NCBI GenBank assembly: GCA_026197075.1
Contig: JAPHQV010000003.1
Coordinates: forward strand, 1 to 60,622
From: Gammaproteobacteria bacterium
GTDB taxonomy: Bacteria; Pseudomonadota; Gammaproteobacteria; DSM-19610
Direction: 5' to 3'
Length of the DNA: 60,622 bases
Position 1 is the stretch's first letter. Every line of letters starts with the position of its first letter. Of this stretch, positions 1 to 60,622 are shown piece after piece. The position numbers were made by a program, and so were the translations under genes. The notes under the pieces are model-generated. The model was not told the DNA's origin. It was given only the letters and a program-made list of their open reading frames with translations, and searched no databases.

Positions 1-60
1 GGCCTCTGGCCGCGAACGGGTGTGCCACCGCCGGTTCGCGGCCAGAGGCCGCTCCTACAG
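1..60. repeat. GTAGGAGC-type REP palindrome (copy 1)
   Basis: The arms at 1-17 and 34-50 are perfect 17-bp inverted repeats (GGCCTCTGGCCGCGAAC and its complement), followed by GCTCCTACAG. The same GTAGGAGCGG..CCGCGAA unit recurs at 11351-11373, 12862-12930, 16355-16418, 46931-46955 and 60581-60622. The window starts inside the element. The minus-strand CTGTAG of the right edge supplies the ribD stop codon. Confidence 0.85.
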
Positions 61-1170
61 AGGCCGGGCCCGTGGCCGCGCGCGGATACGCCAGTCACGC
101 CCCACGGCCCGTATGTCCTGTATCTCCAGTTCGATGCGCTGTTCCATGCGCACCAGTCCGGGCAGGTGCAGCAGGCCGCGGGCATCGGCGCCCATGAGGT
201 GTGGCGCCAGGTAGACGATCAGCTCGTCCACCAGACCCGCCTGCACGAAGGCGCCGGCCAGGGTGGGGCCACTTTCCACCAATACCTCGTTGCACTCGCG
301 CGCCGCCAGCGTCAGCAGCACCGCTTCCAGGTTCAGGCCCTGTTCGCTCTCCGCGCAGGGCGCCACCTCGGCGCCGACCGCCTGCAGGGCGCGGGTGGCC
401 GCGCCGTCGTCGCTGGCGGTAAGGATCAGCACCGGGCCTTCCTGCTGCAACAGTCTGGCCTCGGGCGGGGTGCGCAGCCGGCGGTCCAGCACCACCCGCA
501 GGGGCTGGCGCACCGGCGCCATGCCGTTCAGGTCTTCCGCCCCCAGGCGCACGTTCAGCGAAGGATCATCGGCCAGCAGCGTGCCGCTGCCGGTAACGAT
601 GGCCGAGCTGCGTGCCCGCAGGCGCTGCACGTCGCGGCGCGCATGCTCGCCGGTGATCCACTGGCTCTCGCCGCTGGCCATGGCGGTGCTGCCGTCCAGG
701 CTCATGGCGAGCTTCACCCGCACCCAGGGCAGGCCCGTGCGCATACGCTTGCAGAAACCTGGATTAAGGGCTTCCGCTTCGGCGGCCAGCAGGCCCGCCT
801 CGGTCGTGATGCCGGCGGCCCGCAACCGTGCCAGCCCCTCCCCGGAGACCTTCGGGTTGGGATCCTCCAGGGCCGCCACCACCCGCGCCACCCCGGCCTC
901 GACCAGGGCATCGCAGCAGGGCGGCGTGCGGCCCTGGTGACTGCAGGGCTCCAGGCTCACATAAGCGGTGGCACCTGCGGCCGCCGCGCCTGCCGCGCGC
1001 AGGGCATGGACCTCGGCATGGGGCTCGCCGGCCCGCGCGTGCCAGCCCTCGCCGATCACCGCGCCGTCCTTCACCAGCACGCAGCCCACCCGCGGGTTGG
1101 GGTCGGTGCTGTACAGGCCGCGCGCCGCCAGCTGCAGGGCGCGCGCCATGTAACGGTGGTCGTCGCTCAT
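55..1170 (-). CDS. ribD: Bifunctional pyrimidine deaminase/reductase of riboflavin synthesis
   Basis: RibD (371 aa) deaminates and then reduces the pyrimidine product of GTP cyclohydrolase II in riboflavin synthesis, in the cytoplasm. The N-terminal deaminase domain (about 1-145) shows the zinc site H51-A-E53 with C76 (EPCSH) and C85 (RTPPC). The reductase domain begins near the [10 protein letters not shown] segment at about 150. The chosen ATG at 1170 overlaps the nrdR stop by 4 nt (ATGA), so the two are translationally coupled; an upstream ATG would lie inside nrdR. The last residues and the TAG stop come from the REP repeat at 1-60, so the native C-terminus may have been altered by repeat insertion. 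Confidence 0.95.
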
Positions 1171-1670
1171 TCCTTCTCCGGCAACAGCGGGATCTGCTGC
1201 TTGCGCGCCTCGGCGGAGGGCTCCTGCTCCAGCCGCTCGATCTCCTCGCGGAAGGCATTCACGTCCTGGAAGCTGCGGTACACGGAGGCGAAGCGCACAT
1301 AGGCTACCTGGTCCAGCTCGCGCAACTCGTCCATCACCCATTCACCCAGCTGCCGCGCCGGCAGCTCGCGCTCGCCGCTGGCCTGCAGGCGATGATGGAT
1401 ATGGCCCAGCGCCGCCTCCACCCGCTCGATGGCCACGGGGCGCTTTTCCAGGGCGCGCATGATGCCGGTGCGCAGCTTGTCCTCGTTGAAGGGCTCCCGC
1501 GAGCCGTCGCTCTTGATGACGCGCGGCATCAGCAGTTCGGCGCTCTCGTAGGTGGTGAAGCGCTCCCCGCAGCTGGTGCACTCGCGGCGGCGGCGCACCT
1601 GCGAGCCCTCGCCCGCCAGGCGCGAGTCCACCACCTTGGTATCCTGGGCTCCGCAGAATGGACAGCGCAT
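1167..1670 (-). CDS. nrdR: Transcriptional repressor NrdR
   Basis: NrdR (167 aa) is the ATP/dATP-sensing repressor of ribonucleotide reductase genes. It begins MRCPFCG and has the zinc ribbon C3, C6, C31, C34, followed by the [17 protein letters not shown] segment and an ATP-cone domain (about 45-140). Length and domain order match the family. The neighbours are glyA upstream and ribD downstream, the arrangement usual in gammaproteobacteria (glyA-nrdR-ribD), although a 250-bp repeat-filled gap separates it from glyA. It overlaps ribD by 4 nt. Confidence 0.96.
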
Positions 1671-1697
1671 GTGGTGCCCTCGTTCAGCGTGTGCGCC

Positions 1698-1908
1698 GCG
1701 GAACGCGGAGAACGCAGAGACAAGGAGAACACGGAGTATTCAAAATAATGTTTTCCTCGCAGTAACAGACATCCGTACAAGGTCGCGAGAACATGGCATT
1801 ACCATCCAGTCCGGTTGACACCCCCGAGAAGGAGCGTGTCAACTTGGCCTGTATTCCGGATATCAAAATCTCCGTGTTCTCCTTGTCTCTGCGTTCTCCG
1901 TGTTCCGC
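1698..1908. repeat. Paired inverted intergenic repeat (ACGGAGAACGCAGAG family), downstream of glyA
   Basis: The arms at 1698-1736 and 1870-1908 are 39-bp inverted repeats with one mismatch, of the form GCGGAAC(A/G)CGGAG..AACACGGAG. The 133-bp centre holds a separate perfect hairpin, GTTGACAC (1814-1821) with GTGTCAAC (1835-1842), and no plausible gene. The same arm sequence occurs upstream of glyA (3335-3593), so glyA is bracketed by two copies of the structure. Function is unknown; it could be a non-autonomous mobile repeat or a transcript-end structure. Confidence 0.85.
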
Positions 1909-1923
1909 AACACCGCAGCCAAA

Positions 1924-3177
1924 TCACCCATAAACGGGGAATCGCCCACAAAGCTCCAGCACCTGCTTCTTCACCCGCGCGATGGTGTCGTGATTCTCCA
2001 GGTCGTCGAGGATGTCGCACATCCAGCCGGCCAGCTCGCGGCTCTCGGCCTCACCGAAACCACGGGTGGTGATGGCGGGGGTGCCGAGGCGGATGCCGCT
2101 GGTGACAAAGGGCGACTGCGGATCCTTGGGCACGGCGTTCTTGTTCACGGTGATGTTGGCCGCGCCCAGGGCCGCGTCGGCGGCCTTGCCGGTCAAGCCC
2201 TTGGCAATCAGGCTCACCAGGAACAGGTGGTCGTCGGTGCCACCGGACACCACGTCGTAACCACGCTCCATGAACACCTTGGCCATGGCACGGGCATTGT
2301 CCAGCACCTGCTGCTGGTAGGCCTTGAATTCAGGCTCCAGCGCTTCCTTGAAGGCCACCGCCTTGGCGGCGATGACATGCATCAGCGGGCCGCCCTGGGT
2401 GCCGGGGAACACCAGCGAATTGAACTTCTTCTCGAGTTCCGGGTTGGCCCTGGCGAGGATGATGCCACCGCGCGGGCCGCGCAGGGTCTTGTGGGTGGTG
2501 GAGGTGGTGACATCGGCGATCCGCACCGGGCTGGGGTACAGGCCTGCGGCGATCAGGCCGGCCACGTGGGCCATGTCCACCATCAGGTAGGCGCCGACGC
2601 TGTCGGCGATGGCCCGGAAGCGCCGCCAGTCCACCACGCGCGAATAGGCGGAGAAGCCGGCCACGATCATCTTCGGCTTGTGCTCCCTGGCGAGTGCCTC
2701 CACCTGCTCGTAGTCGATCTCGCCGGTATCGTCGTGGATGCCGTACTGGAAGGCCTTGTAGATCTTGCCGGAGAAATTCACCTTGGAGCCGTGGGTCAGG
2801 TGACCGCCGTCGGCCAGGCTCATGCCCAGCACGGTGTCGCCCGGCTCCAGCAGCGCCATGTACACGGCGGCATTGGCCTGGGAACCGGAATGGGGCTGCA
2901 CGTTGGCGTAGTCGGCGCCGAACAGCTGCTTGACGCGATCGATGGCCAGCTGCTCGGCGATGTCCACGTACTCGCAGCCGCCGTAATAGCGCTTGCCCGG
3001 GTAGCCCTCGGCGTACTTGTTGGTCAGGGCCGAGCCCTGCGCCTCCATGACGCGCGGGCTGGCGTAGTTCTCCGAGGCGATGAGCTCGATGTGCTCTTCC
3101 TGACGGGTGCGTTCGTGCTCGATGGCGGACCAGAGTTCGGGGTCGTAGCCGGCGATGGTCATATCTTTGCTGAACAT
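1924..3177 (-). CDS. glyA: Serine hydroxymethyltransferase
   Basis: GlyA (417 aa) interconverts serine and glycine with tetrahydrofolate, using PLP, in the cytoplasm. The PLP lysine is K230 in [15 protein letters not shown], and the N-terminus [16 protein letters not shown] is typical. An ATG 30 nt further upstream is in frame but lacks a Shine-Dalgarno; the chosen start has AAGG about 8 nt upstream. The gene stands between two palindromic repeat structures and is the first gene of the usual glyA-nrdR-ribD order. Confidence 0.97.
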
Positions 3178-3640
3178 TCGGTATACCTTGGGGAAAGCGG
3201 GAAACAAGGGCGGAATGATACCGGATTCAGGCAGTTATTGCATGACCCGGGACAAGGCCGGGGAATGGGCCTGCTCGGCCTGGATACACGTGGAAACAAG
3301 GGGTTAGGGGCAAGCACTGGGGTTCGGCGCTGCATAACACGGAGAACGCAGAGATAGGGAGAACACAGAGAAAAATATGTTTAAGAGTGGCACTGACGTA
3401 AGGCGGAGGGCATTTTTTCGTCATTCCGGTACTGGCTTGCGCTGGCACATGCTCCGCCCGGAATCCATGAATTCAATGCGGATACAGGTCCTGGATCCCG
3501 GCCTGCGCCGGGATGACGGGGCATGAGCTTAAGTCCGCGCGATTTATATCTTGAAAATCTCCGTGTTCTCCCTATCTCTGCGTTCTCCGTGTTTCGCGGC
3601 TCCATCCCCCAACGGAGCTACAAACCCCCACCGCACCCCC
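3178..3640. other. Gene-free stretch between glyA and the R-M island
   Basis: I see no credible gene here. The 5' part (3178-3330) would carry the glyA promoter. The remainder is filled by a nested repeat: outer ACGGAGAACGCAGAG arms (3335-3369 and 3559-3593) enclose a GTCATTCCGG/GGATGACGG palindrome (3419-3519). The stretch ends at the degenerate ettA-like promoter copy (3641-3699). Confidence 0.7.
3335..3593. repeat. Paired inverted intergenic repeat (ACGGAGAACGCAGAG family), upstream of glyA
   Basis: The arms at 3335-3369 and 3559-3593 match as 35-bp inverted repeats with one mismatch, and have the same consensus as the pair at 1698-1908. The loop contains another repeat family, a CGTCATTCCGG ... 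CCGGGATGACGG palindrome (3419-3519). Confidence 0.85.
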
Positions 3641-3699
3641 TATAATGCCCTGCTCTGGAACATCAAATGGAATCCTCATGGCGCAAACGTCTACACTAT
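3641..3699 (+). pseudogene. Degenerate copy of the ettA promoter and first codons
   Basis: This 59-nt stretch aligns without gaps to 8381-8426 (TATAAT box, GGAA, GGAATCC, ATGGCGCAA; 35 of 46 identical) and then, after a 1-nt deletion, matches ACGTCTACAC. In ettA these bases are the -10 box, the start and codons 1-7 (MAQYVYT). Here the frame is broken by the deletion and runs straight into the restriction gene's stop codon. It is a left-hand boundary copy of the R-M island. Confidence 0.8.
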
Positions 3700-4571
3700 T
3701 AGAGCCCGTGCTCATCCTTCAGTTGCATGAGATCGGCTTCCAACTGGTCAGTCATTGCCTGGGTGTAGATACGGTGAATCTTGCCCTGGTTCTGCAAAGT
3801 TACCAGCTTGTTCAGATCGCTGGTGCGATCGCGCCAAGTGATGCCGTCGGTAATGAGCAAAAAGTGAGTGTCATTCCGCTTCTCATAGACGATGCGAGTG
3901 ATATCGCCGAGCACATCGGTCTGTTTGCTGCCAGTGGCGCCGTAGGCCTTAACCTCGATCAGGATACTGGGATCATCCTTCGACGGGACCGCAAAATCAG
4001 TCTTTTCACTACTCGTACCGGTAGCACCCGTAAATTGACAACGCAAATCATAAGCGCCTTCACCAAAGACCTTAATCAATAATTTTTCAACAAAATCTTC
4101 CAGATAACGGCCACGGCGCTGCCCCTTGATAGCGCTTCCACGACCACCCTTGAGCCGTTCAGTGAGCAGATCACTCCAACTGATCGGTGTGTTAATGATG
4201 GCAGCCATGCGACTAAGAACCCCCAGCGATTCCAGTGCTGCGCATGCATTATCCGGATCTTTCTTGAAATGTTTGATACCAAGAGTACCACCGATACGTT
4301 CGCGTAATTCTGCCGTCAACTCGTCCTTGGACAGATCGAGGAACAGGCGGATTACTGTCAATCCGGCCTCGAACTTCTCCTTGGGCTTGAGGCCATTTGG
4401 AGTGTGTTCCGTGTCGAGCAGCTGCAGAAGATCGGCCCGGGTGTAATAGGCCTTCCGCGGAATCTGCCGCATACGTTGAATCACCGCGTCGGCGTGCGCA
4501 TCACGCCAACTGGTTTCTACGGGGGAAAGTTTCTGCAGGATTTCATTAAGGGTCTGTCGGTATCGCTTCAT
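3699..4571 (-). CDS. Type II restriction endonuclease, PD-(D/E)XK type (DpnII-like layout)
   Basis: A 290-aa protein starting MKRYRQTLNEILQKL. The catalytic core reads D192 ... E206-V-K208 followed by a GxxGSK segment (211-216), the PD-(D/E)XK pattern also seen in DpnII/MboI-type enzymes; the exact specificity cannot be read from sequence. The partner methyltransferase lies just upstream on the same strand, and without the IS66 element its stop codon and this ATG would be only 12 nt apart. IS66 has landed 7 bp before the ATG: the target duplication ends inside the start codon, so the coding sequence is whole but cut off from its operon. It is also in frame with the tnpC reading frame, giving a fused frame. 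Base use is visibly less GC-rich than flanking genes, suggesting transfer. Confidence 0.8.
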   Translation of the reverse strand: MKRYRQTLNEILQKLSPVETSWRDAHADAVIQRMRQIPRKAYYTRADLLQLLDTEHTPNGLKPKEKFEAGLTVIRLFLDLSKDELTAELRERIGGTLGIKHFKKDPDNACAALESLGVLSRMAAIINTPISWSDLLTERLKGGRGSAIKGQRRGRYLEDFVEKLLIKVFGEGAYDLRCQFTGATGTSSEKTDFAVPSKDDPSILIEVKAYGATGSKQTDVLGDITRIVYEKRNDTHFLLITDGITWRDRTSDLNKLVTLQNQGKIHRIYTQAMTDQLEADLMQLKDEHGL

Positions 4572-6158
4572 TAGTTCGTAAGCGGTCAATGAACGACAGG
4601 GTGGCTCAGCCATCCTGATCTGATCCGCGACAAGGTTACCGGGCAGCAGTGCCTCGATGGCTTCCACCGTTTCCGCCTTCGGCAGTTCGGTAAACAGATG
4701 CCGGAGATAGCGATAGGGCTCCAGGCCGTTGGCCTTGGCCGTCTCGATCAGCGAGTACAGGTTGGCGCTAGCCTCCACGCCCCGGACCGAGTCGCTGAAC
4801 AGCCAGTTCTTGCGGCCGAGCACGAACGGGCGGATCGCATTTTCGGCACCGTTGTTGTCGATCGCCAACCGGCCATCGTCCAGGTAACGGACCAGCTTGT
4901 CCCATTCGTTGTGCAAGTAGTTCAGGGCCCGGCCGGTGGTGCTGGTGGGTGGCACCTGCGGCAGGGCCTCATCCAGCCAGGCGCGCAGTTCGTCGAGGAT
5001 GGGCCGGGCATGCTGGTGTCGATGGGCATGGCGTGCTTCCGGTGTCAGGGTGCGCGCCTGCTTCTCGACCCCGTACAGCTTCTGGATCAATGCCAGGGCG
5101 CGGTGGGCCTTGCCGCGGGTCTTGTGCCTGCCCTGTGCCTTGACCGCCTCATCGAACTTGCGCCGCGCATGCGCCCAGCACCCGACGTGCCTCAGCCCAT
5201 GAACCGCCACGGCCGCATTGTAGCCATCATAGCCGTCGGTTTGCAGATAGCCCTGGAAGCCATCGAGCAGACGCCTGGGCACCCCGGCACCGCGACCGGG
5301 ATCGTAGTCAAACAGCACCACCGGCCGCTCCGGCGGCCCGCCGCGCTGCAGCCAGAGGTAGGACTTCGATTGTGCCGTCTTGCCTGCCTCCTTCAGTACC
5401 TGCACCGGCGTTTCATCCATCTGCACCATGTCATAGGCCAGCAGGCGATCGCGCAGCAGGTTGATGAGTGGCTGGATCAGCCGCCCCGCCTGGATCATCC
5501 AGTTCGCCAGCGTGGCACGCGGCAGTTCCACGCCGATGCGCTTGAGGATCGCCTCCTGCCGGTACAGGGGCAAGGCATCCTGGTACTTCGAGACCGTGAT
5601 GTGCGCCAGCAGGCCCGGCGAGGCCAGGCTCTTCGGGATCGGTTGGGCGGGCAATGGCGCGGTCTTGATGCACTGGCCACAGCGGCAGGCGTACTGCTTG
5701 CGGATATGGCGGATCACCTGGATCTTGGCCGGTACGATATCCAGCTGCTCCGACACCACCTCGCCGATCTCGGTCAGGGGCTGACCGTCATGCGGGCAGG
5801 TCCGCTCGTCGTCGGCCAGCGCATGCACCACCTCCACCCGTGGCAGCGCCTCGGGGAGTGGCTTGCGGCCGGTCTTCTGGCGGGTGTGGGCAGGAACGTC
5901 GACGGTCTCAGCTTGCGAGAAGGTCTCGGCCTCAACCTCGGTTTCATCGAACAACCGGATCTGATCCGGGGCGATCTTCTCGCTGCTGGCCGCGTAACGG
6001 CGCGCCAGCGCGAGGTTCAGTTGTTCCTGGAGGAGAAGGACTTTGGCTTGCAGCTGCGCGTTGCGCGCCACCACTTCGTCATGCTTTTTGGCTTGTCCAA
6101 CGAGTAGCGCCTTCAGCGCGTCCACGTCATCGGGTAATGGATCCAGTGCAATCGGCAT
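3699..6158 (-). CDS. tnpC: IS66 transposase TnpC, reading on in frame into the restriction gene
   Basis: TnpC is the DDE transposase of IS66 elements. It starts MPIALDPLPDDVDALKALL, with an N-terminal leucine-rich coiled coil (about 1-60), a zinc-finger-like domain (CPHDGQ; CRCGQC), the DDE core (MDETPVQVL, TDGYDGYNA, NNGAENAIRPFVLGRKNW) and the usual C-terminal LFTELPKAETVEAIEALLPGN. About 527 residues lie inside the IS. No stop occurs before the element's end: the frame crosses the TACGAACTA junction and continues through all 290 residues of the restriction enzyme, a potential 819-aa fusion. Whether a fused protein is made is unknown. Confidence 0.85.
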   Translation of the reverse strand: MPIALDPLPDDVDALKALLVGQAKKHDEVVARNAQLQAKVLLLQEQLNLALARRYAASSEKIAPDQIRLFDETEVEAETFSQAETVDVPAHTRQKTGRKPLPEALPRVEVVHALADDERTCPHDGQPLTEIGEVVSEQLDIVPAKIQVIRHIRKQYACRCGQCIKTAPLPAQPIPKSLASPGLLAHITVSKYQDALPLYRQEAILKRIGVELPRATLANWMIQAGRLIQPLINLLRDRLLAYDMVQMDETPVQVLKEAGKTAQSKSYLWLQRGGPPERPVVLFDYDPGRGAGVPRRLLDGFQGYLQTDGYDGYNAAVAVHGLRHVGCWAHARRKFDEAVKAQGRHKTRGKAHRALALIQKLYGVEKQARTLTPEARHAHRHQHARPILDELRAWLDEALPQVPPTSTTGRALNYLHNEWDKLVRYLDDGRLAIDNNGAENAIRPFVLGRKNWLFSDSVRGVEASANLYSLIETAKANGLEPYRYLRHLFTELPKAETVEAIEALLPGNLVADQIRMAEPPCRSLTAYELMKRYRQTLNEILQKLSPVETSWRDAHADAVIQRMRQIPRKAYYTRADLLQLLDTEHTPNGLKPKEKFEAGLTVIRLFLDLSKDELTAELRERIGGTLGIKHFKKDPDNACAALESLGVLSRMAAIINTPISWSDLLTERLKGGRGSAIKGQRRGRYLEDFVEKLLIKVFGEGAYDLRCQFTGATGTSSEKTDFAVPSKDDPSILIEVKAYGATGSKQTDVLGDITRIVYEKRNDTHFLLITDGITWRDRTSDLNKLVTLQNQGKIHRIYTQAMTDQLEADLMQLKDEHGL
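4570..4577. repeat. IS66 target-site duplication, left copy
   Basis: ATTAGTTC directly precedes the IS66 end GTAAGCGG at 4578 and is repeated exactly at 6968-6975 after the other end. Eight bp is the usual IS66 duplication length. Confidence 0.9.
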
Positions 6159-6192
6159 GCACAGGATTGTACTATAAATACAGGGAAAAGCG

Positions 6193-6552
6193 CTATAATA
6201 CGCTGCGAAAATACAAGCGCGCATGCGGCTGCAGGCGCATCACATCGTAGCCGTCCAGTAGCCAGTTCAGCTGCTGGCCGGTCAAGGTGATCACTTCGCC
6301 TTCGTCCTTGCGCGGCCATTTGAATCGCGCCTGCTCCAGGCGCTTCTGCCACAGGCAGAAGCCGCTGCGCTCCCAGTACAGGATCTTGATCTTGTCGCGC
6401 GTGCGGTTGCAAAACACGAACAGCTGCTCGGAAAACGGATCCTGCCGCAGGGTCTGTTCCACCAGTACCGCCAGCCCGTTGATGCCCTTGCGGAAGTCCA
6501 CCGCGTCCCGGCACAGGTACACGGTGGGCAGTTCATTCGACGGGCGCATCAT
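6193..6552 (-). CDS. tnpB: IS66 accessory protein TnpB
   Basis: A 119-aa protein (MMRPSNELPTVYLCRDAVDFRKGINGL..) with the conserved TnpB segments VDFRKGINGLA, FVFCNRTRDKIKILYWERSGFCLW and KRLE. It is required for IS66 transposition in studied members. Its ATG overlaps the tnpA stop by 4 nt (ATGA), and tnpC begins 34 nt downstream of its stop. It is of normal length. Confidence 0.93.
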   Translation of the reverse strand: MMRPSNELPTVYLCRDAVDFRKGINGLAVLVEQTLRQDPFSEQLFVFCNRTRDKIKILYWERSGFCLWQKRLEQARFKWPRKDEGEVITLTGQQLNWLLDGYDVMRLQPHARLYFRSVL

Positions 6553-6887
6553 CCCAGCGCCGCCGCCGTGCCGAGCACCACAGTCAGGGTCCCGGCATCC
6601 ACCGTGCCGGAAAACGCCACCGACACGCCGTTCGGCAGCTGGACCCGCCACTCACTACCTACGACCGTGCCCACCACCTCGGCCCGCTGGAGGCGTACCG
6701 GGCGCGGGTGCGACAACACGCCTTTCTGGACCAGCACCTTCTTCCCGGCATACATCGCCTGGGCGGCAATACCCTGTTCCGCTGCGTACTCCGCAATCGT
6801 CTTGCCAGAGGCCTCACAGGCCCGGACCTGTTCCAGCCAGTAGCGCTGGCGTTCCGTCAGCACCGGTTGCTTTGCCTTGACCATCAT
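6549..6887 (-). CDS. tnpA: IS66 accessory protein TnpA
   Basis: A 112-aa HTH protein: ERQRYWLEQVRACEASGKTIAEYAAEQGI is the Tnp/IS3-type helix-turn-helix, followed by a variable linker and a C-terminal VAFSGTVDAGTLTVVL segment typical of IS66 TnpA. The ATG at 6887 has GGAG just upstream; a GTG at 6914 in the same frame is less well supported. First gene of the element. Confidence 0.9.
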   Translation of the reverse strand: MMVKAKQPVLTERQRYWLEQVRACEASGKTIAEYAAEQGIAAQAMYAGKKVLVQKGVLSHPRPVRLQRAEVVGTVVGSEWRVQLPNGVSVAFSGTVDAGTLTVVLGTAAALG

Positions 6888-6967
6888 CTCGCTCCGCTGT
6901 GATTGAAATGGCACAGCGTGCGCGGAACGTTGTCAACTGGGTAGGGTGTGGTTTATTTTGCGGTTAC

Positions 6968-6975
6968 ATTAGTTC
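6968..6975. repeat. IS66 target-site duplication, right copy
   Basis: ATTAGTTC follows the IS66 end at 6967 and matches 4570-4577 exactly. It lies between the methyltransferase TAA (6982-6984) and the IS. Confidence 0.9.
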
Positions 6976-6981
6976 TTGTTC

Positions 6982-8124
6982 TTAGTAGCCAATAATCAGG
7001 TATTCCTGGACTTGGGCACGCTTGACGGTGCTGTGTGTACCGAAATGATAGCGGTGAGCGCGCTCAAACACATCTACGGACTGCTTATAGCGGCGCATCA
7101 GCTGGCGCAACTCGGCCAAATCAGGATAGCCGTTCGAGGAGTATGACAGGACCAGGGTGCTGTCAGCGAATTTTCGGAATAACTGGTCGAAGGCATCGAT
7201 GGCAGTGCGACGATAGGAGAATGGTGTGAACGGCTTATCGATCTTCTTGACGCGGCTATCTTCCATGATCGACTTACCTTCCCAGTAACACGACAGGCCT
7301 TCGAGGAAATGATAGCGTTTCATGTAGCAGTTGTCGTCAGCGCGTGGCACATAGGGTGGGTCCATGTACACCAGGTCGGCAGGGGCACCATCCCACGCGA
7401 AGATATCCCCATGACGAGCTACATTCGGTTGGCCGTTATCAAAAGCGGCCTCATTATAGACATCCACTTGCTCCAAGAAATGCTCTTGCAGTGATAACTT
7501 CAGATCGCGGCGACCATCCTTGTAATGCTCAGGGTCTCCTGCAATTGTAAACACACCGCGAGGCTGGCGCTTGACGCAAGATCGGATCAACGCGGCCAAA
7601 GCAATGGCTCGCTCATACGCATCGCCTAGCTTATTGATATTCCAGGACACCCGGTCGAGAAAACGAAGATCCTCTGGAGTATAGAAAATCCCAGAGAAGG
7701 TGCGCTCAATGAAATGTTTATGCCTTGGATCATAGGTCAGCAACTGCTCAAGACTAACCTCTGAAAGCTGGTGCCCCGGGTTCTCGATCAAAGCCTTTGC
7801 AACGGTAGTACTGAGATTAAGAAAATCATTGGTAACGACCTGCTTACCCATGGCTTTGAACAGGTAACCCACACAACCAGAACCGGAAAAGGCGTCGATG
7901 GCTGTCTCGAATTGATAGCCTGATAGAATTTTGTGAATCCATGGCAATAGCCGGTACTTGCTACCCATAAAGCGCAACTGAGGATACCGCTCTGCCATAA
8001 CCGGGAACCCGCCATCAAAAAGCTCTTCCTGGATGGGGTCAGGGATGGGTTCAGCAATCTTATCTGCGGATTGATTCTTGCGTTCAACGTGAACTGGGTA
8101 CATAACTGGGCGGGATGAACTCAT
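6982..8124 (-). CDS. DNA adenine-N6 methyltransferase, D12 class (R-M partner)
   Basis: A 380-aa D12-class methyltransferase. Motif X RFMGSKYRLLPWI (51-63), AdoMet-binding motif I DAFSGSG (77-83) and catalytic motif IV DPPY (255-258) appear in the order of the alpha/Dam-like group, with the target-recognition region between. It would protect host sites against the endonuclease encoded next. The first ATG (8124) lacks a clear ribosome site, and M43 at 7998, nine residues before motif X, is an alternative start. The stop lies 6 bp from the IS66 target duplication. Codon use is more AT-rich than in flanking housekeeping genes, in keeping with an acquired island. The recognition sequence cannot be inferred. 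Confidence 0.88.
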   Translation of the reverse strand: MSSSRPVMYPVHVERKNQSADKIAEPIPDPIQEELFDGGFPVMAERYPQLRFMGSKYRLLPWIHKILSGYQFETAIDAFSGSGCVGYLFKAMGKQVVTNDFLNLSTTVAKALIENPGHQLSEVSLEQLLTYDPRHKHFIERTFSGIFYTPEDLRFLDRVSWNINKLGDAYERAIALAALIRSCVKRQPRGVFTIAGDPEHYKDGRRDLKLSLQEHFLEQVDVYNEAAFDNGQPNVARHGDIFAWDGAPADLVYMDPPYVPRADDNCYMKRYHFLEGLSCYWEGKSIMEDSRVKKIDKPFTPFSYRRTAIDAFDQLFRKFADSTLVLSYSSNGYPDLAELRQLMRRYKQSVDVFERAHRYHFGTHSTVKRAQVQEYLIIGY

Positions 8125-8417
8125 AGGTTAGTTGTTCCCTGCGTTCGCATTTTGCTTGAGTTGCTGAACATTGAGAAGGTGTCAATAAAATGCGTGGCCT
8201 CCTTCCCTTTTCGAAATCACATCACACAGTATACGCCTGATGTGTAACTTTGCGTCCAGCAAATTACGTGCAATTAATACTTACCACACTTAACCTCACA
8301 AGACATAAAAACAACAACTTACCAAGCATTCCTGGGGCAGCGAATCTGCCCGGACGGTGCAATCCTGGCCCGCGTCCACCTATAATCACCCCCTTTGGAA
8401 CTGCTTACGGAATCCCC
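8125..8417. other. Divergent control region between methyltransferase and ettA
   Basis: AT-rich and without a credible gene. It must contain the methyltransferase promoter (leftward) and the ettA promoter (rightward; TATAAT at 8381-8386, 31 nt before the ATG, with a weak TGCAAT at -35). The sequence switches from AT-rich (8125-8335) to GC-rich (8336 on), which probably marks the right edge of the island. Confidence 0.55.

Positions 8418-8440
<23 letters not shown>
8381..8440 (+). promoter_or_regulatory. ettA -10 box, leader and start (right copy of the island repeat)
   Basis: Contains TATAAT, a short leader and ATG GCG CAA TAC GTC TAC. It aligns with the degenerate copy at 3641-3699, so the R-M island lies between two versions of the same 60-bp target. 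No strong Shine-Dalgarno precedes the ATG. Confidence 0.7.
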
Positions 8441-10085
<1,645 letters not shown>

Positions 10086-10117
10086 ATGACCGGCACCCGT
10101 AGATACTCCGTTCGCCG

Positions 10118-11113
10118 TCAAGTGTGACGCAGATGGCAGTCACTGAACAGCCTGGCCGAGTCGAACGGGGTACTGTGTTTGAAGCAGGCCCAGAGTCCAG
10201 TCAGGTACTTGCGCATGACGGCACATAGGGCCTGTATTTTCTTCTTTCCTCGCGCGACCAGCGCTGCGTAGAAGGCCTTGGCGCGTGGGTCGTGCCGGAT
10301 GGCGCTCATGGCCGGCATGTACAGAGCAGCCCGCAGATAGGCATTGCCTGCCTTACTCAGGCGTGCCGGCCGGTTCACACTGGTGCCGGATTGGCACAGC
10401 CGTACGTCCAGCCCCGCATACCGACTTACCTGCGGTGCCTTCAGGTGTGCCGGCAGCACACACAGTTCACCCAGGATGGCGATGGCACTGGCCGTGGCGA
10501 TCCCCTTGGCGGCGCACAGGGCCTTCAGCTGCACGGTCAGCTCGGCGGATTCGGCCAGCAGGGCCAGGGCCGCCTGCTGCAGCCGTTCAATCCTCCGCTC
10601 CAGCAGGGCGATCCCTTCCAGCTCGTCCTCGATCAACAGTGGCAACGTCATCCGTTTGGCCCGCAGGGCATGTAGACGGTTCCTGGCTTGAGTCCGACTC
10701 GCCGTCAGGTGATTGATTTGGCGTGCAATATCACGCAGGGCCAGCCGTGTCGGGTCCGGCGGTGTCCACCGCGGCGGTGTCATCCGCTCCCCAAACTCCG
10801 CCAGCAGGGCGCTATCCACCCCGTCCGTCTTGCTGCCGGCCAGCTTCAACTCGGCGAAGTGGCGAAAGCTCTTGGGGTTGATGACCGACACCGGCAACCC
10901 CGCCTGGGCCAGCGCCACCGCCAGGTCCAGGTAATAAATCCCTGTCGCTTCCATCACGATATGGCGTGGTTTCAGGGCCTTAAGCTGTTTGATCGCCTTC
11001 GCGTGGCCTTCCGCTGTTTGCGCGAAACTCACCGGCCGGGCATTCTGGCCACCCTCCCGCACCACCATCTCGAACGTCTTGGCTGCTATATCCAGTCCTA
11101 CGAACCCATTCAT
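10118..11113 (-). CDS. IS110-family DEDD transposase
   Basis: A 331-aa RuvC-like recombinase. The N-terminal DEDD domain shows D in FVGLDIAAKTFEM, E in VMEATGIYYLDLA and the paired Ds in SKTDGVDSALLAEF. The C-terminal Transposase_20 domain includes GIATASAIAILGEL and LSKAGNAYLRAALY with its conserved serine. The ATG at 11113 has an excellent GGGGAGGTGA Shine-Dalgarno 7 nt upstream, which rules out earlier starts. It appears intact and points toward ettA. Confidence 0.93.
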   Translation of the reverse strand: MNGFVGLDIAAKTFEMVVREGGQNARPVSFAQTAEGHAKAIKQLKALKPRHIVMEATGIYYLDLAVALAQAGLPVSVINPKSFRHFAELKLAGSKTDGVDSALLAEFGERMTPPRWTPPDPTRLALRDIARQINHLTASRTQARNRLHALRAKRMTLPLLIEDELEGIALLERRIERLQQAALALLAESAELTVQLKALCAAKGIATASAIAILGELCVLPAHLKAPQVSRYAGLDVRLCQSGTSVNRPARLSKAGNAYLRAALYMPAMSAIRHDPRAKAFYAALVARGKKKIQALCAVMRKYLTGLWACFKHSTPFDSARLFSDCHLRHT

Positions 11114-11335
11114 CGGCTTCACCTCCCCGGTTCCATACGCCACAATGGTTACCGGTTCCCCGACCTCGCACTTCTTGCCGCCTCGACCTTGTGATGCGAA
11201 GTCCAACCAGGTTGGCTTCCTGATACTCCTCGGGGTTGGCAATGAGGCGGGGGGCCACTCTACGGGCGAGGTCAGATCATCTCTGCCTCTAGGAGCGAAC
11301 GGCTTCCCCGGTAACCCTTACACCCAACTTCAGGG
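11114..11335 (-). ncRNA. Possible IS110 bridge-RNA region
   Basis: In IS110-group elements the non-coding end upstream of the transposase encodes a structured bridge RNA that specifies target and donor sites. This 220-nt leader has no gene and includes small hairpins such as CCAACC-A-GGTTGG (11203-11215) and ACACCC/GGGTGT near 11323-11340. The RNA itself, its ends and guide loops are not demonstrated here. Confidence 0.35.
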
Positions 11336-11350
11336 TGTTCGTAACATACA

Positions 11351-11373
11351 AGGAGCGGGCTCTGCCCGCTCCT
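11351..11373. repeat. GTAGGAGC-type REP, single hairpin (copy 2)
   Basis: AGGAGCGGGC-TCT-GCCCGCTCCT is a perfect 10-bp stem with a 3-nt loop, followed by AC, the same unit as in the other REP copies. Confidence 0.8.
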
Positions 11374-11520
11374 ACGTGATCATGCCCACGGATCGGCATC
11401 GATCCATCCCGGGAATGATTTCTTGCCCCTGTCATCGGACTTCGGGGTAAAGCTCGCGGTTGAAGCGCCGCTATTTCTATGGCTAGACTTAAATTCAGCG
11501 AGTCGCGATAGGAGTGATGC

Positions 11521-12126
11521 ATGCTTCCAGATCACGATGCCCCGAAGCCGATATCCGCAGCCTCCCTGCCGGACTATTTCCACGGACGCCTGCGCCGCTC
11601 GGCACAACGCCTGAATCTGCAGCCCCACGACGACACCCTCTGGTACCTGGGGGACCTGCTGCACCGCTATGGTCGCAGCGAGCAGGTATTCGACTACCAG
11701 GAGGGTCAGCGCCGCCTGCGCCCCCTCGCCCTGCTCTACGACGACGCCCGTGCGGCGGAAAACGAACGCCAACGCTGCCTGCTGCTGCAGCGTCTCGGAG
11801 ACCTGGCCCTGTTCGTGGGCGCCCTGTTCCCCGAGGGCTATGCGCGCCGCGGCATCCACCGCGATTATTTCGTGGGCATGGGCGGCGGTGCCTATGACTA
11901 CCTGGCGGACCGGGCGCCCGCCAATCGGCACATCTTTCGCGAGCTGACCCACCAGTTTGCCCGCATGCTGGAACTGGTGGCCGCCGCCGGCTCCCGCCAC
12001 AGCCGCTTCAGCCACGACGACGTACTGCGCCTCTACGCGCGCTGGCTGGCCAGCGGCAACGCCACCCTGGGGCGCCAGCTGCAGGCCCTGGGTGTGCTGC
12101 TCGGGCCGGTGGGGCGGAACCACTAA
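11521..12126 (+). CDS. Conserved-looking hypothetical protein, 201 aa
   Basis: I do not recognise this family. The protein is soluble (no signal peptide or membrane span), mostly helical in appearance and rich in Leu, Arg and Ala. It has an aromatic N-terminal segment (DYFHGRLRRSAQRLNL, DDTLWYLGDLLHRYG) and a middle motif FVGALFPEGYARRGIHRDYFVGMGGGAYDYLAD (about 96-128). A strong AGGAG site lies 6 nt before the ATG, and codon use matches the chromosomal genes, so it looks real and native. It stands alone between an IS110 element and the msrQ 3' end. Confidence 0.75.
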   Translation: MLPDHDAPKPISAASLPDYFHGRLRRSAQRLNLQPHDDTLWYLGDLLHRYGRSEQVFDYQEGQRRLRPLALLYDDARAAENERQRCLLLQRLGDLALFVGALFPEGYARRGIHRDYFVGMGGGAYDYLADRAPANRHIFRELTHQFARMLELVAAAGSRHSRFSHDDVLRLYARWLASGNATLGRQLQALGVLLGPVGRNH

Positions 12127-12141
12127 GAAATCCTTTCATAT

Positions 12142-12225
12142 CCGTCATTGCGAACGAAGTGAAGCAATCTCCCACTACGGCAGATGAATCGTTTGGAGAT
12201 TGCCGCACTGCGCTCGCAATGACGG
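12142..12225. repeat. CGTCATTGCGAGC-type long palindrome
   Basis: CCGTCATTGCGAACGAAGTGAAGCAATCTCC-type left arm (12142-12172) and the inverted right arm (12195-12225) enclose a 22-nt loop. The same family occurs at 60011-60090. It lies between convergent genes (the 201-aa ORF and msrQ), where it could serve as a bidirectional transcript end. Confidence 0.8.
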
Positions 12226-12240
12226 GTCCTCTCACTGCTG

Positions 12241-12846
12241 CTACGCACCTCGAAATGACGAGGCCCCGGCCCTCGTGGTGAGGCGTGCCCAATACAATCG
12301 TGCCAGCAACAGAATGCCGAGCAGGGCCGCGTACAACAGCGGCTCGCGCACATCGGCCTTCACCAGCCACCAGAAATGCAGCACGCCCAGGGTGGCCACC
12401 AGGTACACCAGGTGGTGCAGCTTCTTCCAGTTGCGTCCCAGGCGTTTCATCATGGCCTTGGTGGATGTCAACGCCAGCGGCAACAGCAACACATAGCCCG
12501 TCATGCCAAGCGTGATAAAGGGACGTTCGAGGATATCCCGGCCGATCTCACCCCAGTCGAAGAACTGGTCCAGCCACAGGTAGGTGAACAGGTGCAGGGT
12601 GGCATAGAAGAAGGCGAACAGGCCCAGCATGCGCCGTACCCGCAATGGCCATGCCCAGCCGAAACCGCGCTTCAGTGGTGTCATCAGCAAGGTGAGCAAC
12701 AACAGGCGCAGGGTCCAGTCGCCCGTGCCATGGGTGATGAACTCGATGGGATTGGCACCCAGCTGCTGCTGGAAGCCCAGCCAGAACCACCAGGCCAGGG
12801 GCAGCAGGCAGACCAGGAACAGGGCCGGCTTGAGCGAGCGTGTCAT
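12241..12846 (-). CDS. msrQ: Heme-binding membrane subunit MsrQ of the periplasmic methionine sulfoxide reductase
   Basis: MsrQ (201 aa) is an inner-membrane b-type cytochrome that passes quinol electrons to MsrP. About six hydrophobic spans are visible, with ferric-reductase-like histidines (ATLHLFTYL; KLHHLVYLVATLGVLHFWW) as likely heme ligands. Its partner msrP is immediately upstream on the same strand; 116 bp containing a REP palindrome lie between. The last residues (ASSFRGA) come from a CCTCG..CGAGG repeat fragment near the GTCATTGCG palindrome. Confidence 0.94.
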   Translation of the reverse strand: MTRSLKPALFLVCLLPLAWWFWLGFQQQLGANPIEFITHGTGDWTLRLLLLTLLMTPLKRGFGWAWPLRVRRMLGLFAFFYATLHLFTYLWLDQFFDWGEIGRDILERPFITLGMTGYVLLLPLALTSTKAMMKRLGRNWKKLHHLVYLVATLGVLHFWWLVKADVREPLLYAALLGILLLARLYWARLTTRAGASSFRGA

Positions 12847-12861
12847 CGGCTTACCGGCATC

Positions 12862-12930
12862 CTGTAGGAGCGGCCTCTGGCCGCGAACTGGCGTGCCACC
12901 ATTATTCGCGGCCGAAGGCCGCTCCTACAG
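12862..12930. repeat. GTAGGAGC-type REP palindrome inside msrP-msrQ (copy 3)
   Basis: CTGTAGGAGCGGCC..CCGCGAA, a short loop, then TTCGCGGCC..GGCCGCTCCTACAG: a full two-armed copy very like the one at 1-60. It lies in the msrP-msrQ intergenic gap and could fold in the shared transcript. Confidence 0.85.
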
Positions 12931-12962
12931 GGGGGCTGCATGACGCTTTGCCTGATCTGTCA

Positions 12963-13907
12963 CTAGAAATGCTTGCGCAGGTCCATGCCCTGATACAACT
13001 GCGCCACCTGCTCGCCATAGCCATTGAACATCAGGGTGTCGCGCTTGCGTATCTCCCCGATGCGCCGTTCACGGCGCTGGCTCCAGCGCGGATGGTCCAC
13101 CTCGGGATTGACGTTGGAATAGAAACCGTACTCGCGCGGTGCCGCCGCCATCCAGGACGAGGTGGGCTGATCCTCGCGGAAACGGATGGTGACGATGGAC
13201 TTGATGCTCTTGAAGCCGTACTTCCAGGGCACCACCAGGCGGATGGGCGCGCCGTTCTGGTTCGGCAACGCCTTGCCATACAGGCCTACCGCCAGGAGGG
13301 TAAGGGGATGCAGGGCCTCGTCCATGCGCAGGCCCTCCACATAGGGCCAGTCCAGCACCGGCCAGCGCAGGCCCGGCATCTGTTCGGGATCCCGCAGGGT
13401 GACGAACTCCACGTACCGGGCGCGCGAGGTGGGTTCGAAACGCTGGAGGAGGTCCGCCAGCGGGAAACCCACCCAGGGGATCACCATGGACCAGCCTTCC
13501 ACGCAGCGCAGGCGGTAGATGCGTTCCTCCAGGGCATGGGGCTTGAGGATGTCCTCCAGGGTATAGGTGCCGGGTTTCGCCACCTCGCCCTCGATGGTCA
13601 GCGACCAGGGCTCGGTGCGCAGGGTATGGGCATGCTTGGCGGGATCATCCTTGCGGGTACCGAATTCATAGAAATTGTTATAACTGGTGACATCCTGATA
13701 GGGTGTAAGGTCTTCCTGGGCGGAAAAAGCGGCATTCTTCACCGCCTCCAGGGCTCGGGCGGCCCGCGCGGCGGGTGCGAGCAGGCCACCGGCCAGGAGG
13801 GTGGCGCCCAGCGCCAGACCGCCCTGCAGAAAGCGCCGTCGCTGCCGGTAGAGGCTTTCGGGGGTGATCTCCGAGGGCAGGATGTCCGTGGGTTTCCTGA
13901 TCAACAT
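12963..13907 (-). CDS. msrP: Periplasmic molybdopterin methionine sulfoxide reductase MsrP
   Basis: MsrP (314 aa) reduces oxidised methionines of periplasmic proteins using a Mo-molybdopterin cofactor. A Tat signal is visible (R23-R24-R25-FLQGG, then a hydrophobic stretch and APAARAA). The Mo-ligating cysteine is C135 in [15 protein letters not shown] of the oxidoreductase domain. The C-terminal [11 protein letters not shown] and [15 protein letters not shown] are typical. It is the first gene of msrPQ. Confidence 0.95.
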
Positions 13908-13978
13908 GATCCACCACCTCTTTTCATTCGGGACACCACTGTGACCCCCATATCAGCACAGGGTTCACAACGATTTAT

Positions 13979-14010
13979 CCCGTCATTCCCGCCTTCGCGG
14001 GAATGACGGG
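13979..14010. repeat. GTCATTCCCGC hairpin downstream of the SLC13 gene
   Basis: CCCGTCATTCCCGC-CTTC-GCGGGAATGACGGG is a perfect 14-bp stem with a 4-nt loop, lying 6 nt after the transporter stop on its transcript. It belongs to the GTCATT palindrome family (also 58453-58484) and may act as a transcript end, though no U tract follows. Confidence 0.75.
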
Positions 14011-14016
14011 AAGGAC

Positions 14017-15906
14017 CTAGTACAGCAGTTGCAGCATCCCCAGCATCACCACCAGGAACAGCAGGGTCATGATGCCGCCGGCGCGCAGGAAATCCTTCAC
14101 GCGGTAGCCGCCCGGACCCATGATCAGGGCATTCACCTGGTGGGTCGGGATGAGGAAGGAATTGGAGGTGGCCAGTGCCACGATCAGGGCGAAGACGGCG
14201 GGATCGGCACCCACCACCCCCGCCAATTTGGCCTGCACCGCGATATTCACCGCCAGCGGCACCAGCAGTACCGTAGCCCCCACGTTGGACATGACCAGGC
14301 TGAACAGGGTCGCCAGCACGGCGACCACCAGTTGCAGCAGCAAGGGACTCACATCACTGCCCAGCAGCTCCAGGGTGTGCACCGCGATCCAGGCGGCGGT
14401 GCCGCTGCCCTCCACCGCCGCGCCCAGGGGGATCAGGCTGGCCAGCAGGAACACCGTCTTCCAGCTGACCGCCTGGTAGGCTTCATCCATGGTCAGCACG
14501 CCGCTGAGGACCATGCCCACCGCGCCGGTGAGCAGCGCCACTGAAAGCCTCAGGTCGGTGAACAGCACCAGGCCCAGGGCAATGGCGAAGAACACCAGGG
14601 CATGGGGTACCTTGTGTGGTCGCAGCTCCTCGTGGGGATACTCCGTTGTCACGATGACGAAATCCCGGTCGCGCTCCAGCCTCGCCAGTTGGTTCCAGGC
14701 CACGTGGCAGATCAGGGTATCGCCGCCCTGGAAAGGGATATCATCCAGGCCTTCGTCCTCCTCGCTGATGGCCTTGCCCTGACGATGGATGGCCAGCACC
14801 GTAAGACCGTAGGTCTTGCGCATCCACAGGTCACGGCCCGATTTGCCGATCAGCGCGGAACTGGGCGGGATGACCAGCTCGGCGATACCCGCCCGGTCCG
14901 GCTTCAAGGCCGAGGCCAGCACGTCCAGGTCCGTGTTGATCCTGAGCCGGGCCGCGGCGGCGAAGGGGCCCAGCCGCGAGGAGGAAGCCAGGATCCCCAG
15001 CACCTGGCTGGCCTCGATGCGGGTATCCCGCGCCAGTCCGCCCGGCGCCAGCGACAGCTCCTGGCCGGTCTGGACGGCGACCACGCGCAGGTGGAACTCG
15101 TGCTCGATGTCCCCCACGGTACGCCCCACCAGTGGGCTCAGGGCAGGCACCCGCGCCTCATTCAGGGTATAGCCGAGACCATAGACGCGCTGCAGGTATT
15201 CCAGGGTACTGGCCATGGTGGTGACCGCCCGCGATTCGGCCACGGGCAACACCCGATGTCCAAGCAGCATGAAATAGCCGATACCGGTGGCGACCAGGGC
15301 CAGACCAATGGGTGTGACGGCAAACAGGCTGAACTCCGCCATGGGTTCCAGGCCCTTGCCGGCCAGCACCTGGTTGGAGGTGCCAATCAGGTCGTTGAGC
15401 AGGATCAGCGGGCTGGAGCCGATCATGGTCATGGTGCCGCCGAGGATGGCGCAGAACCCCATGGGCATGAGCAGGCGCGACAGCGGCAGGCCGGTACGCA
15501 CGGAGATGCGGCTGACCACCGGCAGGAACAGGGCCGCCGCGCCCACGTTCTGCATGAAGCTGGAGATGACAGCGGTGGTACCGGAGATGAGCGGGATGAT
15601 GCGCCGCTCGGTACTGCCTCCGACGCGCAGGATATGGTTCGCCACCAGCCCCATGATGCCGGTACGATCCAGCCCGGCGCCGATGATCATCACGGCGATG
15701 ATGGAGATGACCGCGTTGCTGGCGAAGCCATCGAAAAGCTGCTCCGTCTCGACCAGAGGCGGCACGAAGGGCAGCACCGTGGTCAGACCCAGCAGCACCA
15801 GCACCAGGATCGCGGCCACATCGACCCGCACCACCTCGGAAACGAACAGGTAGACGGTGAAGGCAAGCAGCCCCAGCACCCAGAGCATTTCGGTGGTCAG
15901 TTCCAT
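14017..15906 (-). CDS. SLC13-family anion permease with two RCK_C domains
   Basis: A 629-aa inner-membrane protein of the ArsB/SLC13 (DASS) type. N-terminal spans (about 1-215), two TrkA-C/RCK_C regulatory domains (about 220-400; NEARVPALSPLVGRTVGDIE and IPPSSALIGKSGRDLWMRKTYGLTVLAI), then a second set of spans. SLC13 signature-like segments SSFMQNVGAAALFLPV and MSNVGATVLLVPLAVN, each with a neighbouring TSN or GSSP motif, mark the substrate site. Bacterial relatives with this domain order move sulfate or dicarboxylates; sulfate efflux or uptake would suit a sulfur oxidiser, but the substrate is not readable. It stands alone, ending at a hairpin repeat. Confidence 0.88.
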   Translation of the reverse strand: MELTTEMLWVLGLLAFTVYLFVSEVVRVDVAAILVLVLLGLTTVLPFVPPLVETEQLFDGFASNAVISIIAVMIIGAGLDRTGIMGLVANHILRVGGSTERRIIPLISGTTAVISSFMQNVGAAALFLPVVSRISVRTGLPLSRLLMPMGFCAILGGTMTMIGSSPLILLNDLIGTSNQVLAGKGLEPMAEFSLFAVTPIGLALVATGIGYFMLLGHRVLPVAESRAVTTMASTLEYLQRVYGLGYTLNEARVPALSPLVGRTVGDIEHEFHLRVVAVQTGQELSLAPGGLARDTRIEASQVLGILASSSRLGPFAAAARLRINTDLDVLASALKPDRAGIAELVIPPSSALIGKSGRDLWMRKTYGLTVLAIHRQGKAISEEDEGLDDIPFQGGDTLICHVAWNQLARLERDRDFVIVTTEYPHEELRPHKVPHALVFFAIALGLVLFTDLRLSVALLTGAVGMVLSGVLTMDEAYQAVSWKTVFLLASLIPLGAAVEGSGTAAWIAVHTLELLGSDVSPLLLQLVVAVLATLFSLVMSNVGATVLLVPLAVNIAVQAKLAGVVGADPAVFALIVALATSNSFLIPTHQVNALIMGPGGYRVKDFLRAGGIMTLLFLVVMLGMLQLLY

Positions 15907-16125
15907 CCAGTGTTCCCGCCAAGGGTAAAAGGATCTGGCATGGCCCGGATTCTACCGGACACCCGAGATGGCCGCCAGGACACCCGCGCGCCTAAAGCCG
16001 CTGCGACGACCGGCCGCTACAGTCTCCAAGGCGACACCCCGTGCGACGGTGTACGCCCGGGCCCGGGCCGTGCGCCGGGGTTGCCACCAGCCATGGCGCG
16101 AGGATTTCGCCAAGGGGGGATCAAG

Positions 16126-16329
16126 ATGCGTACCCGGATCGTAGACGAAGAAGTACTGGCCCGCGCGGCGGAAGCCGCCGAACAGGAACGCGGCAGCAAG
16201 ATCAGGCAAGTGAGCAAGGAACGCCTGAGCCACCGCGCCGCCATGCGCGCGCTGGAACGCAAGCGCGAGATCGAGGAATTGCGCCGCAACCTGAGTGACT
16301 TCGAGGATTACTGGCTGGACGAAAAATAG
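16126..16329 (+). CDS. Small charged protein, possibly PA3496-like (67 aa)
   Basis: Begins MRTRIVDEEVLARAAEAAEQERGS and ends AMRALERKREIEELRRNLSDFEDYWLDEK. It is very rich in Arg and Glu and probably helical throughout; the C-terminal basic helix plus acidic tail recalls the small PA3496-type family, an uncertain match. A GGGGGGA ribosome site sits 6 nt before this ATG, favouring it over an ATG 33 nt upstream. It lies alone between the divergent SLC13 gene and a REP element. Confidence 0.65.
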   Translation: MRTRIVDEEVLARAAEAAEQERGSKIRQVSKERLSHRAAMRALERKREIEELRRNLSDFEDYWLDEK

Positions 16330-16354
16330 CCAACTGGCACGCCTGCAAACCGAC

Positions 16355-16418
16355 CTGTAGGAGCGGGCTTGGCCCGCGAACAGGCGACAAGTCAATCGCG
16401 GCCAGAGGCAGCTCCTAC
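16355..16418. repeat. GTAGGAGC-type REP palindrome (copy 4)
   Basis: CTGTAGGAGCGGGC..GCCCGCGAA and, inverted, TCGCGGCCAGAGGCAGCTCCTAC. The arms are less perfect than in copies 1 and 3. It sits between the convergent 67-aa gene and purL. Confidence 0.8.
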
Positions 16419-16428
16419 CAAAACCTTG

Positions 16429-19400
16429 CTACCCCACCGCCACCCGCGCATTGCGGAACAACCGCAGCCAGGGACCATCCTCGCCCCAGTCCTGCGGATG
16501 CCAGGAATACTGCAGGGTGCGGAACACGCGCTCCGGATGCGGCATCATGATGGTGAAGCGGCCGTCGCGGGTGGTCATGCCGGCGATGCCCAGCGGCGAG
16601 CCGTTGGGGTTGACGGGATAGACCTCCGTCGGGTTGCCGAAGTGATCCACGTAACGCAGCGCCACGGCGCCCTGTTCCAGGGCCTGTTGCGCACCCTGCT
16701 CCGCGGCGAACCATGCACGGCCCTCGCCATGGGCCACCGCAATGGGCAGGCGCGAGCCGGCCATGCCCTGCAATAACAGGGACGGGGATTCCGGCACCTC
16801 CACCAGGGAGAAACGCGCCTCGAACTGTTCCGAGCGGTTGCGCACGAAGGCCGGCCAGGCCTCGGAGCCCGGAATCAACTCCTTCAGCCCCGACATCATC
16901 TGGCAGCCGTTGCAGACCCCCAGGCCCCAGGCATCGCCGCGCGCGAAGAAGGCGGCGAACTCGTCGCGGGCGCGGGCATTGAACAGGATGGACTTGGCCC
17001 AGCCCTGGCCGGCGCCGAGCACGTCGCCATAGGAGAAGCCGCCGCAGGCGGCCAGGCCACTGAAGTCCGCGAGGGACACACGTCCACTGATGATGTCGCT
17101 CATGTGCACGTCGTGGGCATCGAAGCCGGCGGCGTGGAAGGCGGCGGCCATCTCGATCTGGCCGTTGACGCCCTGCTCGCGCAGGATGGCCACGGCCGGC
17201 TTCGCGCCCGTGTTCACGAAGGGTGCCGTCACGTCCTCGGCGGGATCGAAAGCCAGGCGCGGCTGCAGGCCGGGATCTTCCACTTTCAGCAAGGCATCGT
17301 ATTCCTGCAGCGCACATTCGGAGTTGTCGCGCAGGGCCTGCATGCGATAGCTGGTCTCCGCCCAGGCACGCTGCAGCTCCACGCGCTTTTCCCGCAACAG
17401 GGTCTGGCTGCCGGAGGTGACGATCAGCCGGTCTTCTTCATTGAGCGTGCCGATGACATGGCTGTGCTTGCCCAGGCCCGCCTCGCGCAGGCTCTCCAGC
17501 ACCGTGTCGGTGTCGCAGTGACGCACCTGCAGCACCGCGCCCAGTTCCTCGCTGAACAGGGCGGCGATGGCATCCTCGCCCAGGTCGTCCAGCTGTACGG
17601 TCACGCCCACATGGCCGGCGAAGGCCATTTCGCACAGGGTCGCCAGCAGGCCGCCATCGGAACGGTCATGGTAGGCCAGCAGCAGGTCATCGCGCTTGAG
17701 GTCCTGGATGGCGGCGAAGAAATGTTTCAGGGCCTCGGCATCCTCGATGTCGGGCGCATGATGACCCAGCTGCCGGTACACCTGGGTCAGCGCCGAACCG
17801 GCCAGGCGGTCGCGGCCCTTGCCCAGGTCCACCAGGATCAGGTCGGAATCGCCCTGGTCGGCGCGCAACTGCGGGGTGAGGGTGCGGCGCACATCGCCCA
17901 CGGGCGCGAAGGCGGTGATGATCAGCGACAGGGGCGAGGTCACGGAGCGTGCCTCGCCCTGTTCCTGCCACACGGTCTTCATGGACAGGGAATCCTTGCC
18001 CACGGGAATGGCGATACCCAGACGCGGACAGAAGTCCACGCCCACGGCGCGCACCGTGTCGAACAGGTTGGCATCCTCGCCGGGGTGACCGGCGGGAGCC
18101 ATCCAGTTGGCGGACAGGCACACCCGGCCCAGCTCGGCCACGTCGGCGGCGGCCAGGTTGGTGATGGCTTCGCCCACGGCCATGCGGCCCGAGGCGGGCG
18201 CGTCCACCAGGGCGACGGGACTGCGCTCGCCCATGGCCATGGCCTCGCCCGCATGACCCTGATAGTCGGCGCAGGTCACGGCCACGTCGGCCACCGGTAC
18301 CTGCCAGGGGCCGACCATCTGGTCACGGGCCACCATGCCGGTGACGCTACGGTCGCCGATGGTGATCAGGAAGGACTTGCTGGCCACGGCCGGCAGGCGC
18401 AGCACCCGGTACAGGGCCTCGCGCGCGTCGATCACACTGGTGTCGAAGTCGGGCTTGTGAAAGGTACGATGGTGCACGTCGCGCAGCATCTTCGGGGGCT
18501 TGCCCAGCAACAGCGACAGTGGCATGTCGATGGGAGAGTTATCGAAATAGCCGTCGCCCAGCACCAGCTGCTGTTCCTCGGTGGCCTCGCCCAGCACCGC
18601 GTAGGGGCAACGCTCGCGTTCGCAGAGGGCGATGAAGGTGTCGAGACGCGCGCTGTCCACGGCCATGACATAGCGTTCCTGGGACTCGTTGCACCAGATC
18701 TCCAGGGGCGACATGCCGGGATCGTCGCTGGGCACGGCGCGCAGCTCGAAACGGCCACCGCGACCGCCATCATTGACCAGTTCCGGCAGGGCATTGGACA
18801 GGCCGCCGGCACCCACGTCATGCACCGACAGGATGGGGTTGTCGACGCCCAGGGCGGCGCAGCGATCGATGACCTCCTGGCAGCGGCGCTGCATCTCCGG
18901 GTTGCCACGCTGCACCGAGGCGAAGTCCAGGTCCTCGGCGCTGGCGCCGCTGGCCATGGAGGAGGCGGCACCGCCGCCCAGGCCGATGAGCATGGCCGGG
19001 CCGCCCAGCACCAGGATCTGCGCCCCCACCGGGATGGCCTGCTTGTCCACCTGGTCGGCGCGGATGTTGCCATAGCCGCCGGCGATCATGATGGGCTTGT
19101 GATAGCCGCGCAGTTCCAGGCCCGCCGGGCCCGGTACCCGTTCCTCGTAGGTACGGAAATAGCCGCACAGGTTGGGTCGGCCGAATTCGTTGTTGAAGGC
19201 CGCGGCGCCGAGTGGGCCCTCGATCATGATGTCCAGGGCGGAGACGATGCGCCCCGGCTTGCCATGATCCTCTTCCCAGGGTTGTTCGAAGCCCGGGATG
19301 CGCAGGTTGGAGACCGAGAAGCCGCACAGGCCCGCCTTGGGCTTGCTGCCGCGCCCGGTGGCGCCCTCGTCACGGATCTCGCCACCGGAACCGGTGGCCG

Positions 19401-20322
19401 CGCCCGGGAAGGGGGCGATCGCCGTGGGGTGATTGTGGGTCTCCACCTTGATCTGGATATGGGCCGGTTCCAGCCGTTCGCCGTAGAGCGATTGCCCGGG
19501 CAGCGGGAAGAAGCGGCGTGCCTCGCTGCCCTCCACCACCGCGGCATTGTCGTGGTAGGCGGACAGGATGCCATCCGGGCTGGCCTGGTGGCTGGCGCGG
19601 ATCATTTCAAACAGGCCCCGGGACTCGGGATGGCCATCGATGATCCAGCTGGCATTGAAGATCTTGTGCCGGCAGTGCTCCGAGTTCGCCTGCGCGAACA
19701 TCATCAGCTCCACATCGTTGGGATTGCGATTCAGGGCCGTGAAGCTGTCCAGCAGGTACTGGATCTCGTCCTCGGACAGGGCCAGGCCCAGCTCGCGATT
19801 GGCGCTCTCCAGGGCCACCCGGCCGCCACCGAGGATATCCACGCTGGTGAAGGGCCGGGGTTCGGTGTGCCGAAAGATGCGCTCCAGCTCTTCCTCGCCC
19901 AGCAGCACCGACTCGGTCATGCGGTCATACAGCAAGGGGATCAGTTGGTCACGTTGCGGCACCGTCAAAGGGAGGTCGCCGGCCAGGCGCGGATGAAAGG
20001 CTGTACCGCGCTCGATACGCAGCACCTTGGCCAGTCCGCAGTTGTGGGCGATGTCGGTGGCCTTGCTGGACCAGGGCGAGATGGTCCCGAAACGCGGCAC
20101 CACCAGGATCGGTTCCGGGCCGGCTTCCAGCGCCGGACCACCGTACTGCAGCAGACGTTCCAGGCGCGCCTGCTCGGCGTCGTCCAGCGGTTGATCCAGG
20201 TCGATGAAATGCACATGACAGGCACTGACCGCTTCCACTTCCGGCACCAGGGCCCGCTGCCGTTCAAGCAGCTTCTGGGCACGAAAGGAGGAAAGAGCGG
20301 TACTACCGGGGAGCTGCAACAT
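16429..20322 (-). CDS. purL: Phosphoribosylformylglycinamidine synthase (large, single-chain)
   Basis: PurL (1297 aa; the E. coli enzyme has 1295) converts FGAR, glutamine and ATP to FGAM in purine synthesis. Order of domains: N-terminal PurS-like part, linker, two AIRS-type halves ([53 protein letters not shown]) and the C-terminal class-I glutaminase ([20 protein letters not shown], nucleophile in [18 protein letters not shown], final [10 protein letters not shown]). Near-colinear with the E. coli protein throughout. It is monocistronic. The long open frame on the opposite strand is a codon-bias shadow. Confidence 0.98.
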
Positions 20323-20414
20323 GAGCCTCTCTCAGCTGGGCGGGGCGGGTGCCGGGAAAGCGGCAAATGATACTGGAACGGGCCCGGGGTCACCAGCGGG
20401 CGAACTTGTCGGCT

Positions 20415-21191
20415 TCAGCCCGACGCCACCAGTTCGCGCCAGCCGAAGCCCTCCACCTGGTCGGCGATGACCAGGCCGTCATCCCCGCCTCCGGTGACGG
20501 CCTGCAAGGCCTGGCGGGCCAGATCCGGGGTGTTGTTCTTGTCGCTGAGATGGGCCGCCACCAGGTGCTGGAGGCGACGGTTGTCGAGGCGGGCCAGCAG
20601 CGCCGCGGCCTGCGGGTTGCTGAGATGGCCCAGGCGGCCGCCGACGCGGTCCTTGAGGCGGGGGGAATAGGGGCCGGTGGCCAGCATGTGCGGATCGTGG
20701 TTGCACTCCAGCAGCAGGCCATCGCAGCCGTCCAGGCTGCGCACCATGTGCTCGGTGACACTGCCGGCATCGGTCAGGATACCGAGCCGCTGCGCACCGT
20801 CGGAGAACACGAACTGGCAGGGTTCGCGGGCATCGTGGGGCACGGGATAGGGGTGAATCTCCAGCTCGCCGATGGAAAAGGTCTCATGGCCGTTGAAGCC
20901 ATGCTGCTCCGGTAACTCGCCGTCGCGGTGCATGGCGGCGGTGCCGGCGGTCATCCACACGGGAATGCGGTGCCGTCGCGCCAGGCGCGCCACACCCCCG
21001 ATATGGTCGGCATGCTCATGGGTGACCAGGATGGCGCTGAGTTGGGCCGCGCTGCGGCCCAGGCGCCGCAGGCGCCGCTCCGCCTCGGCGCAGGAGAACC
21101 CGCAATCCACCATGAGCAGGGTGGCGCCACGCTCCACCAGGGTGGCGTTGCCGCGGCTGCCACTGCCGAGGGAAGCGAAGCGCATGGGCAT
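20415..21191 (-). CDS. MBL-fold metallohydrolase (YycJ/WalJ-like)
   Basis: A 258-aa metallo-beta-lactamase-fold protein starting MPMRFASLGSGSRGNATLVE. The metal motif is H58-E-H60-A-D62-H63 (VTHEHADHIGG), with further ligands in YPVPHDA, ILTDAGS and LLECNHD. The SLGSGSRGN start and the AHLSDKNN segment are typical of the YycJ/VicX group, in which a 5'-3' exonuclease role has been reported for some members; function here is inferred. GGGAG precedes the start at proper distance; 23 bp separate it from bamC upstream on the same strand, so bamC, this gene and possibly dapA form one transcript. Confidence 0.85.
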   Translation of the reverse strand: MPMRFASLGSGSRGNATLVERGATLLMVDCGFSCAEAERRLRRLGRSAAQLSAILVTHEHADHIGGVARLARRHRIPVWMTAGTAAMHRDGELPEQHGFNGHETFSIGELEIHPYPVPHDAREPCQFVFSDGAQRLGILTDAGSVTEHMVRSLDGCDGLLLECNHDPHMLATGPYSPRLKDRVGGRLGHLSNPQAAALLARLDNRRLQHLVAAHLSDKNNTPDLARQALQAVTGGGDDGLVIADQVEGFGWRELVASG

Positions 21192-21214
21192 GGAGTGCTC
21201 CCTGCCCGCCGCGT

Positions 21215-22351
21215 TCAGCGCAGCTGTTCGTGCAGCAGGTTCAGGATGCGCTCCGCGGTGCGGGATTGCTCGGGCTCGCCCGCCTCGTTGCGGATACTGA
21301 CATCCGTGTTCGCGCCCTGCGCCGTCAGCTTGATCTGGTACTGGTTCTGGGGCGCGGAATCGTCGCGCCCCAGGCGCATCCAGGACAGCAGGCCGCGTTT
21401 CTCCGTGTCGCGATCCGGGTCGATATAGCGCACGAAATAGATGCCTTGCTCGCGGTCGCGATCCTCGACGGCGAAGCCGGTGCGGTCCAGGGCCACGCCG
21501 GTGCGGCGCCAGGCCCGGGAGAAGTCCTCGAACAGGGTAAGGCTGGCCTGGCCATCGCGCTTGACCAGCTCGGCGCGCACGGGCGTTTCCGTGGTCGCCG
21601 CCAACTGGGAATCGGCGCGCTGTTCCACCACGCCCAGGTGCAGCATCAACCGGCGCAGCATCTCCACCTCCAGCTCGGGATCGCTGGGGCGAGGCTGCCA
21701 CAGGGTGCCCTGGATCTCCGCCGGGCTGCCCGTCACCTTCTCCTCCATGCCGCGATGGGTCAGAATCACCTCGGTGGTACCGGGTGCCTCGCCACGCTCC
21801 AGCCGCACCCGGAACTTGTCACGTGTGGCGGCGGAGTACAGCCCATCGAGCACCCGGCCGAGGGTGCGGCGAATGGGATCCTCGGGGATGTCGGCGCGGT
21901 TCTCGGCCCAGGCTGTCTCCATGATGCCGACACGGGGATCTTCCATCGTCAGGGTGAAACCACGCTGCAGCCAGAACTCGCGCACCCGGGTCCAGACGGC
22001 GCCGGCATCGCCCGGCACGACCAGCCAGCGCTTGTCGCCATCGCGCATCACGCGGATCCCGTCCGGCTCGGGCAGCACGCCGCTGGCGGGCTGGGCCGTG
22101 GCCGGCTGGCGTTCGCTGCGGTAGTCGGACAGGGTGGCGGTGGGTGCCGGGGCGATCTCCGGCACCACCAGGGAATCATCCAGCGTGGAGGAAGCCAGAT
22201 CCGGCGGCACTTCGAGTGGCTCGACGGTCCTGGCCGTTTTGTAGTCGGGGCGCCGGTCGGGCACCACCGTATCCAGCCAGCCGCAGCCCGCGAGCATCAG
22301 CCCGGCAGTCAGTACCATCCCGTTGCGCATCACGCGCTTCATGTCACCCAT
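21215..22351 (-). CDS. bamC: Outer-membrane assembly lipoprotein BamC (NlpB)
   Basis: A lipoprotein of the BAM complex that inserts beta-barrel proteins. The signal ends at a lipobox (LMLAGC), followed by the long unstructured N-terminal lasso (about 25-100) and two helix-grip domains. It is a little longer than the E. coli protein (344 aa). MGDMKRV (22351) and MKRV (22342) are both possible starts. It lies 36 bp downstream of dapA, and dapA-bamC is the standard gammaproteobacterial pair. Confidence 0.92.
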   Translation of the reverse strand: MGDMKRVMRNGMVLTAGLMLAGCGWLDTVVPDRRPDYKTARTVEPLEVPPDLASSTLDDSLVVPEIAPAPTATLSDYRSERQPATAQPASGVLPEPDGIRVMRDGDKRWLVVPGDAGAVWTRVREFWLQRGFTLTMEDPRVGIMETAWAENRADIPEDPIRRTLGRVLDGLYSAATRDKFRVRLERGEAPGTTEVILTHRGMEEKVTGSPAEIQGTLWQPRPSDPELEVEMLRRLMLHLGVVEQRADSQLAATTETPVRAELVKRDGQASLTLFEDFSRAWRRTGVALDRTGFAVEDRDREQGIYFVRYIDPDRDTEKRGLLSWMRLGRDDSAPQNQYQIKLTAQGANTDVSIRNEAGEPEQSRTAERILNLLHEQLR

Positions 22352-22387
22352 GCAATCACAACCTGTCAGCAAGTATCGCGTTGAACG

Positions 22388-23263
22388 TTACAGCACGCCG
22401 GCGGCGCGCAGGGCCGCCCGTACCTTCTCATGATGGACCGCGGAAAGCGGTGTCAGCGGCAACCGGATCCCCGCGGGGATCCGGCCCATTTCATGCAGCG
22501 CCCACTTCACCGGGATGGGATTGGATTCCACGAACAGGTCCCGGTGCAGGGGCATGAGCTTATCATTGATGGCGCTGGCCCGGGCGCGGTCGCCGGCCAG
22601 GGCGGCGGCACACATCTCGTGCATGGCCTTCGGTGCCACGTTGGCGGTCACCGAGATATCTCCCTTCGCGCCCAGGAGGATGCACTCCATGGCGGTCTCG
22701 TCGTCACCCGTGTAGAGGTCGAGACGCTCGCCACAGCGTTCCAGGATCTCCCGCGCCCGGTCGAGATTGCCGGAGGCTTCCTTGATGCCCACGATATTGG
22801 AGATGACGGACAGGCGCTCCACTGTCTCCGGCAACATGTCCACGGCGGTACGACCCGGAACATTGTAAAGGATCTGGGGCATGGGCACGGCCTCGGCGAT
22901 GGCCTTGAAATGCTGGTACAAACCTTCCTGGGTCGGCTTGTTGTAATAGGGGGTGACCAGCAGGCAGGCATCGGCGCCACCCTGCATGGCGCAGCGGGTC
23001 AGGTCGATGGCCTCGCGGGTGGAATTGGCGCCGGTACCGGCGATCACCGGCATGCGCCCGGCCGTCATCTCGACGATGCGGCGCATCACGTGGCAGTGTT
23101 CTTCCTCGTCCAGGGTGGCGGATTCACCGGTGGTGCCCACGGCGACGATGGCGTCGGTGCCCTGCTCGGCATGGAAGTCGATCAGTGCCGCCAGGCTGTC
23201 CTCGTCGACCGCCCCATCCTCCGCCATGGGCGTGACCAGGGCCACCATACTGCCGTGAAACAT
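22388..23263 (-). CDS. dapA: 4-hydroxy-tetrahydrodipicolinate synthase
   Basis: DapA (291 aa) condenses pyruvate with aspartate semialdehyde, the first committed step to lysine and meso-diaminopimelate. The Schiff-base lysine K161 (GIKEASGN), Y133 (ILYNVPGRT) and the VGTTGES loop are in the expected places. The chosen ATG ([13 protein letters not shown]) has GGAG 7 nt upstream; earlier in-frame codons do not fit the family. It heads the dapA-bamC pair and is divergent from the galT-like gene. Confidence 0.97.
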
Positions 23264-23400
23264 GAAGCGCTCCGGAATGCGGAAAAAAACAATGGACCAT
23301 GGTACTTGGGCCACCGGCGACTGACAAGGCCATGACCCTGCGCGGGGACTGAATTTCCGGGGCGCGGGGTGCATTTGGGAGAGGCGCCGCGAAACGCAGG

Positions 23401-23469
23401 GGCCACCCCGGACAGAACCCCCTTACCCCCCCATAAAAAACTTATGGTGGCCCGGAGTCCTGTCCGGGC
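23401..23469. promoter_or_regulatory. Nested inverted repeats in the dapA/galT divergent region
   Basis: Three symmetric pairs nest around one centre: CCCCGGACAG (23406-23415) with CTGTCCGGGC (23460-23469), GGCCACC (23401-23407) with GGTGGCC (23446-23452), and CCATAA (23431-23436) with TTATGG (23442-23447). Alternative foldings exclude each other. It lies upstream of both genes, so it could be a leader structure or repeat remnant; no known riboswitch is recognised. Confidence 0.45.
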
Positions 23470-23518
23470 GACAGGTGCAGTATGCTGGCCCCCTGGCCCA
23501 TATCCGCACACCGACCCC

Positions 23519-24598
23519 ATGAGCGACGACAGCCCCGCCATCCGAGAAATCCGCATCAACCCCGTGGTCCCCAGCGAGTCCGTGCTGGTCTCCACCGCCC
23601 GCGGCATGCGCCCCCGCAAGGCCGAGGATCCGGCGCCACGGGATACCCGCAAGCACGTGGACCGCTGTCCCTTCTGCACCGGCAATGAGGCCATGACCCC
23701 GCCCACCATCGCCGCCTGGCCGGCGAAGAAGGACTGGCGGGTGCGGGCGGTGGAAAACCTCTACCCGGTACTGGGTGACAACAGCACGGCCTCCAACCTG
23801 GTGTTCGGCCTGCAGCAGGCCATCGACGGCTACGGCCGCCACGAGGTGTTGGTGGACCACTGCGAGCATGGCATCGCCCTGCACGAGATGTCCCAGGAAC
23901 ATGTCAGCCTGCTGATCGGCGCCTACCAGGAGCGCATGGCGGCCCTGTACGCTGCCGATCCGCGCATCCAGTATGTGTTGGTGTTCAAGAACTTCGGGCC
24001 TGCCGCCGGTGCCAGCATCCCCCACACCCACAGCCAGGTCATCGCCATGCCGGTGGTGCCGGAGAATGTCCATAACGAGGTCACCAACAGCCGGAGCTAC
24101 TACGAAAAGCATCGCCAGTGCATCTTCTGCTCCCTGATCGACGAAGCCCTGACCTTCGAGGCCAAGATCTACGACCGCGCCTCCGGGGCCGTGCGACGCC
24201 AGATCAGCGTTGGCCAGTACGTGGTGGAGCGAGGCGAAAAGTTCATCGCCATCAAGCCCTTCGCCAGCCGTTACGAATGGGAGGTACACATCCTGCCACT
24301 GGAGCATCGCCACGATTTCCTGCTACTGACCCCGGAGGAAGCCGAGGATTTCGCGCGCGTTCTGCGCCATACCATGGCGCGCCTGGACGCCGTCATCGGC
24401 GGTGCCCAGTACAACTTCTTCCTGCACTCCCTGCCCCATTCCCCGGAATTCTCCAACTGCAAGAACAGCTACCACTGGCACCTGGAGATCTGCCCACGCA
24501 CCAGCATCCCCACCGGCTTCGAACTGGGCTCGGGGTTGTATGTCAGCACCATCAGCCCGGAGGACGCCGCCCGCCAGCTGCGCGAGGTCAGCCTGTAG
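23519..24598 (+). CDS. GalT-like nucleotidyltransferase/phosphorylase (HIT superfamily)
   Basis: A 359-aa protein of the galactose-1-phosphate uridylyltransferase group. Zinc-type cysteines C50-x2-C53 (DRCPFC) and a second CIFC pair are visible; the active-site strand reads GASIPHTHSQ with H169-T-H171-S-Q, where classical GalT has HPHGQ. The threonine between the histidines and the serine resemble the ADP-glucose/ADP-sugar phosphorylase branch more than true Leloir GalT. No other galactose genes are near, so a non-Leloir role is likely. No clear Shine-Dalgarno; the start MSDDSPAIREIRINPVVPSE is chosen because this group begins with an R-x-NPV segment. Confidence 0.8.
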   Translation: MSDDSPAIREIRINPVVPSESVLVSTARGMRPRKAEDPAPRDTRKHVDRCPFCTGNEAMTPPTIAAWPAKKDWRVRAVENLYPVLGDNSTASNLVFGLQQAIDGYGRHEVLVDHCEHGIALHEMSQEHVSLLIGAYQERMAALYAADPRIQYVLVFKNFGPAAGASIPHTHSQVIAMPVVPENVHNEVTNSRSYYEKHRQCIFCSLIDEALTFEAKIYDRASGAVRRQISVGQYVVERGEKFIAIKPFASRYEWEVHILPLEHRHDFLLLTPEEAEDFARVLRHTMARLDAVIGGAQYNFFLHSLPHSPEFSNCKNSYHWHLEICPRTSIPTGFELGSGLYVSTISPEDAARQLREVSL

Positions 24599-24671
24599 TG
24601 GCCCGATCACAGATCGGCATGAAGGTGATACACTGGGCGGCAATTCTATCCGCCCGTCAGGAAAGGCCTTC

Positions 24672-25208
24672 ATGAGCACCGATCATCATCTGGTCATCTC
24701 TGCCCTCGGGGAAGACAAACCCGGCCTGATCCACGGCCTCTCCCGCCAGATCCTCGACAGCGGCTGCAGCATCGCCGACAGCCGCATGACGGTGCTGGGC
24801 GGCGACTTCGCCATCCTGATGCTGGTCTCCGGCAGCTGGAACAAGATCGCCAAGCTGGAGACCCAACTGCCCAATATCCAGGAAGGATTGGGCATGACCA
24901 TCCTCTCCCGGCGCACCAGCAAAAAGACCTCGACCCAGAAGCTGCTGCCCTACGCCGTGGAGGTGGTGGCCATGGACCACCCCGGCATCGTGCACAACCT
25001 GGCGGATTTCTTTTCCACCCGGCAGATCAATGTGCAGGACCTGGTGACCACCAGCTACAACGCGGCCCACACCGGCACCCCCATGTTCACCGTACATATG
25101 ACCGTGGGCGTACCGGCCAGCACCCACATCGCCAGCCTGCGCGAGGAATTCATGGACTTCTGCGACCAGCTCAACCTGGACGCGGTAATCGAACCGATGA
25201 AAATCTAG
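24672..25208 (+). CDS. gcvR: ACT-domain regulator, GcvR type
   Basis: A 178-aa protein with two ACT domains (about 5-85: HLVISALGEDKPGLIHGLSRQI; and 95-178: YAVEVVAMDHPGIVHNLADFF). This is the layout of GcvR, the partner that restrains GcvA on the glycine-cleavage operon. AGGAAAGG precedes the ATG. It is followed by bcp, as in many gammaproteobacteria (gcvR-bcp), though a repeat-filled gap of 188 bp intervenes. Confidence 0.9.
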   Translation: MSTDHHLVISALGEDKPGLIHGLSRQILDSGCSIADSRMTVLGGDFAILMLVSGSWNKIAKLETQLPNIQEGLGMTILSRRTSKKTSTQKLLPYAVEVVAMDHPGIVHNLADFFSTRQINVQDLVTTSYNAAHTGTPMFTVHMTVGVPASTHIASLREEFMDFCDQLNLDAVIEPMKI

Positions 25209-25232
25209 GAAACCTCTGATCATTTCTTTTTT

Positions 25233-25364
25233 CGTCATTCCGGCGAATGCCGGACAAAAGCGCGCAGCGCGTTGAACGCCCGCAGGGGCGGCCCGAAGGG
25301 CGAGCGCAGCGAGTAATCCAGAGCGATCAGGTACATGGATGCCGGCCTGCGCCGGCATGACGGA
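25233..25364. repeat. GTCATTCCGG palindromic repeat between gcvR and bcp
   Basis: CGTCATTCCGGCGAATGCCGG (left edge) and GCCGGCCTGCGCCGGCATGACGG (right edge) form the outer inverted arms, with a GC-rich centre containing GCGCGCAGCGCG- and GGGCGAGCGCAGCGAG-like pieces. Same family as 3419-3519. Confidence 0.75.
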
Positions 25365-25396
25365 TACGGCAGAGGTCAACTGACAAGGAGCACACC

Positions 25397-25873
25397 ATGA
25401 GCAGCGTCACCCTGGGCAAGAAGGTTCCCGCCTTCAGCGCACCCGCCACCGGCGACCAGACCATAAAGCTCGGCGACCTGAAGGGCAGTAACCTGGTCCT
25501 GTATTTCTACCCCAAGGACAACACCTCCGGCTGCACCCTGGAAGGCCAGGATTTCCGTGACCAGCATGCAAAATTCAAGCGCGGCGGGACGCTGGTGTTC
25601 GGCGTCTCCCGCGACAGTCTGCGCTCCCACGAGAACTTCAAGACAGCGCAGAATTTCCCCTTCGAGCTGATCTCCGACGAAGACGAGAGCCTGTGCCGGC
25701 TGTTCGATGTCATCAAGGAGAAAAACATGTATGGCAAGAAGGTGATGGGCATCGAGCGCAGCACCTTCCTGATCGATGGAAAAGGTGTGTTGCGCCAGGA
25801 ATGGCGCAAGGTCAAGGTACCGGGGCATGTGGACGAGGTCCTGGCCGCCGCCAAGGCCCTGGGCAAGGAATGA
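25397..25873 (+). CDS. bcp: Peroxiredoxin of the Bcp/PrxQ family
   Basis: A 158-aa thiol peroxidase that reduces H2O2 and alkyl hydroperoxides. The peroxidatic cysteine is C46 in FYPKDNTSGCTLEGQDFRD. The usual resolving cysteine five residues later is replaced by Q51; the only other cysteine is C100 (DESLCRLFDV), so it is either a 1-Cys enzyme or uses C100. The C-terminal YGKKVMGIERSTFLID is typical. AAGGAG lies 8 nt before the ATG. It is 13 nt from the phoH-like gene, probably one operon. Confidence 0.94.
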   Translation: MSSVTLGKKVPAFSAPATGDQTIKLGDLKGSNLVLYFYPKDNTSGCTLEGQDFRDQHAKFKRGGTLVFGVSRDSLRSHENFKTAQNFPFELISDEDESLCRLFDVIKEKNMYGKKVMGIERSTFLIDGKGVLRQEWRKVKVPGHVDEVLAAAKALGKE

Positions 25874-25886
25874 ATAGCAGGTGACC

Positions 25887-27311
25887 ATGGCCCGCAAAGA
25901 AGTACAAGGCAAGCGTCTCTTCGTTCTCGACACCAACGTGCTCATGCACGATCCCACCGCCCTGTTCCGTTTCCACGAACACGACATCTTCCTGCCCATG
26001 GTGGTGCTGGAGGAACTGGATGCCGGAAAGAAAGGCCTGTCGGAGGTGGCGCGCAATGTACGCCAGGTGAGCCGTTTCCTCGATGACCTGGTGAGCGGAC
26101 GAGGGCCAAAGGAAATCGAGAAGGGCCTGCCCTTGCAGGAACAGCGCCCGGATCTGGACGGCAAATCCGAACAGCCGAAAACCTCCGGACGACTGTTCTT
26201 CCAGACCCGCAGCCTGGAGGCGGAACTACCCGATGCCCTGCCCGGCAACCGTCCCGACAACAACATCCTCGGCACGGCGCTGGCGCTACAGAACACCCAC
26301 CCGGACAAGGCCATCACCCTGGTGTCCAAGGACATCAACCTGCGCATCAAGGCCACCGCAATCGGTATCCATGCGGAGGATTACTTCAACGATCAGGTAC
26401 TGGACGACGTCAACCTGCTCTATTCCGGCACCTATGAACTGCCTGGTGATTTCTGGGAGCAGCATAGCAAGGATATGGAATCCTGGCAGGAAAACGGCCA
26501 CAACTTCTATCGCCTCGCGGGCCCGCTGGTCAGCCAGTGGCATCCCAATCAGTGTCTGCACCTGCCGGGTGACAGCGGCTTCGAGGCCCTGGTACGCAGT
26601 GTGCGGAACGACACCGCCGAACTGCAGGTCGCCATCGACTACCGCAGCAGCATCCACACCGTGTGGGGTATCAATGCCCGCAACCTGGAACAGAACTTCG
26701 CCCTCAACCTGCTCATGGACCCGGAGGTGGATTTCGTGTCCCTGATGGGCCAGGCGGGCACCGGCAAGACCCTGCTCACCCTGGCCGCCGGCCTGGCACA
26801 GACCCTGGAGGAGAACCGCTACAAGGAAATCATCATGACTCGCGTCACCGTGCCGGTGGGCGAGGACATCGGTTTCCTGCCCGGCACCGAGGAAGAGAAG
26901 ATGACGCCCTGGATGGGCGCGCTGATGGACAACCTGGAAGTACTCACCAAGACCGATATCGGCGGTGACTGGGGCCGCGCCGCCACCAATGACCTGCTCG
27001 CCAACCGCATCAAGATCCGCTCCCTGAACTTCATGCGCGGCCGGACCTTCCTCAACAAGTTTCTCATCATCGACGAGGCCCAGAACCTCACCGCGAAACA
27101 GATGAAGACCCTGATCACCCGTGCGGGCCCCGGCACCAAGGTGGTGTGCCTCGGCAACGTGGCGCAGATCGACACACCCTATCTAACGGAAACCAGCTCC
27201 GGCCTGACCTACGTGGTGGACCGTTTCCAGCACTGGGAACACAGCGGCCACATCATCCTGCGCCGCGGAGAGCGCTCACGGCTGGCGGACTTCGCCTCGG
27301 AAGCCCTGTAG
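25887..27311 (+). CDS. PIN-PhoH fusion ATPase (PhoH2-like)
   Basis: A 474-aa cytoplasmic protein. The N-terminal PIN ribonuclease domain (about 10-150) begins LFVLDTNVLMHDP with acidic D15; the C-terminal PhoH P-loop ATPase has Walker A GQAGTGKT at 288-295 and a DEAQN Walker B (LIIDEAQNLT). PIN-PhoH proteins have been described as RNA helicase/RNases. The ATG at 25887 is preceded by CAGGTG; a GTG 6 nt earlier is also possible. It lies just downstream of bcp and converges on the PerM-type gene with 18 bp between stops. Confidence 0.92.
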   Translation: MARKEVQGKRLFVLDTNVLMHDPTALFRFHEHDIFLPMVVLEELDAGKKGLSEVARNVRQVSRFLDDLVSGRGPKEIEKGLPLQEQRPDLDGKSEQPKTSGRLFFQTRSLEAELPDALPGNRPDNNILGTALALQNTHPDKAITLVSKDINLRIKATAIGIHAEDYFNDQVLDDVNLLYSGTYELPGDFWEQHSKDMESWQENGHNFYRLAGPLVSQWHPNQCLHLPGDSGFEALVRSVRNDTAELQVAIDYRSSIHTVWGINARNLEQNFALNLLMDPEVDFVSLMGQAGTGKTLLTLAAGLAQTLEENRYKEIIMTRVTVPVGEDIGFLPGTEEEKMTPWMGALMDNLEVLTKTDIGGDWGRAATNDLLANRIKIRSLNFMRGRTFLNKFLIIDEAQNLTAKQMKTLITRAGPGTKVVCLGNVAQIDTPYLTETSSGLTYVVDRFQHWEHSGHIILRRGERSRLADFASEAL

Positions 27312-27329
27312 GGCAGGCCTAGAGCCGGG

Positions 27330-28430
27330 TCATGACTCCGCGCCATCCCTGGCCGGCATATCCTGCGCCGGCTCTTTGGGCGCCAAATCGTGCCGCGGCC
27401 AGGCCTTGAGTACCGCCTGCACCAGGGTGGCGAGGGGGATGGCGAAGAACAGGCCCCACAGGCCCCAGATACCGCCGAATACCAGCACGGCAACGATGAT
27501 GGCAATGGGATGCAGGTCCACTACCTCGGAAAACAGCAGGGGTACCAGCACATTCCCGTCCAGGGCCTGGATCACGCCATAGGCGATCATCACATAGGCG
27601 AACTGCTCCCCCCAACCCCACTGGAAATAGGCGACCAGCGCGATTGGGATAGTCACCACCGCCGCGCCGATATAGGGGATGATCACCGACAGGCCCACCA
27701 GGGTCGCCAGCAGCAGGGCGAACTGCAGCCCCATGAAGCTGAAGGTGATGTAGCTCACCCCACCGACGATGAGAATCTCCCACACCTTGCCCCGCACATA
27801 GTTGGCGATCTGCGCATTCACATCGTGCCAGACCCGGGTGGACAAGCCACGCTCATGGGGCAGGTAACTGGTCATCCAGTTGAAGATGCGCTGCTTGTCT
27901 TTGAGGAAGAAGAACACCAGCACCGGCACCAGGATCACATAGATGAGAACAGCGATGATGTTGAACACCGAAGCCAGCGACAGGGAGAACACTTGCTGCC
28001 CGAGACCGGTGATCTCCCTGCGCAGACCCGCCATAACCTCCTCCACCTGCTGTTCCGTAATAAAGGCGGGATATTCCTCAGGCAGGTGCGACAGCAGGGC
28101 CTGGCCCTGGCTGACCATCGTGGGCAGTTGTTGGTACAATTGAGTGAGCTGGTTGGACAGCTGCGGCACCACGCCGAACAGGGTGAGCACGAGGGCCAGC
28201 AGAAAGCCCGTCACCACCAGGATTACTGCCAGCAGGCGCGGCAAATGCCAGCGCTCCAGGCGCACCACCAGCCCTTCCAGGAGATAGGCAAGCACCACGC
28301 TGGCCAGTACCGGGGCCAGCATATCGCCCATGAACAGGATGACCGCGAAGCCAAGCAGCAACAGCACGGCCAGGATGATGACCTGCGGATCGTTGAAGTA
28401 ACGGCGAAACCAGTTGCGGATCACATCCAT
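27330..28430 (-). CDS. AI-2E transporter/PerM family inner-membrane protein
   Basis: A 366-aa protein with about eight hydrophobic spans: two N-terminal (18-60), one near 65-90, then a soluble stretch (90-150) and the conserved C-terminal set (155-345) containing PYIGAAVVTIPIALVAY and GNVLVPLLFSEVVDLHPIAII, hallmarks of the PerM/TqsA family. Substrate is unknown for most members. Its start lies 7 bp downstream of a small hypothetical gene, which probably shares its transcript. Confidence 0.9.
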   Translation of the reverse strand: MDVIRNWFRRYFNDPQVIILAVLLLLGFAVILFMGDMLAPVLASVVLAYLLEGLVVRLERWHLPRLLAVILVVTGFLLALVLTLFGVVPQLSNQLTQLYQQLPTMVSQGQALLSHLPEEYPAFITEQQVEEVMAGLRREITGLGQQVFSLSLASVFNIIAVLIYVILVPVLVFFFLKDKQRIFNWMTSYLPHERGLSTRVWHDVNAQIANYVRGKVWEILIVGGVSYITFSFMGLQFALLLATLVGLSVIIPYIGAAVVTIPIALVAYFQWGWGEQFAYVMIAYGVIQALDGNVLVPLLFSEVVDLHPIAIIVAVLVFGGIWGLWGLFFAIPLATLVQAVLKAWPRHDLAPKEPAQDMPARDGAES

Positions 28431-28437
28431 GGCGTCA

Positions 28438-28836
28438 TCATTCCTCGTGCCGCGCCCGCAATTCCTCGTATTCCCGTCGGAACACCGCTTCCAGCTCGTC
28501 GATCACCTCGCGGGCGTCACGGCCGGCCATGATGTGCTGGGTCATGAGCCCGGAGGTGTGCCCCAGCATGCGGGTCTTGTCGAGCATGAAATAGGTCTGG
28601 GACAGGCGCTTGATGGCGGCCACCACCTTTTCCGATTCCGGCCGCTCGATGCCCCGTGGTTCCGGTGGCGGCTCGGGTTTGCGCTCGGCTGCGACCGGCG
28701 CAAGCTGCGCGGGATCGGGCAGGGATACGGCGCCTTTGCGCTCGGCGAGATAACGGGCGAAATCCAGCAGGCTGCGTTGTTCCTCGGCGGAGAGCGTTTG
28801 CAGGCAGGCCAGCAATTGTTCCTGGATATCACTCAT
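28438..28836 (-). CDS. Hypothetical protein, 132 aa
   Basis: I do not recognise it. It starts MSDIQEQLLACLQTLSAEEQRSLLDFARYLAER, a helical segment recalling DUF2281-like antitoxin helices, then a Pro-rich linker (about 43-66) and a C-terminal helical part (SEKVVAAIKRLSQTYFMLDKTRMLGHTSGLMTQHIMAGRDAREVIDELEAVFRREYEEL). No membrane span. It sits 7 bp before the PerM-type gene and 22 bp after the LysR gene, so all three may be cotranscribed. Confidence 0.75.
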   Translation of the reverse strand: MSDIQEQLLACLQTLSAEEQRSLLDFARYLAERKGAVSLPDPAQLAPVAAERKPEPPPEPRGIERPESEKVVAAIKRLSQTYFMLDKTRMLGHTSGLMTQHIMAGRDAREVIDELEAVFRREYEELRARHEE

Positions 28837-28858
28837 CGAAGCGGCGCGTTTCCCACGA

Positions 28859-29761
28859 TCATTCCGTATGGTCCTTGCAATAGCCCTGCGCGAAGGCCAG
28901 TAACTCATCCATGGCGCGCTGGCGGAACTTCTGTTTCTGATGCACGAAGGAGAAGGGGCGTTCCAGTGTCGGGTCCAGGGTCAGGGCCGCCAGGGTGCCC
29001 AGTTTCAGCTCCTTGTGGATGGTGGCGCGGGAAATGATGGACACCCCCATGCCCGCCTCCACGGCGCCCTTGATGGCCTCGGGGCTGCCCAGTTCCATGG
29101 AGACATTCACGTAGTCCGTCTGTACCCCGGAGGCCTGCAGATATTCCGCCACCACCTCGCGGGTACCGGAACCTTCCTCGCGGCAGATATAGGGATACTC
29201 GAACAACTCGTTCACCTGTATCTTGCCACGCTTGGCCAGGGGATGATTGGTGGGCACGATGGCCACCAGCTGGTCCATGCGGCACACATCCACCACCAGG
29301 TTCTTGTTCATCACCGGGGACTCCACCACCCCCAGGTCGATGACATTGTTTTCCACCATGCTGACGATCCCCTCGGAATTGGACACCTTGAGGTGAACGT
29401 TCACGTCGGGATACTTGTTCTTGAAGTCGCCCAGCAGGGCCGGCAGCATGTACTCGGCGATGGTGGTGCTGGCGCCCATGATGAGCACGCCGCTGATCTC
29501 GCCGGTCATCTCGCGCACGGCATTTTCCATCTCGCCATACAGGTCGAAGATCCGTGCCGCATATTCGTAAACCCGCTTGCCGGCATCGGTGAGGCTGATG
29601 CGGTTGTGGGTGCGATCGAACAGCCGGGTATTGAAATGCTCCTCCAGCTGGCGCACCTGGAAGGTCACGGCCGGCTGGGTCATGTGCAGGGACTCCGCTG
29701 CCTTGGTGAAGCTCAGCAGACGGGCAACGGTATGGAATACTTGCAAGCGGCGATCGGCCAT
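28859..29761 (-). CDS. LysR-family transcriptional regulator
   Basis: A 300-aa regulator. The winged HTH is at about 5-62 (LQVFHTVARLLSFTKAAESLHMTQPAVTFQVRQLEEHFNTRLFDR) and the effector domain at 90-295 (GVLIMGASTTIAEYMLPALLGDF; CREEGSGTR). The start MADRRLQVFH fits the family; longer in-frame N-termini do not. It appears to head a transcript with the 132-aa gene and the PerM-type gene. Targets are unknown. Its effector domain resembles CbbR/CysB-like LysR proteins in general form only. Confidence 0.92.
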   Translation of the reverse strand: MADRRLQVFHTVARLLSFTKAAESLHMTQPAVTFQVRQLEEHFNTRLFDRTHNRISLTDAGKRVYEYAARIFDLYGEMENAVREMTGEISGVLIMGASTTIAEYMLPALLGDFKNKYPDVNVHLKVSNSEGIVSMVENNVIDLGVVESPVMNKNLVVDVCRMDQLVAIVPTNHPLAKRGKIQVNELFEYPYICREEGSGTREVVAEYLQASGVQTDYVNVSMELGSPEAIKGAVEAGMGVSIISRATIHKELKLGTLAALTLDPTLERPFSFVHQKQKFRQRAMDELLAFAQGYCKDHTE

Positions 29762-29900
29762 GGGACGGCTACCATCAAGCTCCCGTTCCCACGCCAGGGG
29801 GCGGGGACAGGAGGATTTGTTCAAACATAAATGAAACTGATCAGGTGGCGTACAATACAGCAGATTCCCGTCCATTTCATCAGTTTGCGGCACAGGACCC

Positions 29901-29941
29901 GGAAAGCCGAAACCCGCCACGAAGGCGGGTTTCGGCTTTCC
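29901..29941 (-). terminator. Strong hairpin after the first chemoreceptor gene
   Basis: A perfect 18-bp stem, 29901-29918 with 29924-29941 (GGAAAGCCGAAACCCGCC), and a 5-nt loop, 20 nt past the receptor stop. On the minus strand it reads as a stable stem with a short pyrimidine tail, and it also shields the LysR promoter. Confidence 0.8.
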
Positions 29942-29960
29942 TTTCCCCGTACAGGGAAGT

Positions 29961-31139
29961 CTACATACGGAAGCGGGCCATCAGGGTCTGCTGGGTCGCC
30001 GACAGGCGCGCCAGTTCCTCGGAGGCCGAGGCGGTCTGCTGGGCCCCCGCCGCCACCTGGTCCGATACCTCGCGGATGCTGGCGATGGAATTACTGATCT
30101 CCGCCGACACGGCACTCTGCTCCTCGGCGGCGCTGGCGATCTGCGCATTCATATCGTTGATGCCCGAAACGGCGCCGGCGATATGGGCCAGGGACTCGGC
30201 GGCCTTTTCCACCTGGTCGGAACTGCTCTGGGCCTGGGAGCGCGCTTCCTCCATGACCCGCACCGCGTCCACCGCCCCATGCTGCAGGCGTTCGATCATT
30301 TCCTGGATTTCCTGGGTCGACTTCTGGGTACGGCTGGCCAGGGTGCGCACCTCGTCGGCCACCACGGCGAAGCCGCGGCCCTGCTCACCGGCGCGGGCCG
30401 CCTCGATGGCGGCGTTCAGGGCCAGCAGGTTGGTCTGTTCGGCAATGCCGCGGATCACGTCCAGCACCATGCCGATGTTCTCGGTTTCCTGCTCCAGCTT
30501 CTGAATCACCTTGGCGGCCTTTTCCACTTCACCCACCAGGGAATCGATGCCGCCAATGGCCTCGGTGGCCACCAGCGCGCCACCCTTGGCGGCACTGTCC
30601 GCATCGCGGGCCGAATCGGCCGCGACAGCGGCACTGCGGGCCACATCCTGGACCGAGGTGGTCATCTCGCTCATGGCCATGGCCACCTGTTCCACGTCCG
30701 CCTGCTGCTTCTGTACCCCGCGATTGGCCTCGTCGGTGATCGCGGACATCTCTTCCGCGGCAGCGGCCAGCTGGGTCGTTGCCCCGCTGATCTCGCCCAT
30801 CATGCTGCGCAGGTTTTCCGCCATCTGGTTGAAGCTGGTGACGATCTCCCCGATCAGGTCATGGCTGACCATGGTGCAGGTATGGGAAATATCGTGGTTA
30901 CTGATGGCATTGGCCACTTCGGAAATACGCCGCAACTTGCCCAGCAGAATGACGTTGACCAACCAGTAGTTGACCAGTCCGACGACAGCTCCCGCGGTCA
31001 GGGCGCCGGCCACGAACCAGCCGTACATGCCCTCCTTCCACTCGACGAAGAAGCCGGCGAAGAAGGGAAACAAAACGCCCATCAGTACACCAAAACCGAC
31101 GGAGGCCAGTAACAGATTTCTCAAAATACTCGGTTTCAT
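29961..31139 (-). CDS. Methyl-accepting chemotaxis protein without periplasmic domain (1)
   Basis: A 392-aa chemoreceptor. Two hydrophobic spans lie back to back at about 8-31 and 40-65 with only a short loop between, then a HAMP-like region (68-120) and the signalling domain. The hairpin tip [40 protein letters not shown] is near-invariant. Without a periplasmic sensor it probably senses energy state, membrane redox or cytoplasmic cues. It ends MARFRM with no CheR-docking pentapeptide. A second receptor of similar layout follows upstream on the same strand. Confidence 0.93.
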
Positions 31140-31360
31140 ATCACACCCTTGGTTTTCGGTGACCGCTTCCCGCGTCCCATCCGATCTTCATTGCTCAGCC
31201 TGCCGCGCACCGCGGTGCCGTGCTCCATCTCCATGCAAGGCCCATGCCCGGGTCATGCCTGATTTTTTTCCCTTTACTTTCATTTTGTTGCAAATTTCAC
31301 TGCGACAAGACCAATACCCTTGACCAACATAGCGTCAAACCCTTGCCGTCCTGTAGCCGT

Positions 31361-32473
31361 TCAGGCCAGTTCCTTCAGTCCGGTGGCCAGGCCATGCAGG
31401 CCCGCCGCGATCTCCAGCGCGCGGTCGGTTCCACACTGCCGATCACCCGCCGCCAGCCCCCGGGCAACGGTCTGCTGAATGGACTGCACCGTTTCATCCT
31501 GCTGCTGGGTGGACTGGCGTATCTCGGCACCCATGCGGTCGATGGTGGCCACCTCGCCGGCGATTTCCGCGAAAGACACGCACGCGGTCTCGATCAATTC
31601 CTCGCAGGACTGGGCCTGACGTACACCCTCATCGACCACCCCGGCCACCTTGCGGGTGCCACCCTGCAGGCGCTCGATCATGTTCTGAATCTGTTCGGTG
31701 GATTTCTGGGTACGGCTGGCCAGGGTACGCACCTCGTCGGCCACCACGGCGAAGCCACGTCCCTGGTCACCGGCACGCGCCGCCTCGATGGCGGCGTTCA
31801 GGGCCAGCATATTGGTCTGTTCGGCAATGCCGCGAATCACCTCCAGAACGCCACCGATGCTTTCGCTATCGGCCGCCAGGGCTTCCAGGGCACTCTTGGC
31901 ACGGCGCAGTTCACCGGTGGTGGCATCCATGGCACCGATGGCTTCGGTCATGGTGAGCTTGCCTCCATCGGCGCTGCCATCTGCCTGGCGGGCAGCCTCC
32001 GCGGCCGCCGCGGCGCTGCGTGCCACTTCGCCCACGGTCTGGCCGAGCTCCTGCATGGCGCCATTCAGTGTGGCGGAGAGATCCTTGAGGGAGGAATTCT
32101 GCACGGTTTCCTGGATACACAGGCCCAAAGCGCCCGCCTGTTCGTCCAGTTGTGCCGCAATCTCACCGAGCTGCAGTTGGCGTTGCCGCAGGCCTGCCCC
32201 GAGATTTTCGATGGCCGCCGTGAGTGGTTCCAGACTGTCGACCCCGTCGCGGGAACTGTAATCGCCCTGCTGGAACTGGAGCAGACGGGCCAGGCCGACC
32301 CGGCGCAGGCGCCTTTCGGCACGCCCTTTCCAGAGCACATACCCGATCCCCGGCAAGGCACCGGCAATCGCCCAGGCCATGGCACTTGTCCCATCTAAAT
32401 GAAACGCCATGAACAGCACCACGACCGCCGTCACCCAGAACAGCGCGGTCTTTACACCATCTTTCCTTGTCAC
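31361..32473 (-). CDS. Methyl-accepting chemotaxis protein without periplasmic domain (2)
   Basis: About 370 aa. The best start is GTG at 32473, with GGGAG exactly 7 nt upstream; ATG at 32500 is less supported. Two adjacent N-terminal spans ([35 protein letters not shown]), no periplasmic domain, a linker, then a shortened signalling domain whose tip [40 protein letters not shown] is almost identical to that of its neighbour at 29961-31139. The two are probably an old tandem pair. It lies 221 bp upstream of the first receptor gene. Confidence 0.9.
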
Positions 32474-32622
32474 TGGCTCACTCCCACAGACCCCGGCCAT
32501 CATGGACGGGTCCGTCCGACCGGGTGAATCACACCCCGACAAAGAAGAACCCGCTCTAATTGCATGGCTAGCGGCCGATACCAGCGGTGGCTTTAACGGC
32601 GCGACCTAAGTTGCGGCAGGGC

Positions 32623-32652
32623 AAAAAAAACCCCCGGGTATACCGGGGGTTC
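32623..32652 (-). terminator. Rho-independent terminator of the DUF302-like gene
   Basis: On the minus strand AACCCCCGGTATACCGGGGG-type palindrome (32629-32651) is followed by eight T (A8 at 32623-32630 on plus). It lies 22 nt after the stop at 32674. Confidence 0.9.
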
Positions 32653-32673
32653 CCTGTACGAGCCGGGCAGGGA

Positions 32674-33591
32674 TCAGGAAGCGTCGCCGCCCACGGCTTC
32701 CACGAGGGATTTGCGAATGGCTTCGGGGCTGGACATCAGCCGCATGAAGCTGTTGGAACCCATCATCTTCAGTCCCGGGAAGTGCACCGCCATGCGGAAA
32801 CGCATGTGCAAGGCGATGACCTTGTTGCCCATGACCATCACTTCATAGGGCAAGTAGGCGTTCTGCTTCAGTTCCTCGAAGTCCACCACGCTCATCTGGA
32901 AGGTATCATCCATATGCTCGGAGCCGCCTTCCGGCATCTTCATGGACACGCCGAAGATGGTTTCTTCCTTGCCGGGAATGTCGATGCGATAGAGCGGACG
33001 CACACCGGCGCTGTTGCTTTCCAGGTTACGCTCCACGGCCGCCAGGGCTTCCCGATGACTGGGATACTCAGCCAGCACGTAGGGGTCGTCGAAGTATTCC
33101 ATCCCGAAGGTGTAGTTATAGCGACCCAGCTTGCGCTTGGTCAGCTCCTTGGAACCGAATTCCTGGACCACACCCAGGGCCTGCTCAAGCGCCGTGCGGG
33201 TGTTCGCCAGATCGCTCTTCATGCGGTAGGCAACCGCCAGGTATTCCGGATTCACGAAGGCCACCTGGACTTCATCGTCTACCTTGTTGATGGAAACGCG
33301 CATGGCCGCACCGAAGCCACCCATCTCTGACTGGGCCGCCACCCTGCGCAGGGCATCGCTGGTGAAGATCACGATGTGGGCATTCTCATAGGGCACGTAA
33401 TCACCGGCGATGGTAAAACCGGCTCCTTCCAGGCTCTGCTTCACTTCGGCGATCTTGGCCTCGAAGTCACCCGGGCCCTTGTAGGCCAGGATGAAAGGCA
33501 GATAACGGTCCGCGGCGTGGGCCGTGGCCGCGAACAACATGGCCAGCATGACCAGGATGCCGGACATCCATTTTGTGTAGTGTTTCATCAT
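32674..33591 (-). CDS. Exported DUF302-like protein
   Basis: A 305-aa protein with a clear signal peptide (MKHYTKWMSGILVMLAMLFAATAHA-A). The N-terminal half resembles a DUF302 domain: IVIFTSDALRRVAAQSEMGGFGAAMRVSINKVDDEVQVAFVNPEYLAVAYRM. The C-terminal half, with MEYFDDPYVLAEYPSHREALAAVERNL and FGVSMKMPEGG, may be a second related domain. No cysteines or heme motifs are visible in the mature part. It has its own terminator and lies between chemoreceptors and the FadL/sox genes; a role in sulfur or envelope physiology is only a guess. Confidence 0.75.
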   Translation of the reverse strand: MMKHYTKWMSGILVMLAMLFAATAHAADRYLPFILAYKGPGDFEAKIAEVKQSLEGAGFTIAGDYVPYENAHIVIFTSDALRRVAAQSEMGGFGAAMRVSINKVDDEVQVAFVNPEYLAVAYRMKSDLANTRTALEQALGVVQEFGSKELTKRKLGRYNYTFGMEYFDDPYVLAEYPSHREALAAVERNLESNSAGVRPLYRIDIPGKEETIFGVSMKMPEGGSEHMDDTFQMSVVDFEELKQNAYLPYEVMVMGNKVIALHMRFRMAVHFPGLKMMGSNSFMRLMSSPEAIRKSLVEAVGGDAS

Positions 33592-33673
33592 AACCCCCTA
33601 ACCTCCCATGTTTTTGTTGAACGCGCCGATTCTATGTCATTTTACACGGACGTGCGAACAAAACCTTGCCACC

Positions 33674-33703
33674 AAAAAAAGGGCCATGTCGACATGGCCC
33701 TTT
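33674..33703 (-). terminator. Rho-independent terminator of the first FadL-type porin gene
   Basis: AAAGGGCCATGTC/GACATGGCCCTTT is a perfect 13-bp palindrome (33678-33703) followed on the minus strand by seven T (A7 at 33674-33680 on plus), about 47 nt after the stop. Confidence 0.92.
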
Positions 33704-33749
33704 CCCGTCATGCACTGACCTTCATGCTGGTCCCTGAGTGCACCCAGTC

Positions 33750-35069
33750 TCAGAACCGCCAGGCGTAGCTCAGCTCGAACTCGAACTGCTGCATCTTCAG
33801 TTCGATGTCCTGACCCGGGTCCAGCGGATTGACGCCGCTCACCTTCTCGCTGGGGGCATACATAGCCGCGAAGCTCAGTTCGTTGTTGGCGCCCAGCTGG
33901 CGAGTGAAGCCGAAGGTGAAGTGGCGCTCCATTACGCCCGGCGCCAGAATGTTGAACAGCACCTCGGAGTCGGGGATGGGCTGATCGTTGACGCTGAAGC
34001 CCACGCGCCAGGTCCACTGCGGGTCGCTCTCCCACTGGTAGCCGACCTTCCAGACATTGATGTTCTTCCAGCCAAAGCCAGAACCGGCATTCGCACCCAG
34101 GCACTGGCTGACGTCACCCATTCCGCAGGCTCCCAATGCCGGCAGTAAGGGGTTGGCAATGGAATTGACATCGCCATACCAGATGCGCTGGTAATCGAAC
34201 AGCAGGGTGGAGGTGGGGGTTACGTCCCATGCTACACCGATGGTCGCAGTGGCTGGAATGTCGAAGTCGCCCTGCTCGGCGAACAGCCCACTGTACTTGT
34301 CGAACTCGTCCATACTAATCTTGGTCTGGTACGAAGCCCCCAGGCGCACCCCAGGGCTCACCTCACCCTGCACACCAAAGCGGGCGCCGAAGCCAAAGGC
34401 GTCGTCCGTGCCCCGGTTGGAGAGATTGGCAGGATCCGTGGAGAAGCCGGCAAATGACCCCACACCCTTGGCCTCGAAGCGCTGGTAGGCAATGATGGGG
34501 GCTACACCCCAGGAGGCGTTACCGCTGGCGAACTTGCGGGCATAGGTCGGCGCGACGAACAACTGCATCAGGTCCACACCGGTCTCGCCGGCGCAGAAGG
34601 TGCCGCTGGGGCAGGTGCCACCGGCGTTGCGAATCGGGTTGTCGTGTGCCGGATAGTCCGTGTTCATGCCACCGTTCCCATACACGGTGACGCCGAAGGA
34701 ACTGTCGGCATCGATCGTCCAGTTGCGCCCGAAGTGCGGGATCAGGAACCACTCCGAGTCGCTTTCCACCTTGCCCGGTTCGAGTCCAAAACTACCCGGT
34801 GCGCCACTGGGCATGCCCGTCACCTCATACTCGCGGCGTGGGCTGAAGAGTGCGACACCCAGGTCCATACGGTCACCCACGAATGCCATGCCCGCCGGAT
34901 TGACGGCCGCCGCCATGGCGTCCTGGGAAAGAGCGGCGCCGGTGCCGGCCATACCCTTGGACTTGGTGCCGTAGCCCTGACTGAAATAACCGGTGGTGGC
35001 ATGGGCGGCCGGGGCCACCAATGCCGCGGAAACGGCCATGGCGGCCAGTGTGCGTGCGAAAGTGCTCAT
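33750..35069 (-). CDS. FadL/TodX-type outer-membrane porin (OmpP1 family) next to soxB
   Basis: A 439-aa beta-barrel precursor. Signal peptide MSTFARTLAAMAVSAALVAPAAHA; the mature N-terminus TTGYFSQGYGTKSKGMAGTGAALSQDAMAAAVNPAGMAFVGDR is the FadL hatch/plug signature (NPAG), and the protein ends in the barrel C-terminus YAWRF. FadL proteins pass hydrophobic molecules; in this setting transport of organic or elemental-sulfur-related compounds is conceivable but unproven. GGAG lies just before the ATG, and it has its own terminator. A paralogue is at 58492-59889. Confidence 0.92.
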   Translation of the reverse strand: MSTFARTLAAMAVSAALVAPAAHATTGYFSQGYGTKSKGMAGTGAALSQDAMAAAVNPAGMAFVGDRMDLGVALFSPRREYEVTGMPSGAPGSFGLEPGKVESDSEWFLIPHFGRNWTIDADSSFGVTVYGNGGMNTDYPAHDNPIRNAGGTCPSGTFCAGETGVDLMQLFVAPTYARKFASGNASWGVAPIIAYQRFEAKGVGSFAGFSTDPANLSNRGTDDAFGFGARFGVQGEVSPGVRLGASYQTKISMDEFDKYSGLFAEQGDFDIPATATIGVAWDVTPTSTLLFDYQRIWYGDVNSIANPLLPALGACGMGDVSQCLGANAGSGFGWKNINVWKVGYQWESDPQWTWRVGFSVNDQPIPDSEVLFNILAPGVMERHFTFGFTRQLGANNELSFAAMYAPSEKVSGVNPLDPGQDIELKMQQFEFELSYAWRF

Positions 35070-35370
35070 ATCTCCATTCCTCTTCGTGTTTTGTCCGAGA
35101 ACCTGCCCCGTTGCGATTAAACAACAATCCTGTGGCGCAACGCCCAGCATGGGCATGTGCCTGAAAATTGTCAATGCGAATGCCTACAAGCAACAGACGT
35201 GCCAGCATCGGCGCGGTGGGATCCGGGTCAAACGTGACAAGAATACAACAGAGAGAAAAACCCGCGCCGGAACGGGCTTCGTGCCCTTGGAGCACGTGGG
35301 TAGAGCGGCTATCCGGCCAGCATAGCGGGACTGCAACGCCAAAAGCCTGGCGGATATGCCCGGGGGGAAA
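35070..35370. other. Gene-free stretch between FadL-type gene and soxB
   Basis: No credible gene. It should hold the porin promoter; a CCCG..CGGG hairpin with an A-rich flank lies near 35256-35280. I recognise no other feature. Confidence 0.5.
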
Positions 35371-35402
35371 TAACAACAAACCGCCGGCCCGGGGGCCGGC
35401 GG
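35371..35402 (-). terminator. Probable terminator of soxB
   Basis: On the minus strand CCGCCGGCC-CC-GGGCCGGCGG-like stem (35381-35402) is followed by TTTGTTGTTATTT, 10 nt after the soxB stop. Confidence 0.85.
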
Positions 35403-35411
35403 GAGACTCAA

Positions 35412-37211
35412 CTACAACGGTTCCAGTCCTGGGTTGCCGTCCATGCCCTTGATGAGGGGCTGGTTGAGATCGCTGACCCTCACGGTCTTCTTGTCGCGCA
35501 GGTATTCGGCCACCACATCCCAGATCTTGCGGCCCGTATCACCCGCCGGGTGTTCCTGCACGCTGGCCCAACCGGCCACGATGTAGGTGTCGTTGGGGTC
35601 CAGGGGCTTGCCGTTCAGTTCCAACTCGGAGATCCGCTGACCCATGTCCTTGGTGGGATCGATGGCGTATTTCAGGCCACCCACGCGCACCATGTCACCA
35701 CCCTGCTGGTAGAAGGGGTCTTCGTTGAACAGGTTGTCGGCCACATCCTCGAGAATGGTCTTGATGGTCTCGCCGCTCATTTCGTTACGCGTGACCGAAG
35801 GGTAGGTAAGGCCGGTCTGGTCCATGACGTGCTCGAAGGTGATGTCCATGCCCGGCAGCACGGTGGTACCCCAGCGGAAACCCGGTGAGAAGGCGATCTG
35901 GGCATCCACCTGCTCCATGAGGGCATCGACGATCACCTGGTCGAAGGTGCCGTTGAAATTGCCACGCCGATAGAGCAGGTCCTCGGAGACCGCCAGCTTC
36001 TCGTTCAGCTTGTCCGCCATGCGGAAGGTCTCGCCTTCGTAGGTCACGGTCTGGTTACGCATGTTCTCGATATAGTCGGCCATTTCCTTGTCCGGCTCGA
36101 TCAGGTTGGAAAACACGGGCAACAGCTTGTACTGGTACCCCTTCACCTTGCCCTCGCGCACGTCGAGGTCGAGCACGGCCAGGAACTTGGCGTTGGAGCC
36201 GGCATTGGTCACCAGGCAGGTGCCACCGTTGGGGGTCTTGATCTCCATGGGTTGGGGCACGGCGTCATGGGTATGTCCGCCCATGATGGCGTCGATGCCG
36301 TCCACCAGTCCGGCCATCTTGATGTCCACGTCCATGCCGTTGTGGGACAACACCACCACCACCTCGGCACCCTCGGAACGGGCCTGGTTCACCACTTCCT
36401 GCATCTCCAGGTGACGGATGCCGAAGGACCATTCCTCCACCAGGTAGCGGGGATTGGCGATGGGGGTATAGGGGAAGGACTGGCCGATGGTGGCCACATT
36501 GGTACCGTTGACGCTGCGGATGACATAGGGCCGGAAGACCCGCTCGCCCCATTCCACGTCCACCACGTTCTGGGCCACGAAATCGATATGGCCGGCGAAA
36601 TCCTTCTCCACGACCTCGCGCACCCGGTCGGCGCCATAGGTGTATTCCCAATGGCCGGTCATGATGTCCACGCCAAGCAGCTTCTGGGCGTCCACCATGT
36701 CCTGGGCATAGGTCCACACGGCGGTGCCACTGCCACCGCCCCAGGTATCACCACCATCCAGCAGCAGCGAGTCGGGGCGCTGGGCGCGCACGTTCTTGAC
36801 CAGGGTGGCCAGGTGTGCAAAACCGCCGACGCGGCCGTATTTTTCCGCCAGGGCGGTGAAATCCAGGTGGGTATAGGCATGGGACCAGAGGGTGGGATGC
36901 TCGAGATTGAAATACTCCAGCAGGCGCTTGCCCACCAGGTGCGGCGGCCGGCCGCGCATACTGCCCACGCCGAGATTGATATTGGGCTCGCGGAAATAGA
37001 CCGGCTGCAGTTGAGCATGGCAGTCGGTGTAGTGCAGCAGGCTCACATTACCGAAACTGGGCAACTCATAGGGATTGGCCGGCCCCTTCGCGGTCCCGAC
37101 CGCTCCGCCTGCGCCCTGCCCGGAGCCATCGTTACCACAGGCGGTAAGGCCGAAGCCGGCGGCATTGGCCGCCGCCAGCATCTGCAAGAATTCTCGGCGG
37201 GACAGATTCAT
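35412..37211 (-). CDS. soxB: Thiosulfohydrolase SoxB
   Basis: SoxB (599 aa) is the periplasmic di-manganese hydrolase that releases sulfate from SoxYZ-bound sulfonate. A Tat signal (LSRREFLQMLAAA..) is present. The metallophosphatase-type metal motifs are in order: LLHYTDCHAQLQP, LDGGDTWGGGSG, GHWEYTYG, LSHNGMD and GGHTHDAVP; then the 5'-nucleotidase-type C-terminal domain. The REPNINLGVGSMRGRPPHLVG stretch is SoxB-specific. It is encoded alone on the minus strand, about 3 kb from soxXYZA, with its own terminator, and a terminator separates it from tusA upstream. Confidence 0.97.
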   Translation of the reverse strand: MNLSRREFLQMLAAANAAGFGLTACGNDGSGQGAGGAVGTAKGPANPYELPSFGNVSLLHYTDCHAQLQPVYFREPNINLGVGSMRGRPPHLVGKRLLEYFNLEHPTLWSHAYTHLDFTALAEKYGRVGGFAHLATLVKNVRAQRPDSLLLDGGDTWGGGSGTAVWTYAQDMVDAQKLLGVDIMTGHWEYTYGADRVREVVEKDFAGHIDFVAQNVVDVEWGERVFRPYVIRSVNGTNVATIGQSFPYTPIANPRYLVEEWSFGIRHLEMQEVVNQARSEGAEVVVVLSHNGMDVDIKMAGLVDGIDAIMGGHTHDAVPQPMEIKTPNGGTCLVTNAGSNAKFLAVLDLDVREGKVKGYQYKLLPVFSNLIEPDKEMADYIENMRNQTVTYEGETFRMADKLNEKLAVSEDLLYRRGNFNGTFDQVIVDALMEQVDAQIAFSPGFRWGTTVLPGMDITFEHVMDQTGLTYPSVTRNEMSGETIKTILEDVADNLFNEDPFYQQGGDMVRVGGLKYAIDPTKDMGQRISELELNGKPLDPNDTYIVAGWASVQEHPAGDTGRKIWDVVAEYLRDKKTVRVSDLNQPLIKGMDGNPGLEPL

Positions 37212-37380
37212 TGGTTCTCCTCTCGACTCAGGGCAATCTATGTGGGGTATTGGCGATAGACGTTGGTTGTGGCAAATCTATTTCATCACATCCCGATACA
37301 GTAGCACGCACCCGGCATTGCTGCCGACCGATGGAGCCCGGGATTTTCCCTTGAAAAGGGTACGCTTTTTGTGAGCACAT

Positions 37381-37413
37381 AAAAAAAACCGTCCGGCACG
37401 AAGCCGGACGGTT
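37381..37413 (-). terminator. Rho-independent terminator of tusA
   Basis: On the minus strand AACCGTCCGGC-TTCGT-GCCGGACGGTT followed by T8, about 65 nt after the tusA stop. It separates rhodanese-tusA from soxB, so soxB needs its own promoter in 37214-37380. Confidence 0.92.
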
Positions 37414-37479
37414 CTTGCAGCAGTCCCGCCACCCGGCGACCCCTGGGCCGGGCCGGGCGCGGGACGGGAAAACCGGGAC

Positions 37480-37710
37480 TCAGGCCTTCTTGATCAGGAA
37501 TTCGAACTTGCCGCCCGCTTCCTTGGATTCCAGCAACTGGTTACCGGTCTGCTTGGCAAAGGCTTCGAAATCCTTCACGGAACCGGGGTCGGTCGCGATG
37601 ATACGCAGCACCTTGCCGCTGTCGAGGGCACCGAGGGCCTTTTTCGCGCGCAGGATGGGCAGGGGGCAGTTCAGGCCGGATGCATCCAGCTCGTCGTCGT
37701 AATTCGCCAT
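37480..37710 (-). CDS. tusA: TusA/SirA-family sulfur carrier protein
   Basis: A 76-aa cytoplasmic sulfur carrier. The active cysteine is C15 in LDASGLNCPLPILRAKKAL (the CPxP motif of the family). In sulfur oxidisers TusA relays persulfide sulfur, for instance from rhodanese toward Dsr or Hdr-like complexes. Next upstream on the same strand is a single-domain rhodanese, which fits a rhodanese-TusA relay; a DsrE partner is not seen in this window. Confidence 0.94.
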   Translation of the reverse strand: MANYDDELDASGLNCPLPILRAKKALGALDSGKVLRIIATDPGSVKDFEAFAKQTGNQLLESKEAGGKFEFLIKKA

Positions 37711-37861
37711 GTTTGAAAGCTCCTGAATCTGTAAATTGTTGTTGCCAGCGGCACCTGGTCAGGCTAACCGGAGGCCAGTATACAACACCAGGCCGGCGTT
37801 ATAGCAAGCCATACGACTCGCGCACCTGCCGGGAATCCCCCGGGCCCCACCCCGGGAGACG

Positions 37862-38209
37862 TCAGCCCGTTGCGCGAGCCTCCCCGGGCGGCACCAGGGG
37901 CAGACCGTGGCGCGCCCAGTCCAGCACCCCCCCGCGCAGATTGACGACAGCCCCATGGCCTTGCGCCATCATCCAGGCACAGGCCTGGGCGGATCGAGCA
38001 CCGGAACGGCAGTAGAACAGGATTGGCCGCGGATCACGCCATTGCCCGGCCTGCAGTGGCAAGAGGTGCAGGGGCAGCAGTTCGGCGCCCTCGATGATGC
38101 CCTGCGGCCATTCCGCCGGTCCACGCACATCCACGAGGCGGTAGTGGTCGGGGTCGGCACGCAGCTGGTGTTCAAGGGTGGCACTATCGATTTCCTGGAT
38201 TCCGTACAT
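37862..38209 (-). CDS. Single-domain rhodanese (sulfurtransferase)
   Basis: A 115-aa rhodanese. The active loop is C67-R-S-G-A-R (FYCRSGARSAQACAW), preceded by LVDVRGPAEWPQGII. The ATG (MYGIQEID) has GAGGAA 8 nt upstream, favouring it over a TTG 6 nt earlier. It is probably cotranscribed with tusA, 151 bp downstream. The promoter region carries an inverted repeat over the -10 box. Confidence 0.93.
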   Translation of the reverse strand: MYGIQEIDSATLEHQLRADPDHYRLVDVRGPAEWPQGIIEGAELLPLHLLPLQAGQWRDPRPILFYCRSGARSAQACAWMMAQGHGAVVNLRGGVLDWARHGLPLVPPGEARATG

Positions 38210-38253
38210 GGGCAAAGTTCCTCGCCTGCTGGCATGCTGTAAAATTGCATATC

Positions 38254-38284
38254 ATTATATTCTAATAATCAACACGGCGGTCAA
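38254..38284 (-). promoter_or_regulatory. Rhodanese-tusA promoter with AT-rich inverted repeat
   Basis: On the minus strand TTGACC (38284-38279) and TATAAT (38259-38254) are 19 nt apart, about 45 nt upstream of the rhodanese ATG. The inverted repeat ATTAT-N6-ATAAT (38254-38269) covers the -10 box. Its form recalls operators of ArsR-type sulfur-responsive repressors, an inference only. Confidence 0.5.
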
Positions 38285-38412
38285 CCACCTCCCGCTGGCC
38301 CCGGAACCCAGGGGCCGGTATGGTGGTCTCACCAAGCAGCCAGCCGCGCACCAGCCGGCGGGAGGCTTTGTTACCGATGATCTCTGGAGACGGGCCGCAG
38401 TAGCGGCATGGA

Positions 38413-39852
38413 ATGAACCACCTCATCCGCATTACCCTTGCCGGCACCCTGTTCGGCTTCGCCGCCCTGCCCTTCAGCCACGCGGACCTGGCCGATCTTC
38501 CCAGCATGGGCGACACCGCGGGCCAGCTGATTTCCCCGGAACAGGAAAAGCAGTTTGGCGAATCCTTCATGCGCCAGATCCGCCGCAGCGGCAAGCTGGT
38601 GCAAGATCCGGAACTCAACGATTACCTGCAACAGCTGGGCTACCGGCTCGCCGCTGCCAGCGACGCGCCCGGCTACGGCTTCACCTTCTTCCTGGTGGAT
38701 GACCCCTCGATCAACGCCTTCGCCGGTCCGGGGGGCTATATTGGCGTGCACACCGGCCTGCTGCTGGCAGCCCGCAATGAAAGTGAACTGGCCGGCGTGC
38801 TGGCCCATGAAATCGCCCACGTGACCCAGCGTCACCTGCTGCGGGCCTATGAAGCCGCCCAGCGCATGAGCCTGCCCACCGCGGCCGCGCTGCTTGCTGC
38901 CATCCTCATTGGCAGCCAGGACAGCCAGGCCGGCCAGGCGGCCCTGGTGGGGCTACAGGCCGCCAGCGCCCAGTACCAGATCAATTTCACCCGCGCCAAT
39001 GAACACGAGGCGGATCGGGTCGGGATCCAGACCCTGGTCCGGTCCGGCATCGATCCCCGGGGCATGCCCGACTTCTTCGAGCGCCTCCACCAGCAGAGTC
39101 GGCTCTACGGCAACCGACTGCCGGAATTCCTCAGCACCCACCCGGTCACCACCAGCCGTATTGCCGAAACGGCCGCGCGTGCCGAGGCCCACGCCGGCGA
39201 GGGGCGGCAGGACAGCCTCGGCTTCCAGTTGGCGCGCACCAGCCTGCAAGTGGAGTCCAGCACTCAACTGCGTGATCTGGTGGCGGATTACGAAGCGCGC
39301 GCCGAGGGCCTCGGCGAGGCGGAGCGCTTCGGCTATGCACTGGCACTGTGGCGCACGGGCGACCACGAGGGTGCACGACGGGAACTGACCCGCCTGCGGC
39401 AACAGAACCCGGATCGTTTGCACTACCCGCTGAATCTCGCCCGGCTGGAGCTGGAGCGGAACCAGCCCGCCCGGGCCCTGGCCCTGTACGAGGAGTTGTT
39501 GCAACTCAATCCCGGCAACGTCACCGTCACCCGCGCCTATGCCGCCGCCCTGCTCACCCACGGCGAGCCCTCCCGGGCGCGCAAGCTGCTGACCAGCCTG
39601 ATCCAACGGGGCGAAAACCGGCAACCGGAGCTCTACCGGCTGCTGGCCGAGGCTGCGGGCAAGGAAGGCCGGCGGCGCGAATCCCACGAAGCCACGGCGG
39701 AATACTACTATTTGAACGGCCAGACCCACGCGGCCATCGATCAGCTGGAGCTGGCCCTGCAGGTGCCCGGGTTGGAGTTCTACGATAACGCCCGCATCAG
39801 CGCCCGCCTGCATACCTTCAAGAACGAGGCACGCCAGGAAGATGCCCGCTGA
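38413..39852 (+). CDS. bepA: Periplasmic M48 metalloprotease with TPR repeats (BepA-like)
   Basis: A 479-aa exported protein: signal peptide (ends FSHA-D), M48 zinc protease domain with H132-E-I-A-H136 and the later EHEADRVG third ligand, then C-terminal TPR repeats (about 305-470). This is the BepA/YfgC layout, which clears stalled LptD and other outer-membrane proteins. It diverges from the rhodanese gene. In many gammaproteobacteria a bepA-like gene lies beside rhodanese/TusA-type genes, so the pairing may be ancestral. Confidence 0.92.
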   Translation: MNHLIRITLAGTLFGFAALPFSHADLADLPSMGDTAGQLISPEQEKQFGESFMRQIRRSGKLVQDPELNDYLQQLGYRLAAASDAPGYGFTFFLVDDPSINAFAGPGGYIGVHTGLLLAARNESELAGVLAHEIAHVTQRHLLRAYEAAQRMSLPTAAALLAAILIGSQDSQAGQAALVGLQAASAQYQINFTRANEHEADRVGIQTLVRSGIDPRGMPDFFERLHQQSRLYGNRLPEFLSTHPVTTSRIAETAARAEAHAGEGRQDSLGFQLARTSLQVESSTQLRDLVADYEARAEGLGEAERFGYALALWRTGDHEGARRELTRLRQQNPDRLHYPLNLARLELERNQPARALALYEELLQLNPGNVTVTRAYAAALLTHGEPSRARKLLTSLIQRGENRQPELYRLLAEAAGKEGRRRESHEATAEYYYLNGQTHAAIDQLELALQVPGLEFYDNARISARLHTFKNEARQEDAR

Positions 39853-40194
39853 TGCCCGCATTGGAGTACCGGGAATAAAATCCCGACCGGTGGCGTCCCA
39901 GCATTCACGAGTCGTTCGTTGTACCGCACACGAACCACCGTGTGCTTGCCAATGTCCACAAACGGTATGTTAAAAAACTCTAATATGTCGATGATGACTT
40001 TCAATCATGTCTGCTGCGACAGGGCTTTGACTCCCAACAGGGGGGAAGCTATAGTCGTTCGTAGTAGCAACATGACGCCCAAGCCATCAATGTCAGTAGT
40101 GCGGTATTCGCAAGCAAGACGCTCCACAAGCCGCGGGCAAGCCCTTGCCACGGAAACAACCATTCGAGCCAATCCAACACCATAGGAGGAAACG
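39853..40194 (+). promoter_or_regulatory. soxXYZA upstream region with sigma-70 promoter and palindrome
   Basis: No gene. TTGACT (40027-40032) and TATAGT (40050-40055) are exactly 17 nt apart, a good housekeeping promoter giving a leader of about 130 nt before soxX. Upstream, GCACACG (39926-39932) and CGTGTGC (39939-39945) form a perfect 7-bp inverted repeat, a possible operator roughly 85-100 nt before the -35. Confidence 0.65.
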
Positions 40195-40572
40195 ATGCGG
40201 CCATTCCCGAGCATCATTACCACAGCCACATCCATCGCCGCACTGCTGGGCAGTCTGGCGTTGGCGCCGGTAGCCGTATCTGCGCAAGAAGCAGAAGCCT
40301 CAGCCGCCGAACAAGGCAAACAGGTGGCCTTTGACCGCCGCAAGGGCAATTGTTTGGCCTGCCACGCCGTCGAGGGCGGAGATATGACGGGTAACATCGG
40401 GCCACCCCTGGTCGCCATGAAGGCCCGCTTCCCGGACAAGGCCCGCTTGCGCGCCCAGATATGGGATTCCACCAAGGCCAACCCAAACAGCATCATGCCG
40501 CCCTTCGGCCGTCATCAGGTATTGACCGAGAAGGAAATCGATCAGATCGTTGAATACATGTACACGCTGTAA
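40195..40572 (+). CDS. soxX: Sulfur-oxidation c-type cytochrome SoxX
   Basis: SoxX (125 aa) is the small monoheme subunit of SoxXA, which couples thiosulfate to SoxYZ and takes up two electrons. Signal peptide cleaved near SA-QE (30); heme motif C53-L-A-C56-H57; axial methionine M101 in SIMPPFG. A full AGGAGG lies before the ATG. First gene of soxXYZA. Confidence 0.95.
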   Translation: MRPFPSIITTATSIAALLGSLALAPVAVSAQEAEASAAEQGKQVAFDRRKGNCLACHAVEGGDMTGNIGPPLVAMKARFPDKARLRAQIWDSTKANPNSIMPPFGRHQVLTEKEIDQIVEYMYTL

Positions 40573-40603
40573 CCCGATTACGGCAACCTTAGGAGAAGCA
40601 CAC

Positions 40604-41077
40604 GTGAACAGCCTGAAACGCAGAACTTTCCTGAAAGGCACCGCCGCGATCAGCAGCGTCGGTTTCGCCCTGGGCGCCGGTCTCCTGACCCCGCGCATGG
40701 TATTGGCTGCCTGGCCCAAGTCCGCCTTTGAATCCAAGAGCGTGGACGACGCCCTGACCAACCTGGCCGGCTCCGCCGACCTGAGCACCAACGAACAGAT
40801 CCAGATCCGAGCGCCGGATATCGCGGAAAACGGCAACGTGGTTCCGATCACCGTCGAGACCAACATCGCCAACATCGAGTCCATCAGCATCCTGACGGAG
40901 AAGAATGCATCGCCTCTCACCGCCTCCTTCGTACTGGGCGCGGGCGCGGAAGGCTTTGTAGCCACCCGCATGAAGATGGGCAAGACCTCCGATGTCATCG
41001 CCGTGGTCAAGGCCGACGGTAAACTGCATAGCTCACGCAAAGAGGTCAAGGTCACGATCGGTGGCTGTGGCGGTTAA
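40604..41077 (+). CDS. soxY: Sulfur carrier SoxY
   Basis: SoxY (157 aa) carries sulfur intermediates covalently on the swinging C-terminal arm GGCGG (C155). Tat signal R6-R7-TFLKG followed by hydrophobic AAISSVGFALGAGLL. The start is GTG with AGGAG 8 nt upstream; no ATG fits. The protein forms a heterodimer with SoxZ, encoded next. Confidence 0.96.
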   Translation: MNSLKRRTFLKGTAAISSVGFALGAGLLTPRMVLAAWPKSAFESKSVDDALTNLAGSADLSTNEQIQIRAPDIAENGNVVPITVETNIANIESISILTEKNASPLTASFVLGAGAEGFVATRMKMGKTSDVIAVVKADGKLHSSRKEVKVTIGGCGG

Positions 41078-41128
41078 GGCCGACCCCGTACCGATACCCT
41101 GAACCAAGACCGAAACGAGGAAAGAAGC

Positions 41129-41443
41129 ATGGCAAACTCAATCAGAATGCGCGCCAACCTGGAAGGTGACGTGACCACCGTTCGAGCGCTGATCAGTCAC
41201 CCCATGGAAACCGGCATGATGAAGAACAAGAAAACCGGGGATCTCATCCCGGCACACTTCATCCAGGAAGTGGTTTGTGAACACAATGGCAATACGGTCC
41301 TGACCAGCCTCTGGGGACCGGCCATTTCCACCAATCCCTACCTGTCGTTCCGTTTCTCCGGCGCCAAGAAGGGCGATACCCTGAAAATGAGCTGGGTGGA
41401 CAACAAGGGTGAAAGCGACTCGGCGGAAGCCACCGTCGCCTGA
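41129..41443 (+). CDS. soxZ: Sulfur-oxidation protein SoxZ
   Basis: SoxZ (104 aa), the scaffold partner of SoxY. It has the immunoglobulin-like fold segments ALISHPMETGMMKNKKTGDLIPAHFIQEV and a C-terminal MSWVDNKGESDSAEATV. No signal peptide; it is exported with SoxY by the Tat route in studied systems. GAGG lies ahead of the ATG. Confidence 0.96.
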   Translation: MANSIRMRANLEGDVTTVRALISHPMETGMMKNKKTGDLIPAHFIQEVVCEHNGNTVLTSLWGPAISTNPYLSFRFSGAKKGDTLKMSWVDNKGESDSAEATVA

Positions 41444-41495
41444 GCACTGCCAACAACCACAATACGCACCAAACACGACTGGAGGCAAACCATCC

Positions 41496-42332
41496 ATGAA
41501 ACAACTACTGACCATGGCCGTGGCAGTCGGGTTGATGGGCTCCGTGCCCATCGTCGCCCAGGCCACCCCGGAACAGGACATGAAGGAATACCAGGCCCAC
41601 TACCACAAGCGCTTCCCGAACGTGCCGCACGATGACTTCATCAACGGGCTGTACGCGCTCGACCCGGAAAAACGCTCCCAGTGGGAAGCCATCGAGGATT
41701 TCCCGCCCTACACCGTGGCCGTCGAAGAAGGTGAAAAGCTGTTCAATACCCCCTTTGCAAATGGCAAGACCTATGCCAGCTGCTTCAAGAATGGCGGTAT
41801 CGGTATCAAGCAGGATTACCCCTACTTCGATACCAAGACCGGCCAGGTAAAGACCATCGAGTTGGAAATCAACGAGTGCCGGGTCAAGAACGGCGAGAAG
41901 CCGCTGGGCTATCAAAAGGGCGACATTGCCAGCATCTCCGCCTATATGTCCTGGACCTCGCGGGGCAACACCATCAACGTGAAGATCCCCAACGATCCTC
42001 GCGCCCTGGCGGCCTATGAAAGCGGCAAGGAGCATTACTACGCCAAGCGTGGGCAGCTCAACATGTCCTGTGCCGACTGCCACGTGTCCTACCCCGGCTA
42101 CTATGTGCGGGCCAACATCCTGAGCCCGGGCCTGGGTCAGACCAGTCACTTCCCGACCTTCCGCTCCAAGTGGCAGAACATGGGGACCCTGCATCGTCGC
42201 TATGGTGGTTGTAACCGCCAGGTGCGTGCCGCATCCTTCGATCCGCAGAGCGAGGAGTACCGGAACCTGGAATATTTCCATACCTACATGAGCAATGGTC
42301 TGGAAATCAACGGCCCCGGTTCCCGCATGTAA
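41496..42332 (+). CDS. soxA: Sulfur-oxidation c-type cytochrome SoxA (single heme)
   Basis: SoxA (278 aa), the catalytic subunit of SoxXA. Signal peptide ends VAQA-T. Only one heme site, C192-A-D-C195-H196, is present; the N-terminal domain keeps C96 and C128 instead of a second CxxCH, the mark of the monoheme type. The active cysteine is C239 in YGGCNRQVRA. GGAGG precedes the ATG. It is the last gene of soxXYZA, followed by a strong terminator. No SoxK-type partner or soxCD follows. Confidence 0.96.
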   Translation: MKQLLTMAVAVGLMGSVPIVAQATPEQDMKEYQAHYHKRFPNVPHDDFINGLYALDPEKRSQWEAIEDFPPYTVAVEEGEKLFNTPFANGKTYASCFKNGGIGIKQDYPYFDTKTGQVKTIELEINECRVKNGEKPLGYQKGDIASISAYMSWTSRGNTINVKIPNDPRALAAYESGKEHYYAKRGQLNMSCADCHVSYPGYYVRANILSPGLGQTSHFPTFRSKWQNMGTLHRRYGGCNRQVRAASFDPQSEEYRNLEYFHTYMSNGLEINGPGSRM

Positions 42333-42349
42333 TCGGTACTCGTACCAAT

Positions 42350-42386
42350 AAAAAACCCCGGTCTGTTGACAGACCGGGGTTTTTTT
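42350..42386. terminator. Bidirectional terminator after soxA
   Basis: AAAAACCCCGGTCTG-TTGA-CAGACCGGGGTTTTTTT, a perfect stem flanked by A and T tracts. It can end soxXYZA rightward and the tRNA-Lys transcript leftward. Confidence 0.95.
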
Positions 42387-42395
42387 ATGCCTGGA

Positions 42396-42471
42396 TGGTG
42401 GGTCGTATAGGATTCGAACCTATGACCAATTGGTTAAAAGCCAACTGCTCTACCAACTGAGCTAACGACCC
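42396..42471 (-). tRNA. tRNA-Lys (UUU)
   Basis: On the minus strand GGGTCGT starts the acceptor stem; GCTCAGTTGGTAGAGC is the D arm, CTTTTAA the anticodon loop (TTT at 42438-42436), GGTTCGAATCC the T arm and ACGACCC-A the 3' acceptor, with CCA encoded. All four stems pair. It is transcribed toward the soxA terminator. Confidence 0.97.
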
Positions 42472-42644
42472 ATAAAGCGAGCCGGGAATAATACCGTACC
42501 GGGGAGAAATGACAACCCTGGAAGGAACCGCAAAAGCCAGTAGGGTGTGGACGGATTGGTGCCACGAGACCGGGTCACCATCCATCGCCGCGACGGACCC
42601 GGTGAAACCGCGCCCTCACCACAATGGGTGAGGGCGGCTTCAGA

Positions 42645-43967
42645 TCAAACCGCTTCGAGTCTGCGCAGGCCCTTGGGCAACAGGCGGAAATCCACCAGGG
42701 AGCTGACCAGCGCGGCAGGGAAGCTGGCCTCTTCGTACACCATGCGATAGTACTGCACCTTCATGGTCAGGGCGCTGCCCAGCACGATGGCGAAGAAGGT
42801 GATGAAGGAACCGATGGCCAGGCTGGACACGCCGGTGACCGCCTGACCGATGGTGCAACCCATGGCCAGCACGCCGCCGAAGCCCATCAGGATGCCGCCC
42901 ACCAGGTGATTGGCGAAATCCCGTCCCGAGCTGAACCACTCGATACGAAAACCCTTGCTGAGGATGGCCCACAGGAAGGAACCCAGGATCACGCCCAGCA
43001 CCGCCATCACTCCGAAATTGAGCTCGGAGCGCTCGAAGCCTCCGCCCGCATACCCCAGGCTCTGGCCCATGGGATTGATGAAGGTGAAGGACTGGGGGCT
43101 CTGGCTCGCCACATTCGGACGACTGGCGTCCCAGCCTTCCAGCACCGGCGCCTCGTCGGCCATGCCCATGTCCGCGATCGTCGCCCAGCCACTGGTGGAG
43201 GTGGGATCGACGAATTCACGGGTGCTCACCACCATCTCGCCCTCGAATTCGGACTCGTAGCTCAGCATCAGGTTGGAGGTGATATACCAGGCGCCGACCA
43301 CCGTCAGGCCCACCACCAGGCCACCGAGGATATTGTCGAAACCGCGCCGGAAGTCCGCGGACTTGAACACGAGACCCAGCACCAGCAGGGCCAGCAACAG
43401 GCCGATGACCAGACGCGCGGTGCCGGCGGCTTCCGGACCTGCGAGGAAGGTACCCAGGTCCTGGGGACCGGACAGGTTGATGGCCAGGGGACGGATCCAG
43501 TCAATGAACAGCAGCGACATCAGGGTCTGGTCACCACGGATGGGGTTGACCATGTAGTAGGCGATCCCACCGATGATGAGGAACACCATGACCGACTTGA
43601 GGTTGCCGCCCCCGATGCGGATCAGGGTCTTGTTGCCGCAGCCGGAGCCGAGGGTCATGCCGATGCCGAACAGCAGGCCGCCCAGCAGGTTCTCGGCCCA
43701 GATCAGCTGGCTCATGCGGTAGGGCGGAAAGGCGTTGTCGGGGTCCGCCAGCTGCATGGCCTCCAGCACCGTCACCCCCAGCAGGGCCACGGCGATGGCC
43801 AGCAACCAGGCGCGCATGCGGCCGGTATCCCCCATGTTCACCCAGTCGGACACGGCACCCATGGTGCAGAAGTTGGTCTTGTTGGCGACCGCGCCCAACA
43901 CCAGGGCCAGCAGGAAGGTGCCCCACAGGAGATAACCCTGGGCGGCGGCAAAGTTTTCGAAGACCAT
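42645..43967 (-). CDS. YeeE/YedE-family sulfur-compound permease
   Basis: A 440-aa inner-membrane protein with about ten spans and the family's conserved cysteine motifs: TNFCTMGA, GSGCGNKTLIRIGGG and AMGCTIGQAVTG. Characterised members (TsuA) import thiosulfate by relaying it between cysteines. Here, next to soxXYZA and soxB, import or export of thiosulfate or sulfane sulfur is a natural inference. A periplasmic insert of about 60 residues lies at about 235-295. GAGGTAAGC precedes the ATG. A GCCCTCACC/GGGTGAGGGC hairpin at 42612-42634 follows its stop. Confidence 0.9.
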   Translation of the reverse strand: MVFENFAAAQGYLLWGTFLLALVLGAVANKTNFCTMGAVSDWVNMGDTGRMRAWLLAIAVALLGVTVLEAMQLADPDNAFPPYRMSQLIWAENLLGGLLFGIGMTLGSGCGNKTLIRIGGGNLKSVMVFLIIGGIAYYMVNPIRGDQTLMSLLFIDWIRPLAINLSGPQDLGTFLAGPEAAGTARLVIGLLLALLVLGLVFKSADFRRGFDNILGGLVVGLTVVGAWYITSNLMLSYESEFEGEMVVSTREFVDPTSTSGWATIADMGMADEAPVLEGWDASRPNVASQSPQSFTFINPMGQSLGYAGGGFERSELNFGVMAVLGVILGSFLWAILSKGFRIEWFSSGRDFANHLVGGILMGFGGVLAMGCTIGQAVTGVSSLAIGSFITFFAIVLGSALTMKVQYYRMVYEEASFPAALVSSLVDFRLLPKGLRRLEAV

Positions 43968-44050
43968 GATGCTTACCTCTCAATACCATCTGTACCGGGC
44001 CGGTCCTTCCGGCCCGCGAATAATAGGACACTCACCGGGCGCGGGCGGCA

Positions 44051-44734
44051 TCAATCCCCTGCATAACGGGTGGGATCCGGTATCCCCGCCGCTTCGAAGC
44101 CCGCGGCCCGCAGGCGGCAGGAATCGCAGCGCCCGCAGGCCCGTCCCTCTGCATCGGCACGGTAGCAGGAGACTGTATCCGCGTAGGGTACGCCGAGGCG
44201 ATTGCCGGCACAGATGATATCCGCCTTGCTCAGGTGAATGAGGGGGGCATGAACCTGGAACCGCCCCCCTTCCACTCCGGCCTTGGTGGCCAGATTGGCA
44301 AGACGCTCGAACTGGGCGATATATTCCGGGCGGCAGTCGGGATAGCCGGAGTAATCCACGGCATTGACGCCGACGAACAGGTCCCAGGCCCCCAGGACCT
44401 CGGCCCAGCCCAGGGCCAGGGCCAGGAAAATCGTATTGCGAGCCGGGACATAGGTGACCGGAATCCCTTCCGCCGGGGTGTCCGGCACCGCGATGGCGGG
44501 ATCGGTCAGGGCCGAGCCACCGATCCCGCCCAGATCCAGGCGGATGACCTTGTGTTCACGCACACCCAGGGCCTGGGCCACCCGCCGCGCCGCCGCCAGC
44601 TCGGCGCTGTGGCGCTGCCCGTAGTCCAGGCTCAGGGCATGGCAATCATAGCCCTGCTCCCGCGCCAGGGCCAGGCAGGTGGCCGAATCCAGCCCCCCGG
44701 ACAGCAGAATGACCGCCTTCCCGTTCACCTTCAT
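44051..44734 (-). CDS. queC: 7-cyano-7-deazaguanine synthase
   Basis: QueC (227 aa) makes preQ0 from 7-carboxy-7-deazaguanine, ammonia and ATP for queuosine. PP-loop [11 protein letters not shown] at the N-terminus and a C-terminal zinc site ([17 protein letters not shown]) are visible. The ATG overlaps the queE stop by 4 nt (ATGA), so the pair is translationally coupled. Last gene of the tol-pal-que cluster. Confidence 0.96.
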
Positions 44735-45411
44735 TTTCCCCGCGCGTCGCCCCATAGGTACTTGTGCAGCTGCAGCTGAAAGCGCACCGGCAGCCGGTCC
44801 GCCAGGATCCAGTCCGCCAGCTCGGCGGGATCCTGACGGCCGTGACAGGGGGAAAACAACACCTCGCAACGCTGCGCCAGACCCTCGCGCGCGATCAGCT
44901 CGCGGCTCCAGTCGTAGTCGGCGCGATCGCAGATCACGAACTTCACCTGGTCGCGAGGACCGAGATGGCGCAAATTCTCCATCCGGTTGTGTTCGCACTC
45001 GCCGGAACCGGGGGTCTTGAGATCCATCACCTTGACCACCCGCGGATCCACACCGCCGACATCCAGGGCACCACTGGTTTCCAGTGACACCTCGTAGCCG
45101 GCATCGCACAAACGGGACAGCAACGGCAGGCAACTCTTCTGGGCCAGGGGCTCGCCGCCGGTCACCGTGACATAGCGTGGCTGCCAGGCGGAGACCTCGG
45201 CCAGCACCTCGCCGACCGTCATCTTGTGTCCGCCCTGAAAGGCATACTCCGTATCGCAGTAGCCACAGCGCAGGGGGCAGCCCGTCAGGCGCACGAACAC
45301 CGTGGGCACGCCCACGGTGCGGGACTCGCCCTGCAGGGAATAAAAGATTTCCGTGATCCGCACCGGCAGGGCCAGCATAACGGGCGTCACGGGGATGGAG
45401 GCAATGGTCAT
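44731..45411 (-). CDS. queE: 7-carboxy-7-deazaguanine synthase (radical SAM)
   Basis: QueE (226 aa), the radical-SAM enzyme that contracts CPH4 to CDG. The [4Fe-4S] motif is C45-x3-C49-x2-C52 (GCPLRCGYC), and the start IFYSLQGES and VTVTGGEPL are typical. A later ATG at 45378 ([18 protein letters not shown]) may be the true start. It lies 55 bp after cpoB and overlaps queC. Confidence 0.95.
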
Positions 45412-45466
45412 GGTGAAATGGTACTACATTGTCGGGCCGAAGCCCGACCCGGTACCCGGCGGGCGG

Positions 45467-46261
45467 CTAGCGCCCCTCCTGCCCCATGCGCGCCAGGCGA
45501 TCCTGGGCCAGCCGCGCGGCGGTGGAGCCGGGGTGTTGATCCACCACGGCCTGCAGGGTCTCCCGGGCCTTGCCCCATTCCTGGCGCTCGTAGTGGATAA
45601 AGCCCAGTTTCAGGCGCGCATCAGCCACTTTCGGGTCCTGGGGAAAGCGCTCCACCACCTCGGTGAATTCCCGCTCGGCCGTATCGAAATCACGCACCAC
45701 ATAGTGCGCCTCGCCGAGCCAGTAACGTGCGTTCGCCCCGTAGCGACTGTCCGGATAGTTGGCCAGGAAGTCACGAAAGGCCTTGGCGGCCTCTTCGTAA
45801 CGCCCCTCCTTGAGGACATCCAGGGCATGTTCGTAGCGCTCCCGTTCCTTGCCCGGATCCGCCGTTGCCACATCCTTCGGAACCCCGGCAGCGGGTGCCA
45901 CGCCCGTATCGAGCGGCTTGGGAAGCTCCGTGGCCCCCGGTGACCCGGATACATCCGGCGCAGCACCTCCCGCCTCGAGCCGATGCAGGCGACGATCGAT
46001 ATCGAGGTACTGCTCCCGCTGACGCTGCTGCAGGCCGTTCAGGGTATGACCCTGCACTTCCTGCTCACCGCGCAGCTGCTGCACCTCACGCTGCAGTTGC
46101 TCGAGCCGGTTGAGCAGATCGAGCATGGAGCGGCTGTCCAACATCCGCTCCATGCGTTCGACCCGTTGCACCAGGCTCGGGTCATCACGACCCAGGGCCT
46201 GGGTGGTAACACCCGCCAGCATCAGTGCGATCAGCAGCCAGACCCCTCGCTGCAGGGCCAT
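45467..46261 (-). CDS. cpoB: Cell-division coordinator CpoB (YbgF)
   Basis: A 264-aa periplasmic protein: signal peptide (VTTQALG-R), coiled-coil trimer region (about 28-90, LVQRVERMERMLDSRSMLDLLNRLEQLQREVQQL), a low-complexity linker, and C-terminal TPR repeats (about 140-258) that bind TolA. It links the Tol system to peptidoglycan synthesis. The ATG begins 1 nt after the pal stop. Confidence 0.95.
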   Translation of the reverse strand: MALQRGVWLLIALMLAGVTTQALGRDDPSLVQRVERMERMLDSRSMLDLLNRLEQLQREVQQLRGEQEVQGHTLNGLQQRQREQYLDIDRRLHRLEAGGAAPDVSGSPGATELPKPLDTGVAPAAGVPKDVATADPGKERERYEHALDVLKEGRYEEAAKAFRDFLANYPDSRYGANARYWLGEAHYVVRDFDTAEREFTEVVERFPQDPKVADARLKLGFIHYERQEWGKARETLQAVVDQHPGSTAARLAQDRLARMGQEGR

Positions 46262-46262
46262 G

Positions 46263-46814
46263 TCACTGGCCTCCGTAGACCAGTTCGACACGCCGGTTCA
46301 GACGCCAGGCCGATTCGTCATGGCCGTCCGCGGCGGGACGTTCCTCACCATAACTGACCACCCGGATCTGGTCCGGCCGCACGCCCTGGAATTCCAGCTG
46401 GCGACGTACCGCCTGACCACGACTCTCACCCAGGCCGATGTTGTATTCGCGGGAACCACGTTCGTCCGTATGCCCTTCCAGGGCGACCGTCAGTTCGGGG
46501 TGACCCGCCAGGAAGGCCGCATGGGCCGCCAGAATCTCCTGGTCCGCCTCACTGAGGGTGCTGCTGTCGAACTCGAAATACACCACCCGCTGGTACAGGG
46601 GACTGGCGGGATCCTGCAGGGCTTCCATGCCAAGACGGCCATAATCCTGCACCCCCAAGGCCTCGGTCCCGGTCCCCGCCCCTCCCGCGCTACTGCCACG
46701 ATCCTCCACGGTTGCATCCAGGGGTGCCTTGCCACGGGTACCACAGGCACTCAATGTCAACACCAGTCCGAACGCCAGGACCAGACCGGACCACATCTTC
46801 ATTTGTTGTTTCAT
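46263..46814 (-). CDS. pal: Peptidoglycan-associated lipoprotein Pal
   Basis: A 183-aa outer-membrane lipoprotein with lipobox LSAC (C24) and the OmpA-like peptidoglycan-binding domain (about 75-180): VYFEFDSSTL, LEGHTDERGSREYNIGLGESRG, RVELVY. GGAGAGG precedes the ATG. It is separated from tolB by 167 bp containing a partial REP. Confidence 0.97.
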   Translation of the reverse strand: MKQQMKMWSGLVLAFGLVLTLSACGTRGKAPLDATVEDRGSSAGGAGTGTEALGVQDYGRLGMEALQDPASPLYQRVVYFEFDSSTLSEADQEILAAHAAFLAGHPELTVALEGHTDERGSREYNIGLGESRGQAVRRQLEFQGVRPDQIRVVSYGEERPAADGHDESAWRLNRRVELVYGGQ

Positions 46815-46930
46815 TACCCTCTCCTTTGATTAGAGGAAGTTGAACTGAAAAATCATCGAACGATACCGGACAGAAATCATCCGTAGAAACGGCCATTCGC
46901 CACGAAGGGGCTTACCGGGTCTCCGGGTTA

Positions 46931-46955
46931 TTCGCGGGCAGAGCCCGCTCCTGCA
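46931..46955. repeat. GTAGGAGC-type REP, partial (copy 5)
   Basis: TTCGCGGGCAGAGCCCGCTCCTGCA: one arm of the REP with a GCGGGC/GCCCGC stem, within the tolB-pal gap. Confidence 0.7.
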
Positions 46956-46981
46956 TCATGTCATCTCCTTCCCGGAACACT

Positions 46982-48286
46982 TCAACGCCGCAACACCGGT
47001 GACCAGGCCGGCTCCCGTACATCGCCACCGCTCAGGGTCAGGCGTTGCCGGAAGCGGCCATCCGCCGAAACCGCGGCCAGCACACCACGACCGCCTACAC
47101 TGGTAGCGTAGATGATCATGCTGCCGTTGGGCGCGAAGCTGGGCGATTCATCCAGGCTGCCATCGGTGAGTACCCGCAAACGCTTGCTGTCCAGTTCCAG
47201 GACCGCGATCCGATAATTACGACCATCCCGGTGTACCAGCGTCAAGCGCTTGCCGTCGGCGGAATAATCCGCTCCCGCGTTGTAGTTGCCCTCGAAGCTC
47301 AGGCGCTCGACATTCCCGCCGCGGCTGTCCATGCGATAGAGCTGCGGCGCCCCGCCCCGGTCGGAGGTGAACACCAGGTGATTGCCGTCCGGCGACCAGG
47401 CCGGCTCCGTATCGATGGCGGCATTATTGGTCAGCCGCTGCAGGCGCTTGTCAGCCAAATGCAGCACATAGATCTCCGGATTGCCATCGCGGGACAAGGT
47501 CACGGCCAGCCGGCGGCCATCAGGTGACCAGGCCGGAGCGCCGTTGATGCCATCGAAGGCTGCCACCTCACTGCGCGCGCCTGTACCCACATCCTGGACG
47601 TAGATGGCCGCCTTGCGCCCCTCGAAGGAAACATAGGCCAGTTGCTGGCCATCGGACGACCAGGCCGGCGACATCAGGGGCTGGGGAGAACGCAGTACCG
47701 TGCGGGAATTGTGCCCATCGGAATCGGCCACCTGCAGGGCATAGCGTTTTCCTTCCGCGCCCTGCTCTGCCGTCACATAGGCGATACGGGTGTCGAAGGC
47801 GCCGGGCTCACCGGTCAGGGTTTCATAGATGAGGTCGCTTATGCGGTGGGCGACCCGGCGCAGTTCATCGGGTCGCGCGGGGATGCTGTAGCCCGTCAGC
47901 TGGCGGGAACGAAACACGTCGAAGAGCTGGAACTGCACCTCGTAGCGGCCCGGCGCGGGCTGCAACACGCGGCCGATCACCAGATCGCCCACACCGAGTA
48001 CCCGCCAGTCCTGGAAACGGACATCAGCGGCCTCCCGTGGTCGGGCGATGAGATCCGCTTCCGGCAGGGGCGCGAAACGGCCACTGCGACGCAGGTTGGA
48101 GGAAATGATGGCGGCGATATCCTCCGGCAGCGTCACACCGGCCGGCGTGGCAAAGGGTACGACGGCGATGGGCGATGCGCCCTCCATGCCCTGGGTGATC
48201 TCGATGGTCAGTACCGCCAGCGCACCGCGACTGCCCGCCAGCAGGGCCGCCAACAACAACCAGCGCATCATATCTTTCATCTGCAT
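46982..48286 (-). CDS. tolB: Tol-Pal system translocation protein TolB
   Basis: TolB (434 aa), periplasmic. Signal peptide (LLLAALLAGSRGALA), N-terminal domain (about 25-170) and a six-bladed beta-propeller with repeated PAWSPDG / PEIYVLHLADK motifs (about 180-430). It binds Pal and TolA. The ATG at 48286 overlaps the end of tolA by only a few nucleotides of spacing. Confidence 0.97.
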   Translation of the reverse strand: MQMKDMMRWLLLAALLAGSRGALAVLTIEITQGMEGASPIAVVPFATPAGVTLPEDIAAIISSNLRRSGRFAPLPEADLIARPREAADVRFQDWRVLGVGDLVIGRVLQPAPGRYEVQFQLFDVFRSRQLTGYSIPARPDELRRVAHRISDLIYETLTGEPGAFDTRIAYVTAEQGAEGKRYALQVADSDGHNSRTVLRSPQPLMSPAWSSDGQQLAYVSFEGRKAAIYVQDVGTGARSEVAAFDGINGAPAWSPDGRRLAVTLSRDGNPEIYVLHLADKRLQRLTNNAAIDTEPAWSPDGNHLVFTSDRGGAPQLYRMDSRGGNVERLSFEGNYNAGADYSADGKRLTLVHRDGRNYRIAVLELDSKRLRVLTDGSLDESPSFAPNGSMIIYATSVGGRGVLAAVSADGRFRQRLTLSGGDVREPAWSPVLRR

Positions 48287-48289
48287 GCC

Positions 48290-49249
48290 TCAACTCCTGT
48301 TGGGGTCGAATTCAAACTGGAATTCCCGGAACGCATCGAACAGGTGCGGCTCCGAAGGTACCGGCAACGGTGCGGCCTGAAATACCGCGCTCTCCACTGA
48401 ACGATCGAAGACCGGATCGCCGCTGCTACGCACGATCTGCACCCGGACCACATCACCGCCGGGGATCAGGCTCACCCGTACCGTGCAGGACAGACCGCGC
48501 CAATTGGCCGGTAGGCGCCAGTTACGCCGCACCTTGTCCTGGATATGGGCGCTGTACTGGTTGATGGCCGCGGCCACGGCGCGCTGACGTTCCTGGTCCA
48601 GGCGTGCCCGCTCCGCCGCCAGTTCCGCCTGGCGCGCGGCCTCTTCGGCCTTGCGGCGCGCCTCTTCCTCGGCCTTGCGCTTGGCTTCTGCTTCGGCCTT
48701 GCGCTTGGCTTCCGCCTCCGCCTTGCGTTGTGCTTCTGCTTCAGCTTTGCGCTTGGCTTCCGCCTCCGCCTTCTTGCGCTCCGCCTCCTCGGCCTTGCGC
48801 TTGGCCTCGGCCGCCGCCTTCTGGCGCTCCGCTTCCTCCGCCTTACGCTTGGCTTCCGCCGCCTCACGGCGCTTGGCCTCCTGCTCGGTACTGCGCCGGG
48901 CCTCTTCCAGCCGTTGCGCCTCTTCCGCCTGCTGTCGCTTCAGGTCCGCCAGACGCTGCTCTTCCCGCTCACGCTGGCGTCGGGCCTCGGCCGCCTGTTC
49001 CTCCAGCTGCCGCTGGCGTTCCACCTCGGCGGCACGCTGTTGCTCCTCCAGCTGCTGCTGGCGCTGCACTTCCTGCTGTAATGTGTCCTCTTCCACCACC
49101 CGGGCCTGCACCGGGGCACTGCTGTGCTGGGGCGCCACCTTGGTCATGCTGGTCCAGTCCACATTGATCATCAGCAGCCCGAGCAATGCCAGATGCACCA
49201 GTACCGCATACAGCACCGCGCGCGGGTTTTCCTTCACAATCCGCCACAT
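48290..49249 (-). CDS. tolA: Tol-Pal system energy-transducing protein TolA
   Basis: TolA (319 aa): short cytoplasmic N-terminus, one transmembrane helix (VLYAVLVHLALLGLLMINV), a long Ala/Lys/Glu-rich helical domain of EAKRKAEEAERQKA-type repeats (about 50-215), and a C-terminal globular domain (YSAHIQDKVRRNWRLPANWRGLSCTVRVSLIPGGDVVRVQI). It spans the periplasm to reach TolB/Pal. Confidence 0.96.
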   Translation of the reverse strand: MWRIVKENPRAVLYAVLVHLALLGLLMINVDWTSMTKVAPQHSSAPVQARVVEEDTLQQEVQRQQQLEEQQRAAEVERQRQLEEQAAEARRQREREEQRLADLKRQQAEEAQRLEEARRSTEQEAKRREAAEAKRKAEEAERQKAAAEAKRKAEEAERKKAEAEAKRKAEAEAQRKAEAEAKRKAEAEAKRKAEEEARRKAEEAARQAELAAERARLDQERQRAVAAAINQYSAHIQDKVRRNWRLPANWRGLSCTVRVSLIPGGDVVRVQIVRSSGDPVFDRSVESAVFQAAPLPVPSEPHLFDAFREFQFEFDPNRS

Positions 49250-49257
49250 CGTAAAAC

Positions 49258-49686
49258 CTAACGCCCCTTGCCCGGCAGATCCGTGACCAGGCCCACATTG
49301 CCCGCGCCCGCGCCCTGCAGCAACACCATGGCACGGACCACGTGCTGGTACGCGACACTGCGGTCACCGCGCACCATGACGGCCACATCGGGGCGGCGCC
49401 GCAGCACGGCCGCAGCGCGCAGCTGCAGGTCCTCGTCGCTGACCGGTTCGGCGGGATCGCCGCCGATATTCAGGAACAACTGTCCCTCGGCGTCCACACT
49501 CACCACCAGGGGATCCTGCTGTTCCGGCGCCAGCGGACGGGCGGAGGCGGTCGGCAGTTCCACTTCCACGCCCTGATTGAGCAACGGCGCGGTCACCATG
49601 AAAATCACCAGCATGACCAGCATGACGTCGATGTAGGGCACGACGTTCATCTCCGCCACGGGGCGTTTGCGCAGGCGATGGCGCAT
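49258..49686 (-). CDS. tolR: Tol-Pal system protein TolR
   Basis: TolR (142 aa), ExbD-type: single N-terminal span (VVPYIDVMLVMLVIFMVTAPLL) with the proton-path aspartate D24 in PYIDVMLV-type context, and a periplasmic domain. It works with TolQ to turn proton-motive force into TolA movement. It lies 29 bp after tolQ and 8 bp before tolA. Confidence 0.97.
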   Translation of the reverse strand: MRHRLRKRPVAEMNVVPYIDVMLVMLVIFMVTAPLLNQGVEVELPTASARPLAPEQQDPLVVSVDAEGQLFLNIGGDPAEPVSDEDLQLRAAAVLRRRPDVAVMVRGDRSVAYQHVVRAMVLLQGAGAGNVGLVTDLPGKGR

Positions 49687-49715
49687 GACTCAGTTTTTAC
49701 TCCCTTCGGACCGCT

Positions 49716-50390
49716 TCATGGATGTGCCTGGCGCTGCAGAATGCTGGCGAATTCGTCTATGAAGGATTCGTAATGGGAAATCAGCCGCTCCGCCTCGTTG
49801 GCATAGCGGTTGTAGGCCACTACGGCGGGAATGGCGGCGAACAGTCCCATGGCGGTGGCGATCAGGGCCTCGGCGATGCCGGGTGCCACCATGGCCAGGG
49901 TGGCTTGCTGGGCATTGGCCAGGCCGCGAAACGCATTCATGATGCCCCACACGGTACCGAACAGGCCGATATAGGGGCTGGTGGAACCCACCGTGGCCAG
50001 GAAGGACAGGTGCTGCTCCAATCCATCCACTTCCCGGGACAGGGAGACGCGCATGGCACGCTGGGCACCCTCCACCACGTCCATAGGCTCCATGCCCTTC
50101 TGGCCGCGCAGCCGGGCGAATTCCTGGAAACCTGCCTGAAAGATGTTTTCCAGGCCGGCGCTTTCCCCCTCCCGCTCCGCCACCTCCCGGTGCAGACCGC
50201 CGAGATCACCACCGGACCAGAAACGCTCCTCGAAATCCCGGGCGGCGGTACGGGCATCGCGCAGGCCGGCACCCTTGCGAAAGATCAGGGTCCAGGATGC
50301 GAGCGAAATCAGCACCAGCAACAGCATCACCAGCTGTACGATCAGGCTGGCATTGGCAATGAGATGGGTAAAGGAAAGGTCAGTTCCCAC
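49716..50390 (-). CDS. tolQ: Tol-Pal system proton-channel protein TolQ
   Basis: TolQ (224 aa), ExbB-type, with three membrane spans (18-40, 130-155, 165-190) and the conserved LFGTVWGIMNAF segment. It starts with GTG, with AGGGA 8 nt upstream, inside the last codons of ybgC (11-nt overlap), so the two are translationally coupled. Confidence 0.96.
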   Translation of the reverse strand: MGTDLSFTHLIANASLIVQLVMLLLVLISLASWTLIFRKGAGLRDARTAARDFEERFWSGGDLGGLHREVAEREGESAGLENIFQAGFQEFARLRGQKGMEPMDVVEGAQRAMRVSLSREVDGLEQHLSFLATVGSTSPYIGLFGTVWGIMNAFRGLANAQQATLAMVAPGIAEALIATAMGLFAAIPAVVAYNRYANEAERLISHYESFIDEFASILQRQAHP

Positions 50391-50793
50391 GAGTCAGTCC
50401 CTGCAATATGAAATCCGGAATGGGATGGGGCCGCAGGGTGGAAGCCGCCAGGCACGCCACCCGCACCCGGGCGCCGCAGAACACCCGGGACTCGTCCCCG
50501 TCCTGGTACACGTTCTGCTGGAAAACCAGGCTGGCGCGACGGCATTCCACCAGTTCCGCGCTCACCCGCAGGGCGTCATCCAGGCGCGCGGGCCTGAGAA
50601 AATCCAGTTCCGCGGAACGAACCGCGAACAGGACCCCGGAAGACTCGCGCAGGGCCTGTTGCTCCACCCCCAGCTGTCGCAAGCGCTCGGTTCGCGCCCG
50701 CTCCATGAACCGCAAATAATTGGCGTAGTAGACCACACCGCCGGCGTCCGTGTCCTCATAGTACACACGAACCGGCCAGGAAAATTTCACCAC
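50380..50793 (-). CDS. ybgC: Acyl-CoA thioesterase YbgC
   Basis: A hot-dog-fold thioesterase, 137 aa from GTG 50793 (or 136 from the next GTG). The catalytic aspartate is in VYYEDTDAGGVVYYANYLRFMERARTE. It is the usual first gene of the tol-pal operon. The start is GTG with AAGGGAT about 11 nt upstream; the ATG 60 nt earlier gives a non-family N-terminus. Confidence 0.93.
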   Translation of the reverse strand: MVKFSWPVRVYYEDTDAGGVVYYANYLRFMERARTERLRQLGVEQQALRESSGVLFAVRSAELDFLRPARLDDALRVSAELVECRRASLVFQQNVYQDGDESRVFCGARVRVACLAASTLRPHPIPDFILQGLTRGN

Positions 50794-50927
50794 CGTCAGT
50801 TTATCCCTTGTATACGGAGTCAGCGTGCCCGGACACGTCGCGAGTAGGACCACGGGCCGGCACGAAAATTCCCTGGTTCCGGCTCGCCATGGATCAGCGC
50901 ATCCGGGTGCCGCAAGCGTGTAATAGC

Positions 50928-51095
50928 TTACCGGTGCTCCGGCGAGGCATCCAGTGCCTTTATTTCATCGGACAGCGGGGTCATACCGTACTGGTACGAT
51001 GGTGGCGCTTTTTCAGCCGCAGGTCGCAATGTGGACAGAATCAACATCCCAAGCGCCAGCACCACCAGCAGATGAAAGCTTCGCAGACTACGCAT
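50928..51095 (-). CDS. Small single-span membrane protein candidate, 55 aa
   Basis: An open frame of 56 codons encodes MRSLRSFHLLVVLALGMLIL.. then a polar tail with PPSYQYGMTPLSDEIKALDASPEHR. The basic start, one hydrophobic helix (8-22) and polar C-terminus look like a small anchored or exported protein. It stands in the 650-bp gap between ybgC and the glrR terminator. The ribosome site is weak (GAGGCGGA, 8-15 nt upstream). Not recognised; supported by composition only. Confidence 0.45.
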   Translation of the reverse strand: MRSLRSFHLLVVLALGMLILSTLRPAAEKAPPSYQYGMTPLSDEIKALDASPEHR

Positions 51096-51496
51096 GAATC
51101 ATTCCGCCTCGGCGAACGTTGCCATATTTCGGGACACCACTCCGGACAAAAAAAAGCGTGGCAAGCGCCACGCCATAATCCCGGAGGGGGATTAAAAAGG
51201 TGCGTTTGACGCACCAACACACAGGAGAGGTACAACGGTCGTTCAACCCGTCCGTCGGCTCACCGTAGATTCATCGGCAAGCCTCTGGAACAGAATTTTG
51301 CAAGGCCTATGCCAGTTTCAGCTAGTCGCTGATTCGTGGTGAATTTCGGTAAAATCAACGGAAATGGAGGTCATCCGAAGGGGAGAAATTGTCGCCGTCG
51401 GGTGACGCCTCAGCACGCCCAAAGTGGAAATTACAGGTAAGACGGGAACTTGGTGCGTCGCCCTTTGCAGACAGGGTACGGGCGGGTTGGATGCTG
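51096..51496. other. Gene-free stretch downstream of glrR
   Basis: Contains the glrR-operon terminator (51148-51173) and a second hairpin GGTGCG-TTTGA-CGCACC (51206-51222). I see no gene in 51230-51496. Confidence 0.5.
51148..51173 (-). terminator. Rho-independent terminator of the glrK-qseG-glrR operon
   Basis: On the minus strand GCGTGGC-GCTT-GCCACGC followed by T8 (A8 at 51148-51155 on plus). Confidence 0.88.
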
Positions 51497-52861
51497 TCAG
51501 CCGCGCGCTTCCTTGAACTGGGCCGGTTGCAGATGGTGCTTGTTGAGCAGCTTGTAGAATTCCGTGCGATTACGCTTGGCGATGCGTGCGGCATGGGTGA
51601 CATTGCCGTTGGTGATCTGCAGCAACTGGGTCAGGTAATCTCGCTCGAACTGGCTGCGGGCATCGGCAAACGCCATGATTTCACGTGATTTGTCTCGCAA
51701 GGCGCGCTGTACCAGGCTGGCGGGAATCAGGGGCGTGGTGGCAAATGCCACCACCTGTTCGACCAGGTTGTAGAACTGGCGCACATTGCCCGGCCAGGGG
51801 GCCGCCAGCAGCAGCTCCATGGCCTCGGGCGCAAAACCCTTTACCTCCTTGCGACTGTTCTGGGAGATCAATTCCAGGAAATGGCTGGCGAGCAGGGGGA
51901 TGTCCTCGCGCCGTTCCGCCAGGGTCGGCATCTCCAGGGTCACCACATTGAGGCGGTAGTAGAGATCCTCGCGAAACTCACCCTCTTCCAGCGCCTCATC
52001 CAGGTCCCGGTGGGTGGCGGAGATGATGCGCACGTCCACTTCCACGGACTGGGTGGAGCCCACCGGCCGCACCACCCGCTCCTGCAGGGCGCGCAACAGC
52101 TTGACCTGGAAGCTCAGCGGCATGTCGCCGATCTCGTCGAGGAACAGGGTACCGCCGTGGGCGGCCTGGAACAGGCCCTTGTGTTCACGATTGGCGCCGG
52201 TGAAGGCGCCCTTGGCGTGCCCGAAGAGTTCTGATTCCATCAGGGATTCGGGAATGGCGCTGCAGTTCACCGCCACGAACGGTCCTTCGTAGCGCGCACT
52301 GGCCTTGTGCAGCGCGCGCGCCAGCAGTTCCTTGCCGGTTCCGCTCTGGCCATGGATGAAGACACTGGCATCACTTGCGGCGACCAGGCAGGCCTGGGTG
52401 AGCAGGTCCTCCATCACGGGGCTGCGGGTGACAATGTCGCGACGCCATTCCGCCTGCTGTTCCTCTTCGTCCGTATGCCGGCCCTCCCCGCTGACCTTGA
52501 GGGCGCGCCCCACCTGGGTGAGCAACACCTGGCTGTCGAAGGGCTTGGTGAGAAAGCTGAATACGCCCTTGCTGGTGGCATCCACCGCGTCGGGGATGGT
52601 GCCATGGGCGGTCAGGATCAGCACCGGCAGGGCCGGGTTGCGGGAATGAATCTGGTCGAACAGGGCCATGCCGTCCATACCGCCCATGCGCAGATCGGTG
52701 ATCACCAGGTGGGGACGAAATACCGACAACTGGGCCAGCGCCTGTTCGCCGCTTTCCACGGCCGCCACCTCGTAGCCCACCGCCGCCAGGCGCATGGACA
52801 GCAGCCGCAACAGGCTGCGATCATCATCCACCAGGAGGATACGGTATTTGCATGCGCTCAT
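51497..52861 (-). CDS. glrR: Sigma-54-dependent response regulator GlrR (QseF)
   Basis: A 454-aa NtrC-type regulator: receiver (5-120, phospho-acceptor D56 in VITDLRMGG), AAA+ domain (about 140-375) with Walker A GQSGTGKE, the sigma-54 contact loop GAFTGA and Walker B GTLFLDEIGD, and a C-terminal Fis-type HTH (GNVTHAARIAKRNRTEFYKLL). In enterobacteria GlrR drives the glmY sRNA promoter under GlrK control. Its ATG overlaps the qseG-like stop by 4 nt. Confidence 0.94.
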   Translation of the reverse strand: MSACKYRILLVDDDRSLLRLLSMRLAAVGYEVAAVESGEQALAQLSVFRPHLVITDLRMGGMDGMALFDQIHSRNPALPVLILTAHGTIPDAVDATSKGVFSFLTKPFDSQVLLTQVGRALKVSGEGRHTDEEEQQAEWRRDIVTRSPVMEDLLTQACLVAASDASVFIHGQSGTGKELLARALHKASARYEGPFVAVNCSAIPESLMESELFGHAKGAFTGANREHKGLFQAAHGGTLFLDEIGDMPLSFQVKLLRALQERVVRPVGSTQSVEVDVRIISATHRDLDEALEEGEFREDLYYRLNVVTLEMPTLAERREDIPLLASHFLELISQNSRKEVKGFAPEAMELLLAAPWPGNVRQFYNLVEQVVAFATTPLIPASLVQRALRDKSREIMAFADARSQFERDYLTQLLQITNGNVTHAARIAKRNRTEFYKLLNKHHLQPAQFKEARG

Positions 52862-53370
52862 GGCTCCACTCCCTGCAGCGGTTTCTGGCGCTGCCTGATA
52901 CTTTGTTCGATAGAGGTCACTGCCTCCAACTGTGTTTCCAGCTCCTGGATTCGGGCTTCCTGTTCCGCCAGGACCTTGCGTTCCGCTCGCCGCAGGGCCT
53001 TGGCCTGCTGCCGTTCGCGCGACATCTGCCCCAACAGGTCCGCGAGTGCCAGTTGCGACACATCAAGGTGGGTGGCATCGATCCCGTTCAGGACCTCCAG
53101 GGCGCGGGCCTCGTCGCGCACCGCCTCGACGCCCAGCGTCAACAGCAGCACCAGGCGCAAGCCACTGACAGCCGTGTCCTCGTACTTGTGCACCTGTTGA
53201 CGCCGCTGTAATTCCTCCGGCTGGATGTGCGCCGGCATCTGCTGCACCTCGCGCGCCTCGCTCAGCCAGTCGGATCCGCGCGCCGCGATGGAGCGATCGG
53301 AGACCGGCGGCAGTTCCCAATGGACACAACCGGAGAGCGCCAGCAACAGCACCAGCCAGCCGCGCCTCAC
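52858..53370 (-). CDS. qseG: QseG/YfhG-like lipoprotein
   Basis: A 170-aa lipoprotein: signal LVLLLALSGC with lipobox LSGC (C15), then a helical body and a C-terminal coiled coil (about 115-160). By position between the kinase and regulator it matches QseG, which contacts the kinase periplasmic domain in enterics. GTG start at 53370, overlapping the kinase stop, with AAAGGGTG upstream. Confidence 0.8.
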   Translation of the reverse strand: MRRGWLVLLLALSGCVHWELPPVSDRSIAARGSDWLSEAREVQQMPAHIQPEELQRRQQVHKYEDTAVSGLRLVLLLTLGVEAVRDEARALEVLNGIDATHLDVSQLALADLLGQMSRERQQAKALRRAERKVLAEQEARIQELETQLEAVTSIEQSIRQRQKPLQGVEP

Positions 53371-54812
53371 GAAGCCACACCCTTTTTGGGCAAAGTCACA
53401 CGCAGGCAGGCACCGGGGCCAGCCGAGGGGACCACCTCAATATGCCCTCCGTGGGCCTGTACATACTCCCTTGCGATGGACAGTCCCAATCCCGTGCCCC
53501 TGATGTGGCTGTTGCTGCTGTGCTGCCCCTGATAGAAGGCCTCGAATACCCGTTCGCGGTCCGATTCCGGGATACCACTGCCGGTATCCTGGACTTCGAT
53601 ACGGGCGGTTTTCCCCTCGTCCTCCAGGCGGACGAACACGGTACCACCCTCGGGGGCGAATTTCGCGGCATTGGACAACAGATTGTCCACCACCGCGCGA
53701 AGTTTCTCTTCATCACCCATCACCCGTACGGGTTGCAACCGGACTTCCAGCCGCAACTGCCGGGCGAGTAATGCCATTTTATGGCCTCCAAGGACTTTTT
53801 CCACCAGATGTTTGAGCTCCACGGGATGGTACTGCATCACCGCTGCCCGACTGGCGGCCATGCTGACGTTCAGCAAATCTTCTATAAGCTTTTGTAAATG
53901 TACTGTATTTTCCTGAAGAATGGCGGCAATCTCGCGCTGCTGACCATTGAGGCCACCCACCACCTCCTCGCCCAGCAGGCCCGCCCCCTCGCGAATGGCG
54001 GTCAAGGGGGTCTTCAGTTCATGGGAGATATGACGCAGGAACTTGGTCTTCTCTTCCTCCAGTTCCTGCAGCCGCACCCGCAGCCAGTCGAGACGCTCGC
54101 CCAACTGCTCCAGGTCACGGGGCCCGTGGATGACCATGGGCGTATCCAGTTCCTCGTTACCCAGGCGGCGAATGGCGTGGTCGAGCTGGCGCACCGGGCG
54201 CGCGATCAGGGCCGTGAACAGCACCATCAACAGGAACGCCACGGGCACCAGGGCCACCGCCTGCAGTACCAGCAGGCGCTGAGTCTCCAGGGCCAGGTCG
54301 CGCATGGTGTCCACTTCATGGCGAATGGCATCCTGGCTATGGTTCAGAAAGGCTTCCGCCAGACTCGCCAGTTCCGCGAACCGGTCCGCTTCCACGATGG
54401 TCAGGCCGGTCTCCGGCCGCGCCTCGGCCAGCAGCTGGTATATATCCTCCTCCGCCTCCGCCATGTGCAACAACAGGTCGTGCTGGCCAGGTGTCAGGGG
54501 AAGGTTCCCAAGGGTTTCCAGTGTCTGCTGAAAGGCCGCGTGATTGACCGCGTAGACCTCGAACAGGGCGGGGTCACCCAGGGCCTGGTACTGGCGCGCA
54601 TTGCGCTCCATGCCGGTGATGTCCTCCACCAGCGCCTGGCTGTTGCGGGTCGCCTCCACGGCCTGGTGTACAGCCTCCTGGCTGCGGCTCGCCATGCGGT
54701 CCACGGCCAGGGCGGCGTGCACCAGGGCCACCATCAGCGGCACGGCCACCAGACCGAAGCCCACCAGGATCAGGCGCAGGATGGAAGCGGGGCGGAAGAG
54801 TCGCAGGCGCAT
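53367..54812 (-). CDS. glrK: Sensor histidine kinase GlrK (QseE)
   Basis: A 481-aa membrane kinase: TM1 (about 12-36), periplasmic helical domain (37-180), TM2 (185-207), HAMP (208-260), HisKA with H-box FLRHISHELKTPLTAIREG, and HATPase with NLLSNAAKF, DTGSGIP and GTGLGLSIA. The ATG 54812 is preferred to a TTG 9 nt earlier. It heads the operon glrK-qseG-glrR; each junction overlaps by 3-4 nt. Confidence 0.94.
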   Translation of the reverse strand: MRLRLFRPASILRLILVGFGLVAVPLMVALVHAALAVDRMASRSQEAVHQAVEATRNSQALVEDITGMERNARQYQALGDPALFEVYAVNHAAFQQTLETLGNLPLTPGQHDLLLHMAEAEEDIYQLLAEARPETGLTIVEADRFAELASLAEAFLNHSQDAIRHEVDTMRDLALETQRLLVLQAVALVPVAFLLMVLFTALIARPVRQLDHAIRRLGNEELDTPMVIHGPRDLEQLGERLDWLRVRLQELEEEKTKFLRHISHELKTPLTAIREGAGLLGEEVVGGLNGQQREIAAILQENTVHLQKLIEDLLNVSMAASRAAVMQYHPVELKHLVEKVLGGHKMALLARQLRLEVRLQPVRVMGDEEKLRAVVDNLLSNAAKFAPEGGTVFVRLEDEGKTARIEVQDTGSGIPESDRERVFEAFYQGQHSSNSHIRGTGLGLSIAREYVQAHGGHIEVVPSAGPGACLRVTLPKKGVAS

Positions 54813-54845
54813 GGCAGGCAACCGGCCGCTGTCAGCCCGGAAGGC

Positions 54846-55907
54846 TCACTGCGGGGTGGCGTCCTCGTCCAGCAGCGGCAGGGTATCCCCGGTGCCGGGC
54901 AAGGTCTGCGGCGGTTGCAGGCCCAGCTGCAGCCAGGCATGGCGGGTGGCCACACGGCCGCGCGGCGTGCGCATGAGAAAACCTTGCTGGATGAGATAGG
55001 GTTCCAGCACATCCTCGATGGTGCCACGTTCCTCGCCGATGGCCGCGGACAGGTTGTCCACCCCCACCGGCCCGCCGTCGAACTTCTCGATGATGGTGCG
55101 CAACAGGCGACGATCCTGGGCGTCGAAGCCCTGGGGATCCACCTCCAGCAACTCCATGGCGCGTGTCGCCACCTCCGCGTCCAGGCGTCCGCCGGCCCTC
55201 ACCTCGGCATAGTCGCGCACCCGGCGCAGCAGCCGGTTGGCAATGCGCGGTGTGCCGCGCGAACGGCGCGCCAGTTCCAGCGCCCCGCTGTCGTCGAGCG
55301 GGATACCCAGGATGCGCGCGGAACGCTGCACGATGGCGGCCAGGTCCGTTGCGTTGTAGAACTCCAGACGCTGCACGATGCCGAAGCGGTCGCGCAAGGG
55401 CGAGGTGAGCAGGCCGGCGCGGGTGGTGGCCCCCACCAGGGTGAAGGGTGGCAGGTCCAGCTTGATGGAACGCGCCGCCGGCCCCTCGCCGATGACGATG
55501 TCGAGCTGGTAGTCCTCCATGGCGGGATAGAGGATCTCCTCCACCACCGGGCTCAGGCGGTGGATCTCGTCCACGAACAGCACGTCGCCGGCCTCCAGGT
55601 TGGTCAGCAGCGCCGCCAGGTCTCCCGCCTTCTCCAGCACCGGACCGGAGGTATGACGCAGGGTCCCGCCCATTTCGTTGGCGATGATGTGGGCCAGGGT
55701 GGTCTTGCCCAGCCCCGGCGGCCCGAAGATCAGCACATGGTCCAGGGCATCGCCACGACCGCGCGCCGCCTGGATGAAGATCTCCATCTGCTCGGAGACC
55801 CGGGGCTGGCCCACGTACTCCGCCAGGGTCTTCGGGCGGATAGCGCGGTCCAGCGCCTCGTCCTGGGGAGAGCCGGTGGGGGTGACGAGTCGATCAGGTT
55901 CAATCAT
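54846..55907 (-). CDS. ruvB: Holliday-junction branch-migration ATPase RuvB
   Basis: RuvB (353 aa), AAA+ motor. Walker [10 protein letters not shown], Walker [11 protein letters not shown], sensor GATTRAGLL and arginine-finger region LRDRFG, then the C-terminal winged helix ([18 protein letters not shown]). The start [10 protein letters not shown] is family-typical. It is separated from ruvA by 335 bp of repeats, where ruvA and ruvB are normally adjacent. Confidence 0.97.
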
Positions 55908-55961
55908 GGGCAGAGTGTACGGCAAACCAGGGTGGGTTGGCAGGTACGAAAGATTTCTGAA

Positions 55962-56210
55962 CCGCCAAGGCGCCAAGAACGCCAAGAAAAGCGGGAGCGA
56001 ACCGCCAAGACGCCAAGGCCGCCAAGAAAACCATTTAAAACAAGAATATTTTGGTGAATTGCTTGCACGGAAACATAACGCAAATTCCTAACACATGTCT
56101 CTTGGCGTTCTTGGCGTTCTTGGCGTTCTTGGCGTTCTTGGCGTTCTTGGCGTTCTTGGCGGTTACAAGGATTTTCTTGGCGGCCTTGGCGTCTTGGCGG
56201 TTCGCCTTTG
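55962..56210. repeat. CCGCCAAG paired inverted repeat with 9-bp tandem array between ruvA and ruvB
   Basis: The inner arms 55997-56030 and 56172-56205 are perfect 34-bp inverted repeats (GCGAACCGCCAAGACGCCAA..). The right side also holds six exact copies of CTTGGCGTT (56101-56154) plus a variant seventh; the left side has related CGCCAAG units (55963-55990). The centre (56031-56100) is AT-rich with no gene. Confidence 0.9.
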
Positions 56211-56242
56211 GTTTACTTAGTGCCCGGCGTTGCCCTGAAGTG

Positions 56243-56848
56243 TTACTTCACCGTCGCCTGCAGGGCCAGGCGGATGATGTCTTCCGCGCCCAGATCCTTG
56301 GCGTCAATGGCGCGCACCATGCGGCTCGCCTCCGGCGGCTTGTAACCGAGTGCAATGAGAGCCCCGACGGCCTCCTCCACGGGGTTGGCACGCACTTCCA
56401 GCGGGGTGCGCGCACCAGCCACCGGCGCCGCGCCGGTGGGCTGCCAGTCGGCGAGGCGGTCGGCCATTTCCACGATCAGGCGCTCGGCGGTCTTCCTGCC
56501 CACTCCGGGCAGGCGTACCAGGGCGGCAATGTCCTTGTCCTGCACGCAATGCACGAAGGCCGTGGCATCCATGCCTGAGAGGATGGCGAGTGCCATGCGG
56601 GCGCCCACGCCATTGACCTTGATGAGGGCGCGGAACAGAGCGCGATCCGCCAGCGTGCTGAAGCCATAGAGGGTGTGGGCATCCTCGCGCACCACCAGGT
56701 GGGTATGCAGGAGGACCTCGCTGCCGGTGGCGGGCAGGTCGTAGAAGGTGGTCATGGGGGCCTGCACCTCGTAACCCACGCCCTGCACGTCGATGAGCAG
56801 CTCCGGCGGCTGTTTCTCCAGCAGGGTGCCGCGCAGCCGGCCGATCAT
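56243..56848 (-). CDS. ruvA: Holliday-junction DNA-binding protein RuvA
   Basis: RuvA (201 aa) binds four-way junctions and recruits RuvB. The OB-fold N-terminal domain ([32 protein letters not shown]), the two HhH motifs ([37 protein letters not shown]) and the C-terminal RuvB-binding domain are visible. The ATG overlaps the ruvC stop by 4 nt. Confidence 0.97.
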
Positions 56849-57369
56849 CGCAGCCGCCCGCCACGGCTGGCCACGGCCTCGGGCACGCGCGCCAGGGTCT
56901 GGCCGCGATGACCATGGCAGACCGCCACGGCCAGTGCATCCGCGGCATCGGCCTGGGGCGTGGCGGAAAGATTCAGCAGTACCCGGATCATGTGCTGCAC
57001 CTGGGCCTTGTCGGCGCTGCCCTTGCCCACCACGGCCTGCTTGATCTCGCGCGGCGAGTATTCGGCCACCGGCAGTTCCTGGATGACCCCGGCGCAGATG
57101 GCGGCGCCACGGGCCTGGCCGAGCTTGAGGGCGGAATCGGCGTTGCGCGCCATGAACACCCGCTCGATGGCCATCTCGTGGGGCTGGAATTCGCGCATGA
57201 GTTCGGAAAGATCGGTGAAGATCATGCCCAGCTTGTCCGCCAGGCTGTCGCCGCTGACCCGCAGGCAGCCACTGCTGACATAGCGCAGCTGGCTGCCGTG
57301 CTGTTCGATGATGCCATAGCCGGTGAGCCGTGAGCCGGGGTCGATGCCGAGGATACGCATGGTGGCCAT
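56845..57369 (-). CDS. ruvC: Holliday-junction endonuclease RuvC
   Basis: RuvC (174 aa) resolves Holliday junctions. Catalytic acids: D in [15 protein letters not shown] in [11 protein letters not shown] and the paired D in [18 protein letters not shown] at 57369 or 57360 (MRILGID) are both possible. It overlaps ruvA. Confidence 0.97.
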
Positions 57370-57434
57370 AGTAGCGGGTTATCGCGAGGGAGTGTAGGCG
57401 CGGACTTGGCTAAGAACCGGCGGTGCTCGACAGG

Positions 57435-57542
57435 GCGAGGTGCCGATACCCTGCCACGGGACACGCTGTGAATACATCCCTGTACGCTCGACGGCCGCAT
57501 CCCTGCGGCCGACGGTCCCGTATCAGGGTATCGGCACCTCGC
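57435..57542. repeat. Long palindromic repeat between ruvC and yebC
   Basis: The outer arms GCGAGGTGCCGATACCCTG (57435-57453) and its exact complement (57524-57542) are 19 bp. A nested hairpin GGCCGCA-TCCC-TGCGGCC (57493-57510) lies within. The middle carries CGCTGTGAATACATCCCTGT, a phrase that recurs in intergenic repeats of other gammaproteobacteria, to my recollection. Confidence 0.85.
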
Positions 57543-57638
57543 TGGCACCATGCCCGTAGCGGTTCGAAACGATGCCCCAGGGCACTCTCTCGACCGCAAC
57601 GCGGTCTCACCTTGAGGCCGTGCCTGCGGGTCAGGCGC

Positions 57639-58382
57639 TTACAACTGTGCCAGCACCTCATCGGAGATGTCGGCATTGGAATAGACGTTCTGCACGTCAT
57701 CGAGATCTTCCAGCCGCTCCAGCATGGCCATCATCTTCTGCGCGTCATCGAGCTCCAGCGGGGCACTTACCGCGGCGCGCATGGTGACCTCGGCCTGCTC
57801 CGGCGCCAGCCCCGCCGCTGCCATGGCCTCTTTCACGGTCACCATTTCGTAGGGGCCGGTGAGCACATCGATGGAGCCATCGTCATTGGTGACGATATCG
57901 GTGGCACCGGCCTCCAGCGCCGCCTCCATGATGGTGTCCTCGTCACTGCCGGGGGGATAGCTCAACACCCCGGTGTGGGTGAACTGGAAGGCCACCGAGC
58001 CGCTGGTGCCCAGGTTGCCTCCAGCCTTGGTGAAGGCATGGCGCACCTCGGCCACGGTGCGGTTGCGGTTGTCGGTCATGCAGTCGACCATCACCGCCAC
58101 ACCGCCGGGACCATAGCCCTCGTAGCGGATTTCCTCGTAGTTCTCCCCATCCTGGGCGCCGGCGCCGCGCTTGATGGCGCGGTCGATGGTGTCCTTGGTC
58201 ATGTTCGCCGTGAGGGCGTTGTCCACCGCCAGGCGCAGGCGCGGATTGCTGTTGGGGTCCGGGTCACCCATGCGGGCGGCGGTGGTGATCTCACGGATGA
58301 GCTTGGTGAAGAGTTTGCCGCGTTTCGCGTCCTGGGCCTTTTTGCGGTGCTGGATATTGGCCCACTTGCTGTGACCTGCCAT
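57639..58382 (-). CDS. yebC: YebC/TACO1-family protein
   Basis: YebC (247 aa) starts [32 protein letters not shown], the family hallmark, and contains [23 protein letters not shown] and the acidic C-terminal part. Homologues act as translation factors for proline-rich stretches or as regulators. Conserved neighbour of ruvC. Confidence 0.97.
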
Positions 58383-58452
58383 GTTCGTCTCGCCGGGATG
58401 AATGGAATGGCGGGATTCTAGCATCCCGCTCACGGTCAGGGTAAGCGGCTCT

Positions 58453-58484
58453 CCCGCCATTCCCGTGTATGCGGGAATGACGGG
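58453..58484. repeat. GTCATTCCCG hairpin after the second FadL-type gene
   Basis: CCCGCCATTCCCG-TGTATG-CGGGAATGACGGG, a near-perfect 13-bp stem, 8 nt after the porin stop on its transcript. Same family as 13979-14010. Confidence 0.75.
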
Positions 58485-58491
58485 AGGGTCA

Positions 58492-59889
58492 TCAGAAGCG
58501 CAGGCTGTAGATGACCTGGAAGCTGGTCTGGGAGTGGCGCGAGGTCACCCCGTTGCCGGGATTCGTGGCGGTCACCTCGGGGGCATGCTGCAGCGAGAAA
58601 TCAATGGATTGGGCCTCGTTGAAGGCATAGCCGAAACCGGCGGTGACATGACGCTCCACGATGGCCGGGAACAGGGCGTTCAGGTACTGGTCCGGCACCG
58701 GGTTGCTGGCATAGTTGAAACCGGCCCGCAGGGTCAGTTTCGGATTCAACGCATAGGCGCCACCGAACTGATAAACGGTCTGGTCCTCCCAGCGCTGGAA
58801 CAGGGCCGCATCCAGTTCCAGGCCGGCAAAACCGCCGGCCAGGGGGCTTGCCTGGCTGCCGTCCGCGGTGAACACCATGCGGAACTGCTGCATGGTGTCC
58901 GCCCAGTTGATGCGCTTGATGTCACCCACCAACAGCAGCCGATCGGTGGCCTGGAAGGCGGCGCCCACGGCCCAGGTGGCAGGCCACTGGAAATCCTTGA
59001 CGCGGATACTGCCACTGATCGGGATATCGTAGGTCTGTACACCGCCACCGAAATCGGCATCGACGGACATGAGGATCCGCGCATCGTTGGTCTTCATGTC
59101 GCCCAGGCGGGTCTTGGAGTGATAGGAAGCGCCCAGGGTCAGGCGGTCGTCGACCCGATAGGTGGCGCCGATCTTGCCCGCCGCGCCATAACCGCGCGCC
59201 TCACCGGAAAAGCGACTGCCATTGCTGTAGTCGAAATAGGCATAGTGCAGGTTGCTGATGGGCGCGGCACCGTAGGCCGCGATCAGGGAACCCGATGCCG
59301 CGCCCCCCTGTTGGGTGGTCACCAGATCGTTGAATTGCGCCCCGTTCATGGCCATGCGCAGATCCAGCCCTGCCCAGACGAAATCGACACTGCCGCCGAT
59401 GACCAGCTTGTCATTCACGTCGTAGCTGAGCGGCGCGATGACACGACCGACGCTCAACTCGGTGCGGTTCTCCAGCCCGGCACCCATGCTCATGAAGCCC
59501 GCCGTGCCGTATTCCGTACCCATGCCACCCTGGCCATAGAGGCCCAGGCCATAGGCCAGGCCGTCGTGCTTGCGTACATAGCCCAGCGCGGGCATGTAGT
59601 AGGCGGTGCCGGAGGATTTGGCGGTCATACCGCCGGTTTCCGCCTGCACATCCGGACCGAGGAAACCGAAGAACAGATCGAGACGACCGCCTTCCTCCAT
59701 GAGGCCGATGGTGGCCGGGTTGTTCATCATGGCCGCGCTGCCATTGTCGTAGGCCATGGAGGCGCCCCCCATGGCGGCGGCGACGGGACCGTAGCCTTCC
59801 ATGTTCATGCCGTTGGTGGCCGTGGCGGTGACAGGCAAAAGGGGCAGGACGGCGGCGCAAAGCGCCGTCAGGCGACCGGGAATACGCAT
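58492..59889 (-). CDS. FadL/OmpP1-type outer-membrane porin (second copy)
   Basis: A 465-aa barrel precursor. Signal [24 protein letters not shown]; mature start [43 protein letters not shown] is the FadL plug signature (NPA); it ends in YSLRF. It is only distantly related to the copy next to soxB. Transport of hydrophobic substrates is expected; which ones is not clear. It stands between nudB and yebC, interrupting the common nudB-yebC order. Confidence 0.92.
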
Positions 59890-60010
59890 TGTGGGGGATC
59901 TCCAGCAGGCTACAACAAGGGCACAGGCGCACCCGGCGAAATCATCAGGTCCCTGAGGGACGACATGCCATCGGCCGAAAGGGGAGGTTCTTTAGGCGAT
60001 GAACCGGGTT

Positions 60011-60090
60011 CGTCATTGCGAGCGAAAACGAAGCAATCTCCCAAGCATTGCTCCATCGTCACGGGATTGCTTCGCTTCGCTCGCAATGAC
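60011..60090. repeat. CGTCATTGCGAGC-type long palindrome (second copy)
   Basis: CGTCATTGCGAGCG..GAAGCAATCTCC and, inverted, ATTGCTTCGCTTCGCTCGCAATGAC. Arms of about 28 nt around a short loop; same family as 12142-12225. It lies 12 nt beyond the nudB stop. Confidence 0.85.
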
Positions 60091-60102
60091 AATACCGACG
60101 AA

Positions 60103-60543
60103 TCAGTTTTCAGGCACGAAACGCAGGATGGCCTCCCGGTTGGTCGCGGACGCCACCTGCTCCGCCGCTTCCCTACGCGGCAGCCACAGGCTGCGAACAT
60201 GTTCCGCGCAGTGCAGACGAACATCCGGCCGCTCTTTATACTCCAGACGAAATACGTACTCCGTGTTGAAACGTACCTCGGACGCATAGCGCACCCGCCA
60301 GGCGGGATGGATGGGGAAGCGGTTGCTGTGGTGGCAATCGATCAGATCAGCGGCCACCAGGCCCGTTTCCTCCTCCAGTTCGCGACGGGCGGCGGACTCG
60401 GCCGCCTCGCCCCATTCCAGACTGCCGGTCACCGATTGCCAGTAACCCGCGGGATGGCAGCGTTCCAGCAACAGCACCTCACCGGCGCGGGTATAAACCA
60501 GCACCAGCACCGATTCGGGGCGTTTGAAATCGCGTTGTGCCAT
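60103..60543 (-). CDS. nudB: Dihydroneopterin triphosphate diphosphatase
   Basis: NudB (146 aa), a Nudix hydrolase of folate synthesis. The Nudix box reads GSLEWGEAAESAARRELEEETGL (about 40-62). The N-terminus MAQRDFKRPESVLVLVYT is typical. Its usual neighbours yebC-ruvCAB follow downstream, with the porin inserted between. A REP element lies just upstream. Confidence 0.94.
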   Translation of the reverse strand: MAQRDFKRPESVLVLVYTRAGEVLLLERCHPAGYWQSVTGSLEWGEAAESAARRELEEETGLVAADLIDCHHSNRFPIHPAWRVRYASEVRFNTEYVFRLEYKERPDVRLHCAEHVRSLWLPRREAAEQVASATNREAILRFVPEN

Positions 60544-60580
60544 GTGACTCAGGATGGCCGAACTGGACAGCGAAATCCTC

Positions 60581-60622
60581 CTGTAGGAGCGGGCTCTGCC
60601 CGCGAACGGGTTCGCGGGCAGA
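60581..60622. repeat. GTAGGAGC-type REP (copy 6, cut by the window end)
   Basis: CTGTAGGAGCGGGCTCTGCC..GCGAACGGGTTCGCGGGCAGA. The element continues past the window. It is 37 nt upstream of nudB. Confidence 0.8.

Follow-up and report, generated by a model that had tools for sequence, protein, structure and literature searches.

The minus strand of the window (the whole stretch of 60,622 nucleotides analysed here) carries a reading frame that joins an IS66 transposase to a complete restriction endonuclease, raising the question of whether this is a new kind of fusion protein or an accident. The frame is open from an ATG at 6158 to a stop at 3699 and encodes 819 aa, including all 290 endonuclease residues, with the mechanically called ORF containing it extending to 841 aa from an ATG at 6224. 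The IS66 domains precede the DpnII domain (PF04556), and a peptide spanning the fusion would read ...SLTAYELMKRYR. A preliminary description of this DNA had the tnpC frame crossing the end of the insertion sequence (IS) and the target duplication into the complete endonuclease, and both its coordinates and its reading are correct.

An IS66 element within a DpnII-type operon

The locus is made up of the following features:

3699–4571, minus strand: DpnII-family type II restriction endonuclease, 290 aa (PF04556, E 2e-10; alignment A2)
4570–4577, no strand: target duplication ATTAGTTC, tnpC side
4578–6967, minus strand: IS66-family insertion sequence, 2390 bp, with terminal repeats and 8-bp duplication
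4578–6158, minus strand: tnpC (DDE transposase) portion of the fused frame, kept open up to the end of the IS by a frameshift (PF03050, E 3e-106; PF13817, PF13005, PF13007; NF033517)
6193–6552, minus strand: tnpB of IS66 (PF05717, E 5e-42; NF033819, E 1e-39)
6549–6887, minus strand: tnpA-like accessory gene of IS66 (NF047593 IS66 TnpA, E 2.7e-9)
6968–6975, no strand: target duplication ATTAGTTC, tnpA side
6982–8124, minus strand: D12-class N6-adenine DNA methyltransferase, partner of the endonuclease (PF02086, E 5e-19; PADLOC MTase_II, E 6e-103)

IS66 transposition with 8-bp target duplications is of an established kind, and the element described here resembles other members of the family in its gene content, domain content, GTAA-type ends, and duplication. 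Its tnpC contains the DDE domain, zinc finger, and C-terminal element, with NF033517 above cut-off, and the accessory genes tnpA and tnpB likewise score above cut-off (NF047593 and NF033819 respectively). The related terminal inverted repeats read inward as GTAAGCGGTCAATGAACGACAGGGT from 4578 and, on the minus strand, as GTAACCGCAAAATAAACCACACCCT from 6967, with 17 of the first 30 bases identical, and both flanks carry the 8-bp duplication exactly. The element differs from its family in that one deleted base costs tnpC its in-element stop; ending within the element is the usual anatomy of tnpC in the relatives, however membership of the family does not depend on it. A search of the genome returned one match, giving a copy number of one in its own assembly, with no further copies found.

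Operons of the DpnII type, in which a D12 adenine methylase gene (M) is followed by that of a DpnII-family endonuclease (R), are also an established kind, and the restriction-modification (R-M) unit of the window has the same order and both families, differing in being split by the IS. An uninterrupted pair is present in a genome of the same family (G019, contig C37, locus L032), with the methyltransferase ending in ...IIGY and TAA, followed by 12 nt and the endonuclease start ATG KRYRQT. The spacer reads TAAGAACAACACCCCATGAAGCG in G019, and TAAGAACAAGAACTAATGAAGCG when the flanks in the window are joined, with the same 12-nt spacing. This match confirms, at the level of sequence, that the IS66 insertion split an M-R operon, and agrees with the earlier proposal that the insertion cuts the endonuclease off from its methyltransferase. 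The endonuclease ATG (4571–4569) was indeed rebuilt as proposed, with AT lying within the duplicated target and G being the next base. The M-then-R order recurs in five plasmid homologues, with the gene ends overlapping by one base. A helix-turn-helix-like frame, possibly a controller, lies 3' of the endonuclease on the same strand in the G019 locus (L032:1022–1378); no counterpart was seen in the window. Searches of an open library of papers on IS66 tnpC structure, stopless IS elements, and IS-split R-M systems found nothing direct.

The endonuclease scores 40.8 bits against PF04556 (cut-off 23), placing it in the DpnII family, and its PD-(D/E)XK-type residues Asp192, Glu206, and Lys208 are intact and invariant across seven aligned sequences. 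The G019 endonuclease is 81% identical to it, with plasmid endonucleases from rhizobia, Paracoccus, Sphingomonas, and Roseibium being 47–53% identical. No relatives were confirmed in viral contigs, and comparison of the sequence with solved structures gave no meaningful match. The assembly contains no second methyltransferase of the same kind as the D12-class enzyme here.

A one-base deletion at the end of tnpC

The preliminary description treated the missing tnpC stop as a feature of the element itself, and proposed searching IS66 relatives for tnpC genes lacking a stop. We compared the end of tnpC with relatives, which were taken both from genome contigs and from whole genomes. In relatives of at least about 60% identity with the same end type, tnpC stops inside the IS, 28–31 nt before its end, with tails of ...DQIRIG (typically), DQIKIG, or DADQIRIG directly ahead of the stop. 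Of the 39 loci in which an IS end was recognised, 35 have an in-IS stop, the set including a few loci that represent the same copy retrieved again. The four exceptions are the window itself twice (L001 and L031) and the relatives L053 and L008/L121, with L053 reading beyond its own IS end for ~25 codons and L008/L121, a copy in genome G109, for ~seven codons, both into nothing notable. Neither points to a naturally stopless tnpC: the tail of L053 shifts frame just ahead of the conserved end, and L122, the sibling of L121 that is in a different frame, stops inside the IS. Independent copies thus do not share the absence of a stop before the IS end that a target-dependent transposase stop would entail. 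The search gives no support to a stopless design, and what the preliminary description had itself named as counter-evidence, a tnpC that ends inside the IS in other copies, is what the relatives display.

Two further features account for the open frame:

4611–4612, minus strand: one-base deletion relative to all aligned relatives (alignment A1)
4606–4608, minus strand: TGA that formerly ended tnpC, shifted out of frame

The deletion lies two codons ahead of the ancestral stop, with the site reading AGGAT-GGCTGA in the window and AGGATCGGCTGA in the same-genus copy. This copy, L076 (genome G001, at a contig end), is the nearest relative, with 85% identity over the last 121 bp; it reads AGGATCGGCTGAAC against AGGAT-GGCTGAGCC in the window, and in the longer alignment ...GATCAGATCAGGATCGGCTGAAC against ...GATCAGATCAGGAT-GGCTGAGCC. 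Placing a placeholder base at the gap makes the window read ...DQIRxG followed by a stop, with the TGA at 4608–4606 back in frame. It is because one base is deleted between 4611 and 4612 that tnpC has no in-IS stop here, and the open junction is, as the aligned sequences have it, a private one-base deletion and no property of the IS.

The same observation, that the junction hangs on exactly one base present in every aligned relative including that of the same genus, would also be expected were the gap a sequencing or assembly error, with the real tnpC stopping at the TGA at 4608–4606 and no fusion frame existing. We consider an error unlikely, albeit a serious candidate. No homopolymer is present at the deletion site, and the assembly has a completeness rating of 99.67%. 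A codon-usage scan, coarse as it is, gives long, unbroken genes over the window, with no other frameshift obvious. Furthermore, the tnpC tail has changed frame in other genomes too (L053, and L121 of G109). With no homopolymer at the site and well-formed genes across the window, a real deletion appears more likely than an error. The two readings overlap, in that the split of the operon holds either way.

Of the 35 loci that have an in-IS stop, 30 meet no stop in the shifted frame up to the IS end, because the terminal sequence of the IS (e.g. TCGTTAACCGCTTAC) lacks one in that frame, and most such indels would therefore give read-through. That the shifted tnpC frame is also the endonuclease frame would be a coincidence of roughly one in three, and there is no need to invoke selection to explain the open fused frame.

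An open frame with domains present in both halves, and with the endonuclease intact, is nonetheless what would be seen if a transposase-endonuclease protein were made and kept by selection, moving the R-M genes or giving the IS control of restriction. A functional fusion of this kind is very improbable, with no relative having it, its source being a private one-base deletion, comparable read-through in L053 and L121 giving short meaningless tails, and the IS being present in a single copy. An expressed fusion protein with any role, such as IS-controlled restriction or nuclease-assisted transposition, is equally far-fetched. Accident is the most likely origin of the transposase-nuclease fusion, and the case for a new kind of protein is weak whether the deletion is real or an error.

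Probable effect on restriction

We regard the following history as highly probable. An IS66 element inserted into an operon of the DpnII kind, with M and R 12 nt apart and the endonuclease ATG overlapping the target duplication, and its tnpC, as the relatives show, originally ended 28 nt before the IS end. A one-base deletion, visible in the sequence, then moved tnpC into a frame that meets no stop on its way out of the IS, and that matches the endonuclease frame presumably by chance. Parted from its translational neighbour, the endonuclease would now be makeable mainly as a tail of the transposase, with free restriction enzyme probably much reduced and methylation going on. Two points stand against this history: the deletion rests on one assembly, and the intact endonuclease frame would also fit continued use. 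The dN/dS of the endonuclease against G019 is 0.09, and that of the C-terminal part of the methyltransferase 0.04, both values being rough, with synonymous sites near saturation, and relating mainly to the period that preceded the insertion. GATC shows no depletion in the window, with 333 sites seen and 342 expected.

No Shine-Dalgarno-like sequence is evident on inspection ahead of the endonuclease ATG, whether in the original arrangement or with the IS in place. This suggests that the endonuclease formerly depended on translation of the methyltransferase, whose end lay 12 nt upstream. Additionally, a consensus scan of 4500–7050 found no minus-strand promoter of sigma-70-like type. Behind the IS, the endonuclease would be readable only as the tail of tnpC or if its own ATG supported weak initiation. 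Were such initiation to suffice on IS-derived transcripts, the endonuclease would still be made separately and the system would still restrict, consistent with the preserved ATG and with a minus-strand scan that found no terminator-like site from the end of tnpC up to the endonuclease. The missing Shine-Dalgarno-like sequence and promoter argue against separate production, as does the ancestral tnpC stop, 34 nt upstream of the ATG and no longer in frame, and we view continued restriction as possible but doubtful. Reduction or loss of free endonuclease, with the methyltransferase intact, is the most likely outcome.

Surroundings of the R-M unit

The R-M unit sits between glyA and ettA, which in several relatives are neighbours about 1.1–1.3 kb apart. 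It is flanked by an imperfect direct repeat (3636–3686 and 8376–8426), with 39 of 51 positions matching (76%) compared with at most 28 in shuffled sequences. The 51-bp repeat copies the ettA promoter and first codons, with further similarity reaching as far as about 3700 and 8440. The repeat has the look of a long target duplication, since decayed, left by insertion of the R-M unit, which may have arrived in this manner. R-M units are reported to insert with long target duplications (Nobusato et al. 2000, cited in PMC3031569). The unit of the window is likewise flanked by repeats, however its two copies have diverged from one another.

A motif of ~34 bp (TCTCCGTGTTCTCC..TCTCTGCGTTCTCCGTG) occurs at 1704–1737, 1869–1902, 3338–3371, and 3558–3591, forming two inverted pairs around glyA, with one further weak match only elsewhere in the assembly. 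Directly downstream of ettA, a 374-aa frame (10118–11242) resembles, by eye, an IS110-type transposase.

Implications

The locus provides a clear small example of an IS splitting an R-M operon, with a single indel in the tnpC tail producing an apparent gene fusion. It also serves as a warning, as fused frames over IS66 ends are expected by-products, the shifted frame there usually being stop-free. For the organism, an intact methyltransferase beside an uncoupled endonuclease may plausibly represent a step toward a solitary methyltransferase.
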